Source: Chitinophagales bacterium (GTDB lineage: Bacteria; Bacteroidota; Bacteroidia; Chitinophagales; JADIYW01). Taken from it: 46,914 nucleotides of DNA. The position numbers were made by a program, and so were the translations under genes. The notes below the pieces were generated by a model, which saw nothing but the letters and a program-made list of their open reading frames with translations, was not told the origin of the DNA and searched no databases. The stretch is from positions 1-46,914 of the forward strand of contig JADKZZ010000069.1 in the NCBI GenBank assembly GCA_020848475.1, written 5' to 3'. This document shows, piece by piece, positions 1-46,914 of this stretch (its first letter is position 1; each line of letters begins with the position of its first letter).

Positions 1-1567
1 ATGAATCTGCTGTGTTTGGCGTTTCTTGATAGGGTGCATTGTAAATTGGAAAAAATTCTTTTCCATCAGAAAAAATAAAAGACATCGGTGCTTTTCGCAC
101 AGCTATAGTTTTCGTGTCGTTGGGCAAGTTTTGTGCACACCATTTTGTCATTTTTATATAGTTCTGCCAGTCAGGTGTAAATCCATAAGTTGGGTCGCCT
201 TTTACATTTTCAACAAAAACAGGGAAACGCTCAGCTGCATTTTTTAGTGTTAATTTTATAGAAGAAATAAAAAGAATAAAGAATAAAAATGGCAACAATA
301 CTTGTGCAAAGGAGTATTTTTTTCCTAATAAATACAACAAATAAAACACACTCATCAAGATTAAAGGCAAATAAATCATGATGAAACGTGTTTGACCCCA
401 AGATGTTTGCAATGCGATAAATGTAGCGCCCAAAAGGCAGCTAAAAAACAGTGTGCTAAAGAGTAAATAATGTTGTTTGTTTTTATACATTTGATACAAT
501 GCATACACAAGCAAACTGGAACAAACTACCACAATAAGCTTGTTGGTATCGTTGATTTCAGCCACCTTGCCTTCGACAGTTGGCATTTGACTAGCCATCT
601 CTTCTTTCCAACCTAAAACATACATAAAACGCTGTCCGATGTAAATTTGAGCATTGTCGATTAAACGCGTAAAATAGCCAGCCGTAGTCTCCATGCCAGC
701 GCTCGGATTATAGGCATCTTTCTGAAAAATTAATTTTTGTCCTTCGTATTGTGATTGGTCAACATGCCAAATTAGTTTTATTAAAAAACGATAGAAGAAA
801 TATAAAAAGACAAATACAGCACTCGCGATTCCGGCTTCAGAGAATTTCTTTTGCGAAAGCAAGAACAAGACGATTGGAACAATAGCAATTACTGCGATGT
901 TACGTGTTATTAAAAATAAAAATGTAGTACTGCCTACTAATATTGCAGGTAATATTTTTTCCTTTAATGGCAGCTCATTATTTAAAATTTTATCGAAACA
1001 TTTAAAATTAATGTACATGCACAAACCAATGATGAGTAAATACAAACACTCTGTGTAAGTGAGGCTGGCAAACATTAAAAATGGGAAATTAATTGCCGTT
1101 AATATCAACGACGGAATTAAAACAATATAAGGTATTCTGTTGCGAAATGCAATAAATAACAAGTAGAGTCCAATGCAAAAAAACAAAATTGAAAACATTT
1201 TTAAGACAATCAATTTCACACCAAATATCTTGATGATGATACCTAATAATGTTGGATACAATGGTGCATTTGCTAAATAAAAACTTTCCTTTGCAAAGAA
1301 ATCTTTAGCATAGCGTGCACCAGATTCTATGTATAATGCATCATCGTTAGCTAATGAAATTTTATTGTCAAAACATAGAAACGAAAAAATGCTAGCCAAG
1401 CCCAATACAAGAAATAAATAGGCTTTTTGATGTGTTTGAAAATGAAGTTCTAAAAAGTCAAACAATGAGCTGTTTGTGTTGGTTTTATTGCTTGCACTCA
1501 GAGTTTTTCTTACAACATCAACCGCTGGTTTTTTATGTGTTATATTTGCTTTCTTACTCGGTTTCAT
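1..1567 (-). CDS. GT39/ArnT-like membrane glycosyltransferase, 3' end missing
   Basis: An open frame missing from the ORF track because its stop lies beyond the left edge. I translated it from the ATG at 1567 to base 1 and met no stop (about 522 residues). After a short polar N-terminus comes a first membrane segment, then a loop with the acidic pair in SLANDDALYIESGARYA, then many hydrophobic segments. That acidic first loop and the following PLYPTLLGIIIKIFG are typical of GT-C enzymes of the ArnT/PMT (GT39) type, which move sugars from polyprenyl-phosphate carriers to lipid or protein at the outer face of the inner membrane. The start overlaps the end of the upstream FkbM gene by 14 bases, so the two are probably co-translated. 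The acceptor cannot be told from sequence, and a related GT-C family is possible. Confidence 0.82.
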   Translation of the reverse strand, partial: MKPSKKANITHKKPAVDVVRKTLSASNKTNTNSSLFDFLELHFQTHQKAYLFLVLGLASIFSFLCFDNKISLANDDALYIESGARYAKDFFAKESFYLANAPLYPTLLGIIIKIFGVKLIVLKMFSILFFCIGLYLLFIAFRNRIPYIVLIPSLILTAINFPFLMFASLTYTECLYLLIIGLCMYINFKCFDKILNNELPLKEKILPAILVGSTTFLFLITRNIAVIAIVPIVLFLLSQKKFSEAGIASAVFVFLYFFYRFLIKLIWHVDQSQYEGQKLIFQKDAYNPSAGMETTAGYFTRLIDNAQIYIGQRFMYVLGWKEEMASQMPTVEGKVAEINDTNKLIVVVCSSLLVYALYQMYKNKQHYLLFSTLFFSCLLGATFIALQTSWGQTRFIMIYLPLILMSVFYLLYLLGKKYSFAQVLLPFLFFILFISSIKLTLKNAAERFPVFVENVKGDPTYGFTPDWQNYIKMTKWCAQNLPNDTKTIAVRKAPMSFIFSDGKEFFPIYNAPYQETPNTADS

Positions 1568-2315
1568 GGATGGCATTTTTGCTTAATAAAATATCGACAA
1601 TGTGAATGCGATAATTTTCACAATTTAATTTTTGAATATCTGCTTCTTGTAATACACTAAGCTTATTATTATTCATTAAATAAAAGTGAAAAGAATACTT
1701 TTTTAATGCAGTAATAAATTGTTCGACACTGATACCAGAATTGGTTAATCCATATGGATACAACTCGGTTATGATTTTTAGTGTTTCGTTTTTTTGAAAA
1801 ACAGTTTGCATACCTTGGAAGGCAAAATATTCGTAGCCTTGAATATCTATTTTTATAAAATCCACTTTATGGTTTGGAATAATATCATCGATAGCTACAC
1901 ACTCAATCTCTGAAGTGGAAGTATAATTTTCGGTGGCATATGTTTTATGGTCCACATTTAATAAATCAGAATGATATAAAGTAATTTTTCCGCTTTTCTC
2001 GCTTACTGCTTTGTTGTGAAACTCGACATTCCGTAAGTGTCCAGCATTTTTCATCAGATATGAAAAGTTGGTTTTATCTGGTTCAAAAGCATACACTTTC
2101 CCGTTTTCACCTACAAGCTCAGCGAGTATTTTAGTGTAGAAACCAATGTTAGCGCCAATATCTAAAACGATATCGCCTTTTTTGACATATTTATTTAATA
2201 GTGCTATTTCGTGTTTGTCTTGTTTTTTTTTAAAAAACGGATAAATTACATTGTAAATAGGAAATGCATTCTTATATAAGAAGTCACCTATTTTTATAGA
2301 TAAAGCAGATGGCAT
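1554..2315 (-). CDS. FkbM family SAM-dependent methyltransferase
   Basis: A 253-residue protein with the class I methyltransferase SAM-binding motif VLDIGANIGFYTKIL at about residues 50-65, followed by the acidic end of strand 2 in VYAFEPDKTNF and a DFIKIDIQGYE motif near residue 155. This set is characteristic of FkbM-type O-methyltransferases, which methylate sugars or natural-product hydroxyls. There is no signal peptide, so it acts in the cytoplasm. The downstream glycosyltransferase overlaps its 3' end by 14 bases, suggesting that the substrate is a glycan or glycolipid precursor. The family is clear; the substrate is inferred from context only. Confidence 0.88.
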   Translation of the reverse strand: MPSALSIKIGDFLYKNAFPIYNVIYPFFKKKQDKHEIALLNKYVKKGDIVLDIGANIGFYTKILAELVGENGKVYAFEPDKTNFSYLMKNAGHLRNVEFHNKAVSEKSGKITLYHSDLLNVDHKTYATENYTSTSEIECVAIDDIIPNHKVDFIKIDIQGYEYFAFQGMQTVFQKNETLKIITELYPYGLTNSGISVEQFITALKKYSFHFYLMNNNKLSVLQEADIQKLNCENYRIHIVDILLSKNAIHETE

Positions 2316-2324
2316 AATGTAATG

Positions 2325-2344
2325 AATTAGCTAATTAGCTAATT
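2325..2344. repeat. 20-bp perfect palindrome between genes
   Basis: AATTAGCTAATTAGCTAATT is identical to its own reverse complement. It fills most of the 39-base gap between the oxygenase and methyltransferase genes. A version with two differences lies after rho (20377-20396). It could be a short dispersed element or a weak 3'-end structure; there is no clear U-tract. Confidence 0.5.
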
Positions 2345-2354
2345 GTTATTTTTA

Positions 2355-3305
2355 TTATTTTTTCAATCCTATTTCTCTCAACCGTTCGTCTAAATATTCG
2401 CCTGCTGTGATAGGCTCATATGCAATTGGATGCGTTGCGTCAATGCAATTTTCCAAACAATCTAAACGTACTTCACTTCGTGGATGCAAGAAAAATGGAA
2501 TAGAATAGCGATGTGTATGCCATTTCTCTTTTGGTGGATTGACGACACGATGTGTGGTTGATTTGAGTTTGTTATTGCAAAGTCGTTGTAACATATCACC
2601 AACATTCACCATTATCTGATGCGGCTCCGCTTTAGCATCGTGCCAATTGCCATCGACGTCCATCACCTGCAAACCATCAGCACTTGCACCGACCAATAGC
2701 GTAATCAAGTTGATGTCTTCATGCGCTTCCGCGCGAATGGCTGATTTAGGCTCTTGCGTAATTGGCGGATAATGTATGGCGCGTAAAATGCTGTTTCCAT
2801 TGTGTATTTTAGTGTCGAAATAATGTACATCTAAGTCCAAATATTCTGCAATTGCACGCAGTAAATGACGGCCACTATTTTCAAAACTTTTATATAGTTG
2901 TCTGCCTGTTTCATTAAATTCAGGCAGTTCTGCTACTTCAATATTATCTGGATAATCTGCTGCTGGCATAAGTTCGCCATCTTCAATATATTGCCCTACT
3001 TGCCAAAATTCTTTTAAATCAGCCACTTCGCTTTGTTTCGCTTTTTCGCGACCAAATGATGTGTAGCCACGTTGTCCAGCGTATTCAACTTTTTCGTATC
3101 CTCGTTTGCTTTCCAATGGCAATGCATAAAATTGTTCTACAAGATGATAGTATTTATCGATAACAGCTTGTGGAATGCCATGGTTGTCAATAGCGGCAAA
3201 ACCAATTTCTGAATACGCTTTTCCAAATCCTTGAATAAAGCGCTGTCTTCTTGTCTCATCGCCTGATAAATAATCAGCCAAATCTAATACGGGAATAAAA
3301 CTCAT
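2355..3305 (-). CDS. Isopenicillin N synthase-like 2-oxoglutarate/Fe(II) oxygenase
   Basis: 316 residues with the full architecture of the IPNS-like dioxygenases: an N-terminal DIOX_N region (IPVLDLADYLSG, IDNHGIPQAVID) and a C-terminal jelly-roll. The iron ligands are visible as the HxD of AHEDINLITLL and the distal histidine of STTHRVVNPP; the 2-oxoglutarate-binding Arg/Ser follows in HRYSIPFFLHP. Relatives oxidise small molecules in secondary metabolism or catabolism; in bacteria many have no known substrate. No biosynthetic cluster surrounds it here. It lies 39 bases upstream of the FkbM gene on the same strand, with a palindrome between them, so co-transcription is possible. The TATATTTA upstream is one base off the -7 consensus. 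Confidence 0.87.
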   Translation of the reverse strand: MSFIPVLDLADYLSGDETRRQRFIQGFGKAYSEIGFAAIDNHGIPQAVIDKYYHLVEQFYALPLESKRGYEKVEYAGQRGYTSFGREKAKQSEVADLKEFWQVGQYIEDGELMPAADYPDNIEVAELPEFNETGRQLYKSFENSGRHLLRAIAEYLDLDVHYFDTKIHNGNSILRAIHYPPITQEPKSAIRAEAHEDINLITLLVGASADGLQVMDVDGNWHDAKAEPHQIMVNVGDMLQRLCNNKLKSTTHRVVNPPKEKWHTHRYSIPFFLHPRSEVRLDCLENCIDATHPIAYEPITAGEYLDERLREIGLKK

Positions 3306-3410
3306 TACTGTTATTTGCTGTAAATATAAGAATTAATTGTAGTAAATATATAGTTTGTGTTGCTAAGGTTAAATGCGCATTAAACACTTTTTACCTTGCT
3401 AAAAAAAGCG

Positions 3411-3418
3411 TATTTTTG
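3411..3418 (+). promoter_or_regulatory. Candidate Bacteroidota -7 box for asnS
   Basis: TATTTTTG matches the Bacteroidota -7 consensus TAnnTTTG and lies 20 bases before the asnS ATG, at the right place for a short leader. The -33 element is not clear. Confidence 0.5.
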
Positions 3419-3437
3419 AAATCCAATTTTTCCATTT

Positions 3438-4862
3438 ATGCGCAAAATTTATATTAAAGAAATTTTAGAAAGTACTTCCGTAGGAAGTGATGTTGTCGTT
3501 AGAGGCTGGGTTCGCACGAAAAGAAACAGTAAAAATGTAACGTTTATTAATGTCAGCGATGGTACGACGATACACACCATACAAGCAGTTGTAGAAGCTG
3601 AAACAATTAGTGATGATTTACTTGCAAAAATAAATACAGGTGCATGTTTGGAAATACAAGGTCAATTGATAGCTTCACAAGGCACACAAAAAGTAGAAGT
3701 AGCGGTAAAAAATATTATCATTTTAGGGGAAGCAGATGCAGAAAAATATCCTATTCAACCTAAAAAGCATTCATTCGAATTTTTGAGAGAAAAAGCGCAT
3801 TTAAGACCACGCACAAATACGTTTGGCGCCATCCTTCGCATACGTCATGCATTGGCATTTGCGATTCATAATTATTTTAATGATCATGGATTCTTTTATC
3901 TTCATACACCAATTATTACAGGCTCTGATGCAGAAGATGCTGGCGAAATGTTTCGCGTTACGACATTAGACGCAACGAATCCACCAAAAACAGAAGAAGG
4001 TAAAATAGATTATTCACAAGACTTTTTTGGTAAAGAAACCAACCTTACCGTGTCTGGTCAGTTAGAAGGTGAATTGGGTGCAATGGCATTGTCAAAAATA
4101 TATACATTTGGTCCAACCTTTAGGGCAGAAAATTCTAATACATCTCGCCATTTAGCGGAGTTTTGGATGATTGAGCCAGAAGTAGCTTTTAATGATTTAG
4201 TCGATAATATGGATTTGGCAGAAGATTTTCTGAAATATCTGATTAACTATGCATTAAGCCATTGCAAAGAGGATTTGGAATTTTTAGACAAAAGATTTGC
4301 AGAAGAAGAAAAACAAAAACCAACGCAAGAGCGCAGTGAATTGGGCTTGTTAGACAAATTGAAATTTTGTGTTGAAAATGAATTTCAGCGCATGACTTAC
4401 ACTGAAGCGATAGAAATTCTGAAAACTGCGAAAAAGAAATTTCAATATCCTGTCGATTGGGGAACGGACTTGCAGTCGGAACACGAACGTTATTTAGTAG
4501 AAAAACACTTTAAAAAACCAGTTATACTCACGGATTATCCAGAGCACATCAAAGCATTTTATATGAAGTTGAGTGAAGATGGTAAGACTGTTCGTGCTAT
4601 GGACGTTTTGTTTCCAGGCATCGGCGAAATTATCGGTGGTTCACAACGTGAAGAAAACTATGATAAATTGAAGAAACGAGCGCATCAATTTGGCATCGAA
4701 GAAGAAAGTATTTGGTGGTATTTGGAAACACGTCAATTCGGAACATGTCCACATGCTGGTTTTGGTTTAGGGTTTGAAAGGCTCGTATTGTTCGTTACCG
4801 GAATGGGAAATATTAGAGACGTAATTCCATTTCCACGTTATCCAAAAAGTGCAGAGTTTTAA
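3438..4862 (+). CDS. asnS: Asparagine-tRNA ligase
   Basis: Charges tRNA-Asn with asparagine using ATP in the cytoplasm. The 474-residue length fits the family. The N-terminal OB-fold anticodon-binding domain covers about residues 1-115 ([24 protein letters not shown]). The class IIb catalytic core follows, with motif 2 as [16 protein letters not shown] near residue 228 and motif 3 as [12 protein letters not shown] near residue 443. The Asn/Asp distinction rests on the AsnRS-like [10 protein letters not shown] sequence and the inserted helical segment around residues 285-330. It is followed after 46 bases by rpoN on the same strand. Presence of AsnRS means the cell does not depend on the transamidation route for Asn-tRNA. 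Confidence 0.97.
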
Positions 4863-4908
4863 TTGTTTGCGTATTTTTATTATTTAATTTTTAATTCTCA
4901 ATTCATAC

Positions 4909-6387
4909 ATGCTTCATCAACGTCTATCACAGAAAATGCTACAAAAGCTGTCGCCACAACAGATACAGCTGATGAAGTTATTGCAAGTTCCTACTGCAAA
5001 TTTAGAACAACGCATCAAAGAAGAATTGGAAATTAATCCTGCATTGGAAGAAAGCATCTCGGATTATGATAATGATAAAGAAGACTTATCGGAGCCAGAA
5101 CAAATACGCGATGACGAGGAAAACTATGAAAACAATAATGAAGATGATGATTTTGCCGATAGCTTAGATATTCAAGAATATACCAAAGATGATTATGATT
5201 ATACGAATGACGACGGCGATTATCGAGGTAAAGAAGATAAAAAACAAACACCATTTGCCATCGGCAAAACGTTTCATGATTTTTTAGATGAGCAATTGCA
5301 CTTATTAGATTTAGATGAACACGAATGGCAAATAGCCGACCAACTCATTGGTAGCATTGATGATGATGGTTACTTGCGTAGAGAATTAGATGCAATTGTC
5401 GATGATTTGGCATTTCAAAAAAATGTATCGACATCAGTTGAAGAAATTGAAGAAGTATTGCGAACTATTCATCGCTTCGATCCGCCTGGTGTTGGTGCTC
5501 GCAATCTGCAAGAGTGCTTGCAAATACAATTAGAACGCAAAGAACAAAATAGCCATGTAAAATTGGCTCTGCGCATTATTACCTTACAATTTGAGGCTTT
5601 TACAAAAAAACATTACGATAAGCTATTAAAATCGCTAGATATAGAGGAAGAGCAATTGAAAAAGGCACTCGATGTGATATTACACCTCAATCCGAAACCA
5701 GGCGGTGCTAGCGATAATACGACTTCGGTTAATCATCAAACAATTATTCCTGATTTTACAGTTGAAAATAATAATGGTGAGTTAGAAGTATTGTTAAATG
5801 GTAAAAATGCACCTGATTTAAGAATCAGCGACTCGTTTAAAGAGATGCTTTCATCGTATGGCAAAGGCGCCATGAAAGACAAGAAACAGAAGGAAGCTGT
5901 TGTGTTTATCAAACAAAAAATAGACGCAGCCAAGTGGTTTATCGATGCCATAAAACAACGCCAACACACTTTATTTGTAACGATGGAAGCTATCGTCGAT
6001 TTTCAAAAAGAATATTTCTTATCAGGCGATGAGATGAAGCTACGTCCAATGATTTTAAAAGATATTGCAGAAATTACAAGCTTGGATATTTCTACTGTAT
6101 CACGCGTGGCAAATAGCAAATATTGCCAAACAGAATTCGGTGTTTTTTCTTTGAAACATTTTTTTTCCGAAGGCTTACAAACAGAAGGTGGAGAAGAGGT
6201 ATCAACACGAGAAGTGAAGAAAATATTGGAAGATTTAATTGCAGTGGAAGACAAATCAAAACCATTAAGCGATGAGTTTCTGACTGAACAGCTGAAAGAA
6301 AAAGGCTATAATATTGCTCGCAGAACAGTAGCAAAATATAGAGAACAGCTCAATATTCCTGTTGCGCGATTGCGCAAAGAACTGTAA
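4909..6387 (+). CDS. rpoN: RNA polymerase sigma-54 factor
   Basis: 492 residues with the complete sigma-54 layout. The glutamine/leucine-rich activator-responsive region I is at 1-50 (SPQQIQLMKLLQVPTANLEQRI). A strongly acidic region II linker follows at about 51-115. The core-binding domain contains FDPPGVGARNLQECL. The helix-turn-helix is around 382-410 (DIAEITSLDISTVSRVANSKY), and the RpoN box ARRTVAKYREQ is near residue 469, contacting the -24 element. Sigma-54 needs an AAA+ activator; none is encoded in the window. The order asnS-rpoN on one strand suggests shared transcription. Confidence 0.97.
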   Translation: MLHQRLSQKMLQKLSPQQIQLMKLLQVPTANLEQRIKEELEINPALEESISDYDNDKEDLSEPEQIRDDEENYENNNEDDDFADSLDIQEYTKDDYDYTNDDGDYRGKEDKKQTPFAIGKTFHDFLDEQLHLLDLDEHEWQIADQLIGSIDDDGYLRRELDAIVDDLAFQKNVSTSVEEIEEVLRTIHRFDPPGVGARNLQECLQIQLERKEQNSHVKLALRIITLQFEAFTKKHYDKLLKSLDIEEEQLKKALDVILHLNPKPGGASDNTTSVNHQTIIPDFTVENNNGELEVLLNGKNAPDLRISDSFKEMLSSYGKGAMKDKKQKEAVVFIKQKIDAAKWFIDAIKQRQHTLFVTMEAIVDFQKEYFLSGDEMKLRPMILKDIAEITSLDISTVSRVANSKYCQTEFGVFSLKHFFSEGLQTEGGEEVSTREVKKILEDLIAVEDKSKPLSDEFLTEQLKEKGYNIARRTVAKYREQLNIPVARLRKEL

Positions 6388-6433
6388 AGCCACTTATTGT
6401 AAATTTGAACAATAAAACACTGATTGTATTGAC

Positions 6434-7042
6434 ATGATAAAAATAATCTCAAAAATTGTTTCCTATATACTTCATCCATTATTAATGGCAACGTGGTTTG
6501 TGCTATTACTGTTGATCACCAATCCATTTTCATTTGCTGGCATGCCTAACGGAATTGTGATTGGCGTTGTATTTGTCAATACATTTATGTTTCCTGCAAT
6601 TGCACTATTGCTAATGCGTAAATTAGACTTTATCGATAGCTTGGAATTGCCTGATAAGAAACAAAGAATTATTCCCTTAGTAGCAACAATCGTATTTTAT
6701 GTTTGGGCATTTTTGGCCATCAAAAAATTAAACTTTCCATTTATGGTAGGTATTTTTATGCTCGGCTCTGTTGTGTCTCTATTTCTTGCATTTTTTATAA
6801 ATATTTTTTCAAAAATAAGCTTACACATGGTCGGCATCAGTGGCGCGCTTACTGCAATAATGTTATTGGTGTTCATCTCACCTGCTGATGTTAGCTATTA
6901 TTTTCTTTTACTCATCGTGCTAACAGGAGCAGTAGCGACAGCAAGGCTGTATTTAAATGCACACACAATAAAAGAAGTATATGCTGGTTTTATTGTTGGT
7001 ATGATTGGTCAAATATTTGGTTTAATACTATATCATCCGTGA
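6434..7042 (+). CDS. PAP2-like integral membrane protein, degenerate active site
   Basis: 202 residues, almost entirely hydrophobic, with about five or six membrane segments. The C-terminal ARLYLNAHTIKEVYAGFIVG resembles the last motif of PAP2 phosphatases (SRxxxxxHxxxD), keeping the Arg and His but with Glu in the final position. The usual PSGH motif is replaced by a GISGALTA-like stretch and the first KxxxxxxRP motif is not visible. It may therefore be a non-catalytic member or have a different role. It lies 46 bases after rpoN. Family placement is by eye and moderate. Confidence 0.6.
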   Translation: MIKIISKIVSYILHPLLMATWFVLLLLITNPFSFAGMPNGIVIGVVFVNTFMFPAIALLLMRKLDFIDSLELPDKKQRIIPLVATIVFYVWAFLAIKKLNFPFMVGIFMLGSVVSLFLAFFINIFSKISLHMVGISGALTAIMLLVFISPADVSYYFLLLIVLTGAVATARLYLNAHTIKEVYAGFIVGMIGQIFGLILYHP

Positions 7043-7106
7043 ATCGAAAAAACACTTTTTCACAATTGCACAAAAACTAAAATCGCTAATAGCACATTTA
7101 TTCTCG

Positions 7107-7114
7107 TAACTTTG
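7107..7114 (+). promoter_or_regulatory. Candidate Bacteroidota -7 box for the BamA-like gene
   Basis: TAACTTTG is an exact TAnnTTTG match 13 bases before the first possible TTG start, giving a leader of only about 10-15 bases. Confidence 0.5.
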
Positions 7115-7127
7115 TTTAATATCATCG

Positions 7128-8558
7128 TTGTATTTGAAAAAAATAGTTTTTCTTTTTATGCTAATAGTAATGCTTGGTGCACATGCACAGGATAGCATTC
7201 ATTATTTAAAAGTCAGACATATCAATATAGCTGGCAATAAAAAGACAAAAGATTTTGTCATTCATCGAGAGATGACTATTCACGAAAATGACTCATTTCC
7301 AGCCAAAGAAATGGACGCTTTATTATTGCAGCAGCGTTTAAATATTTTTAATATTGGTTTGTTTAACGATGTATCCATTAACATAAAAAATTGGGAAGAT
7401 GACAGCTTGGATTTATCAATACAAGTACATGAAAGATGGGTCATTATTCCATTGCCCATCATCAAGTTTGTTGACCGTAACGTTGTTGAATGGTGGAAAA
7501 ATTATAGACACGATTTTAAGCGATTACAGTATGGCGCACAAGTGAATTGGCGAAACTTGACTGGCAGAAATGACGCACTGCAATTGGGAATTAGCTTTGG
7601 CTTTGCTCAAAGATTAGACATCGGATACGCCGTTCCACAATTCAATATACGGAAAGAGAAAGTAGGCATGTCGATGTACTTTACCATGCTGCGCACCAAA
7701 CGAATTGCCTATGCAACAACAAACGACGTATTGTCATTTATGAATTTGGGAACATCTTGGCAGCAACAAAAAATAGAAGTGGCTACACAAGTTACCTATA
7801 GAAACGCGATTCATAATACACACTATTTTACTATAGGTTATGGCCTTACCGTCATCAGCGATTCTGTACGAAATGCTAATCCAAATTACTTTTTAAATAA
7901 TGATAAAAAACAACACTACTTTAAAGTAGGATATACCATAATTGCTGACCATAGAAACCTACGCTCTTATCCAACGGCAGGCTGGTATTTACAAGCCAGT
8001 TTAACGAACTATGGCTTAGGATTTATGAGAACTCGCATGACGACGACAAGCTTCCAATTGAGTAAATATTTTCAATGGAAAAAACATCAACGCTTTTCAG
8101 GAGCAGCCATGATAAAATGGCAGTTTTCGTGGCCTTTTAAACAACCGTATAATTTACAAAATACCAAATCACTTGGCTATGATGAAAATACAATTCGCGG
8201 ATACGAACTTAATGTAATTGACGGACAACATTATTTGTTGTTTAAAAATGAATATCGCTTTAGAGTATTTAGTTTTCAAATGAGCAAGATTAAAAAATTT
8301 AAAGGAAAAAATGCTGCCATTTTAAATTCTTCATTGGCTTACTTGCCACTCAATTTATATTTAACGGCTTATTTCGATGCAGGCTATGTTTGGGACAATT
8401 ATTTTACTGCGAATAATCAATACAAAAACAAATGGCAGTTCGGTTATGGCATCGGATTAAATTTTGTCACTTTCAATCAAAAGCTTTTCCGTATCGAATA
8501 TAGCATTAACAGATATTTGAAGAAAGGAGTATATTTACATTTTGAGCAACCACTTTAG
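7128..8558 (+). CDS. BamA/TamA-family outer-membrane protein
   Basis: About 475 residues. The N-terminus LKKIVFLFMLIVMLGAHAQ is a signal peptide with a likely cut after HAQ. A single POTRA-like domain follows (YLKVRHINIAGNKKTKDFVIHREM, about residues 25-105), then a predicted 16-strand-type barrel rich in alternating aromatic strands (WRNLTGRNDALQLGISFGFAQ, YNLQNTKSLGYDENTIRGYE). The size is well below BamA, which has five POTRA domains, so this is a short Omp85-family member of unknown client. Two in-frame TTG starts are possible, at 7128 and 7134; the second gives a more typical MKK-type signal peptide. An upstream -7 box supports either. Confidence 0.83.
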   Translation: MYLKKIVFLFMLIVMLGAHAQDSIHYLKVRHINIAGNKKTKDFVIHREMTIHENDSFPAKEMDALLLQQRLNIFNIGLFNDVSINIKNWEDDSLDLSIQVHERWVIIPLPIIKFVDRNVVEWWKNYRHDFKRLQYGAQVNWRNLTGRNDALQLGISFGFAQRLDIGYAVPQFNIRKEKVGMSMYFTMLRTKRIAYATTNDVLSFMNLGTSWQQQKIEVATQVTYRNAIHNTHYFTIGYGLTVISDSVRNANPNYFLNNDKKQHYFKVGYTIIADHRNLRSYPTAGWYLQASLTNYGLGFMRTRMTTTSFQLSKYFQWKKHQRFSGAAMIKWQFSWPFKQPYNLQNTKSLGYDENTIRGYELNVIDGQHYLLFKNEYRFRVFSFQMSKIKKFKGKNAAILNSSLAYLPLNLYLTAYFDAGYVWDNYFTANNQYKNKWQFGYGIGLNFVTFNQKLFRIEYSINRYLKKGVYLHFEQPL

Positions 8559-8608
8559 CTTTGTTTGTCAATAAACAGCAATGAGCTTGCAATATAATAA
8601 TTGATTAA

Positions 8609-9487
8609 ATGACAATAGGAATTTATAGTCGCGTATTTAAAGAAGAACACACACCATTTGTGTTAGAGTTGATTTTGCAATTGACTCAAAAACAAATTCC
8701 ATTCTTAATTTATGATACCTATTATAAATCCATAAAGAAATACATAGCAAAGCAAAAAATCCAAACATTTAAGAATCACAATGATGTAAAAAACAACATC
8801 GATTTATTGCTTACATTAGGTGGCGATGGAACCTTGCTAGATACCTTACAGCTCGTGCGTGATAGCGAAATTCCAGTTGCTGGCATTAATATGGGCAGGC
8901 TTGGTTTTTTAGCGGATATTCATAAATCTGAAATTAAAGCATTAGTAGAGTCTATACAGCAAAATACTTTTACAATTGAAGACAGAACACTGATTTGCAT
9001 CGAAACAACAAAGCCTGTTTTTGGCGATGTGAATTATGGATTAAATGAATTTACTATTCATAAAACCGACTCTTCTTCTATGATTGTAGTGCATGTGTTT
9101 TTGAATGGCGAATTTTTAAATTCATTCTGGGCAGATGGCCTAATTGTAGCGACGCCTACAGGCTCTACTGCATATTCTTTGAGTTGTGGCGGTCCAATTG
9201 TTTTTCCAAGTTCAAATAATTTTGTGCTCACACCGGTGGCACCACACAATCTCAATGCTCGACCTATTATTATTGCTGATAATACAGTGCTCTCTTTCGA
9301 AGTAGAATGCCGTGGCAATAATTTTCTATGTTCTATCGATTCACGCTCAGTAAATATTGATAACACAATACAATTAGCAGTGCGCAAAGCCAATTTCTCG
9401 TTTAAATTATTGCGTATGCCAGAAAGCTCTTACTTAAGCACTTTACGCGAAAAACTAAATTGGGGCGAAGACAGCAGAAATAGCTAA
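8609..9487 (+). CDS. nadK: NAD kinase
   Basis: Phosphorylates NAD to NADP in the cytoplasm. The 292 residues carry the signature GGDGT near residue 71 (LLTLGGDGTLLDTL), the GRLGFLAD turn, the NE motif in YGLNEFTIHK near residue 143, and the glycine-rich TPTGSTAYSLSCGGPI near residue 184, followed by LTPVAPHNLNARPII. It lies 50 bases after the BamA-like gene and 69 bases before asnB, all on the plus strand. Nothing unusual. Confidence 0.96.
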   Translation: MTIGIYSRVFKEEHTPFVLELILQLTQKQIPFLIYDTYYKSIKKYIAKQKIQTFKNHNDVKNNIDLLLTLGGDGTLLDTLQLVRDSEIPVAGINMGRLGFLADIHKSEIKALVESIQQNTFTIEDRTLICIETTKPVFGDVNYGLNEFTIHKTDSSSMIVVHVFLNGEFLNSFWADGLIVATPTGSTAYSLSCGGPIVFPSSNNFVLTPVAPHNLNARPIIIADNTVLSFEVECRGNNFLCSIDSRSVNIDNTIQLAVRKANFSFKLLRMPESSYLSTLREKLNWGEDSRNS

Positions 9488-9556
9488 GAATCGATGATTC
9501 TCATTTTCAAGTAAAAATAAAAATCGTACATTGTACAGCATAAATAACAATGTAAA

Positions 9557-11452
9557 ATGTGTGGAATTGCAGGTGCATATTCATTTAAAAATAAATTAGT
9601 AGAACAACAATGTTTGCAAAATGCAGCGACTTCTTTAAATAAAAGAGGGCCAGACAATCAAAATTTTGTGACCATTGGCAAAGCTTCTTTAGTGCATGCT
9701 CGCCTTTCTATAATTGACACATCTGTAGCGGCCAACCAACCCATTTATGACATCACACAACGATATGCGATTATTTTCAATGGCGAAATTTTCAACTATC
9801 AGTCTGTTCGCGATGAGCTACTGCAAAAAGGTGTGCAGTTTAAAACACATTCTGATACAGAAGTTTTGCTGTATGCATACATACATTTTGGCGAATCTTT
9901 TTTGCATAAACTAAATGGTTTTTTTGCTTTTGCAATTCACGATAAACAAGAAGACACACTGTTTATCGCTTGTGATAGATTTGGCATCAAACCATTGTAT
10001 TATTATAGCGATGCTGACTTTTTTTTCTTTGGCTCAGAGTTGAAAAATATTTTGCAATTTCCTATCAAAAAAGAAATAGATTGGAGTGCGGTGAGTTTGT
10101 ATTTTCAAATGAATTACATTCCAGGAAAAAATGCCATTTTCAAAAATATTCAACGCTTAGAACCAGGTCAACAGCTCTCGATTCGCAACAACAATATAGA
10201 GAAAAAGAAATGGTATAATATTCCATACAACGCATTAAATGCGGAACAAAATCAACTTAGTTACGAAGAGCAAAAAAAGAAATTGCTCGTGCTGATGGAT
10301 GATTCTGTAAGGCTGCGCCTAATTGCTGATGTGCCGCTTGGAGCATTCTTAAGTGGCGGTATCGACTCATCTGTTGTAACAGCGATGGCGTCGCGACACA
10401 CGCCACATCTCAATACATTTTCTATTGGCTTCGAAAGCGATGCTTTTTTTGATGAAACACCATACGCTAATTTGGTGGCAAAACATTTTAAAACGAACCA
10501 TACCGTGTTTAAGCTAAAGAATGACGATTTGTTCGAAAGTTTACACGAGTTGTTAGATTATACAGACGAACCTTTTGCAGATTCCTCAGCATTATTGGTC
10601 AATATTTTATCAAGATTTACACGCCAACACGTCACTGTTGCACTATCTGGTGATGCTGGCGACGAGTTATTTGCTGGTTATAATAAGCACTATGGCGAAT
10701 GGCAAATGCGAAATAATAGTTGGCAAGCCAGCATAATACATCTGTTGCAGCCAGTTTGGGAAAAATTGCCTAAATCGAGAAGCGGAAATATTGCTAATAA
10801 AATTAGACAACTAGAACGTTTTGCAAAAGGCATGGATTTAAAACCTGCAGAGCGATGGTGGCAATGGTGTTGTATAAATGACACTAACTATGTAGAACAA
10901 TTGATTGGTGACAAAGCAGATTTGTCTATAACGGAAATGATAAAAATTCGACAGCAGTATGCATCATTGGTGCAGTATGATGGCACGCTCAATGATTGTT
11001 TATTGGCTGATGTCAACATGGTATTGCCATATGATATGCTCACCAAAGTGGATAGAATGAGTATGCGCAATTCCTTAGAAGTGCGTGTTCCGTTTCTAGA
11101 TTATAGAATTGTAGAATTTGCGTTTTCGCTACCTGTTTCTAGTAAAATAAATGGCAATATGAAAAAGAAAATCGTACAAGATGCATTTAGAGAAGTCTTG
11201 CCAAATGAATTATACAATCGACCTAAAAAAGGCTTCGAAGTGCCTTTGCTACAATGGTTCCGAACAGATTTAAAAGACAAGATACTGAATGATTGGTTAA
11301 GTGATGAATATATACAACAACAAGGCGTTTTTAATATAAACACGATACAACAATTAAAATTGCAATTATTTTCAAATAATCCAGGCGATGTGCACGCACA
11401 GATTTGGGCATTGATAGTGTTTCAAAATTTTTGGCGAAAATATATGGATTGA
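9557..11452 (+). CDS. asnB: Asparagine synthase (glutamine-hydrolysing)
   Basis: 631 residues. Cys2 right after the start (MCGIAGAYS) is the glutaminase nucleophile of a class II amidotransferase; RGPDNQN, HARLSIID and FNGEIFNY complete that domain to about residue 210. The synthetase half has the PP-loop LSGGIDSS near residue 267 and SGDAGDELFAGYN near residue 366. The reaction is Asp plus Gln plus ATP giving Asn. The gene is followed at once by a GT4 glycosyltransferase and a WecA-like transferase. In such clusters AsnB homologues may instead amidate sugar acids, so free-asparagine synthesis is likely but not certain. Confidence 0.93.
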   Translation: MCGIAGAYSFKNKLVEQQCLQNAATSLNKRGPDNQNFVTIGKASLVHARLSIIDTSVAANQPIYDITQRYAIIFNGEIFNYQSVRDELLQKGVQFKTHSDTEVLLYAYIHFGESFLHKLNGFFAFAIHDKQEDTLFIACDRFGIKPLYYYSDADFFFFGSELKNILQFPIKKEIDWSAVSLYFQMNYIPGKNAIFKNIQRLEPGQQLSIRNNNIEKKKWYNIPYNALNAEQNQLSYEEQKKKLLVLMDDSVRLRLIADVPLGAFLSGGIDSSVVTAMASRHTPHLNTFSIGFESDAFFDETPYANLVAKHFKTNHTVFKLKNDDLFESLHELLDYTDEPFADSSALLVNILSRFTRQHVTVALSGDAGDELFAGYNKHYGEWQMRNNSWQASIIHLLQPVWEKLPKSRSGNIANKIRQLERFAKGMDLKPAERWWQWCCINDTNYVEQLIGDKADLSITEMIKIRQQYASLVQYDGTLNDCLLADVNMVLPYDMLTKVDRMSMRNSLEVRVPFLDYRIVEFAFSLPVSSKINGNMKKKIVQDAFREVLPNELYNRPKKGFEVPLLQWFRTDLKDKILNDWLSDEYIQQQGVFNINTIQQLKLQLFSNNPGDVHAQIWALIVFQNFWRKYMD

Positions 11453-11501
11453 TGCAAAAACACATTTTATTTTTTGAGTGAAAAAATTATCTTTGAAAAA
11501 C

Positions 11502-12650
11502 ATGAGCAAGGCACTCAAAATAGGCATCGTAGCCAATACAGCATTCAATATTTATAATTTCAGATTAAGTTTAATTCTTGCATTAAAACAAGAAGGACAC
11601 CATGTGTTTGCAATCGCGCCTTATGATGACTATGTTCCATTGTTGAAAGAAAATAACATCGATTATATCGAAATAAAAAACCTGTCACGCAAAGGCACGA
11701 ACCCAATCACTGATTTAAAATTACTGAATGAGTTGCGGCGTCTGTATAAGTTGCATCAATTAGACGCTGTTTTGCAATACACCATCAAGCCTAATATTTA
11801 TGGAACATTGGCCGCGCGATTAACAAACACCATCGCAATTTGTACGGTAACTGGTTTAGGTTATACTTTTTTAAATAAAAGCACTGCAAGCAAAATAGCA
11901 CGTCGTTTATATCGATTCGCATTTTCCTTTGCGCATAAAGTCTTATTTCAAAATGAAGATGACCTTGCTGTTTTTGTGCAAAATAATTTAGTAGATAAAG
12001 CAAAAACACAAATAGTTCCAGGTTCGGGCATCGATGTCGAAAAATTTCAGCCACAGTTTTGTCTGAATATGCCATCTTCGCAATTACCTTTTACAAAAAC
12101 TAAGCATCAGATTAGCTTTTTATTGATAGCTCGTTTACTGAAAGATAAAGGTGTGTATGAATTTGTTGAAGCAGCAAAGCAAATGCTTCAGACCTCAACC
12201 CTTGCAACATTTCATCTGCTTGGCGATATTGATACCAATAATCCATCAGCAATCGATAAAGCAACGATTTCACAATGGGAAAATGAGGGCATCATAAAAT
12301 ATCATGGTTTTACAAAAGACACGCGACCATATATATGTGCTGCAGATTGTATTGTTTTGCCATCGTATCGCGAAGGCATGCCTCGCGTCATTTTAGAAAG
12401 TATGGCCATGGGAAAACCAAGTATCACGACAGATGCGCCAGGATGTAAAGATGCCATCGTACACCAAGTGAGTGGCTGGATTTGTAAAGCACAAGACACA
12501 AATTCCTTACGTGATGCCATGCAAATGTTTCTTGAACTTGACGAAGCAGCAAAATTAGAGATTGGCTTAAATGCCAGAAAAAGAGCGGAAGAAATATTTT
12601 CTACAACGGCAGTAAATTTGTTTTATATCAATTTACTCAAAAATCTATAG
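11502..12650 (+). CDS. Glycosyltransferase family 4
   Basis: 382 residues from the ATG at 11502. The ORF track starts at a GTG eight codons earlier, but KIGIVANTAFNIYNFR is the natural N-terminal strand. The GT-B fold is shown by the N-terminal acceptor half (FAIAPYDDYVPLL, NELRRLYKLHQLDAVLQYTIKPNIYG) and the donor half, with the EX7E motif in EGMPRVILES near residue 290 and KPSITTDAPGCKDAI. It resembles the retaining enzymes that add HexNAc to undecaprenyl-diphosphate-linked sugars. It lies 49 bases after asnB and 51 before wecA, fitting a role in surface polysaccharide assembly. Donor and acceptor are not readable from sequence. Confidence 0.9.
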   Translation: MSKALKIGIVANTAFNIYNFRLSLILALKQEGHHVFAIAPYDDYVPLLKENNIDYIEIKNLSRKGTNPITDLKLLNELRRLYKLHQLDAVLQYTIKPNIYGTLAARLTNTIAICTVTGLGYTFLNKSTASKIARRLYRFAFSFAHKVLFQNEDDLAVFVQNNLVDKAKTQIVPGSGIDVEKFQPQFCLNMPSSQLPFTKTKHQISFLLIARLLKDKGVYEFVEAAKQMLQTSTLATFHLLGDIDTNNPSAIDKATISQWENEGIIKYHGFTKDTRPYICAADCIVLPSYREGMPRVILESMAMGKPSITTDAPGCKDAIVHQVSGWICKAQDTNSLRDAMQMFLELDEAAKLEIGLNARKRAEEIFSTTAVNLFYINLLKNL

Positions 12651-12681
12651 TCAATTTTAACGTTATTTAAATAAAAAGCAT

Positions 12682-12689
12682 TAAATTTG
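12682..12689 (+). promoter_or_regulatory. Candidate -7 box for the WecA-like gene
   Basis: TAAATTTG is an exact TAnnTTTG match. It includes the TTG at which the ORF track starts the gene, so that TTG would lie upstream of the transcript; the ATG at 12702 then has a leader of roughly 5-10 bases. Confidence 0.4.
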
Positions 12690-12701
12690 TTAACACAACA
12701 T

Positions 12702-13826
12702 ATGCATAGCGACTTAATTAAAATTGTTTCTGCACTTCTGACTTCTTTCGTACTTACGTATATGTTTATACCTTCCATTATAAAGGTGGCCAACATTAAG
12801 CATCTTTTTGATACGCCTGGCGGTAGAAAATCACATGTGCAAGTCACTCCAACATTAGGAGGAATTGGAATTTTTGGCGGTTTTATGATAAGCCTTTGCT
12901 TGTTTTCTCAATTTTATCCAGGCAATGGTCTTCGATATATTTTAGCGGCTCTGTGTTTTACATTTATGTTGGGTGCAAAAGATGATATCGTAGAATTGGT
13001 CGCTTCTAAAAAATTTATCGGTCAAATATTTGCAGCGAGTATTGTTGTAATATTAGGTGACATCAGACTGACCAGCCTATATGGCATGTTTGGAATTTCA
13101 TATATTCACGATGTATTTAGCATTGTTCTATCTATTGTCACCATCATTTTTATTATCAATGCGTTCAATATTATTGATGGAATAAATTTGCTTGCAGGAA
13201 GTATTTCTATTGTAATGTCTTTAGCATTTGGCGCTTGGTTTTATTACTATGGCTTTTTTGATTATGCCATATTAGCGGCGGCAATGAGTGGTGCTGTGTT
13301 TGCATTTTTAAAATATAATTATACGCCAGCAAAAATATTTATGGGCGACTCAGGTAGCCTGAGCATCGGCTTAATGTCGGCTATATTGGCGATTCAGTTC
13401 ATAGAAAAAAATGAGATGATATTATTAAGCGGCAAGAGCGAAGGTTTTGAAATCGTGGCAGCTCCTGCTATGGCAATTGCCGTGCTGATAATTCCTGTAT
13501 ATGATACATTGCGAGTGTTTACGCTACGTATCATTAACAAAAAATCTCCATTTATGGCAGATAGAAACCATATTCACCATCGTCTAATAGATTTAGGCTT
13601 GACGCATATACAAGCAACATTTGTACTTATAGGCACTAATTTGTTTTTTATTGCTATAGCTTACTTTTTACAAGGTTGGGGAAATTTATACCTCATTCTA
13701 ACTGAGTTTCTATTGGCAACTGTGCTAACCTATGTCTTGTTTGCTATTCCATTAAAAAGAAATAATGACACACAGAAAATTAGCCATAAAAAAGTCAATT
13801 TGAAGTTGGAAACAAAAGCAGGATAA
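12702..13826 (+). CDS. wecA: WecA/TagO-family undecaprenyl-phosphate sugar-1-phosphate transferase
   Basis: About 374 residues from the ATG at 12702, with around ten or eleven membrane segments. It transfers a GlcNAc-type sugar-1-phosphate from a UDP-sugar to undecaprenyl phosphate, the first step of O-antigen or other glycan assembly at the inner membrane. The family motifs are present: DTPGGRKSH near the N-terminus, the metal-binding LGAKDDI near residue 90, NAFNIIDGINLLAG near 153, MGDSGS near 213 and the sugar-recognition HIHHR near 290. MraY is less likely given DTPGGRKSH and the polysaccharide context. The 3' end is two bases from the convergent Nudix gene. Confidence 0.92.
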   Translation: MHSDLIKIVSALLTSFVLTYMFIPSIIKVANIKHLFDTPGGRKSHVQVTPTLGGIGIFGGFMISLCLFSQFYPGNGLRYILAALCFTFMLGAKDDIVELVASKKFIGQIFAASIVVILGDIRLTSLYGMFGISYIHDVFSIVLSIVTIIFIINAFNIIDGINLLAGSISIVMSLAFGAWFYYYGFFDYAILAAAMSGAVFAFLKYNYTPAKIFMGDSGSLSIGLMSAILAIQFIEKNEMILLSGKSEGFEIVAAPAMAIAVLIIPVYDTLRVFTLRIINKKSPFMADRNHIHHRLIDLGLTHIQATFVLIGTNLFFIAIAYFLQGWGNLYLILTEFLLATVLTYVLFAIPLKRNNDTQKISHKKVNLKLETKAG

Positions 13827-13828
13827 GC

Positions 13829-14473
13829 TTATTTCAAATAAATTTGTTGTCGTTGTAATACAGCACAAAGTTCGCTAACCATCATCGCCGTTGCGCCCCA
13901 CAATACTTTCCCTTGAATATCATAATAAGGCGCCATTAAGGTTAATCCAAATGCACTTTTTATTGGTTTTTCTTTTATGACATTTGGCTCTAAAAATTGA
14001 TATAAAGGTACTTCTAAAACACCTGATACTTCTTGCTCTTCAGCAATTATTTTAGGTGCTTCATTGATGATGCCAACAAATGGATATACGATAAAATTGC
14101 TGGCTAACACATATACACTCGAAAGCGGACCAACAACGTCTATAATATTTGACTCTATGCCGATTTCTTCCTTGGTTTCGCGCAATGCAGCAGCTAAATT
14201 TGAAGGGTCACTCGACTCAATTTTACCACCAGGAAATGCAATCTGTCCACTGTGAACACCGTCGTAAATAGGTCGCTCTATAAACAAGATATGAGGAATA
14301 TTATTGACAGGATAGATTAAAGACATGACGGCACCTTTTCGCTTGTTCGGTAGTGCTGGTGCTTCTATTGATTTATTAACTTGCAAATAGGGTTTTAATG
14401 GCGCTTGTCCTTCTTTACCCGGCAATGGCAATGTAAGTGCACGTTGTAAATCATTTTTAAAATCTTGAAACAT
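13829..14473 (-). CDS. CoA-type Nudix pyrophosphohydrolase
   Basis: 214 residues from the ATG at 14473 (the track uses a GTG one codon earlier). The Nudix box is complete near residues 83-106: GGKIESSDPSNLAAALRETK followed by EEIGIE. The surrounding GAVMSLIYPVNNIPHILFIER and YVLASNFIVYPFVGII match the NudL/YeaB-type branch that cleaves coenzyme A to phosphopantetheine and 3',5'-ADP. Coenzyme A is the expected substrate, inferred from family resemblance. A CAAAAATA on the plus strand at 14478-14485 (a -7 box on the minus strand) sits so close that the message could be almost leaderless. Convergent with the WecA-like gene with a two-base gap. Confidence 0.9.
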   Translation of the reverse strand: MFQDFKNDLQRALTLPLPGKEGQAPLKPYLQVNKSIEAPALPNKRKGAVMSLIYPVNNIPHILFIERPIYDGVHSGQIAFPGGKIESSDPSNLAAALRETKEEIGIESNIIDVVGPLSSVYVLASNFIVYPFVGIINEAPKIIAEEQEVSGVLEVPLYQFLEPNVIKEKPIKSAFGLTLMAPYYDIQGKVLWGATAMMVSELCAVLQRQQIYLK

Positions 14474-14627
14474 CACTCAAAAATATGAGTTCTATGTCGA
14501 AATTCAAATACAGTGCTATAAGTGTAGTTAATTTGAAAAAAATATGTTAAATCGTTTATAGATAAGCGTTAAAATTCACTAAAAATGCATAAATTTATAC
14601 ATTCGCAACTCACTTAAAAAAATCTAA

Positions 14628-15728
14628 ATGAAACGTCTTTTGTTAGTATCAGCTATAACAATATTTTTGTTTGGCTGTAAGAATAGTTCTGATAACAATG
14701 TTCCGGAAGAACCTTTGTCTAGAATTGCATTTGGTTCATGTTGTCATCAAAATTTAGGTGACAAAAAAATATTTGATAGAATATTGGAATTAAATCCACA
14801 ATTATATATTGCAGGTGGAGATAATATGTATGGCGATTTCTTTGCATTGGCACCTGGCACAAAAGAATATATGGAAGGTGCTTATCGTGGATTAGACGCC
14901 AGCCAATCATGGAAAAAATTGAGAGCCAGCGTTCCTATTATTGCTACTTGGGACGACCATGATACTGGCGAAAATGACGCAACAACTACCAATCCAGTTA
15001 AAGACATCGCAAAAGATTTATTTTTTAAATATTGGAATATACCAGAAAATGATCCACGTCGTTCTCGTCCAGATGGTGGAATTTATGGTTCTTATTATTA
15101 TAATGACGACGAACACAGAGTACAAGTGCTAATGTTGGATTTACGTTATAATCACTCGCCATACAAATCAAGTGGCCCAGCAGCAGCACTTAGCGGTTAT
15201 GATACGATGTTGTCTCCAAATGCTACCATTTTAGGTGCAACACAATGGACATGGTTAGAAGAAGAATTAAGAAAACCAGCAAAAGTAAGAATCATCATGT
15301 CTTCGTTGCAATTTAACTCTTTGTATGATGGTAGTGAGAATTGGGCAGTGTTACCATTAGAAAAACAAAAAATGTATGATTTAATCAAAAGCACAGGAGC
15401 AAACGGCGTGTTTTTCTTAAGTGGTGACGTACATTATTCTGAATTGACAAAAACGCAACCAGCTGGTATGTATCCAATTTATGACGTTACATCGAGCGGT
15501 ATCACGCATCACGAAGACAAAGTGTCTCCAAGAAATAACAGCATCAGAGTTGGAAAAGGTTGGCAATATGTAAACTTTGGTTTTATCGATATCGACTGGA
15601 AAGCATCACCGGTGTCAATAAAATTACAAGTGTTTGGCAACACAAATGGTTCTGGTCCAAATGGTACTTTAACACGTGACGATGCTAAAATTTCGCACAC
15701 TGTTACTTTAGATGAACTCAAATTTTAA
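14628..15728 (+). CDS. PhoD-like metallophosphatase lipoprotein
   Basis: 366 residues. The signal peptide ends in a lipobox, ITIFLFGC, with the lipidated Cys at position 17, so the mature protein is membrane-anchored outside the cytoplasm. Metal-binding motifs of the alkaline phosphatase D superfamily follow: FGSCC near the mature N-terminus, AGGDNMYGDF near residue 64, WDDHDTGEND near 107 and FLSGDVHYSEL near 266. Members hydrolyse phosphomono- or diesters using Fe/Ca-type centres. It is a single gene with its own terminator directly downstream. It is shorter than classical PhoD, which usually has an extra N-terminal domain. Confidence 0.88.
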   Translation: MKRLLLVSAITIFLFGCKNSSDNNVPEEPLSRIAFGSCCHQNLGDKKIFDRILELNPQLYIAGGDNMYGDFFALAPGTKEYMEGAYRGLDASQSWKKLRASVPIIATWDDHDTGENDATTTNPVKDIAKDLFFKYWNIPENDPRRSRPDGGIYGSYYYNDDEHRVQVLMLDLRYNHSPYKSSGPAAALSGYDTMLSPNATILGATQWTWLEEELRKPAKVRIIMSSLQFNSLYDGSENWAVLPLEKQKMYDLIKSTGANGVFFLSGDVHYSELTKTQPAGMYPIYDVTSSGITHHEDKVSPRNNSIRVGKGWQYVNFGFIDIDWKASPVSIKLQVFGNTNGSGPNGTLTRDDAKISHTVTLDELKF

Positions 15729-15754
15729 TTAATTAATCATTACAATATAGACAA

Positions 15755-15782
15755 AGAGGCATATCATGTGCCTCTTTTTTTT
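15755..15782 (+). terminator. Intrinsic terminator after the PhoD-like gene
   Basis: AGAGGCA pairs perfectly with TGCCTCT around a seven-base loop (itself able to form two more pairs) and is followed by an uninterrupted run of T. It ends 12 bases before the pheS start. Confidence 0.88.
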
Positions 15783-15793
15783 ATTTTTGAAGT

Positions 15794-16819
15794 ATGGATA
15801 TTTTTGAAAAGACAACTGCACTACTAAATGAAGTAAATGATGCGACAATCACTTCTGTCGAATCATTGGAGACTTTCCGCATTCGATTTTTAGGTACTAA
15901 AAATGTCTTAAAAGATATCTTTGGCGAAATAAAAAACGTGCCGAATGAACGAAAAAAAGAATTTGGCCAATTAGTCAATAGCGTAAAACAAGCAGCTGAA
16001 GAGAAATTTGCTATACATCAAGCACAATTACAAAGCAATACAGACGTGGCAGAAAATATCGACCTAAGTTTGCCTGGAGATATTACAACAACTGGTTCAA
16101 GGCATCCCATTCAATTGGTCAAAAATAGAATTATCGAAATATTTTCTAAGATTGGTTTTAATGTAGAAGAAGACCGAGAAATTGAAGATGATTGGCATAA
16201 TTTTACTGCATTAAATATGCCGGAAGATCATCCTGCGCGCGATATGCAGGATACTTTTTTTATTAATGTTAATCCAGATATCGTATTGCGCACGCATACT
16301 TCTTCTGTGCAAGTGCGTGTTATGGAAAACCAAAAACCACCCATCCGAATTTTATCACCTGGACGTGTATATAGAAATGAAACTATTTCAGCACGCTCAC
16401 ATTGTTTTTTCCATCAAGTAGAAGGTTTATATATCGATGAAAATGTTTCGTTCGCGGATTTACTACAAACCTTAGATTTCTTTGTAAAAGAACTTTTTGG
16501 GCAAGATATAAAAATAAAAGTAAGACCATCTTATTTTCCATTCACAGAGCCGAGTGCAGAAGTAGATGTTACTTGTTTTATATGTGGTGGCGGAGGCTGT
16601 AATGTCTGCAAACATAGCGGTTGGGTCGAAATATTAGGTTGTGGTATGGTAGATCCAAAAGTGTTGGAAAATTGCAATATCGACCCGAAAAAGTATGCGG
16701 GATTTGCCTTTGGTATGGGCGTTGAACGCATAACAATGTTGAAATATCAAATCAAAGACATCCGACTAATGTCTGAAAATGATACGCGATTTTTAGAGCA
16801 GTTTAAATCTGCGAGATAG
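15794..16819 (+). CDS. pheS: Phenylalanine-tRNA ligase alpha subunit
   Basis: 341 residues, the usual PheS length. It pairs with PheT (not in this window; the genes are commonly unlinked in Bacteroidota) to charge tRNA-Phe. The N-terminal coiled coil (residues 1-90) precedes the class II core. Motif 2 is seen as SPGRVYRNETISARSHCFFHQ and motif 3 as FAFGMGVERITMLKYQIKDIR. A Cys-rich loop (CFICGGGGCNVCKHSG) near residue 260 may hold a metal, as in some bacterial PheS. The start is set by MDIFEKTTALL just after a terminator, so transcription must begin within or after that hairpin or by read-through. It ends exactly where the convergent IscA-like gene ends. Confidence 0.96.
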   Translation: MDIFEKTTALLNEVNDATITSVESLETFRIRFLGTKNVLKDIFGEIKNVPNERKKEFGQLVNSVKQAAEEKFAIHQAQLQSNTDVAENIDLSLPGDITTTGSRHPIQLVKNRIIEIFSKIGFNVEEDREIEDDWHNFTALNMPEDHPARDMQDTFFINVNPDIVLRTHTSSVQVRVMENQKPPIRILSPGRVYRNETISARSHCFFHQVEGLYIDENVSFADLLQTLDFFVKELFGQDIKIKVRPSYFPFTEPSAEVDVTCFICGGGGCNVCKHSGWVEILGCGMVDPKVLENCNIDPKKYAGFAFGMGVERITMLKYQIKDIRLMSENDTRFLEQFKSAR

Positions 16820-17146
16820 TTACAAGCTAAAGCTTTCGCCACAACTACATGTGCGGGCGGCATTCGGATTGTTGAAATAAAAGCCTTTGCCATTCAGGCC
16901 TTCCGAAAAATCTAATTCTGTGCCAAGTAGGTATAAAATACTTTTTGGATCGACAACAAGCTTGATGCCTTTGTCTTCAAATATTTCATCATTAGGCTGT
17001 GACTGATTGTCAAAATTCATATTATATGTCAAGCCACTACAACCACCACTGGTGACAGATACACGCACAAAATGCTCTGGCGTCAAGTGTTCATCTTGCC
17101 AAATTTTTAAGACACGTGCTTTTGCTTTTTCAGAAATAAATATCAT
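16820..17146 (-). CDS. HesB/IscA-type iron-sulfur assembly protein
   Basis: 108 residues with the three conserved cysteines of A-type carriers: one in SVTSGGCSGLTYNM near residue 36 and two in the C-terminal CSCGESF. These proteins hold and deliver Fe-S clusters in the cytoplasm. The gene stands alone between convergent pheS and serS (107 bases downstream of it on the same strand's upstream side), not inside a suf or isc operon, so IscA, ErpA and SufA cannot be separated. It abuts pheS with no spacer. Confidence 0.93.
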   Translation of the reverse strand: MIFISEKAKARVLKIWQDEHLTPEHFVRVSVTSGGCSGLTYNMNFDNQSQPNDEIFEDKGIKLVVDPKSILYLLGTELDFSEGLNGKGFYFNNPNAARTCSCGESFSL

Positions 17147-17253
17147 GTATAAAATTAGAATTAGAAATTATTAATCTAGAAAATTCATTTATCTAAACAC
17201 ATTTTGTGTGTTAAAAGTTTAAATAGTCTAACACATAAAACATAGTAGATAGA

Positions 17254-18525
17254 TTACGAAATCATATCAAACTTCGTATAAGGCACCAAAGCTTTTGGTA
17301 TTTTAATACCATTTTCTGTTTGATGATTTTCTAATAAACTTGCTACGATGCGTGGCAATGCTAATGCACTTCCATTAAGTGTGTGTGCCAATGATTTTTT
17401 GTTGTCTGCATCTTTTGTTCTTAGCTTTAATCGATTGGCTTGGAAAGTTTCAAAATTTGAAACAGAACTTACTTCCAACCATCTTTGTTGTGCTGCTGAA
17501 TACACTTCAAAATCATAAGTTATTGCAGATGAAAACGTCATGTCGCCACCACATAAACGCAAAATTCGATAGGGCAATTCTAATGCTTGCAATAAACTTT
17601 CTACATGCTTAAGCATATCGTCTAATGCAGCATAGGATTGTTCTGGCTTTTCGATGCGCACGATTTCTACTTTATCGAATTGATGCAAACGATTTAAACC
17701 ACGCACATCTTTACCGTAGCTTCCTGCCTCTCGACGGAAACAGGGTGTGTAGCCAACATTTTTTATAGGTAAATTTTTCTCATCGATGATGACATCACGA
17801 TATAAATTAGTAATAGGCACTTCAGCGGTTGGAATAAGGTATAAATCGTCTTGTGTGATGTGATACATTTGGCCTTCTTTGTCAGGCAATTGTCCAGTGC
17901 CAAAACCAGAATCGCGGTTGACTACATGAGGCACTTGCACTTCTGCATAACCAGCTTCTATGGCTTTGTCCAAGAAAAAAGAAATAAGTGCACGTTGCAG
18001 TGCTGCGCCTTTTCCTTTATACACTGGAAAACCAGCGCCTGTGATTTTATTGCCTAATTCAAAATCTATTAAATCATATTTTTTTGTCAAATCCCAATGT
18101 GGTACTGCATTGATATGTAATTTTGGTAATTCGCCAACAGATTTTACGACTTCATTGTCTTCTGGCGTTTTCCCGGCAGGCACTATACTATTCGGAAAAT
18201 TTGGAAGCGTAACCAGTCGCTCATAAATTTGATTTTCTAAGTCGCTAACTTGTGCTTCCAGCAAGTCGGTATTGTCTTTTATTTGTGCAATATTCGATTT
18301 TAGTTGTTCTGCTGCTTCTTTTTTGCCTTCTTTCATCAGCGCGCCAATTTCTTTCGACAATGTATTGCGTTGTGACAACAAATCGTCAACTTGCGCTTTG
18401 ATTGTTTTACGTTGGTCGTCAAATGCAATTATTTCATCGACAAAATGAACATCTTTTATGTGTTTATGTGCTAAGCGTTCTTTGGCAAAGGCGGTGTCTT
18501 TTCGTAATTGTTCTAAAGTAAGCAT
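17254..18525 (-). CDS. serS: Serine-tRNA ligase
   Basis: 423 residues. The N-terminal antiparallel coiled coil that grips the long variable arm of tRNA-Ser spans about residues 25-105. Class II motif 2 appears as PCFRREAGSYGKDVRGLNRL and motif 3 in the C-terminal LALPRIVASLLENHQTENG. LEVSSVSNFETFQANRLKLR is a SerRS hallmark. The start MLTLEQLRKD is standard for the family. A -7 box (TATCTTTG on the minus strand) lies 18 bases upstream. Confidence 0.97.
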   Translation of the reverse strand: MLTLEQLRKDTAFAKERLAHKHIKDVHFVDEIIAFDDQRKTIKAQVDDLLSQRNTLSKEIGALMKEGKKEAAEQLKSNIAQIKDNTDLLEAQVSDLENQIYERLVTLPNFPNSIVPAGKTPEDNEVVKSVGELPKLHINAVPHWDLTKKYDLIDFELGNKITGAGFPVYKGKGAALQRALISFFLDKAIEAGYAEVQVPHVVNRDSGFGTGQLPDKEGQMYHITQDDLYLIPTAEVPITNLYRDVIIDEKNLPIKNVGYTPCFRREAGSYGKDVRGLNRLHQFDKVEIVRIEKPEQSYAALDDMLKHVESLLQALELPYRILRLCGGDMTFSSAITYDFEVYSAAQQRWLEVSSVSNFETFQANRLKLRTKDADNKKSLAHTLNGSALALPRIVASLLENHQTENGIKIPKALVPYTKFDMIS

Positions 18526-18542
18526 TATTGTTTATTGTCTTG

Positions 18543-18550
18543 CAAAGATA
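18543..18550 (-). promoter_or_regulatory. Candidate -7 box for serS
   Basis: CAAAGATA reads TATCTTTG on the minus strand, an exact TAnnTTTG match placed 18 bases before the serS ATG. Confidence 0.5.
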
Positions 18551-18644
18551 GTTTTTAAGCATCTTGTATTTAATACTTCACCCTATAATTTGGTATTTTT
18601 TTAAAAAAAGTCCGATAAAAAGCATCGTTTTCATAAAATTTGTG

Positions 18645-18890
18645 TTACTTTGCGATATCAATCAATATTTCCTCGCGTTTTATTGAACAATCTCAAATCG
18701 AATTCAGAATCCGTAATTTTAATGCTTTCACATTTTACTTCAATTAAGTATAATTTTTATATGGTGATGTCATTTTTATTGAAATGCAATATGCAATTAG
18801 AACAAGATTACGGAAGATGAAATAGATATCAAATCAAAGCCAATCACCAATAAACCCACATTCAACAAACTTATTCTCAAAAAACAATAT
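18645..18890 (+). promoter_or_regulatory. Promoter-like box and long untranslated leader of rho
   Basis: The 365 bases between the divergent serS and rho genes contain no convincing ORF. TTACTTTGC at 18645-18653 is one base off TAnnTTTG and would give a leader of about 230 bases before the rho ATG. That length leaves room for autogenous attenuation, as known for rho in E. coli, but I see no clear terminator hairpin. The rho frame stays open upstream only to about 18801, without a standard start codon. Confidence 0.35.
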
Positions 18891-20375
18891 ATGCAAGAGC
18901 AAGAAATTAAAGAAGATGAATCTGTGAAAAATTTAGAGACAGACGCGAACGATGGTGCACCTAAAAAGGAAAAAAAGGAACGCACACGCATTGCGCGTAA
19001 AGTGGCAGAAAAGGTAGTGCCTGCCAAGAAAACAAAAGAAAATGTAGATGCAGAGAATAAACAATCAGCGCCACACAAAAAAGCAGAAATTCAACAATCA
19101 GTTATCCAAGAAGAAGTAGCAGCAGAAGTAGAAGAAAAAATACAAGAAGAAACACATATTGAACCATCAAGAGAAAGTGTGGCAGACATCATACATGCTA
19201 TTGAGCAAAATGATGAAGTGGCGCTTCCTGAAGAAAAAAAGATAGATTTTAATATAGATTTAGATGGTGTTATTCTAGGCGAAGGTGTGTTGGAAATTAT
19301 ACCAGAAGGCTATGGTTTTTTGCGTTCCTCAGATTATAATTATTTGTCATCTCCTGATGATGTGTATGTGTCGCCATCACAAATAAAATTGATAGGTCTA
19401 AAAACTGGAGATACTATTGTCGGTAACATTCGTCCACCAAAAGAGGGCGAGAAATATTTTGCACTTTTGCGTGTAGAATCTATCAATGGCAAAACGCCAC
19501 AAGAAATACGTGATAGAGTGCCATTCGATTATTTGACGCCATTGTTTCCTACAGAAAAATTAGACTTATTTCAAGAGGCCAATAATTACTCTACACGTAT
19601 TGTCGATTTATTTACACCTATCGGGAAAGGACAACGTGGTATGATAGTAGCGCAGCCAAAAACTGGTAAAACGATGTTGCTGAAAGACATTGCCAATTCT
19701 ATTGCCAAGAACCATCCAGAAGTATATTTAATTATCTTATTAATAGATGAACGCCCTGAAGAGGTAACAGATATGCAACGCAGCGTGAAAGCCGAAGTAG
19801 TCGCATCGACCTTCGATGAGCCAGCAGATAGACATGTGAAAGTAGCGAGCATCGTGTTGCAAAAAGCAAAACGACTAGTAGAGTGCGGTCATGATGTAGT
19901 AATCTTATTAGATTCCATTACACGCTTAGCACGAGCTCACAATACAGTCGCACCATCGTCGGGCAAGGTGCTGTCTGGTGGTGTGGAGGCAAATGCCTTG
20001 CATAAGCCTAAGCAGTTCTTTGGCGCAGCGCGTAACATCGAAAACGGTGGCTCACTAACCATTATAGCAACAGCATTAACAGATACAGGCTCAAAAATGG
20101 ACGAAGTAATTTTTGAAGAATTTAAAGGTACTGGTAATATGGAATTGCAATTGGATCGAAAATTATCGAATCGTAGAATTTTCCCAGCTGTTGACGTGGT
20201 AGCTTCCTCGACACGAAGAGATGATTTGTTGTTAGACAAAGATGTATTACAAAAAATGTGGATTTTGCGCAACCATTTAGCAGATATGAACTCAGAAGAG
20301 TCCATGAAATTCTTATTGCAACAGATGAAAGGCACTAGAAGCAATGAAGAATTCTTGCTGACAATGAACCGATAA
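18891..20375 (+). CDS. rho: Transcription termination factor Rho
   Basis: 494 residues. The first ~125 are a charged, Lys/Glu-rich low-complexity stretch. The primary RNA-binding cold-shock-like domain follows ([41 protein letters not shown], about 127-200). The RecA-like motor comes next, with Walker A in [14 protein letters not shown] near residue 255, Walker B in [14 protein letters not shown] near 340 and the RNA-contacting [20 protein letters not shown]. The short N-terminal helical Rho_N domain that normally precedes the RNA-binding domain is not seen in the protein or in the 230 bases upstream. The protein should still be an active hexameric helicase. The ATG at 18891 is the first standard start in the frame. 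Confidence 0.95.
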
Positions 20376-20376
20376 C

Positions 20377-20396
20377 AATTAGATAATTAACTAATT
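20377..20396. repeat. 20-base near-palindrome after rho
   Basis: AATTAGATAATTAACTAATT differs at two positions from the perfect palindrome at 2325-2344. It begins one base after the rho stop codon. It may be a dispersed 3'-end element; the evidence is only the two copies in this window. Confidence 0.35.
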
Positions 20397-20440
20397 AGCA
20401 AAATAGCACATAAAAAAATAGACTTTTTAATACTATTTTG

Positions 20441-20448
20441 TATCTTTG
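20441..20448 (+). promoter_or_regulatory. Candidate -7 box for rpmH-rnpA
   Basis: TATCTTTG followed by C is an exact match to the strong Bacteroidota -7 box. It lies 67 bases before the end of the short AT-rich leader that precedes the rpmH ATG. Confidence 0.6.
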
Positions 20449-20514
20449 CAGTCCGAATTTTAGCAGAATAATGCTGGAAATCAACAATTATAATAATTTT
20501 AGAATTGAAATAAG

Positions 20515-20670
20515 ATGAAAAGAACGTTTCAACCATCGGTAAGAAAAAGAAAGAACAAACACGGTTTCCGTGAGCGTATGGCGACTAAAGGTGGTCGTGC
20601 TGTATTGAACGCACGTCGTGCGAAAGGAAGAAAAAAATTATCAATTTCTGACGAAAGAAAAGGAAAATAA
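20515..20670 (+). CDS. rpmH: 50S ribosomal protein L34
   Basis: A 51-residue gene too short for the ORF track. It begins [18 protein letters not shown] and continues [22 protein letters not shown], the unmistakable basic L34 sequence. Like its homologues it sits directly before rnpA, and its TAA stop (20668-20670) overlaps the upstream end of the rnpA frame. A strong -7 box is present 67-74 bases upstream. The C-terminus [11 protein letters not shown] is slightly longer than in enterobacterial L34, as is common in Bacteroidota. Confidence 0.97.
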
Positions 20671-21071
20671 TAGCTGGAACAAGTAAACATCAACGGCTTA
20701 GCTTCACTAAAGAAGAACGACTAAAAAGCAGAAAACGCATAGACGAACTTTTTAGCGAGAAAGCCTTTGTGCAAAACCAACTTATTAGAATATACTTTAA
20801 ACAAGTAGAACTGAATTGCGCCTTTCCGGCGCAATTTGCTTTTGCAGCACCTAAGAAAATATTTCCAAATGCTGTAGATAGAAACCGTTTAAAAAGACTC
20901 ATGCGCGAAAGCATGCGCTTACAAAAAACCGAGTTTTACAAAATACTTCAAGAAAAAGACATACAGATAGTTTTGCTATTGAGCTATCATGCAAAAAAAA
21001 TACACGATTATAAAGAAGTGGATGAAGCTGTAACTAAGTTGCTGAAAAAATTAGTTATTGAGTTAGGATGA
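20670..21071 (+). CDS. rnpA: Ribonuclease P protein component, unusual start
   Basis: The conserved core is clear: RLSFTKEERLKSRKRIDELF, then FAFAAPKKIFPNAVDRNRLKRLMRES, which holds the RNR-type motif that binds the P RNA. The protein helps cleave 5' leaders from tRNA precursors. The ORF track begins at GTG 20769 (100 residues), but that removes the conserved KEERLKSRKRIDELF segment. The frame is open upstream to about 20650, yet it has no ATG, GTG or TTG before 20769; the only initiation-like codons are two ATA (20667 and 20670) overlapping the rpmH stop. Start at ATA, coupling or slippage from rpmH, or a sequencing error are all possible, so the left boundary is uncertain. Confidence 0.85.
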   Translation: MAGTSKHQRLSFTKEERLKSRKRIDELFSEKAFVQNQLIRIYFKQVELNCAFPAQFAFAAPKKIFPNAVDRNRLKRLMRESMRLQKTEFYKILQEKDIQIVLLLSYHAKKIHDYKEVDEAVTKLLKKLVIELG

Positions 21072-21405
21072 TTTATTATATCTCCTGTTTACCTAATATT
21101 TTTTTTGCAATTCAATAATTTCCTTTAAATATTGCTGAATTCAAGTGATAAATGCAACTTTATTTAAAATAGGTTTATCGTTGTTAAAGATAGCATTTAC
21201 AAACTAAGTTCAAGCCATAAATGCAACAATAATCATCCCGTATAAGAAACAACTATAATTTCTTATCAACTTAGCAATTGAAATACCTTTTTTGAAATCT
21301 TACCGATTTTATTCAAATCATATACAATACTTAAAGAATGTTTAGAAATAGTCAGTAAAAAAACAAAAGAAATTAAGCAGAATAATGTGTGACAAATTGA
21401 CAAGG
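21072..21405. other. AT-rich intergenic stretch with a direct repeat
   Basis: There is no credible gene in the 366 bases between rnpA and yidD, although these genes often touch in other bacteria. The only structure seen is an imperfect direct repeat: TTCAAGTGATAAATGCAAC at 21140-21158 and TTCAAGCCATAAATGCAAC at 21209-21227, identical at 17 of 19 positions. Confidence 0.4.
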
Positions 21406-21434
21406 TAAGATAATTTATTATTATATTTATCTTA
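21406..21434. repeat. Inverted repeat directly before yidD
   Basis: TAAGATAA (21406-21413) pairs perfectly with TTATCTTA (21427-21434), three bases before the yidD ATG. It could be an operator or a weak hairpin that covers the translation start. Confidence 0.4.
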
Positions 21435-21437
21435 ACA

Positions 21438-21668
21438 ATGAAACTCAAACAAATTCTCATACTTCCATTTATCGCATTGATAAAAATCTATAAATATTCT
21501 ATTTCCCCACTCCTAGGTGAAAATAAATGTCGTTATCAACCATCCTGTTCTACTTATGCCATAGAAGCTTTGCAAAAACATGGATTATTTAAAGGCGGAT
21601 ATCTGGCAATAAAACGGATTTTATCCTGCCACCCTTGGGGCGGCTCAGGCTATGATCCAGTACCCTAA
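21438..21668 (+). CDS. yidD: Membrane protein insertion efficiency factor YidD
   Basis: 76 residues with the whole YidD signature: a hydrophobic N-terminus ([22 protein letters not shown]), [19 protein letters not shown] and the C-terminal [15 protein letters not shown]. It is a small peripheral inner-membrane protein that assists YidC-dependent insertion. Its place after rpmH-rnpA is the conserved one, though separated here by 366 bases. An inverted repeat lies immediately upstream. Confidence 0.96.
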
Positions 21669-21763
21669 TTCTCTTTGTATTTTTTAACCATTGTTACTAT
21701 AATTTTTTAGTAGCTTTAAGGTTTAATACCATTGAAATAAATGCATACGCTAAATAAAAGAAT

Positions 21764-23407
21764 ATGAAAAACGCTATCACCATATTTTGTCTTTGCTTGC
21801 TATTAAATGCTACCGCAGCAGACCAAAATCGCTACTTTGAAATTGCTAAAAACATGGAATTGTTTACACAATTGTATAAAGAGCTAAATACCTACTATGT
21901 TGATGACGTAGATCCAAATAAATTAATGACAGATGGCATTAATAAAATGCTTGACGGCTTGGATCCATTTACAAATTACATCACAGGAGCCGACTTAGAT
22001 GAATATCAATTCCAAACGACAGGCAAATATGGTGGCATTGGCGCTCGTATCTCTAAAATTGGCGATGGTGTTATTATTACAGATCCTTACGAAGGCTTTC
22101 CTGCTCAAAAAGCAGGCTTGCAAGCAGGCGATTTAATTGTAGAAATCGATGGTAAAGTGGCGACAAAATACAACTCTGACGAAGTCAGCCAATTATTAAA
22201 AGGAGAACCGGGAACAAAAATTGTGGTGAAGGTAAAAAAAGCAATTTCCAACGAAGAAAAAACATACACCTTCAACCGTCAAGAAATAAAAATTGAAAAC
22301 GTGCCTTACTATGGTATGGTCAATGATAAAATCGGTTACATCAAATTGATTTCCTTCACAGACAATGCAGCACAAGAAGTACAAGATGCATTGCGTAGCT
22401 TGAAAAAAAATCCAAATATTAAAGGCGTAATCCTAGATGTGCGTGGCAATGGTGGTGGCTTGTTGAATGAAGCTATTAATATTTGCAACACCTTTGTAGA
22501 AAGAGGCGTAAACATCGTGAATACAAAAGGAAAAATACAAGAAGCCAATTTTCAGTATTCAACAACAGGAAAACCTGTGGACATCGATATTCCATTGGCA
22601 GTGTTGACCGATGCTGGTTCAGCTTCAGCATCAGAAATCGTATCAGGTTCGATTCAAGATTTAGATCGTGGCCTTATTATTGGACAAAATACCTATGGCA
22701 AAGGCTTGGTGCAAGTAACAAAACCAGTGGCATACAAGGCCAAATTAAAAGTGACCATTTCAAAATATTATATACCTAGTGGCAGATGCATACAACGAAT
22801 CGATTATTCGCACAGAAGTGCAGATGGCATCGCAAGTGCATTGCCTGATTCTTTACGTAAGATTTATAAAACAAAATCAGGACGCATCGTTAAAGATGGT
22901 GCAGGCATTGAACCAGATATTAAGACAGAAGAAGAAAAAGTAGCTCCAGTAACTATCGCACTTTTTACCAATAATCACTTTTTCCAATTTGCAAATCAAT
23001 ATAAATATGATCATCAAACATTAAGAGATGGAAATAATTTCTCTTTGTCTGATGAAGAATATAAGCAGTTTACTGATTATCTAAAAGGCAAAGATTATGA
23101 ATATACAACTCCAAGCGAAGTGAAGTTAAATGATTTGAAAAAAACAATCAAAGAAGATAGTTACTCAGAAACAGTACAGCAAGTAATTACAGACTTAGAA
23201 TCAAAAATAAAACACGATAAATCGAAAGATTTAATTAAATATAAAGACGAAATAAAACATTTATTAGAACAAGAAATAGTAAGCAGATATACCTATGAAA
23301 AAGGTAGAATTGCCAATAGTTTGAAAGATGATGCAGAAATCAAAAAAGCCATTGAAGTTTTGTCTGACGTAGCGAAATATAAATCCATGCTTTCTGCACA
23401 AAAATAA
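21764..23407 (+). CDS. S41 family C-terminal processing protease
   Basis: 547 residues. Signal peptide MKNAITIFCLCLLLNATAA, so periplasmic. A PDZ domain covers about residues 90-165 (GGIGARISKIGDGVIITDPY, AGLQAGDLIVEIDG). The S41 catalytic core follows, with VILDVRGNGGGLLNEAI, the nucleophile region TDAGSASASEIVSGSIQD near residue 285, and the catalytic Lys in NTYGKGLVQ near 311. A helical C-terminal extension of about 150 residues follows. Relatives (CtpA/Prc) trim C-termini of envelope proteins. Its stop overlaps the tsaB ATG by one base (TAATG), indicating coupled translation. Confidence 0.93.
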   Translation: MKNAITIFCLCLLLNATAADQNRYFEIAKNMELFTQLYKELNTYYVDDVDPNKLMTDGINKMLDGLDPFTNYITGADLDEYQFQTTGKYGGIGARISKIGDGVIITDPYEGFPAQKAGLQAGDLIVEIDGKVATKYNSDEVSQLLKGEPGTKIVVKVKKAISNEEKTYTFNRQEIKIENVPYYGMVNDKIGYIKLISFTDNAAQEVQDALRSLKKNPNIKGVILDVRGNGGGLLNEAINICNTFVERGVNIVNTKGKIQEANFQYSTTGKPVDIDIPLAVLTDAGSASASEIVSGSIQDLDRGLIIGQNTYGKGLVQVTKPVAYKAKLKVTISKYYIPSGRCIQRIDYSHRSADGIASALPDSLRKIYKTKSGRIVKDGAGIEPDIKTEEEKVAPVTIALFTNNHFFQFANQYKYDHQTLRDGNNFSLSDEEYKQFTDYLKGKDYEYTTPSEVKLNDLKKTIKEDSYSETVQQVITDLESKIKHDKSKDLIKYKDEIKHLLEQEIVSRYTYEKGRIANSLKDDAEIKKAIEVLSDVAKYKSMLSAQK

Positions 23408-24108
23408 TGCATACAAACGAGCACCCTATTTATATCTTATGTATCGAAACGGCCAATGCTGTTACATCAGTTGCTATCGCAAAAAATGATATTTGCTTTG
23501 CTTTAAGAGAAATCAATACATCAAATAAAGCCGCTGACACACTGCATAAGCTTATTGAAGAATTGTTGCTATCGTGCGCGCTCACTTTTAATGACATTCA
23601 TGCCATAGCTTTAAGCTCAGGACCAGGTTCTTACACTGGCTTGCGCATTGCTGCTGCTGCTGCTAAAGGCTATGCTTTTGCATTGCAAATTCCTATAATC
23701 AGCATTTCCACTTTTCAGGCGATGTTGTTTGGCATACAACACCGTTACCATCAATTAGCTTATGATGTCTATGTGCCCATGATAGATGCACGCAGAATGG
23801 AAGTTTTTACGTCTTTTTTTAAAGCAGATGGACAGCTTGTTCAAGCCTATTCATCGCTTATTATTGATGATGAATTTAATACACTACTCGATAACACGAA
23901 AAAATATATTTTCTTTGGAAATGGCGCATTTAAAGTGCCACTGGCAAATATTATACCAACAAATGTTGTCTATACAGAATATATGCCGAGCGCTGCTGAT
24001 GTATGTGCGCTTGCCTACAAGCACTATACTACGCAACAATTTGTAGATATAGCTTATTTCGAGCCAAATTATACAAAGGCTGTATATACAACAGTTTCAA
24101 AGCATTAA
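23407..24108 (+). CDS. tsaB: tRNA threonylcarbamoyladenosine biosynthesis protein TsaB
   Basis: 233 residues of the ASKHA fold: LCIETANAVTSVAIAKND at the N-terminus and LSSGPGSYTGLRIAAAAAKG near residue 75, both typical of TsaB. With TsaD, TsaE and TsaC it makes the t6A modification at position 37 of ANN-decoding tRNAs; TsaB is the non-catalytic partner of TsaD. The other tsa genes are not in this window. The start codon overlaps the protease stop by one base. It has the short length of TsaB rather than TsaD and lacks the TsaD metal-binding histidines. Confidence 0.94.
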   Translation: MHTNEHPIYILCIETANAVTSVAIAKNDICFALREINTSNKAADTLHKLIEELLLSCALTFNDIHAIALSSGPGSYTGLRIAAAAAKGYAFALQIPIISISTFQAMLFGIQHRYHQLAYDVYVPMIDARRMEVFTSFFKADGQLVQAYSSLIIDDEFNTLLDNTKKYIFFGNGAFKVPLANIIPTNVVYTEYMPSAADVCALAYKHYTTQQFVDIAYFEPNYTKAVYTTVSKH

Positions 24109-24224
24109 TTTATGTAGATTTTATGGAAAATATATTATAACCAATGCAACCTTTTTCCCAAAATTTATTTCTTATAAAAAATTGGTATAAGATTTGAATA
24201 TTCGGATAAAGAAAAAATACATAA

Positions 24225-24557
24225 ATGAAATCTATGACAGTAAATAATAATAACCATGTACAACCTGAACTAAAAATTGACTTACAAATTTTACGTAAAT
24301 CTGTTTTAGTGCTACGTTCTGTCAACCATAAGCTTCGTCAGGAAATTATACAACTAATAGATAAAAATGGCAAAATGACGGTCACAGACTTATACATTAA
24401 ACTACGTATAGAACAGTCAGTAGCATCACAACATTTAGCGTTGCTTAGACGTGCAGGTGTAGTTGTCACCAGCCGCGACGGAAAATATATCTACTATTCT
24501 GTTGACCACGAACGTCTCGACGAAATTTCGAGATTGCTCTCAGAACTAGTAAAGTAA
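24225..24557 (+). CDS. ArsR-family winged-helix regulator (copy 1)
   Basis: 110 residues with an ArsR-type winged helix: LRSVNHKLRQEIIQLIDKNG, then the recognition helix region IEQSVASQHLALLRRAGVV and the wing SRDGKYIYYSVDH. The EQS-x-x-SQHL signature replaces the usual helix-3 metal site ELCVCDL, and the protein has no cysteine at all, so classical As/Cd/Zn thiolate sensing at that site is excluded. It closely resembles the next gene, 133 bases downstream on the same strand. The N-terminus (MKSMTVNNNNHVQPELK) is variable, and an ATG three codons further in is an alternative start. Its target and signal are unknown. Confidence 0.87.
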   Translation: MKSMTVNNNNHVQPELKIDLQILRKSVLVLRSVNHKLRQEIIQLIDKNGKMTVTDLYIKLRIEQSVASQHLALLRRAGVVVTSRDGKYIYYSVDHERLDEISRLLSELVK

Positions 24558-24601
24558 TATTCTACTTTTATAAACATTACTATCCATAATTTGTTTAAAT
24601 T

Positions 24602-24629
24602 AAATATTTTGAGAAATCTCAAAATATTT
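24602..24629. promoter_or_regulatory. Perfect 13-2-13 palindrome, probable ArsR operator
   Basis: AAATATTTTGAGA and TCTCAAAATATTT are exact reverse complements separated by AA. The site lies between the two ArsR-family genes, 24 bases before a -7 box and thus over the -33 region of copy 2. ArsR/SmtB operators are classically 12-2-12 inverted repeats, so geometry and place fit autorepression. Because an AT-rich run follows, a terminator for copy 1 is the alternative. Confidence 0.65.
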
Positions 24630-24653
24630 TATATTTTATTACAAATAATTCTA

Positions 24654-24661
24654 TATATTTG
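24654..24661 (+). promoter_or_regulatory. Candidate -7 box for ArsR copy 2
   Basis: TATATTTG is an exact TAnnTTTG match 29 bases before the ATG of the second regulator, directly downstream of the palindrome. Confidence 0.55.
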
Positions 24662-24690
24662 TAGTGAACTAAATCATAAAAAAAGATTTT

Positions 24691-25023
24691 ATGGAAAATT
24701 TTGAATTTAACACCGAGAAAATCGAGAAAGCAGCAGAGCTTTTGAGAGCCGTGGCTCATCACTTAAGATTAAAAATCATTAAGCTGATCCATGAAAAAAA
24801 AGAAGTGAATGTAAACGTAATTTACAACACACTTAAAATTGAACAGTCTATCACATCACAACACCTAAAAATTCTAAGAGGTGTAGATGTAGTTCGCACA
24901 AGAAGAGATGGCAAAAAGATTTATTACTCACTAAACTATGAACGTTTAGAAGCAATGCATCGCGGTATCGACTTGTTCGAAGAGTGGACACAAAATCGCA
25001 AAGCAGCGAAGAAGAAAAAATAA
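24691..25023 (+). CDS. ArsR-family winged-helix regulator (copy 2)
   Basis: 110 residues, paralogous to the previous gene over the whole winged-helix core: LRAVAHHLRLKIIKLIHEKK, TLKIEQSITSQHLKILRGVD and RRDGKKIYYSLNYERL. Like copy 1 it has no cysteine, so a thiol-based metal site is absent. The C-terminus ends in a basic AAKKKK tail that copy 1 lacks and that might add DNA contacts. It has its own -7 box and a palindromic operator candidate upstream, and a strong hairpin with a U-tract directly downstream. The AhpD-like gene follows; a redox-linked role is possible but is only context. Confidence 0.87.
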   Translation: MENFEFNTEKIEKAAELLRAVAHHLRLKIIKLIHEKKEVNVNVIYNTLKIEQSITSQHLKILRGVDVVRTRRDGKKIYYSLNYERLEAMHRGIDLFEEWTQNRKAAKKKK

Positions 25024-25048
25024 GTAATTTCTTTTTAGCTGAACATTT

Positions 25049-25090
25049 AAACTATTATTTGTCGTACTTTAGACAGATAATAGTTTTTTT
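25049..25090 (+). terminator. Strong hairpin with U-tract, abutting the next start codon
   Basis: AAACTATTATTTGTC (25049-25063) pairs with GACAGATAATAGTTT (25072-25086) with a single G-T wobble, and T residues continue to 25090. The next gene's ATG is at 25096. It is either the terminator of the ArsR gene or an attenuator in the leader of the AhpD-like gene. Confidence 0.75.
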
Positions 25091-25095
25091 ATTTT

Positions 25096-25449
25096 ATGGA
25101 AAAAGCAGTAAAAGAATTTAATGACTATCGTGCTAAAATGAACGAAGTGATTTTAGCACAACAAAATTTAACGCTCAATCGGTTTTTTAATTTAGATATG
25201 CATGCCTATGCAGCAGGTGCAATCGATGCAAAAACAAAAGAAATGCTTGGTTTAGTGGCTTCTATGGTGTTGCGTTGCGACGACTGTATAAAATATCATC
25301 TTGGAAAATCGTATGAAGCAGGCATTTCAACAGCACAAGTGTATGAAGTGTTTGCAATTGCTAACTTAGTTGGCGGTAGTATTTGCATTCCTCACACGCG
25401 TAGAGCAGCAGAATACTGGCAGGCATTACAAAGTAATTCATGCGTGTAA
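25096..25449 (+). CDS. Carboxymuconolactone decarboxylase/AhpD-like protein
   Basis: 117 residues of the AhpD/CMD helical fold. The core VASMVLRCDDCIKYHLGKSYEAG carries the CxxC pair and the nearby His used by AhpD-type peroxidase-reducing proteins. IANLVGGSICIPHTRRAAEYW completes the family signature. A thiol-disulfide role in the cytoplasm is likely; decarboxylase activity is not implied. No signal peptide. The start codon lies five bases after a terminator-like hairpin, so expression may depend on read-through or a promoter inside it. The gene is followed by polA after 58 bases. Confidence 0.88.
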   Translation: MEKAVKEFNDYRAKMNEVILAQQNLTLNRFFNLDMHAYAAGAIDAKTKEMLGLVASMVLRCDDCIKYHLGKSYEAGISTAQVYEVFAIANLVGGSICIPHTRRAAEYWQALQSNSCV

Positions 25450-25507
25450 GATTTAATACTTGAATATTAACGCATAAATTCATTAACGCATATACTCATA
25501 TTTAACG

Positions 25508-28339
25508 ATGAACAAACTCTATCTATTCGATTCTTTCGCACTCATCTTTCGTGCCTATTTTGCTTTTCAAAAAGCACCTTTGATAAACTCAAAAGGCTTT
25601 AATGTGTCAGCAATACAAGGCTTTTTAAACACACTTTGGGAAATAAAAACAAAATACAATCCTTCACATTATGCTATTGTATTTGATGCTGCTGCACAAA
25701 CTGACCGACAAGCGGAACATGAATTTTATAAAGCAAATCGACAAGAAACACCAGACGATATTGTCGCTTCTATTCCATACATCAAGGAAATTGTAAAAGC
25801 TATGAATATGCCAGTTGTAGAAATAGCCGGCTATGAAGCAGATGATTTAATTGGTACACTAGCCGTAAAAGCAGCAGCTCAGGGTTTTGAGTGTTATATT
25901 GTTTCTCACGACAAAGATTTAGGGCAAGTTGTGGCCGATAATATCTTTTTGCACAAGCCACCATTTATGGGAAAGCCAGCAGAAATCGTAGGCGTGCAAG
26001 AGCTGGTAAAAAAATGGGAAATCAAAGAGCCAAAGCAAATTATCGATATTCTTGGATTGTGGGGCGATGCTGTAGATAATATTCCTGGTGTGAAAGGGAT
26101 TGGCGAAAAAGGTGCCAAAATGTTGATTCGACAATTTGGTTCTATCGAAAATATTTATGAAAATATTGATGAGGTAAAAGGTGCCATGAAAGAGAAACTC
26201 ATCGAACATAAAGAAATGGCATTGATTTCAAAAAAATTAGCTACCATCATTACTGATGCGCCAATCGATTGGAATGAAAATGATTTTCAACTCAAAGCCT
26301 TTAATAAAGAAAAGCTCGCTCAACTTTTTTCTGAACTCGAATTCAGAACATTAGGAAAAAAAATGATTGGAGATGATTATTCTGCTAATGATAGCACAAA
26401 AAACATCACCAATCCAAAAACAGAAACGCCAAAAAACACAGCACAAACTTCAATGTTTGCAAGCGAAGAATTAGATGCGATTTCTACAATGCCACCAACA
26501 CAAAAATTGCAAGCTACCTCATTTGGAAAAAACATCAATAACACCACACATCATTATACTTTAATAGAAAATGATGCGCAGCTGCAAGCATTAATGCAGC
26601 AATTAAATACAGCAACACATATTTGTTTCGATACAGAAACAACAAGCGTTGACGCCAATAATTGCGAATTGGTAGGTATGTCATTTAGCATAAAAGCAAC
26701 AGAAGCTTATTATATTCCTATCGACGCTGATAGGACAACAGCAATCGCACAATTGCAACACATTAAACCAATATTGGAAAACGATAAGATTATTAAAATC
26801 GGACAAAATATTAAGTACGACCAATTGGTATTGAAATGGTATGACATCGAGGTAAAAGGCGTATTGTTTGATACGATGCTCGCACATTATTTAATAGATG
26901 CGGACACGAAGCATAACATGAATGTGCTTGCAGAAAATTATTTAGGCTATACACCGGTTTCTATTGAAGAATTAATCGGAAAGAAAGGCCCAAAACAAGG
27001 CACTATGCGTGATGTGCCTTTGGAAAAGATTAAAGAATATGCAGCAGAAGATGCTGATATTACATTGCAATTACATAACGTATTTAAAAAAGAAATCGAA
27101 AATTCACATCTACATAAATTATTTTATGAAGTAGAAACACCATTGATTCCTGTATTGACTGATATGGAATTCGAAGGTGTAAAAATTGATATTCCATTTT
27201 TGAAAGCATATTCCAACGAAATAGGTGCAGATATTGTAAAATTGAAAGATGAAATATTGAACATTTGTGGTGTGCAGTTCAATATCGATTCTCCAAAACA
27301 ACTCGGCGATATATTGTTCGAAAAAATGGGCATTAAATATCCAGGCAAAAAAACAAAAACAGGTCAGTATTCTACAGATGAAGAAACCTTACAAAAAATA
27401 GCAAATGAACATCCAATAGCAGCGCAATTGCTGGACTATCGAGAGCTGACAAAACTAAAATCAACGTATGTAGATGCTTTGCCAAGTTTGCTTAATGCAA
27501 AGACAAACCGCATACATACTACATTTAACCAAGCCATAGCAGCAACTGGCAGGTTGAGTTCTGTTAATCCAAACTTACAAAACATTCCGATTCGTACAGA
27601 ACGTGGCAGAAAAATCAGACAAGCGTTTATACAAAAAGACGAAAATCACGTGCTGCTCTCAGCAGATTATTCGCAAATAGAATTGCGTATTGTTGCCTCA
27701 ATCAGCGAAGATGCAAACATGATAGATGCTTTTGCTAAAAATTTGGACATACATGCAGCAACGGCAGCCAATGTGTTTAATGTGCCTTTGGAAGCAGTAA
27801 CATCAGAAATGCGTCGCCAAGCTAAGATGGTTAACTTCGGCATCATTTATGGTATTTCTGCTTTTGGCTTAGCACAGCGATTAGGCATACCACGTACAGA
27901 AGCAGCACAATTAATTGAACAATATTTTGAGAAGTATGCTGGCATCAAAAATTATATGGACAGCACGATTCAAAATGCTAGAAAAAATGGATATGTTGAA
28001 ACATTACTCGGCAGAAGACGTTATTTACGCGATATCAACGCTGGAAATTTTACCATAAGAGGTTTTGCTGAGCGCAATGCAATCAATGCGCCTATCCAAG
28101 GCAGCGCAGCAGATATGATAAAAATTGCAATGATTAATATTCACAAGCAACTAAAAGCACACAAATTTCAATCTAAGATGATATTGCAAGTGCATGATGA
28201 ATTATTATTTGATGTGTTTCTTCCTGAAAAACAAGAAATACAACACATCGTTATTCGTGAAATGCAAAATGCATTACCTTTACAAGTGCCGATAGAAGTT
28301 TCAACTGGCTATGGTGATAACTGGCTGGAAGCACATTAA
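25508..28339 (+). CDS. polA: DNA polymerase I
   Basis: 943 residues with all three domains. The 5'-3' exonuclease is at about 1-290 (EIAGYEADDLIGTLA, VSHDKDLGQVV, DNIPGVKGIGEKGA). The 3'-5' proofreading domain appears intact, with its first acidic motif in CFDTETTSVDANN near residue 375 and YAAEDADITLQL later. The polymerase domain has motif A in LLSADYSQIELRI near 716, the O helix in RRQAKMVNFGIIYG and motif C in QVHDELLFDV near 895. It functions in repair and Okazaki-fragment processing. The stop codon touches the next reading frame. Confidence 0.97.
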   Translation: MNKLYLFDSFALIFRAYFAFQKAPLINSKGFNVSAIQGFLNTLWEIKTKYNPSHYAIVFDAAAQTDRQAEHEFYKANRQETPDDIVASIPYIKEIVKAMNMPVVEIAGYEADDLIGTLAVKAAAQGFECYIVSHDKDLGQVVADNIFLHKPPFMGKPAEIVGVQELVKKWEIKEPKQIIDILGLWGDAVDNIPGVKGIGEKGAKMLIRQFGSIENIYENIDEVKGAMKEKLIEHKEMALISKKLATIITDAPIDWNENDFQLKAFNKEKLAQLFSELEFRTLGKKMIGDDYSANDSTKNITNPKTETPKNTAQTSMFASEELDAISTMPPTQKLQATSFGKNINNTTHHYTLIENDAQLQALMQQLNTATHICFDTETTSVDANNCELVGMSFSIKATEAYYIPIDADRTTAIAQLQHIKPILENDKIIKIGQNIKYDQLVLKWYDIEVKGVLFDTMLAHYLIDADTKHNMNVLAENYLGYTPVSIEELIGKKGPKQGTMRDVPLEKIKEYAAEDADITLQLHNVFKKEIENSHLHKLFYEVETPLIPVLTDMEFEGVKIDIPFLKAYSNEIGADIVKLKDEILNICGVQFNIDSPKQLGDILFEKMGIKYPGKKTKTGQYSTDEETLQKIANEHPIAAQLLDYRELTKLKSTYVDALPSLLNAKTNRIHTTFNQAIAATGRLSSVNPNLQNIPIRTERGRKIRQAFIQKDENHVLLSADYSQIELRIVASISEDANMIDAFAKNLDIHAATAANVFNVPLEAVTSEMRRQAKMVNFGIIYGISAFGLAQRLGIPRTEAAQLIEQYFEKYAGIKNYMDSTIQNARKNGYVETLLGRRRYLRDINAGNFTIRGFAERNAINAPIQGSAADMIKIAMINIHKQLKAHKFQSKMILQVHDELLFDVFLPEKQEIQHIVIREMQNALPLQVPIEVSTGYGDNWLEAH

Positions 28340-28348
28340 TTGAACAAT

Positions 28349-31162
28349 ATGAAGAAACTCTTTTTTATTAGTTGTATGCTTATCACAATTTTTGCAAATG
28401 CAAAAAAATGGGACGCATCTTATATCAGCAAGCTCGTTGCCAAAGGCGAAATAGATAAAGTTATCGAGTTTTATAAAACAAGATATGATAGCGATAAACG
28501 CGATCCACAAGATGCATTCCGTATTGCTGAACTTTATGTAAAGAAAAAAGAGTATGCAACTGCATTGTCATGGTATGATAAAGAAAGCCAATTGGTGTAT
28601 TCTTCTAAAATTAATTTATTTAATTACGCTACAACCAATCGATTGATGGGCGAATATCAGAAAGCCCTAGACGCTTATTTAATGTATGCTGCTTTGACTG
28701 GTGATGTAAATAAAGTAATGGATCTTGCTAATCAATGTGAAAGAGTAATACGATCTTCAGCACTTGCTTATAATTATAAATTAGAAAACTATACTTACAA
28801 CACAGCTGACAACGAAGCATACATCGCCGTGTTGCGCACCAATCCTGTGTATATAACAACAAAAAATAATATTACTCCAGAAGATAGAACTACAAATGAA
28901 ATACAGCAGATTGTGCGTGCTTACGAAAATTTTGCACCACCAGTAAAAGCATATATGAACAATGTGCCGAATATGACGATTACAGGTTTGTCTTATACAC
29001 AAGATGGTAACAATGTTGTTTTTTCAGCTATAGATGAGAAGTCAGCATCAAAAAAGCATAAATCAAAACTGGAAAAAATTTATATAGCCGATAATTTAGG
29101 TGGCAACTTTTTAAACGTAAAACTGCTTCCTATCGATGTTGATGGATATTCGCTTAAAAATCCATCTTTTAATAAAAATGGCACTACCATTTATTTTTCA
29201 TCGAATATGCCAGGCGGATTTGGCGGCTACGATATTTGGGAAACAACACTAAAAAATAATGCTTGGTCAACACCAAAAAATTTAGGTAAATTGGTCAACT
29301 CATCAGCTGATGAAATCAATCCATTTATGCCACAAGATGGTGCCGATAACATATTGTATTATTCATCAAATAGAGAAGGTGGTTTTGGTGGTTTTGATAT
29401 TTATAGTGTGATAAAAACAGCAACAATTTGGGAAGGCGCCGTGTTGCAACCAGCACCAATCAATTCGGCAGGCGACGACAATAGCATTATCTATGATAAT
29501 GAAACAAAAACAGGCTACTTTACATCGAATAGAAGTGGTGGTAAAGGCAATTTTGACGTGTATAGATATACACCATTTAACTTGCAATTGATAGTTGCCG
29601 CGAAAGATACTTTTTCGGAAAAACCAATAGACTATGCACTCGTTCAGGTAATAGATGCTGGTGATAAATTATTTGAAGGCGTTACTAATGAAAATGGCAT
29701 TTCTGCTTTCCAAATAAATAAAAACAAAAACTATACGCTGAAAGTATCGAAAGATGCTTATCGTTCTGCAATGATAAAAGTGAATTCATTTGGCAAAGCT
29801 AATGGTGATTCAATATTTATTGATGTGCCACTCAAGCCAGATAGCCAATTTAGTAGTACAAAAGGCGCATCAAATACAATATCATTAGACAATTATATTG
29901 TTTTTACAGGGAAAGTAATTAGCGCAGCTACAAACAAACCTGCAAAAAACACCAAAATGCGTATGGTGAATTATACCACACAGAAATTACGCGAAGTAGA
30001 TATAGACAGCACTGGCAGGTTTGAAATAAAATTATTATTGAACAATAATTATAAAGTAATTTTTGAAACACCTGAAAGTAAAGTAACAGATGAGTTAACA
30101 ACATTAGGCACTACACGAAACAGCATCAAAGTCCGAGATTATTTATTAAGTGGTTCTAAACTTAAATTGCTTGAGAATAAAGTATATACATTAGCTACTT
30201 TGCCAAGTAATATAAAACTCAGCAATGTTTTAACACAAGAACAAAAAATAGAAGTGGCAAAAACAACGATAATTCATGAGCCTATTCGTCAAGAAAAAAT
30301 AGACTCTTTAATACGTGTAATAGCTGAACAGAATCCAATCAATACAAATAAAGGAGCGAGTGCAAAACTTGTACAACATGTAACATCATCAACACCCAAA
30401 AAGAATATATTAGAAGAAAAGAAAGTAACTAAAATAGAAGCAAGTTCCGAAGTTAACAAAGGCACTGATGTTCTTCATGTTGAAAATATTAATTCCGACA
30501 AACAAGATCAAGTAAGTTCACAAAATATAATTATAACGAAAGCAATTACAGTTGATACGATTGCAAAAATTAGCCAGCCATTAACTGTCGAAAATGAATC
30601 TATTGCATTAGCAGCAGATATGGTGGATAATGAAAAATCTAAAAAAATAAAAGTACTACATCAAAAAATTAATGACACAGAAATCGAGAAAGTTGTTCCA
30701 GACGAAATAAAAATTGAGCAATCATCATCGACAATAACAAGCATTAATCCGACAATGGAGGAAACAAAGCCACAAGCAAAATTGCAAACACCAGTTGCGG
30801 CACAAACAAATACAAATGATTTACCAAAAAATGATAATACAATGGTAGCAGAAATTCCAAATATTCTTGCTGCCAAAACAGACATACTAATTGCAAAACC
30901 AGAACAAGCAGCACCAATTGCTGAAAATTATTATAAAGTTCAATTAGCAAGTTATGATGAAGGCAATATCCAATTTCCAGAATTTGCACATCTAGGCAAA
31001 GTAGAAGAAGTGATTGCCTATAATAGATTTATCTACAGACTTGGAGATTTTGATAATTTAGAAAAAGCGAAAGAAGTGTTAGCATACGTTCGCGAACAAG
31101 GCTATTTTGTGGCATTCATTTTGCAGTATAATAAAAACAAAATAACAGGTATTGTTAAATAA
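28349..31162 (+). CDS. Periplasmic TPR/PD40 protein with a C-terminal SPOR-like domain
   Basis: About 937 residues from the ATG at 28349 (the track uses TTG 28340). The N-terminus MKKLFFISCMLITIFANAK is a signal peptide. TPR-like repeats span about 20-135 and PD40/WD40-like blades about 210-370 (NGTTIYFSSNMPGGFGGYD, LYYSSNREGGFGGFDIYSV). Two carboxypeptidase-regulatory-like beta domains follow (DYALVQVIDAG..., about 405-480 and 510-600). After a long Lys/Glu-rich linker comes a C-terminal domain, YYKVQLASYDEG...FIYRLGDFDNLEKA, that resembles SPOR, a peptidoglycan-binding module. The order recalls the type IX secretion protein PorE, but with SPOR-like in place of OmpA-like. The next two secreted genes follow closely. 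Function is inferred. Confidence 0.8.
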   Translation: MKKLFFISCMLITIFANAKKWDASYISKLVAKGEIDKVIEFYKTRYDSDKRDPQDAFRIAELYVKKKEYATALSWYDKESQLVYSSKINLFNYATTNRLMGEYQKALDAYLMYAALTGDVNKVMDLANQCERVIRSSALAYNYKLENYTYNTADNEAYIAVLRTNPVYITTKNNITPEDRTTNEIQQIVRAYENFAPPVKAYMNNVPNMTITGLSYTQDGNNVVFSAIDEKSASKKHKSKLEKIYIADNLGGNFLNVKLLPIDVDGYSLKNPSFNKNGTTIYFSSNMPGGFGGYDIWETTLKNNAWSTPKNLGKLVNSSADEINPFMPQDGADNILYYSSNREGGFGGFDIYSVIKTATIWEGAVLQPAPINSAGDDNSIIYDNETKTGYFTSNRSGGKGNFDVYRYTPFNLQLIVAAKDTFSEKPIDYALVQVIDAGDKLFEGVTNENGISAFQINKNKNYTLKVSKDAYRSAMIKVNSFGKANGDSIFIDVPLKPDSQFSSTKGASNTISLDNYIVFTGKVISAATNKPAKNTKMRMVNYTTQKLREVDIDSTGRFEIKLLLNNNYKVIFETPESKVTDELTTLGTTRNSIKVRDYLLSGSKLKLLENKVYTLATLPSNIKLSNVLTQEQKIEVAKTTIIHEPIRQEKIDSLIRVIAEQNPINTNKGASAKLVQHVTSSTPKKNILEEKKVTKIEASSEVNKGTDVLHVENINSDKQDQVSSQNIIITKAITVDTIAKISQPLTVENESIALAADMVDNEKSKKIKVLHQKINDTEIEKVVPDEIKIEQSSSTITSINPTMEETKPQAKLQTPVAAQTNTNDLPKNDNTMVAEIPNILAAKTDILIAKPEQAAPIAENYYKVQLASYDEGNIQFPEFAHLGKVEEVIAYNRFIYRLGDFDNLEKAKEVLAYVREQGYFVAFILQYNKNKITGIVK

Positions 31163-31176
31163 TAAATACAACCAAT

Positions 31177-31860
31177 ATGAAGAATTTTATTAAAACGACA
31201 ACTGTTGCAGCAGTATTACTTGCCTCTGCAACGAGTGTATTTGCACAATCTCAATTTACAACCAACGAAGTACGCCAATTTATGAGCAAAGGCGAGCAAA
31301 ATGGTATCGAAATTAATTTAAACGGCACCAAGCCTGGCGATGCTAAAGATGCAGTTGAAAAATGGGGTAAAAAAATGAAAGCAAAGATTGTTACTGACAA
31401 AAAAAATCCAGAAATCTTTATCGACAATGCGCAAATGCCTACGGTAAGTGCGAATACATTAGATATCTATGCCATTGTGACACCAATTGAAAACGGCTCT
31501 AAATTAACCATCTATACGGACTTAGGAGGCGCATTCGTGTCATCAGCGGCTTATGGCACACAGTATGCAGGCTTAGATGCAGCCTTGAAAAAATTTGCTA
31601 AAGACCAAGCTATCGTGGTAGTGGAAGACCAGCAAAAAGCAGAAGAAAAAATACTTAAATCACTAAATGGCGATTTAAAAGATTTAGGAAAAGATAAAGA
31701 AGGCTATTTAAAAGATATTGAAAAAGCAAAAGAGCTCATTCAAAAGCGTGAACAAGAAATTCTTAAAAATGATGCAGATCAAAAAGCAAAACAACAACAA
31801 ATTTCTTTGCAACAACAAATTATTGAAACCGTTAAACAAAAACGAGCAACTTTAAATTAA
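31177..31860 (+). CDS. Secreted protein of unknown function, tandem paralogue 1
   Basis: 227 residues; I do not recognise the family. A signal peptide (TTTVAAVLLASATSVFAQ) is followed by a globular domain of about 120 residues starting FTTNEVRQFMSKGEQNGIEI and containing SANTLDIYAIVTPIENGSKL and GTQYAGLDAALKKFA. The C-terminal third is a Lys/Glu/Gln-rich coiled coil ending AKQQQISLQQQIIETVKQKR. It lies 14 bases after the PD40/SPOR gene and 12 before its paralogue, so the three form an apparent operon. A periplasmic or surface role with that protein is plausible; nothing points to catalysis. Confidence 0.85.
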   Translation: MKNFIKTTTVAAVLLASATSVFAQSQFTTNEVRQFMSKGEQNGIEINLNGTKPGDAKDAVEKWGKKMKAKIVTDKKNPEIFIDNAQMPTVSANTLDIYAIVTPIENGSKLTIYTDLGGAFVSSAAYGTQYAGLDAALKKFAKDQAIVVVEDQQKAEEKILKSLNGDLKDLGKDKEGYLKDIEKAKELIQKREQEILKNDADQKAKQQQISLQQQIIETVKQKRATLN

Positions 31861-31872
31861 TTTCAGAATATC

Positions 31873-32559
31873 ATGACAACGTACAAACAAACAACACTTG
31901 CATTCATCATTGCTTTGCTAATCACTATTTCTGCGCAGGCACAAAACACATTTGTCACCAATGAAGTGCGTCAATTTATGAGCAAAGGCGAGCAAAACGG
32001 CATCGAAATTATCTTGAAAGGCTCTAGTGTAAACAAAGCAAAAGAAGGCCTAAAAAGCTTAGCAAAGAAATATAAAGCTAAAATTACTTCCAGTAAAAAA
32101 TCGCCTGAAACATTTATTGACAATGCTGCTATTAATACGGTAAGCGCAAATACAGTAGATATTTATGCCATTGTCACACCAATAGAAAATGGTTCAAAGG
32201 TTACTTTTTTTACTGACTTAGGTGGCGCATTTATTACATCGGCAGCTTACGGCACACAATATGCTGGCATGGATGCTGTTATCAAAGATTTTGCACAGTC
32301 GCAAGCTTTATCAGCCGTTGGCGATGAATTAAAATCAGAAGAAAAAACACTAAAAACATTAGAAAAAGAATTAAAATCTTTGAAAAAAAATAAAGAAAAA
32401 ACACTAAAAGAAATTGAAAAAGCTAAAGCAAAAATCGCAACTTGGGAAAGCGATATCGTAAGAAATACAAATGATCAAGCCGCAAAACAACAACAAATTT
32501 CTTTGCAGCAACAAATCATCGACACTGTTAAATCCAAGCGTTCATCATTGAAAAATTAA
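31873..32559 (+). CDS. Secreted protein of unknown function, tandem paralogue 2
   Basis: 228 residues, a clear duplicate of the preceding gene: VTNEVRQFMSKGEQNGIEI, TVSANTVDIYAIVTPIENGS, LGGAFITSAAYGTQYAGMDA and a C-terminal KQQQISLQQQIIDTVKSKRS that is nearly unchanged. The signal peptide (TTLAFIIALLITISAQAQ) and the central coiled-coil heptads have drifted, so the globular core and the extreme tail are under the strongest constraint. The operon ends here with a strong terminator. Tandem copies with kept ends may form a heteromer. No known domain is recognised. Confidence 0.85.
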   Translation: MTTYKQTTLAFIIALLITISAQAQNTFVTNEVRQFMSKGEQNGIEIILKGSSVNKAKEGLKSLAKKYKAKITSSKKSPETFIDNAAINTVSANTVDIYAIVTPIENGSKVTFFTDLGGAFITSAAYGTQYAGMDAVIKDFAQSQALSAVGDELKSEEKTLKTLEKELKSLKKNKEKTLKEIEKAKAKIATWESDIVRNTNDQAAKQQQISLQQQIIDTVKSKRSSLKN

Positions 32560-32580
32560 ATAAAAAGCTTATTTTTGTAC

Positions 32581-32614
32581 AACAGTTTGCATGTATTTTG
32601 CAAACTGTTTTTTT
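32581..32614 (+). terminator. Intrinsic terminator of the PD40/SPOR operon
   Basis: AACAGTTTGCA pairs perfectly with TGCAAACTGTT around a seven-base loop and is followed by seven T, 22 bases after the stop of paralogue 2. Confidence 0.9.
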
Positions 32615-32712
32615 ATTAAATATTTATTAATTTACAAAACGATTCTCGTACAAATAGGCATGATTAAATCAGCATATTTTTACGATGTATGACTTACAAT
32701 TGACGACTAAAC

Positions 32713-33957
32713 ATGAACACACGATTAGTTTTATGGGGCGAGATTGGCACAGACAGAAAAGCATTAATCGCTATCCAGCTTGATGAAGAAACATCAAAAA
32801 TCCACACGTATGCATTTCCAAAGGAAATGGTGACTAAAGAAATTCAAGACGCTTTATTTGTAGAATGGAAAAATGGTGGCGAATACACCTTTCCTGAAGG
32901 CGCAATCCAATGGGAAATAGATGCTAACAGCGATTCTATTTTGCCAGAAGAAGTTAAAGTAGAACGCTTAGATGTTGTGTTGCAATCACAACATAAGTGG
33001 AGCAAAAAATTGATGAGCTCCAAAATCAATCAGCTATTAGAAGATGAAGTGAAATTACTCGAAGAAAAAGCTTCGGTAGTAGCAGAATATGACCAAACAT
33101 TATGGGACAAAGCAAAAATCCAATGGGAAAAAATTGCATCGTATCAAAAGAAAAATGAAATCAGCTGGGAACAAACTACAGCACTGAAAGATAAAATTAA
33201 TGCGGTATTTGATGCATTAAAAGCAGTGAAACGCATTAACCACGAAAATGAAGATCAAGCAAATAATGTGCTTGTCAAGAATTATAAAAAAAGATTAGAA
33301 GATTTACAAGCAAAACTCATCTACAACGACCAATGGAAACACATTGCAGATGAACTTAAAAAAATACAAGCTGAACTGAAAGATTCTGCAATCAAATGGA
33401 ATCATAAACGCGCCATTTATAACCAAATAAATGACATTTTTGATAATTTGAAAAAATACAGAATGACAGAAGTCATTTCGAAAACGCAAGGCAGAATTTC
33501 GCAACTCAATAAGATTTTGCACGGTCTTAAAGATTCTATCGCACGCGATATGGAGAGCTACAACCAACAAGTTGAAAAAATGCAACACTACACGCGTGGT
33601 AAACTCTCTGCTGATGAATTGAAAAACAGGTTTGGCTATTTGTTAGATAAAACAAAAGAAAAAGAAGAGAAAGCTGCAGGCATTTTGCAAACAATTACGC
33701 AATTAAAAAATGACATCGAAAAAGAAAAGAAACAAGAACAAGAGCGAGCGGAAAAATTGCTAAAACGTCAACAAGAAGAAGAACAGAAAGCAGAAAAAAA
33801 AGCAGAAGAAACTGCAACAAATCAAGCGGAAACACAAACTCCAACATTGGAAACGACTGCAAATGAAATCAATCACGATGACAAGGAAGAAATAGCAACA
33901 GTATCAAGTGCAGTAGAAGCGGAAACACCAACAAATACAAGCGAATTGGCAAGTTAA
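32713..33957 (+). CDS. Helical-repeat cytoplasmic protein of unknown function
   Basis: 414 residues without signal peptide or membrane segment. An N-terminal domain of about 110 residues (MNTRLVLWGEIGTDRKALIA, HTYAFPKEMVTKEIQDALFV) precedes helical repeats. Two units align by eye: ISWEQTTALKDKINAVFDAL and IKWNHKRAIYNQINDIFDNL, each ending in LK and a basic residue. This recalls DUF349-type repeats but is not secure. The last 70 residues are a Lys/Glu/Gln coiled coil followed by a Thr/Glu-rich disordered tail. The gene is flanked by terminators on both sides and so is probably transcribed alone. No enzymatic motif is visible. Confidence 0.75.
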   Translation: MNTRLVLWGEIGTDRKALIAIQLDEETSKIHTYAFPKEMVTKEIQDALFVEWKNGGEYTFPEGAIQWEIDANSDSILPEEVKVERLDVVLQSQHKWSKKLMSSKINQLLEDEVKLLEEKASVVAEYDQTLWDKAKIQWEKIASYQKKNEISWEQTTALKDKINAVFDALKAVKRINHENEDQANNVLVKNYKKRLEDLQAKLIYNDQWKHIADELKKIQAELKDSAIKWNHKRAIYNQINDIFDNLKKYRMTEVISKTQGRISQLNKILHGLKDSIARDMESYNQQVEKMQHYTRGKLSADELKNRFGYLLDKTKEKEEKAAGILQTITQLKNDIEKEKKQEQERAEKLLKRQQEEEQKAEKKAEETATNQAETQTPTLETTANEINHDDKEEIATVSSAVEAETPTNTSELAS

Positions 33958-33982
33958 TAAAGTTTCAAAAATTACGAAATTC

Positions 33983-34012
33983 AAAAATCCGTCGTTAGAC
34001 GGATTTTTTTTA
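33983..34012. terminator. Bidirectional intrinsic terminator
   Basis: AAAAATCCGTC pairs with GACGGATTTTT around GTTA, with T runs on both strands. It lies between convergent genes, the repeat protein on plus and MurF-Alr on minus, and touches the MurF-Alr stop codon. Confidence 0.88.
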
Positions 34013-36478
34013 ATCTAGATAATACAAACGTTTTACTCTCGAAGAAATGCGCGTCAGCAACTCATAAGAAATAGTGCCTATTTTATTGGCTTGTTCAATA
34101 ATCGAAATTTCCTTTCCATAGATTTCACACTCGTCGCCATCTTTCACATCATCGATGTGCGTGATGTCGGCCATACACATATCCATACAAACATTGCCAA
34201 TAATTTGAGCGCGCTGGCCAGCAATAAAAACTTCGCCAATACCATTGCCAAAGCGCCTGTCATAACCATCGGCATAGCCGATAGCGAGCACTGCAATTTT
34301 CATCGCTTTTTGCACTACACCTTTGCGTGAATATCCAACCGTTTCGCCTGCTTGCACATGCTTTATTTGTGCTATACGAGTTTTTAGTTTGCCGATAACT
34401 TGTAGCTTATCTTGTATGTTAGAAGCACTGTCCACACCATATAAACCTATACCTAAACGAACAAAATCGAAATGTGCTTCCGGAAATCGCAAGATGCCAC
34501 TCGAATTTGCAAGGTGCTTTTTAATAGGATAATTAAAGGCAGCGCAAAAGGTATTAGCTATTTGTGAAAATTGTGCAATTTGTTGCTTTGTGAAGTTGTC
34601 AAAATGCGCATCTTCGCTGGCAGCCAAATGCGAGAAAATAGTTTTTATACTAATGTTTTGATGCTGCTGCAAAAGCTTGATTAATTCAGTAATTGCGCTG
34701 GCTTCAAAACCTAAACGATTCATACCGGTTTCTACTTTGATATGTATATCGATTTTTCTATTTCCAATACAATCAATAAGCTGCTGCAAAATAGATATAG
34801 AATATATTTCAGGTTCTAAATGATATTCCAGCATTCTATCAAAATCTACTGCATCAGGATTCATCACCATAATAGGCAATTGTATATTGTTTTTACGTAG
34901 TTCCACACCTTCATCAGCGTAAGCGACTGCCAAATAATCTATTTTTTCTTTCTCTAATAATCGTGCTACTTCAATGCTGCCACTGCCATAAGAAAATGCT
35001 TTCACCATGGCAATTACACCACACGCTTTTGGTATATAACTTTTATAAACTTGTAAGTTATTTGAAAGCGCATTTAGGTTGACTTCTAACACTGTAGCAT
35101 GTGTTTGTCCAATAAGTTGCGCTGTAATTTTTTCAAAACTAAACAGACGAGCGCCTTTCAATAAAACCAATTCATTGTCGAAATGCAACACATTAAATTG
35201 TGCTATCAATTTTTCTGTGCTTTCAAAAACATACCATTCTTTAACAACGCCTGTTAATGATTCGATTTCGTGAATAAATGCTTTACCAACACCAATTATT
35301 TTATCAAATTTTGTATGTTGTAAAATAGATTTTAATCTTAATATAAATTCCTTTTCTGATAAACCAGAATCTATAAACTCTGAAATAATAAGCGTTCTTT
35401 TTTTATGAGTGTCTTGTTGTCGATAAAAATCTAATGCTATCTGCAAAGAATGAAAATCGGCACTATATGAATCGTCAATAATACTGCAATTATTGATGCC
35501 ATATTTTAATTCTAGGCGCATCGGCAGATTGCGCAACATCGAAATTTTTGTTTGAATAACAGCTGCACTAAATCCTAATTGCAAAAGTACAATAATGCAA
35601 TGCAGACAATTTTCTACAGATGCATCATCGCTAAATGGAATTATAAATTGCCACTTCTCTTTTTCCTTTCTTTGCGAAATGATATCAATGATTGTGGAAC
35701 TATTTTTCTTCTCTGTATGTATGATTCTATAGATAGATTTTTCTTGCTCACCAAATGAGATTTGTTGGCAATTAAGATTTGATAATTGCGCTTCATTTAC
35801 ATATTTATCACAGTAAATAAGCTCTTGGCAATTTTCAAATAATTTTAGCTTTTCTGCCAGTTTTTCATTCCTATCATTAAATCCTGCATCATGCGCAGAA
35901 CCAATGTTTGTTAATATTCCAATACTTGGCTGTATGATGTTTCTCAGCTTGTCCATCTCGCCACTCGTGGAAATGCCAGCCTCAAAAATGGCAAGCTCAT
36001 GCGTCGATTCAATCAGTAAAACAGATAAAGGAACGCCAATTTGTGAATTGTAACTTTTTGGACTCTTTACAATATTTTTTTCTGTAGATAATAATTGAAA
36101 CAGCCATTCTTTTACAATAGTTTTTCCATTACTACCAGTGATGCCAATTATAGGAATAGTAAATTGTTGTCGATGATAAATGGCCAATTGTTGTAATGCC
36201 GCATTAGTGTTTTCCACTTTGCAAAAATTTGCAACAGCATATTTTGTAAAATCTATTTCTTCAGAAACAATAAAGTTGCGTATGCCTTTTTCATAAGCAA
36301 TATCAATGTATTGATGGCCATTGTTTCTACCTATTAAACAAAAAAACAAACTAGTCGCTGCATTAGTAATTTGTCGTGTGTCGATGCAGGCGAGCGTGAG
36401 CATCGTATCTTCGTCAAACTGCAAAATGTTGCCGTTTACAATGTTATTTATTTCTGTAAATGTATATTTCATAGACAA
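34010..36478 (-). CDS. MurF-alanine racemase fusion protein
   Basis: 822 residues joining two enzymes of peptidoglycan precursor synthesis. Residues 1 to about 440 are MurF, which adds D-Ala-D-Ala to UDP-MurNAc-tripeptide: ATP loop ITGSNGKTIVKEW, AIFEAGISTSGEMDKL, NIGSAHDAGF and LLKGARLFSFEKI. Residues from about 455 on are alanine racemase, with the PLP lysine in MVKAFSYGSG near residue 491, VETGMNRLGF, and the catalytic Tyr region VLAIGYADGYDRRF, then NVCMDMCMADIT. This fusion is a known Bacteroidota arrangement. The MurF loop has I instead of the more common T after GKT, which is minor. It follows the Rieske gene after 21 bases and ends at a bidirectional terminator. Confidence 0.96.
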   Translation of the reverse strand: MSMKYTFTEINNIVNGNILQFDEDTMLTLACIDTRQITNAATSLFFCLIGRNNGHQYIDIAYEKGIRNFIVSEEIDFTKYAVANFCKVENTNAALQQLAIYHRQQFTIPIIGITGSNGKTIVKEWLFQLLSTEKNIVKSPKSYNSQIGVPLSVLLIESTHELAIFEAGISTSGEMDKLRNIIQPSIGILTNIGSAHDAGFNDRNEKLAEKLKLFENCQELIYCDKYVNEAQLSNLNCQQISFGEQEKSIYRIIHTEKKNSSTIIDIISQRKEKEKWQFIIPFSDDASVENCLHCIIVLLQLGFSAAVIQTKISMLRNLPMRLELKYGINNCSIIDDSYSADFHSLQIALDFYRQQDTHKKRTLIISEFIDSGLSEKEFILRLKSILQHTKFDKIIGVGKAFIHEIESLTGVVKEWYVFESTEKLIAQFNVLHFDNELVLLKGARLFSFEKITAQLIGQTHATVLEVNLNALSNNLQVYKSYIPKACGVIAMVKAFSYGSGSIEVARLLEKEKIDYLAVAYADEGVELRKNNIQLPIMVMNPDAVDFDRMLEYHLEPEIYSISILQQLIDCIGNRKIDIHIKVETGMNRLGFEASAITELIKLLQQHQNISIKTIFSHLAASEDAHFDNFTKQQIAQFSQIANTFCAAFNYPIKKHLANSSGILRFPEAHFDFVRLGIGLYGVDSASNIQDKLQVIGKLKTRIAQIKHVQAGETVGYSRKGVVQKAMKIAVLAIGYADGYDRRFGNGIGEVFIAGQRAQIIGNVCMDMCMADITHIDDVKDGDECEIYGKEISIIEQANKIGTISYELLTRISSRVKRLYYLD

Positions 36479-36499
36479 ATGATAAAGGACAAAATTGAG

Positions 36500-36829
36500 T
36501 TAATAATTTTTCCAACCAATCCACAATTTATTGTCTTCGATTTTAAATTGATATTTCCGCACGACATAGTTATTGCCATCTGCACTTTTTCCTGTTCTGA
36601 TATCGAATTTATAGCCATGCAGCGGACAACTGATAATTCCTTTTTTATTGCAATGTCCGTGGTGTAATTGTGCGCCAGCGTGCGGACACGTATTGTGCAT
36701 GCCAAAAAAACCATCTTCTAATCGTGTTACGCAAATCACTTTTTCATCTACACTAAGTTTTGCCATTTGTTGCAGCTTAAGTTGTTCTAATTGTTCTTTA
36801 GTTTCCGTACTGAGTTCGTGCCAATGCAT
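36500..36829 (-). CDS. Small Rieske [2Fe-2S] protein
   Basis: 109 residues with the complete Rieske ligand set: CPHAG (Cys and His) and CPLHG (Cys and His), about 20 residues apart, in the NirD/ferredoxin-like arrangement FGMHNTCPHAGAQLHHGHC and IISCPLHGYKFDIRTGKS. No signal peptide or membrane anchor, so a cytoplasmic electron carrier. The dedicated partner is unknown; the downstream MurF-Alr gene, 21 bases away, is probably co-transcribed but is not an obvious redox partner. A -7 box lies 21 bases upstream. Confidence 0.92.
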   Translation of the reverse strand: MHWHELSTETKEQLEQLKLQQMAKLSVDEKVICVTRLEDGFFGMHNTCPHAGAQLHHGHCNKKGIISCPLHGYKFDIRTGKSADGNNYVVRKYQFKIEDNKLWIGWKNY

Positions 36830-36849
36830 GTATTAAAAAATTCCTTCTA

Positions 36850-36857
36850 CAAAAATA
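36850..36857 (-). promoter_or_regulatory. Candidate -7 box for the Rieske-MurF/Alr operon
   Basis: CAAAAATA reads TATTTTTG on the minus strand, an exact TAnnTTTG match 20 bases before the Rieske ATG. The rest of the 225-base gap to 37055 shows nothing clear. Confidence 0.45.
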
Positions 36858-37054
36858 GAGAATTGTCACATCTAAATACACAGTATCATCATTTTGTGAG
36901 TGATTATTTTTACTGTAAGAAATCAAATTACATACTAAATCACACGGAGCATCAATTTTTTGCTTACTTTTAAATACGTTTTTTACTTGATGCCATTGGT
37001 GACAACTTTAAACAGATAGACATAAATAATTTTTAAAACTATAAAACAACATTA

Positions 37055-37738
37055 ATGAAACAACTACTTTTAGCATTATGTACCGTACTAATTTTTACAG
37101 CTTGTAAAAATAACACGACAACAGCAGAAAAATCTACGACAGAAAATGTAATCAGCGAGGTCAAAGAGGCAATCACAAATGAAGGCCTAAAAGCGGCAAT
37201 TTACCAGACGGAAACAGTAATGCCTGGCGGAATGGGCACGACATCATCTACTGTTTCGTTTGATGATTATGGAAAAAAATCGCATACGGTAGTCGTTGCT
37301 GCGATTAGTTTTGGTGGCAGAAGTATGAATACAACGACCAATAGTTTAAGGCTTGATGGCTATGTGTATAGCTGGCAAACAGGCAATAAATCAGGCATGA
37401 AATTTAAGATAGATGAGTCTAAATTTGACCCTAATAATCTTGATTTTTCAAGCATGAATGAAAAATTGAGAAAAGAACTGAATTATAAAGATGAAGGCAC
37501 AGAAACAGTAGACGGGAAAGAATGCAGAGTGTCGAGCTTTAATTCAGAACAAATGAAAGGCAAAATATGGATGTGGAAACAAGTTCCTATTAAAATGGAA
37601 ATGTCCGTAGTCGGAAAATCAGTAACGACGACCTTGAAAAGATTAGATGAAAATCCAAGCTTTTCGGCAGAAACATTCGCATTGCCAAGTGATGTAGAGT
37701 TCAAAGAAATGACTATGCCATCGACAGCAGCCAACTAA
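37055..37738 (+). CDS. Lipoprotein of unknown function
   Basis: 227 residues. Signal peptide MKQLLLALCTVLIFTAC with a lipobox and lipidated Cys17, so membrane-anchored outside the cytoplasm. The mature part has a Thr/Glu-rich linker and then a soluble beta-rich domain (AAIYQTETVMPGGMGTTSST, GYVYSWQTGNKSGMKFKIDE, GKIWMWKQVPIKMEMSVVG) similar in flavour to DUF4412-type or LolA-like periplasmic proteins; this is an impression, not an assignment. It is a single gene, and its terminator lies inside the 3' end of the convergent aminotransferase gene. Confidence 0.82.
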   Translation: MKQLLLALCTVLIFTACKNNTTTAEKSTTENVISEVKEAITNEGLKAAIYQTETVMPGGMGTTSSTVSFDDYGKKSHTVVVAAISFGGRSMNTTTNSLRLDGYVYSWQTGNKSGMKFKIDESKFDPNNLDFSSMNEKLRKELNYKDEGTETVDGKECRVSSFNSEQMKGKIWMWKQVPIKMEMSVVGKSVTTTLKRLDENPSFSAETFALPSDVEFKEMTMPSTAAN

Positions 37739-37748
37739 TAAATAGCTT

Positions 37749-38873
37749 CTAAGACGATACTATAGACGCTTCTATTGAAGCGTCTATATTTTTTAAACCT
37801 TGTTGTAGTTCTTCTTCAGTTGGATAGCCAAATCCTAATCGGAAATAATGGTCTGCTTGTTCAAACCAATGACCCGCGCCCACAAAAGTCTTGAATTGTT
37901 CGTATAATATTGTATAAAACTTCTTGGTGTCAACAGTATATTCTTTTTTAATTCTTGGAAAACATACAACACCAGCATTTGGTCGTATCCATTCTAAATA
38001 ATGTTGTTCAATGTCCATCCAATTTTTAAGTACACTAAAGTTTTTTCTAATATGCTCGTGCGTTTTTTGTAGATAATTTTCTTGTTGTAATATATGCAGT
38101 GCAATGGCTTCATCGACAACAGAATTGCAGATGATAATTTGTTCTTTTGCTGCGAGAAAATCGTGCTGTAATTTTTTGTTTTTAGTAATCAGCCAGCCAG
38201 TTCGAATGCCTGGTGTGCCATGTGCTTTTGATAAAGAACAAACAGAAATTACCTTGTCACTTTTAGCAGCATAATAAGGCATCATATCACGCTGGAAATT
38301 CAAGTAACGGTATGTTTCATCAACCAATACGTTGATATTTCTTTCTGTAGCAAATGCTATAATTTCTTCCAATATTTTATTGTCAAAAACTACACCTGTC
38401 GGATTGTGCGGCGAAGTAAGGCTGATTAATTTAGTGTTTGGTTTTACTGCATTTTTTATTTGCTCAATATCTAATTGAAAACCACTTTCAAATTGTAAAT
38501 CAATAAATGAAATCTCACAATTGATAGCTCTTGGTGTTTCTATGTTAGTAGCATAATTTGGTCGCAATACCACCAGATGGTCCTTATCGTTTAATAAAGT
38601 AGTAGAAATAATAAATAAAGCAGTTGCCGCACTTGGACAAACTAAGACATCATCGGCACTTAGGTCCTTTTCATTTTTAACAATCTCATTTCTCAATGCA
38701 ATATTTCCTCGATGTTCCGCATAACAAAGAAATACTTCGTCTAAGTTGATTTGTAAATCACGGAAATAAATATCGCGAACAGAACTTTCTGCTAAATTAT
38801 ATTGTATCGACGCATAGCCCATTTCTTCAGGCGATTCTGATTCTATGGACATACGTTTAAAGTGCATATGCAA
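37749..38873 (-). CDS. PLP-dependent class I/II aminotransferase
   Basis: 374 residues of fold type I. SPHNPTGVVFDN near residue 154 and the PLP-binding lysine in VCSLSKAHGTPGIRTGWL near residue 214 are clear; ETYRYL and the C-terminal FRLGFGYPTEEELQQGL also fit the class I/II family. Substrates cannot be predicted; it could act on an amino acid or be biosynthetic, as nothing around it points to a pathway. The N-terminus has alternative ATG codons (MHMHFKRMSIE). Its final codons double as a terminator hairpin for the opposite gene. Alone on the minus strand, 108 bases beyond the beta-helix gene. Confidence 0.87.
   Translation of the reverse strand: MHMHFKRMSIESESPEEMGYASIQYNLAESSVRDIYFRDLQINLDEVFLCYAEHRGNIALRNEIVKNEKDLSADDVLVCPSAATALFIISTTLLNDKDHLVVLRPNYATNIETPRAINCEISFIDLQFESGFQLDIEQIKNAVKPNTKLISLTSPHNPTGVVFDNKILEEIIAFATERNINVLVDETYRYLNFQRDMMPYYAAKSDKVISVCSLSKAHGTPGIRTGWLITKNKKLQHDFLAAKEQIIICNSVVDEAIALHILQQENYLQKTHEHIRKNFSVLKNWMDIEQHYLEWIRPNAGVVCFPRIKKEYTVDTKKFYTILYEQFKTFVGAGHWFEQADHYFRLGFGYPTEEELQQGLKNIDASIEASIVSS
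37761..37794 (+). terminator. Terminator inside the aminotransferase 3' end
   Basis: TATAGACGCTTC pairs perfectly with GAAGCGTCTATA around TATT and is followed by T residues on the plus strand, 22 bases after the lipoprotein stop. The same bases encode a DASIEAS-like stretch of the aminotransferase. Confidence 0.85.
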
Positions 38874-38981
38874 TTCCTTTTTCTTTCATAATAAAAATAA
38901 AATAGCTTTTTATAATTTATACTTTTTAGAATTGTGCATCACACTTTCCATATTTTAAAATGAAAAAACGAGTTTACTTCT

Positions 38982-40232
38982 TCATTGTTTTAATGGCGAA
39001 TGATTTCCGCTAATGTTTGGAATACTACCTTGGAAAGAAGACAGATTACTTTCATAAGTTTTCAATACGTTCTCCAAAACTGGCGATTTATAAGCATTTA
39101 AGTTGAAAAATTTGATATCGCCATTGTTAGTAAAATACGATTTATATCGAGCTTGTAAATTGCCATTGCCATCACTCATGGCTTTGTTGTAATTATGGTC
39201 GTAAATAATGTCTGCCGGTCCTTTAGACATGGCTACAATCAGCTTTCCTAAATTTGTGCTTAAGTCAGGAATCAACATGGTTTTGCGTTTGAAAATATTA
39301 TCATGTATGTATATAGAAGTACAATAAGGTGTATAAATACTGTCTGTAAACGGTCTGCCTGTTGCATAGTAGCTGACCGCACAACAGCCTAATGTTTTAT
39401 TGTTTTCGAATGTGTTATTGAATACTTCTACACTATCATATGCCATAACAATAATGCCACTGCCAGGTGGAATATCGGCAACATAGCTGCCTGGCTTTGC
39501 AAAATTCTTAAAATTATTTTCTCGTACTATGTTGTTAAATACACGACAATTTCTACCATTCTTCATCGGAATTCCAGGTAAGTCATATATTACAAAACCG
39601 CCAGTATTATTGTGCGATAGATTATCGTGGACATCTACATTGATACAGTTTTCAATTTCAATACCGCACACATTGTGGTGCGCAACGCAGTTGCGCACCG
39701 TTACATTATAGGATTGACCAACATACACACCTGCATCTGCACAGTAGGAAACTTCTGAATTTTCTATCAATACATTTCTACACTCAACAGGATAATATCC
39801 ATAGTTTCCATTGGCTGAGTCGGCGCCAGTTGTCCATGTAGAGTTCATGTGGCGAATCACAACATCTGTACAGCCTTTTAATTTGATATTGTCGCCTTTA
39901 GCATCTTGTATGGTAAAATTTTCAAGTGTAATGGCATTGCAATTGCTAAAGTTCATGCCTTCAGCGCCTTCGATTTGTCCAAGAAATGAAAAAATAGTTT
40001 TATCGACACCTTTTCCTTTTATGGTAATGTTTTTTTTGCCTTCCATAGAAAGCGATTTGCTAAATTTGTAATTGCCTTCCGGTAGTTCAATAGTGCCTCC
40101 ATCTTCTACAAGAATAAATTGCTCTTGTAACTCTTTCTGTAACTTTTCATCTACAACGAATGTATTGTTTTCTTTGTTTTGCTTGCACGAAAATACGCTT
40201 ACACATAGTACTAAAATAAATAAATGCTTCAT
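38982..40232 (-). CDS. Right-handed parallel beta-helix lipoprotein (copy B)
   Basis: 416 residues. Lipobox SVFSC with lipidated Cys16. The mature protein starts with a strand-rich cap (LVEDGGTIELPEGNYKFSKS) and then stacks repeats typical of right-handed beta helices: NITIKGKGVDKTIFSF, ITLENFTIQDAKGDNIKLKG, VVIRHMNSTWTTGADSANG, VLIENSEVSYCADAGVYVGQ. It matches from memory the family described by TIGR03805 (parallel beta-helix proteins regularly paired with a second secreted family, function unknown). It is strongly similar to copy A. It is the third gene of the cluster, 144 bases downstream of the cytochrome gene, across a repeat. Such folds often bind or cut polysaccharides, but no catalytic residues are assigned. 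Confidence 0.87.
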   Translation of the reverse strand: MKHLFILVLCVSVFSCKQNKENNTFVVDEKLQKELQEQFILVEDGGTIELPEGNYKFSKSLSMEGKKNITIKGKGVDKTIFSFLGQIEGAEGMNFSNCNAITLENFTIQDAKGDNIKLKGCTDVVIRHMNSTWTTGADSANGNYGYYPVECRNVLIENSEVSYCADAGVYVGQSYNVTVRNCVAHHNVCGIEIENCINVDVHDNLSHNNTGGFVIYDLPGIPMKNGRNCRVFNNIVRENNFKNFAKPGSYVADIPPGSGIIVMAYDSVEVFNNTFENNKTLGCCAVSYYATGRPFTDSIYTPYCTSIYIHDNIFKRKTMLIPDLSTNLGKLIVAMSKGPADIIYDHNYNKAMSDGNGNLQARYKSYFTNNGDIKFFNLNAYKSPVLENVLKTYESNLSSFQGSIPNISGNHSPLKQ

Positions 40233-40286
40233 GGAAATAAAGATAGAACTTTATTTTCTTTGTTAATAAGAAAATAAAAAACAAGC

Positions 40287-40350
40287 GTCATTCTCTTGAA
40301 ACATGGAATCTCATAAATAATATTTTGATTCCCACGAAAGTGGAATGACA
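40287..40350. repeat. REP-like inverted repeat pair
   Basis: Two diverged units face each other: GTCATTCtC...GGAATC at 40287-40310 and GATTCC...GGAATGAC at 40327-40349. The outer arms GTCATTC/GAATGAC and inner arms GGAATC/GATTCC are perfect complements. The second unit itself forms a hairpin (TTCCCAC-GAAA-GTGGAA). It occupies the gap between the cytochrome and beta-helix B genes and resembles dispersed intergenic repeats known in Bacteroidota. Confidence 0.6.
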
Positions 40351-40376
40351 TTTTTTGTAACAATATTAGGTATGTT

Positions 40377-41450
40377 TTATTTCATTTCACTTATCCATTC
40401 TCTGATGAGTGCAACACCTTCTACATGTTGAATGCTTCTGCCTAATTCAGGCATACGTATTTCTGGATCATTTTCGGATAATCGATACACCAAAATGCTT
40501 TCATCTGGTTTGCCTGGAACAACATCAAATAGATTGTCTCCACTTGCTGCACCAGCAGCAACTGGGCTTTTCATAATGCCCCAACTTTCTGGATTATTGT
40601 CTTTCGTTAATAAAAACAAACCTGAAGTATTAGCACTGCCTTCTGGACGGTGGCAGTGAGCGCAATTAATTTCAAGATATGATTTTGCTCTTTCTTCTAA
40701 GGTGCCACTTTTCACATCAAAAGCATCTGCCATTTTATTTGTCAAGTTTTCTTCTTTATTATAGCCTTTTAAATAACCAACTGCTGCCCATTTTTCCAAT
40801 TGGTTTTTTGAACCATCAGCATATTTAAAATCCTTATTCAGATATCGAACCTTCGGCCCGATAGGTAATAATACATTGTTTAAGTTATGACAGTTTTTAC
40901 ATTGGTTTTTATTAGGAACGGAATAATCAACATGTATATTTTTACCATGTAAATTAACGAAATCTACTTTTTTGCTGTCTCCTGCAATGTTTAAGAATGC
41001 TTCCGTTTGTTCGTCATTCCAAACATACGCATTAGCGTCCCATTTGTCGGCACGTTTAATTAATAATCGTGTTTCGACAATTCGTCTTCCTTTTGAGGCA
41101 TTCGTTTCATCGTTTTCATAAAAGAAATTTTTTATTAAAACTGTGCCTACAGGAAAATCTAATGCTTCCTCTTTGTTATACTTTGCACTTGTGCCTTCTG
41201 GCATCCATACAAAACGAGCTTTGTGTGCATAGTCTGTAAATAATGCGGTATTGATGTCATAAGGCAAAACTTTATCATTTGGATTCAAATCTTTAAGTGC
41301 GCCTGTAAAGAAATGATATTCAGAAAGCTTCTCCAGTGGTTTGGCGTTTATATCAAGGTTTACTTTATTGCTCGAAGTTTTACATTGATTCAATAGAAAT
41401 AAGCAGCTTATAGAAATACTAAGTACGCTGAATAGGGTAATTTTTTTCAT
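40377..41450 (-). CDS. Diheme c-type cytochrome lipoprotein (SO2930/HNE_0200-like)
   Basis: 357 residues. A signal peptide ends in LLNQC (Cys23 probably lipidated, although Gln before it is unusual). Two haem c sites are seen: QCKNCHNLNN near residue 181 and NCAHCHRPEG near 263; a Met in the C-terminal IRMPELGRSIQ may be a haem ligand. The N-terminal half (YDINTALFTDYAHKARFVWM, FPVGTVLIKNFFY) matches the uncharacterised family, recalled as TIGR03806, that is regularly adjacent or fused to the beta-helix family. It lies six bases after beta-helix A. The likely role is electron transfer at the envelope; the donor, acceptor and substrate are unknown. Haem attachment needs Ccm or Ccs genes elsewhere. 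Confidence 0.88.
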   Translation of the reverse strand: MKKITLFSVLSISISCLFLLNQCKTSSNKVNLDINAKPLEKLSEYHFFTGALKDLNPNDKVLPYDINTALFTDYAHKARFVWMPEGTSAKYNKEEALDFPVGTVLIKNFFYENDETNASKGRRIVETRLLIKRADKWDANAYVWNDEQTEAFLNIAGDSKKVDFVNLHGKNIHVDYSVPNKNQCKNCHNLNNVLLPIGPKVRYLNKDFKYADGSKNQLEKWAAVGYLKGYNKEENLTNKMADAFDVKSGTLEERAKSYLEINCAHCHRPEGSANTSGLFLLTKDNNPESWGIMKSPVAAGAASGDNLFDVVPGKPDESILVYRLSENDPEIRMPELGRSIQHVEGVALIREWISEMK

Positions 41451-41456
41451 GTTTAT

Positions 41457-42749
41457 TTATTTTGCGCTTGCTGGATCTGTGTTATTGCCTCTAATACCTG
41501 TGTAACTGCAATCAAATTTTGTGATGTCATCATCTTTGTAATTCATGATGTCTTTGATGCCACTTGCTTTCCATGCGTTAAGATTGCCAAATGTGACCTT
41601 GCCATTATTTCTTACACATATTCTTTTTCCTTCGGGCAATTGTCCGTTTTTATCTCTGATTTTTGGATCCGAGGAGCCATCTACTAAAATATCTACCGCA
41701 CCTTTGAATGTTGCAGTCAATAGTTTGCCTAAATCTGTAGATAAGTCAGGCACTTTTTCTGTTAATGACAATCCACTTCTGTCAAACTTATTATCATGTA
41801 TATAAATGGCAGTACAATAAGGGCCATACGTGGTGTCATTTATGGGCTTGCCCGTAAGGTGATAGCTGATAGTAGATATGCCAACAGTTTTATTGTTAAT
41901 GATTCTATTGTTGAATACATCAACGCTATCTGTTGCCATAATAATTAAACCAGAACCTGGAGGTATCGATGCTACAATACTGCCAGGTTTTCCAAAGTTT
42001 TTAAAGTTGTTGTTCAAACAATCATTGTCCCAGATTTTGGCATTTCTGCCATTTCCTTGAAATAATTTTGGCAAATCGAAAACCAAAATTCCACCCGCAT
42101 TATTTTCTGCTTTATTTTTATATACGTCAGAGTTAATACAGTTTTCAATTTCAATTCCAGCTACATTATGATGTGCATAACAGTGTCGTACGATAACATT
42201 AGTAGATTGTCCAACATACACACCTGCATCAGCACAGTAAGACACTTCGCAATGTTCCATCAATACATTTTTGCACTCAACTGGATAATAGCCATAATTA
42301 CCATTAGACGTGTCGGCGCCAGTTGTCCAAGTAGAGTTCATATGTCTAATGATAACACCATCACAACCTTTAAGCTTAAGATTATCGCCTTTTGCATCTT
42401 GAATAGTGAATTGTTCAATGGTCACATTTTGGCAATTGGTGATATTAATACCTTCTGCACCTTCCGTTTGTCCAAGAAATGATAAAACAGTTTTGCCGGC
42501 ACCTGCTCCCTTTATGGTTACATTTTTCTTGCCTTCCATTGATAAGTCTTTCTTAAATAAGAATTTGCCTTCAGGGAATTCTACCGTACCACCATCTTCT
42601 ACCAGAATCAGCTTTTCTTGAAATTCTTTTTCAATTTTTTCATCATAAACAAAGCCATCAGTGTCGCCAGCTTTTTTACCACTATTTGAACATGCTTGTA
42701 GAAAGGCGAAAAATATCACCAATAATGATAGATTAATTAACTTGTACAT
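41457..42749 (-). CDS. Right-handed parallel beta-helix lipoprotein (copy A)
   Basis: 430 residues and first gene of the three-gene cluster. Lipobox FLQAC, Cys20. It parallels copy B through most of its length: LVEDGGTVEFPEGKFLFKKD, TVLSFLGQTEGAEGINITNC, VIIRHMNSTWTTGADTSNGN and YYPVECKNVLMEHCEVSYCA. The two genes differ at many synonymous positions, so the duplication is not recent and both proteins are under selection. The C-terminal ends differ (copy A has GITGIRGNNTDPASAK-like residues). The cytochrome gene follows after six bases, indicating one transcript. Divergent from the ABC importer with a 229-base gap. The extracytoplasmic ligand is unknown. Confidence 0.88.
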   Translation of the reverse strand: MYKLINLSLLVIFFAFLQACSNSGKKAGDTDGFVYDEKIEKEFQEKLILVEDGGTVEFPEGKFLFKKDLSMEGKKNVTIKGAGAGKTVLSFLGQTEGAEGINITNCQNVTIEQFTIQDAKGDNLKLKGCDGVIIRHMNSTWTTGADTSNGNYGYYPVECKNVLMEHCEVSYCADAGVYVGQSTNVIVRHCYAHHNVAGIEIENCINSDVYKNKAENNAGGILVFDLPKLFQGNGRNAKIWDNDCLNNNFKNFGKPGSIVASIPPGSGLIIMATDSVDVFNNRIINNKTVGISTISYHLTGKPINDTTYGPYCTAIYIHDNKFDRSGLSLTEKVPDLSTDLGKLLTATFKGAVDILVDGSSDPKIRDKNGQLPEGKRICVRNNGKVTFGNLNAWKASGIKDIMNYKDDDITKFDCSYTGIRGNNTDPASAK

Positions 42750-42950
42750 AGGTTGGAAATTGTATGCATGAAAATAAGAAAATAAAATGTAATAAAAGTA
42801 TGGAACTGTTATTTATTCTTAAGGAGCTTGTATTTATTGAGATTTGATATTTTATATAATACGCAAGACACAAGAAAATTCTCATGCGTCTATGCCATCT
42901 ATAATTCATTTATTACGAATTAATTCCATACAATTGTCTCTAAAATCTCT

Positions 42951-42958
42951 TACATTTG
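42951..42958 (+). promoter_or_regulatory. Candidate -7 box for the ABC importer operon
   Basis: TACATTTG is an exact TAnnTTTG match 20 bases before the start of the binding-protein gene. The 229-base divergent gap otherwise shows no clear operator. Confidence 0.5.
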
Positions 42959-42978
42959 TAAGATAATTCAATTGCAAT

Positions 42979-44757
42979 ATGTCAATTAAAAATATACTTT
43001 ATACTACATTAGTTGTTTTCTTACTGATTGTTGTGTTCAGTGCAGTCCTTAGCAACAGTGGAAACGATTCTAAAACATATAAAGATGAACTAGTCATACA
43101 TACACTTTCCGATGCGCAAGGTTTAAATCCAGTTACAATTTCTGATGCTACGTCAAGAAGATATGTAATGCCAAACATTATGCAATCTATGTTGTACTTC
43201 GACTTGAAAACTATGGTATTAAAGCCTGTTTTGGCTAAGAGTATGCCGGAAGTTAAAGAAGTAGGCGATTTAATGGAAATTACATATGAGATTAGACCAG
43301 AAGCAACTTGGGACAACGGCAAACCGGTGACAGTAGATGATGTGTTGTTTTCATACAAATCGATTCTTTGCCCAAAAGTAAATTCAGATAATGTCAAATC
43401 TTCGGTTGATTATGTTGTGGATATTAAAACCTATCCAGATAATCCTAGAAAATATACTGTTATCTGTGAAAAAAATATTGGTGCAGTGGAAGGCACTGGT
43501 TATGAAGTGGTCATATTGCCAGAATATGTTTATGACGCTAAAGGCTTGTTAAAAAAATATACAATAAGCGAGCTGACGGTTGAAAATCCAAAATGTGCAG
43601 ATGATAAAAATGTAAAAGAATTTGCTGATTTTTTTAACTCGCAACAAACCTTGCGCGACCCAGCTTTTGTGCAAGGCTCTGGCGCTTATGTGCTGAAGAG
43701 TTGGGAAACAGGTCAGCAGCTAACATTAGAAAGAAAGAAAAATTGGTGGGGCGACAAAATCAATAAAGAAAATATTTTCTTTGAAGCTTATCCAAAGCGA
43801 TTGGTATTTGTAACAATCAACAACTTCACGACAGCATTAACCGCATTAAAAAATGAAAAACTAGATTTTATTTTCGTTACGCCAGTTAAAGATTATATCG
43901 ACTTAGATAATTCTCCAAAATTCAAAAAGAATTTTTATAAAGCAGAACCTGACCAATTAGCATATCAAGCTATTGGAATAAATCATAAAGACAAAATACT
44001 AAGCGATGTGAAAGTTCGTCAGGCGCTATGTTATCTGATAGATGTTGATCAAATCATAGAAAAAGTAATTTACAACAAAGGCATACGCACCAATAGCGCT
44101 ATTTTGCCGATGAAAAAAGATATTATCAATCCTGCGATAAAACCATTTCCGTTCGACATCAACAAAGCAAAATCCTTACTAACAGAAGCTGGTTGGAAAG
44201 ATAGCGATGGTGATGGCATTTTAGACAAAGTGATTGAAGGCAAAAAAACCAACTTAGAAATTACATATAACTATAATAGCGGTAATAGCTTGAGAGAAAT
44301 GGTGGGCTTGTTGATGCAGCGCACGTTCCAGCAAGTAGGCATCGAATTTACTATTAAATCCTTGGAGTGGTCATTGTATTTAGATGAATTGAAAAAGCAC
44401 AAATGCCAACTTTGGTACCAAGGTTGGGTAACCAGCCCTGGATTAGATGATAATAAGCAATTGTTTCACACATCAGCAGCTAATGGTGGCTCCAACTATA
44501 TGAGTTTTGGAAATGCGAAAACCGATAAAATCCTCGATGAAATCAGGGTAGAATTCGATGTGAACAAAAGGAAAGAATTGTACTATAAATGGCAGGATAT
44601 TGAACACGAACAAATTCCTTACATATACTTATACGTGCAAAAATATAGAAATTGTATTCACAATAGATTTGAAAATATTAACTCAGGTCCATCTGCCTAT
44701 CCAGGCGTCTGGTTTGCTGGTTTTAAAGTAAAAAGAGGCTATAAAGTAGAAAACTAA
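42979..44757 (+). CDS. Family 5 substrate-binding protein of a peptide ABC importer
   Basis: 592 residues of the SBP_bac_5 (DppA/OppA/NikA) family: LSDAQGLNPVTISDATSRRY, PEATWDNGKPVTVDDVLFSY, SGAYVLKSWETGQQLTLERK, DVKVRQALCYLIDVDQIIEKV. The N-terminus YTTLVVFLLIVVFSAVLSNS is a hydrophobic segment without a lipobox Cys, so it may be an uncleaved anchor or a standard signal, unlike the usual lipoprotein form. It would deliver oligopeptides or a similar ligand to the downstream permeases. The next gene begins 17 bases later. Substrate type cannot be read from sequence. Confidence 0.92.
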   Translation: MSIKNILYTTLVVFLLIVVFSAVLSNSGNDSKTYKDELVIHTLSDAQGLNPVTISDATSRRYVMPNIMQSMLYFDLKTMVLKPVLAKSMPEVKEVGDLMEITYEIRPEATWDNGKPVTVDDVLFSYKSILCPKVNSDNVKSSVDYVVDIKTYPDNPRKYTVICEKNIGAVEGTGYEVVILPEYVYDAKGLLKKYTISELTVENPKCADDKNVKEFADFFNSQQTLRDPAFVQGSGAYVLKSWETGQQLTLERKKNWWGDKINKENIFFEAYPKRLVFVTINNFTTALTALKNEKLDFIFVTPVKDYIDLDNSPKFKKNFYKAEPDQLAYQAIGINHKDKILSDVKVRQALCYLIDVDQIIEKVIYNKGIRTNSAILPMKKDIINPAIKPFPFDINKAKSLLTEAGWKDSDGDGILDKVIEGKKTNLEITYNYNSGNSLREMVGLLMQRTFQQVGIEFTIKSLEWSLYLDELKKHKCQLWYQGWVTSPGLDDNKQLFHTSAANGGSNYMSFGNAKTDKILDEIRVEFDVNKRKELYYKWQDIEHEQIPYIYLYVQKYRNCIHNRFENINSGPSAYPGVWFAGFKVKRGYKVEN

Positions 44758-44774
44758 TTTTAAGAATATACAGT

Positions 44775-46193
44775 ATGCTGAAATACATATTTAAACGAAT
44801 ATTACTATTCATTCCTACCTTATTCATGATTTCGTTGTTGACGTTTTTCTTGAGTACTAACGTGCCTGGCGATCCAGTAGAACAAATGCTAAACTCCAAC
44901 AGCGAAATGGGCAGCTCTGCAAAAGCTCAAGCCGCAGAAAAAGCTTATATCGATAAGCGCAAACAACTGGGACTAGATTTGCCGACTTTCTACTTTTCTA
45001 TTACTAATAGTGCAACGCCAAAAGATTTATATACGATTCCTAAAAAATTTCATCGAGAAAATTTGTCTAAACTTATTGAGCAATATGGCAATTGGAAACA
45101 AATCAATGCTTATTATTTGTCACTCAAAAAACTCGAAGAGTCACTCGGAAGTGTAACAAGCGATTCTGTAAATGCTGATGCGCTTATAGCAATGAAAAGC
45201 GACGCACAACAATTATATATCGAGCCTGAAGATAAAACTATCAATTTGTTATTTAAAGACATGCTAGCACAGTTGCATGTTGCTGATAATCTTAAAGTGT
45301 TAGAAGCTGATATTGTTAATTCATCAAAATTGTATGCTGACGTTACACGACATGCAACTACATATAAAAAATTTATACCAGCCATTCAATGGTATGGCAC
45401 AAAAAATCAATACCACCAGTGGATTACCAAATTTATGGTAGGTGACTTCGGCATATCTTATCAAGATGAAAAGCCCGTAAAAACGGTTATTTGGGAAGCT
45501 ATACGCTGGACTGTTTTGTTGAGTATAATTTCCATTTTATTAACCTATCTCATCGCCATTCCATTAGGTATTGTATCGGCAGCGAACAAAGGTGGCATCA
45601 AAGACCAAACCATATCAACAACATTATTTATTTTGTATTCATTGCCAAGTTTCTGGGTGGCTACTTTGTTAATTATGTTTTTTGGCGGCGGAGATTTTTT
45701 CAATTTTTTCCCATCATTTGGTGTGCCGCAAGCAACGGAAAATATGTCCTTCTTTACTAAGTTTACAAATTATGTTTGGCATCTTACTTTGCCCATTATC
45801 TGTTATACTTATGGTGGCTTAGCATTTATTTCAAGGCAAATGCGTGGCGCAATGGTCAATTCCTTGTCGCAAGATTATGTGCGTACAGCACGTGCAAAAG
45901 GATTAGACGAGGAAAAAGTATTATGGAAACATGCTATCAAAAATTCATTATTGCCAATTATCACTTTGTTTGCCAATGTGTTTCCCTTGGCTATAAGTGG
46001 TGCTGTTGCATTAGAATTAATATTTTCCATTCCAGGAATGGGCAAGACCGCCTATGAAGCCTTAGTTGCCCGTAATTATCCAGTTGTATATACGATAGTC
46101 ATGTTTTCCGCTATCTTAACTTTAGTTGGTTATTTAGTGGCTGATATTTTATATGCTGTAGTAGATCCAAGAATTTCTTATAACAAAAAATAA
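44775..46193 (+). CDS. DppB/OppB-like ABC permease with a large insert
   Basis: 472 residues, about 150 more than typical DppB. The N-terminal membrane segment and NVPGDPVEQML, and the later GDFGISYQDEKPVK, TARAKGLDEEKVLWKHAIKN (EAA loop to the ATPase) and SIPGMGKTAYEALVARNYP, are the family hallmarks. The extra ~140 residues lie between LGLDLPTFYFSI and HQWITKFMVGDFG, that is, in the first periplasmic loop, and are helical and charged. Enlarged loops of this kind also occur in other Bacteroidota permeases as far as I recall. The next permease gene begins five bases downstream. Confidence 0.92.
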   Translation: MLKYIFKRILLFIPTLFMISLLTFFLSTNVPGDPVEQMLNSNSEMGSSAKAQAAEKAYIDKRKQLGLDLPTFYFSITNSATPKDLYTIPKKFHRENLSKLIEQYGNWKQINAYYLSLKKLEESLGSVTSDSVNADALIAMKSDAQQLYIEPEDKTINLLFKDMLAQLHVADNLKVLEADIVNSSKLYADVTRHATTYKKFIPAIQWYGTKNQYHQWITKFMVGDFGISYQDEKPVKTVIWEAIRWTVLLSIISILLTYLIAIPLGIVSAANKGGIKDQTISTTLFILYSLPSFWVATLLIMFFGGGDFFNFFPSFGVPQATENMSFFTKFTNYVWHLTLPIICYTYGGLAFISRQMRGAMVNSLSQDYVRTARAKGLDEEKVLWKHAIKNSLLPIITLFANVFPLAISGAVALELIFSIPGMGKTAYEALVARNYPVVYTIVMFSAILTLVGYLVADILYAVVDPRISYNKK

Positions 46194-46198
46194 ACGAC

Positions 46199-46914
46199 TT
46201 TGAATACAAATCAAGAACAGAAACAAGATTATTGGTCGTATGTAAAACGCCAATTTAAAAAGAATAAACGCGCTTTGTTTTCTTTTTATGTTGTGCTATT
46301 TATGCTGGTGATAGCCATATTTGCCGATTTCTTGGCGAATGAAAAACCGATAGTTTGCACCTACCAAGGCAAAACCTATTTTCCCATTTTGAAAGAATAT
46401 GCAGTAAAACTCAAGCTGGGAAAATTTCCACCTGAACTGAATAATATTATTTGGTCAGAAACCAAATTTGACTTTGCTATTAGGCCACCAATACCTTATT
46501 CACCGACTACGCAAGATATTTTAAACTCTGGTTTCGTTTCGCCCTATGGTAAACAAGATGTTCCATCAATCAGATGGCGCCATTGGTTAGGCACAGAAGG
46601 CATCGGACGTGATATATTATCAGCATTAATCCACGGTACACGCATCGCATTTATCATCGGTTTGATATCAATGTCGATTGCCAGCGTTATTGGCATTTTA
46701 CTCGGTTCTTTAGCTGGTTTTTTTGGAGATAAAGGCATACAAATTTCCAGAGCTGCTTTATTAATGGGCATTCTTTGCACCATGTTGGGTCTGTTTTATG
46801 CTAATGCAGTTGGTGGTTTATTTACAGGCATTGCCGTTTTCTTTGCATGCATTTTCATTGGCTATCTCGTGTCGCGAGTGCTTAAAAAAATCCCATTTTT
46901 GTCACCTAAAACAA
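46199..46914 (+). CDS. DppC/OppC-like ABC permease, 3' end missing
   Basis: Missing from the track because it runs off the window. TTG start at 46199, five bases after the OppB stop; about 238 residues are visible. YWSYVKRQFKKNKRALFSFY and RWRHWLGTEGIGRDILSALI then GTRIAFIIGLISMSIASVIG are characteristic of OppC. Two differences from the classical form are visible: an extra ~70-residue loop after the first membrane segment (CTYQGKTYFPILKEYAVKLK) and an additional hydrophobic pair after LAGFFGDKG (ALLMGILCTMLGLFYANAVG). The EAA loop and any ATPase genes lie outside the window. Confidence 0.9.

Follow-up and report, generated by a model that had tools for sequence, protein, structure and literature searches.

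A candidate regulatory palindrome upstream of arsR2 in a tandem ArsR locus of a Chitinophagales genome

In the 46,914-nucleotide stretch of DNA analyzed here (the window), a perfect palindrome of two 13-nt arms around an AA centre (AAATATTTTGAGA-AA-TCTCAAAATATTT, positions 24602–24629, centre 24615.5, assigned to neither strand) lies upstream of arsR2, the second of two tandem genes for ArsR-fold regulators. Judging from sequence, we regard this palindrome as a candidate cis-regulatory binding site for a dimeric protein that is locked to the arsR2 promoter, most likely bound by ArsR1 or ArsR2, and give this reading a probability of about 0.5. A dimeric regulator would bind directly upstream of the −33 region and modulate arsR2, and the adjacent ArsR-fold dimer would be the likeliest binder, with ArsR1 acting on arsR2 or ArsR2 acting on its own gene. 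That a protein binds here, which one it is, and in which direction it regulates arsR2 are inferences: the bound protein might interfere with polymerase contacts upstream of −33 and so repress, or might be an activator like HlyU, another ArsR-fold protein. ArsR folds comprise both repressors (SmtB, CzrA, and PagR) and activators (HlyU).

The sequence-only reading had described a perfect 13-2-13 inverted repeat ending 24 bases before an exact −7 box, and both observations were confirmed. The −7 box of arsR2, TATATTTG (24654–24661, forward strand), matches TAnnTTTG; 24 nt separate it from the end of the palindrome at 24629, and the palindrome centre lies 38.5 nt upstream of it. Extended from 24599, the repeat becomes 16-2-16 with one mismatch. 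The same reading had placed the palindrome over the −33 region, which was incorrect. When the −7 box is set at −12 to −5, following flavobacterial mapping (PMC9723704), the palindrome extends from about −64 to −37; it therefore adjoins the −33 region on the upstream side with no overlap.

Six dinucleotide-shuffled versions of the window, 281 kb in total, contained no perfect inverted repeat with arms of at least 12 nt, while 245 kb of stretches from the palindrome's own genome, used as background, contained six with arms of at least 13 nt, the palindrome included. The palindrome exceeds chance and is a non-random dyad. The genome-wide search that had been proposed for it was run and returned a single place even with as many as 3 mismatches allowed, and a genome-wide regulon based on the palindrome was rejected. 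A search with its 18-bp core, allowing 2 mismatches, gave six further places in the genome versus one for the reversed control; one of the six (L152) is within or adjacent to a reading frame. A different palindrome, TTTTTTTGTTTCACGTGAAACAAAAAAA, was observed on contig C12 of the same genome (L142:65–92) and contains what we take to be a parS (ParB-binding) site.

We compared the site in eight congeners, namely the window and G001–G007, in which ArsR2 is 84–96% identical to that of the window; these genomes are labelled Chitinophagales, Sphingobacteriales, or Bacteroidota, and the host genome is a Chitinophagales-type MAG. Dyads centred between −42 and −38 relative to the −7 box were scored out of 12: the window scored 12, G007 10, and G003, G005, and G006 9 each, whereas G001, G002, and G004 scored 6 each and have no dyad. 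Scores of at least 9 in this band thus occurred in 5/8 congeners versus 0/70 other promoter-like TAnnTTTG sites in the 245 kb of own genome. When the scan was not restricted to this band, the strongest dyad in the arsR1–arsR2 gap fell at the palindrome's spot in the window, G003, G006, and G007, and also in G005 by a 14-position count. The core TGA-GAAATC-TCA of the window, that is, TGA-N6-TCA, has this TGA-N6-TCA form in common with G006 and G007. The −38 to −42 band was picked after the data had been seen, and the P values are to be discounted by about 15 (the number of bands): local dinucleotide shuffles of the four other positive congeners gave P = 0.017, 0.02, 0.0015, and 0.04, joint shuffles reached four of the seven other congeners in 0/2000 cases, and when arms were cross-paired between genomes, 0.4% of derangements reached the observed sum if the window was included and 5.8% (P = 0.058) if it was left out.

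In the five congeners with a dyad, its centre is 38.5–41.5 nt away from the −7 box, a range partly fixed by the search band, and about 57–84 nt away from the arsR1 stop. As calculated from gap lengths and anchors, the spread is 3 nt relative to the −7 box versus about 26 nt relative to the arsR1 stop. Because the first distance is steady and the second variable, the dyad tracks the arsR2 promoter rather than the preceding gene. Its recurrence supports a putative regulatory site tied to the promoter of arsR2. Conservation of the palindrome sequence within the genus was rejected, since the letters vary. As read from these sequences, the position of the dyad is conserved in the genus while its letters are not.

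Some observations argue against a binding site. The ArsR2 recognition helix, LKIEQSITSQHLKILR, is identical across seven congeners, yet the site letters change, and G001, G002, and G004 are dyad-free. It is conceivable, if improbable, that the region is simply AT-rich, UP-element-like or bent DNA, in which perfect symmetry arose here by lucky drift. The 91% A+T content of the palindrome region and the three congeners with no dyad are consistent with this, but a perfect 13-bp arm pair was reached in no shuffle of the window, and self-complementarity at the palindrome's spot was significant in 4/7 congeners. More distant relatives bear on the same point. Averaged over 49 distinct relatives from other genera and aligned at the −7 box, the dyad profile peaked at −37.5 with 5.65 of 12, compared with a maximum of 4.73 over 200 shuffled sets. 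The sequence under this peak is about rATTA-N10-TAATATTTcTTTG and ends in TTTG at the −33 position. The arsR2 promoters of Saprospiraceae carry at the palindrome's place, about −37.5, an ATTA/TAAT dyad unlike that of the window, which speaks for a promoter-locked site, and keep AATTA...TTTTTTTTAATATTTcTTTG; their covariation at −37.5 showed symmetry not above the cross-genome expectation, so that an AT-rich UP-type element would account for it equally well. This fixed AT-rich motif of Saprospiraceae could be a symmetric operator or a UP-type element.

The main rival to a regulator-binding site is a poor, AT-rich intrinsic terminator of arsR1, in which a 12-bp RNA hairpin followed by a U-rich stretch would separate arsR1 from the independently promoted arsR2; we consider this rather unlikely. 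With a folding energy of −10 kcal/mol (z = −6.3), the hairpin lies 44 nt past the arsR1 stop, resembling the intrinsic (Rho-independent) terminators of its own genome as a hairpin after a gene with a U-rich tail. Conventional terminators occupy the same gap in at least 28/81 relatives, those of two same-family relatives end right at the −7 box, and the other strong perfect inverted repeats in the 245 kb are mostly terminator-like, with A-runs and T-runs. Against this, the stem of the palindrome has only two G-C pairs, whereas most terminator-like hairpins of the genome have at least three and mostly consist of A-runs, a G+C-rich core, and T-runs; its U-rich tail, UAUAUUUUAUU, is broken, and a terminator scan made no call. 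A conventional terminator was found in this gap in 0/8 congeners, and the dyads of the other congeners lack a stable hairpin with a U-tract but keep their distance to the promoter; the palindrome also differs from the genome's own terminators in being locked to the next promoter. The proposal that the palindrome is a regulatory site at the arsR2 promoter is thus favored by a dyad at an equal distance from the −7 box in 5/8 congeners and by a hairpin that makes a poor terminator.

Sequence conservation in the arsR2 upstream region is centred elsewhere. Identity to the majority among congeners was 86% for the block from TATATTTG to GAACTAA, 60% for the palindrome region, and 50% farther upstream. 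Most congeners retain the −7 box, which reads TAAATTTG in G003 and TATATTTT in G001; TATATTTGTAGTGAACTAA is nearly invariant in seven, and GAACTAA (24665–24671, forward strand), over the expected transcription start, is invariant in 8/8; the truly invariant part is this −7/GAACTAA block. A weaker second dyad, TACAAATA-N8-TATTTGTA (24640–24663, neither strand), takes in the −7 box and is also present in G005. The true ArsR operator might lie in the GAACTAA start block or in this second dyad, with the palindrome serving another factor or nothing, which we judge possible though on the unlikely side; this reading overlaps the others, and the confidences do not sum to one. The invariance of GAACTAA and a TGAAC half-site there in several congeners point this way, as does the usual overlap of ArsR-type operators with the promoter or transcription start (PMC8790569). 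Within the genus, the letters GTGAACTAA overlap the arsR2 start; many Saprospiraceae (e.g., L121 and L122) have them in the leader of arsR1. However, the half-site has no conserved dyad partner, and the invariance perhaps reflects only core promoter and leader constraint.

Both genes of the pair, arsR1 (24225–24557) and arsR2 (24691–25023), lie on the forward strand and encode 110-aa proteins that are 44% identical over 88 aa. The two proteins scored 31.7 and 28.9 bits against PF01022 (winged-helix HTH_5; cut-off 22) and 64.9 and 76.8 bits against NF033788 (cut-off 55), and thus are ArsR/SmtB-fold regulators that pass curated cut-offs. Both are cysteine-free and thus have none of the cysteines with which arsenic, cadmium, or sulfide is usually sensed (alpha3 CxC and the BigR cysteine pair). 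The closest solved relatives of ArsR2 are PagR (2zkz) and HlyU (3jth). Most of the relatives retrieved, from across Chitinophagales and Saprospiraceae, have the genes in the order tsaB-arsR1-arsR2; downstream of the pair, the window and most members of its family carry an AhpD/carboxymuconolactone-decarboxylase-like gene, polA, or both.

A sigma-54-like element, TTGGTATAAGATTTGAA (24182–24198, forward strand), precedes arsR1, and such an element is found before arsR1 in many relatives (e.g., L099, L103, and L065; TTGGCAC-N5-TTTGCA in L099 and L103). The window also contains rpoN, whose DNA-binding domain is encoded at 5905–6378. Between tsaB and arsR1, a ATGCAACCTTTTT-like motif was observed at 24144–24151; it is present in 6/8 congeners. 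Downstream of arsR2, a 15-8-15 hairpin with a T-tract (25049–25086, forward strand) keeps its structure in the congeners; most have nearly the same stem sequence, and the changes in G001 and G007 are compensatory. Its role as a repeated operator was rejected, and because the genome holds only one full copy, we treat it as the probable terminator of arsR2. The T-tract ends within 9 nt of the start codon of the AhpD-like gene, and expression of that gene may therefore need read-through or a promoter inside the hairpin.

The palindrome is a real but ordinary candidate regulatory site, and the tandem ArsR module around it is more interesting. Our literature search on a tandem ArsR pair beside tsaB found no description of it or of a signal to which it responds. 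We tentatively propose, with considerable doubt, a regulatory module of Chitinophagales and Saprospiraceae new to description, in which a cysteine-free ArsR1 with a sigma-54-like promoter beside tsaB is followed by a cysteine-free ArsR2 with a primary-sigma promoter and an upstream dyad of fixed position and changing sequence. If ArsR1 or ArsR2 binds the palindrome, it would be the first operator for a tsaB-adjacent regulator pair across a large Bacteroidota group and an example of operator position being kept while operator sequence changes; as a lone site it is otherwise ordinary.

The earlier interpretation as a whole is partly supported. Its view that arsR2 regulates itself through a 12-2-12 operator of the typical ArsR/SmtB kind is not supported, given the variation of the site under an invariant ArsR2 recognition helix, the three congeners without the dyad, the lack of another good genome copy, and the comparison with known operators. 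Like the SmtB/ArsR-type operators of SmtB, ZiaR, AztR, and AzuR (PMC8790569), the palindrome fits a 12-2-12 layout, as AATATTTTGAGA-AA-TCTCAAAATATT, and stands beside an ArsR-fold gene near a promoter. An inverted repeat of about 12-2-12 is thus found at the arsR2 promoter, upstream of −33 with no overlap, whereas known operators lie over the −35/−10 elements or the start. The published core is TGAA-N6-TTCA, in AATACCTGAACA-GA-TGTTCAAGTATT (PMC8790569), or TGA-N8-TCA (TGAACA-NN-TGTTCA); the TGA-N6-TCA of the palindrome is 2 bp narrower, and its sequence is not conserved along with the regulator. Because the canonical TGAA-N6-TTCA core is not present in the palindrome, membership in the SmtB/ArsR operator class is not supported. 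Compared with non-metal ArsR regulators, ArsR1 and ArsR2 both fall below the curated cut-offs of the PagR and SdpR models, but resemble regulators of the PagR, HlyU, and SdpR type in being cysteine-free. SdpR and PagR are autorepressors.

Follow-up and report, generated by a model that had tools for sequence, protein, structure and literature searches.

A doubled beta-helix gene beside a diheme cytochrome of the SO2930 family in a Chitinophagales bacterium

What would two beta-helix lipoproteins do with a single diheme cytochrome between them? The question is raised by three genes in a 46,914-nucleotide stretch of DNA from a Chitinophagales bacterium, the whole of which is referred to here as the window. 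When the ORFs were checked, the three genes and the layout given in the initial annotation proved to be real, with all three on the minus strand: beta-helix lipoprotein A, the first gene of the cluster (41457-42749, 430 aa), a diheme c-type cytochrome lipoprotein (40377-41450, 357 aa) and beta-helix lipoprotein B, the extra copy (38982-40232, 416 aa). The coordinates also confirmed that 6 nt separate A from the cytochrome (41451-41456, minus strand). The gap between the cytochrome and B is 144 nt (40233-40376, minus strand), as against 16-38 nt for the corresponding gap in four congeners, and holds a degraded copy of a palindromic repeat (core 40327-40350; folding z -2.2) that has about 16 perfect copies elsewhere in this genome, with 0 in the reversed control. 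Upstream of A no match to the Bacteroidota promoter motif (TTTG...TANNTTTG) was found, and matches in the window were no more numerous than expected by chance.

A profile (HMM) search placed all three proteins over the curated cut-offs of the two families to which they had been likened, TIGR03805 and TIGR03806. Against TIGR03805 (cut-off 141.5 bits) A scored 333.9 and B 337.5 bits, and with 57% identity over 413 aa the two are paralogues, as had been supposed; the cytochrome reached 397.3 bits against TIGR03806, the 'SO2930 family' (cut-off 313.3), in a match spanning positions 3-314 of 314. The idea that these families form a regular pair was likewise upheld. Among 61 relatives, 33 carried both, 1 the beta-helix only, 2 the cytochrome only and 25 neither (p ~1e-13), and one of the two cytochrome-only genomes has part of a beta-helix at the end of a contig. 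The gene order is also shared: in 61 of 80 named loci the cytochrome gene is preceded on its own strand by the beta-helix gene (median gap 5 nt; -4 nt in 21 Pseudomonadota cases), and in a phylum sample 16 of the 18 beta-helix genomes checked had a TIGR03806 match over the cut-off. The two genes are on separate contigs in the f9 genomes G020, G039 and G051 and in G024. The pair is present in Bacteroidota, Pseudomonadota, Acidobacteriota, Hydrogenedentota, Isosphaeraceae and other genomes. A search for a third gene conserved across all loci came out empty, and a search of the literature on TIGR03805, TIGR03806, SO2930 and SO2931 found no functional study of the pair.

The cluster has in common with the TIGR03805/TIGR03806 gene pair (NCBIfam beta_helix_1 plus SO2930-family diheme cytochrome) that the cut-offs are passed, that a beta-helix gene lies directly upstream of the cytochrome gene and that envelope signals are present, but it differs in having a second, diverged beta-helix gene after the cytochrome. 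A and B do flank one cytochrome, as first described, and the rule of one beta-helix per cytochrome does not hold here; this is a departure in copy number and no argument against family membership. The A-cytochrome-B order was seen in five of the eight genomes of the genus, with two having A only and one interrupted by a contig end, and among the genomes searched it was seen in this genus only. In the tree, the A clade (7 congeners) has full support and the B clade (5 congeners) a support of 100/100. B is under purifying selection and its stretch D114-N195 (39648-39893, minus strand), the equivalent of the most conserved stretch of A, retains every family-invariant residue, which rules out that B is a decaying duplicate. 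Within this stretch lies a B-specific fixed change (A197 to Cys189), and Tyr216 and Tyr265, also B-specific, are found just beyond it. B would best be read as a second specificity, and the doubled genus offers a natural experiment on beta-helix specificity with one common cytochrome.

The N-terminus of each protein is hydrophobic and ends, by eye from the translations, at a lipobox-like Cys: LQAC in A (Cys20; 42690-42701), LNQC in the cytochrome (Cys23; 41382-41393) and VFSC in B (Cys16; 40185-40196), all on the minus strand. This agrees with the envelope-targeting signals that the initial annotation had assigned to all three. Surface lipoproteins of Bacteroidota carry acidic export signals. 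The module may be located at the surface; since the residues past the lipobox Cys are unlike these signals, periplasmic-facing anchoring appears at least as likely.

We tentatively propose, with somewhat less than even confidence, that the genes encode an outer-membrane redox module in which a beta-helix presents a ligand, probably a sugar, and the cytochrome removes electrons, with B as the second specificity. A, B and the cytochrome would all be lipid-anchored in the outer membrane, and a conserved acidic and aromatic patch on each beta-helix (D174, E200 and E202 with Y152, Y155, Y178, K125 and Q181) would bind a specific ligand, probably one derived from carbohydrate. The diheme cytochrome would dock on the beta-helix and take up the electrons set free when the module itself, or else a partner dehydrogenase, oxidises the ligand, and its His/Met haem would hand them on to periplasmic carriers. 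A and B would be alternative ligand-presenting subunits with one cytochrome in common. Oxidative attack on a bound polymer, as initially suggested, would be one of several readings.

The most conserved stretch of A in the alignment of relatives, D122-N203 (42141-42386, minus strand), contains the family-invariant residues D122, K125, W141, Y152, Y155, D174, Y178, Q181, E200, E202 and N203, a set that is unchanged across 70 aligned relatives and retained by 111-112 of the 112 unfused ones; sequence register alone served to judge how these residues cluster on the fold. Sequence searches of the PDB with the beta-helix gave weak beta-helix matches only. A Foldseek search with a fused relative's model placed alginate epimerases, polysaccharide lyases and GH87/GH28 enzymes nearest in fold. 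AlgE-type mannuronan C5-epimerases (2pyg, 5lw3), alginate/pectate lyases and RbmB have the fold in common (E ~2e-6), and the carbohydrate enzymes of this fold also share conserved polar residues lined up along successive coils, at 10-17% sequence identity. The Lys-Tyr-Asp-His set of AlgE4 (K117, Y149, D152, H154) is not conserved in the TIGR03805 family, which has no invariant His, and a weak alignment puts A175, Y178 and V179 opposite Y149, D152 and H154; AlgE-type epimerase chemistry is ruled out on these residues. NosD is also a periplasmic parallel beta-helix, and its weak profile matches could be taken to mean that the beta-helix, like NosD, helps the cytochrome or a partner enzyme to mature or delivers a metal or cofactor to it. 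The TIGR04247 scores of A and B (22.7 and 24.5 bits) are far under the cut-off of 300 and rule out NosD membership; moreover, no invariant His, Cys or Met able to bind copper was found in the beta-helix family alignment and the fold matches are carbohydrate enzymes, and we consider such a role very improbable.

The claim of a two-haem cytochrome stands on the TIGR03806 score and on two CXXCH motifs identified by motif and alignment, CKNCH (residues 184-188; 40887-40901) and CAHCH (residues 263-267; 40650-40664), both on the minus strand; 132 of 133 cytochrome relatives have exactly two. Haem 2 has the features of a class I cytochrome c (CXXCH plus distal Met), with Met333, invariant in 73 of 73 aligned sequences, as its likely distal ligand, and the Pfam PF00034 score was marginally below the cut-off (21.2 versus 21.3). 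For haem 1 there is no invariant His or Met candidate as sixth ligand, with His265 present in 71 of 73. The AlphaFold2 model (pLDDT 94.5, pTM 0.89) comprises an N-terminal beta domain and two haem sites. The cytochrome had no sequence match in the PDB, and its model no Foldseek match at E <= 0.001 (best 7e-3).

A haem 1 lacking an invariant His or Met on its distal side would suit a catalytic diheme enzyme resembling MauG/MbnH, in which the His/Met haem shuttles electrons while the other haem activates peroxide or oxygen, the target being either the bound substrate or a conserved beta-helix Tyr/Trp that becomes a protein-derived cofactor. Such enzymes replace TIGR03806 beside TIGR03805 in three lineages, with CCP_MauG fused to the beta-helix in L234 and adjacent to it in L240 and L247, and Y152 and Y178 are still Tyr in both MauG-linked beta-helices examined. 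The MauG/MbnH/CCP enzymes also have two c-type haems, but the window cytochrome differs in having no match to PF03150 (CCP_MauG), and neither by sequence nor by fold does TIGR03806 match MauG. Furthermore, the ligand of haem 1 could be His265 or a Lys, and the fusions to GSDH described below suggest simple electron acceptance, and we regard this catalytic role as unlikely. It is quite improbable, in our estimate, that TIGR03806 proteins are catalytic diheme oxidases that have gone unrecognised, of a fold absent from the PDB and interchangeable with MauG/MbnH, and that they oxidise a sugar held by the beta-helix or make a Tyr/Trp-derived redox cofactor in it; if true, the module would be an oxidative carbohydrate system of a new kind, whose two substrate arms in this cluster would be exchangeable.

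The association of a beta-helix with a redox haem protein, noted initially from the window, is strengthened by the fusions to MauG, by six natural beta-helix/cytochrome fusions and by four proteins that join the cytochrome to the PQQ sugar-dehydrogenase domain GSDH. In these last proteins the TIGR03806-like diheme module comes after the dehydrogenase domain, the beta-helix is absent, and K294 and Y176, conserved in cytochromes that partner a beta-helix, are lost. No interface was seen in the model of a beta-helix/cytochrome fusion (pTM 0.73, disordered linker). The swap of the cytochrome for MauG/MbnH-like enzymes, the natural fusions and the reuse with a sugar dehydrogenase make the open annotation directly testable, namely for sugar oxidation, complex formation and haem reactivity.

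Elsewhere the pair is linked to glycan genes as well as redox genes. Same-strand TonB receptors are often found within 2.5 kb, and in some lineages genes for a sulfatase, GH88 and 3-keto-disaccharide hydrolase lie near the pair, with glycan neighbours in a minority of loci. No TonB receptor or glycan-degradation gene was found near the cluster among the window ORFs tested; the neighbours are housekeeping genes and an Opp-type transporter, and therefore give no hint of a substrate. The TonB receptors indicate the outer membrane, where the pair could act as an electron conduit, with the beta-helix merely a scaffold or an anchor to cell-surface polysaccharide and the cytochrome exchanging electrons with other outer-membrane cytochromes or minerals. 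In keeping with this, PMC4837345 lists the family namesake SO_2930 with SO_2931 among outer-membrane/extracellular Shewanella cytochromes, their adjacency being inferred from locus tags only. However, no multihaem cytochrome (>2 motifs) adjoined the pair in the loci surveyed, and the dense invariant polar residues of the beta-helix exceed a scaffold's needs, which leaves a conduit rather unlikely. The redox module with ligand-presenting beta-helices would be favoured by the family scores, co-occurrence, gene order, fusions, carbohydrate-enzyme folds, neighbours, Met333 and purifying selection on B; against it stand a beta-helix that lacks a known redox cofactor site, the gene content around the cluster, the minority of loci with glycan neighbours, the fusion model in which no interface is seen and the pairs on separate contigs.

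Downstream of B lies a class I/II aminotransferase-like gene (37749-38873, minus strand; profile match), possibly co-transcribed with B since no terminator-like site was seen on the minus strand in the interval between them. It is outside the conserved module, and its cluster at this location comprises 3 congeners only.

The cluster at 38982-42749 has the layout described in the initial annotation, with three genes on the minus strand: the beta-helix gene A (41457-42749) is first in transcription order, followed after 6 nt by the diheme c-type cytochrome ('SO2930 family'; 40377-41450) and after a further 144 nt by the second beta-helix gene, B (38982-40232). The family assignments were also borne out, with A (333.9 bits) and B (337.5 bits) above the curated TIGR03805 cut-off of 141.5 bits and the cytochrome (397.3 bits) above the TIGR03806 cut-off of 313.3 bits. 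A and B are 57% identical, and all three proteins have a visible lipobox-like cysteine. A cytochrome c assembly gene exists in the genome; a cytochrome c assembly-like match (L245, G000:C155:56585-57139) has three in-frame stops and is perhaps a decayed gene.

The proposed regular pairing of the two families was confirmed. Among 61 relatives, 33 had both families, one the beta-helix alone, two the cytochrome alone and 25 neither (Fisher p 1e-13), and in one of the cytochrome-only genomes (G040) a contig ends in a truncated beta-helix. In 61 of the 80 named loci, which were fetched by cytochrome, the beta-helix lies upstream on the same strand (median gap 5 nt); the remainder comprised one fusion, five loci cut by contig ends and 13 without an upstream beta-helix. 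In Pseudomonadota the pair was adjacent in 21 cases and fused in five. Six single-chain proteins join beta-helix and cytochrome (L134, L204, L223, L224, L225, L229). Linkage has been lost in G020, G039, G051 and G024, where the two genes are on different contigs. The module is already known as a pair, whose function is not understood in the literature searched.

The doubling of the beta-helix half was found in the window and four congeners (G002, G003, G004, G006), and nowhere else in a phylum sample of 297 genomes; the same-genus G001 and G005 have A only, and a contig end interrupts the locus in G007. As a separate case, a Hydrogenedentota genome has tandem beta-helix genes (L233, 3737-6305) on a different contig from its cytochromes. 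In the tree, A (seven rows) and B (five rows) each group in a fully supported clade of their own, neither of which includes the single beta-helix copy of the sister genus (G010). This places the duplication before the genus spread, with two probable losses of B since. Purifying selection acts strongly on both copies (pN 0.11-0.19 vs pS 0.66-0.86). B retains all family-invariant residues, and its fixed differences (A numbering) include F224 to Y, A197 to C and T273 to Y.

The 144-nt gap before B compares with only 16-38 nt in the four congeners. It contains, at 40327-40350, a degraded copy of the REP-like palindrome CATTCCCACGAAAGTGGGAAT, which is dispersed in about 16 perfect copies through the genome (reversed control, 0). 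Most shuffled versions of the stretch fold less well than the stretch itself (z -2.2). Since no minus-strand terminator-like site was found within the gap, B probably shares an operon with A and the cytochrome, though its expression is perhaps changed.

In the AlphaFold2 model of the natural fusion L134 (pTM 0.73), a disordered linker joins two confidently modelled parts, a right-handed beta-helix and a cytochrome that includes a beta domain of its own. Among solved folds, the modelled helix comes nearest to carbohydrate enzymes such as polysaccharide lyases and alginate epimerases. The AlgE4 (mannuronan C5-epimerase) catalytic set, unlike the fold, is not retained, as judged from a weak alignment to the verified AlgE4 sequence, and the family has no invariant His. 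The invariant polar residues (D122, K125, W141, Y152, Y155, D174, Y178, Q181, E200, E202, N203) appear from sequence register to sit on successive coils, which makes a ligand-binding or catalytic cleft likely.

The window cytochrome was modelled with high confidence (pLDDT 94.5, pTM 0.89) and had no solved relative by sequence or by Foldseek (best E 7e-3). It may have an undescribed fold, bearing in mind that models lacking haem score poorly. For haem 2 (CAHCH) Met333 is invariant, while haem 1 (CKNCH) lacks an invariant His or Met beyond the motif itself; His265, present in 71 of 73, is a candidate. K294 does not vary among unfused cytochromes and is kept in five of six beta-helix fusions, but is missing where TIGR03806-like modules are fused to GSDH, a PQQ-type glucose/sorbosone dehydrogenase (L144, L226, L227, L228), and is thus a candidate point of contact between cytochrome and beta-helix. 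The largest of these GSDH proteins also have F5/8, CBM26, ThuA or planctomycete-type cytochrome domains.

TIGR03805 is fused to a MauG/MbnH-like diheme enzyme in a Bacteroidota protein (L234, 7685-9979) and lies in an operon with one on a Ruegeria pomeroyi megaplasmid (L247, 2971-7197); at L247 and L240 the TIGR03805 protein itself carries a CBB3-type haem domain, just under the Pfam cut-off, and a CCP_MauG gene lies nearby. The beta-helix family thus has ties to unrelated kinds of c-type haem protein. The two MauG-linked members examined retain Y152, D174, Y178, E200, E202 and N203 and lack K125. A catalytic, MauG-like role for the cytochrome is less likely than our best reading, an outer-membrane redox module in which the beta-helix would present a ligand, probably carbohydrate-derived, and the module would carry electrons away from it, with B providing a second specificity beside A. 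The originally suggested oxidative attack on, or electron transfer from, a bound polymer is plausible but unproven, and the surface location was unsupported.

At many loci TonB receptors lie within 2.5 kb, 15 on the same strand and one opposite with the Bacteroidota-type seed and 10 and 0 with the Pseudomonadota-type seed, some loci entering both counts. AraC or TetR regulators near the pair are mostly divergent. Subsets of Bacteroidota have a sulfatase starting 2-5 nt downstream (five loci), a 3-keto-disaccharide hydrolase 25-160 nt downstream (four loci), or upstream GH88 (tested with Pfam) accompanied by a gene we take to be GH95-like (three loci). In Novosphingobium the pair lies amid alcohol, aldehyde and PQQ dehydrogenases and TonB receptors; at one such locus (L246, 8027-11819) the upstream receptor is apparently split by an IS5 transposase. 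Shewanella SO_2930 is listed together with the outer-membrane cytochrome SO_2931 (PMC4837345, PMC12175506). None of these context genes was found near the window cluster. Elsewhere in the window, 34010-36478 is a single 822-aa ORF that combines a Mur ligase domain with an alanine racemase domain (MurF-Alr-like fusion), and 44775-46193 encodes a 472-aa Opp-type permease whose main permease match is confined to residues 210-467 (BPD domain 261-468), which suggests that a long insertion follows the N-terminal helix.
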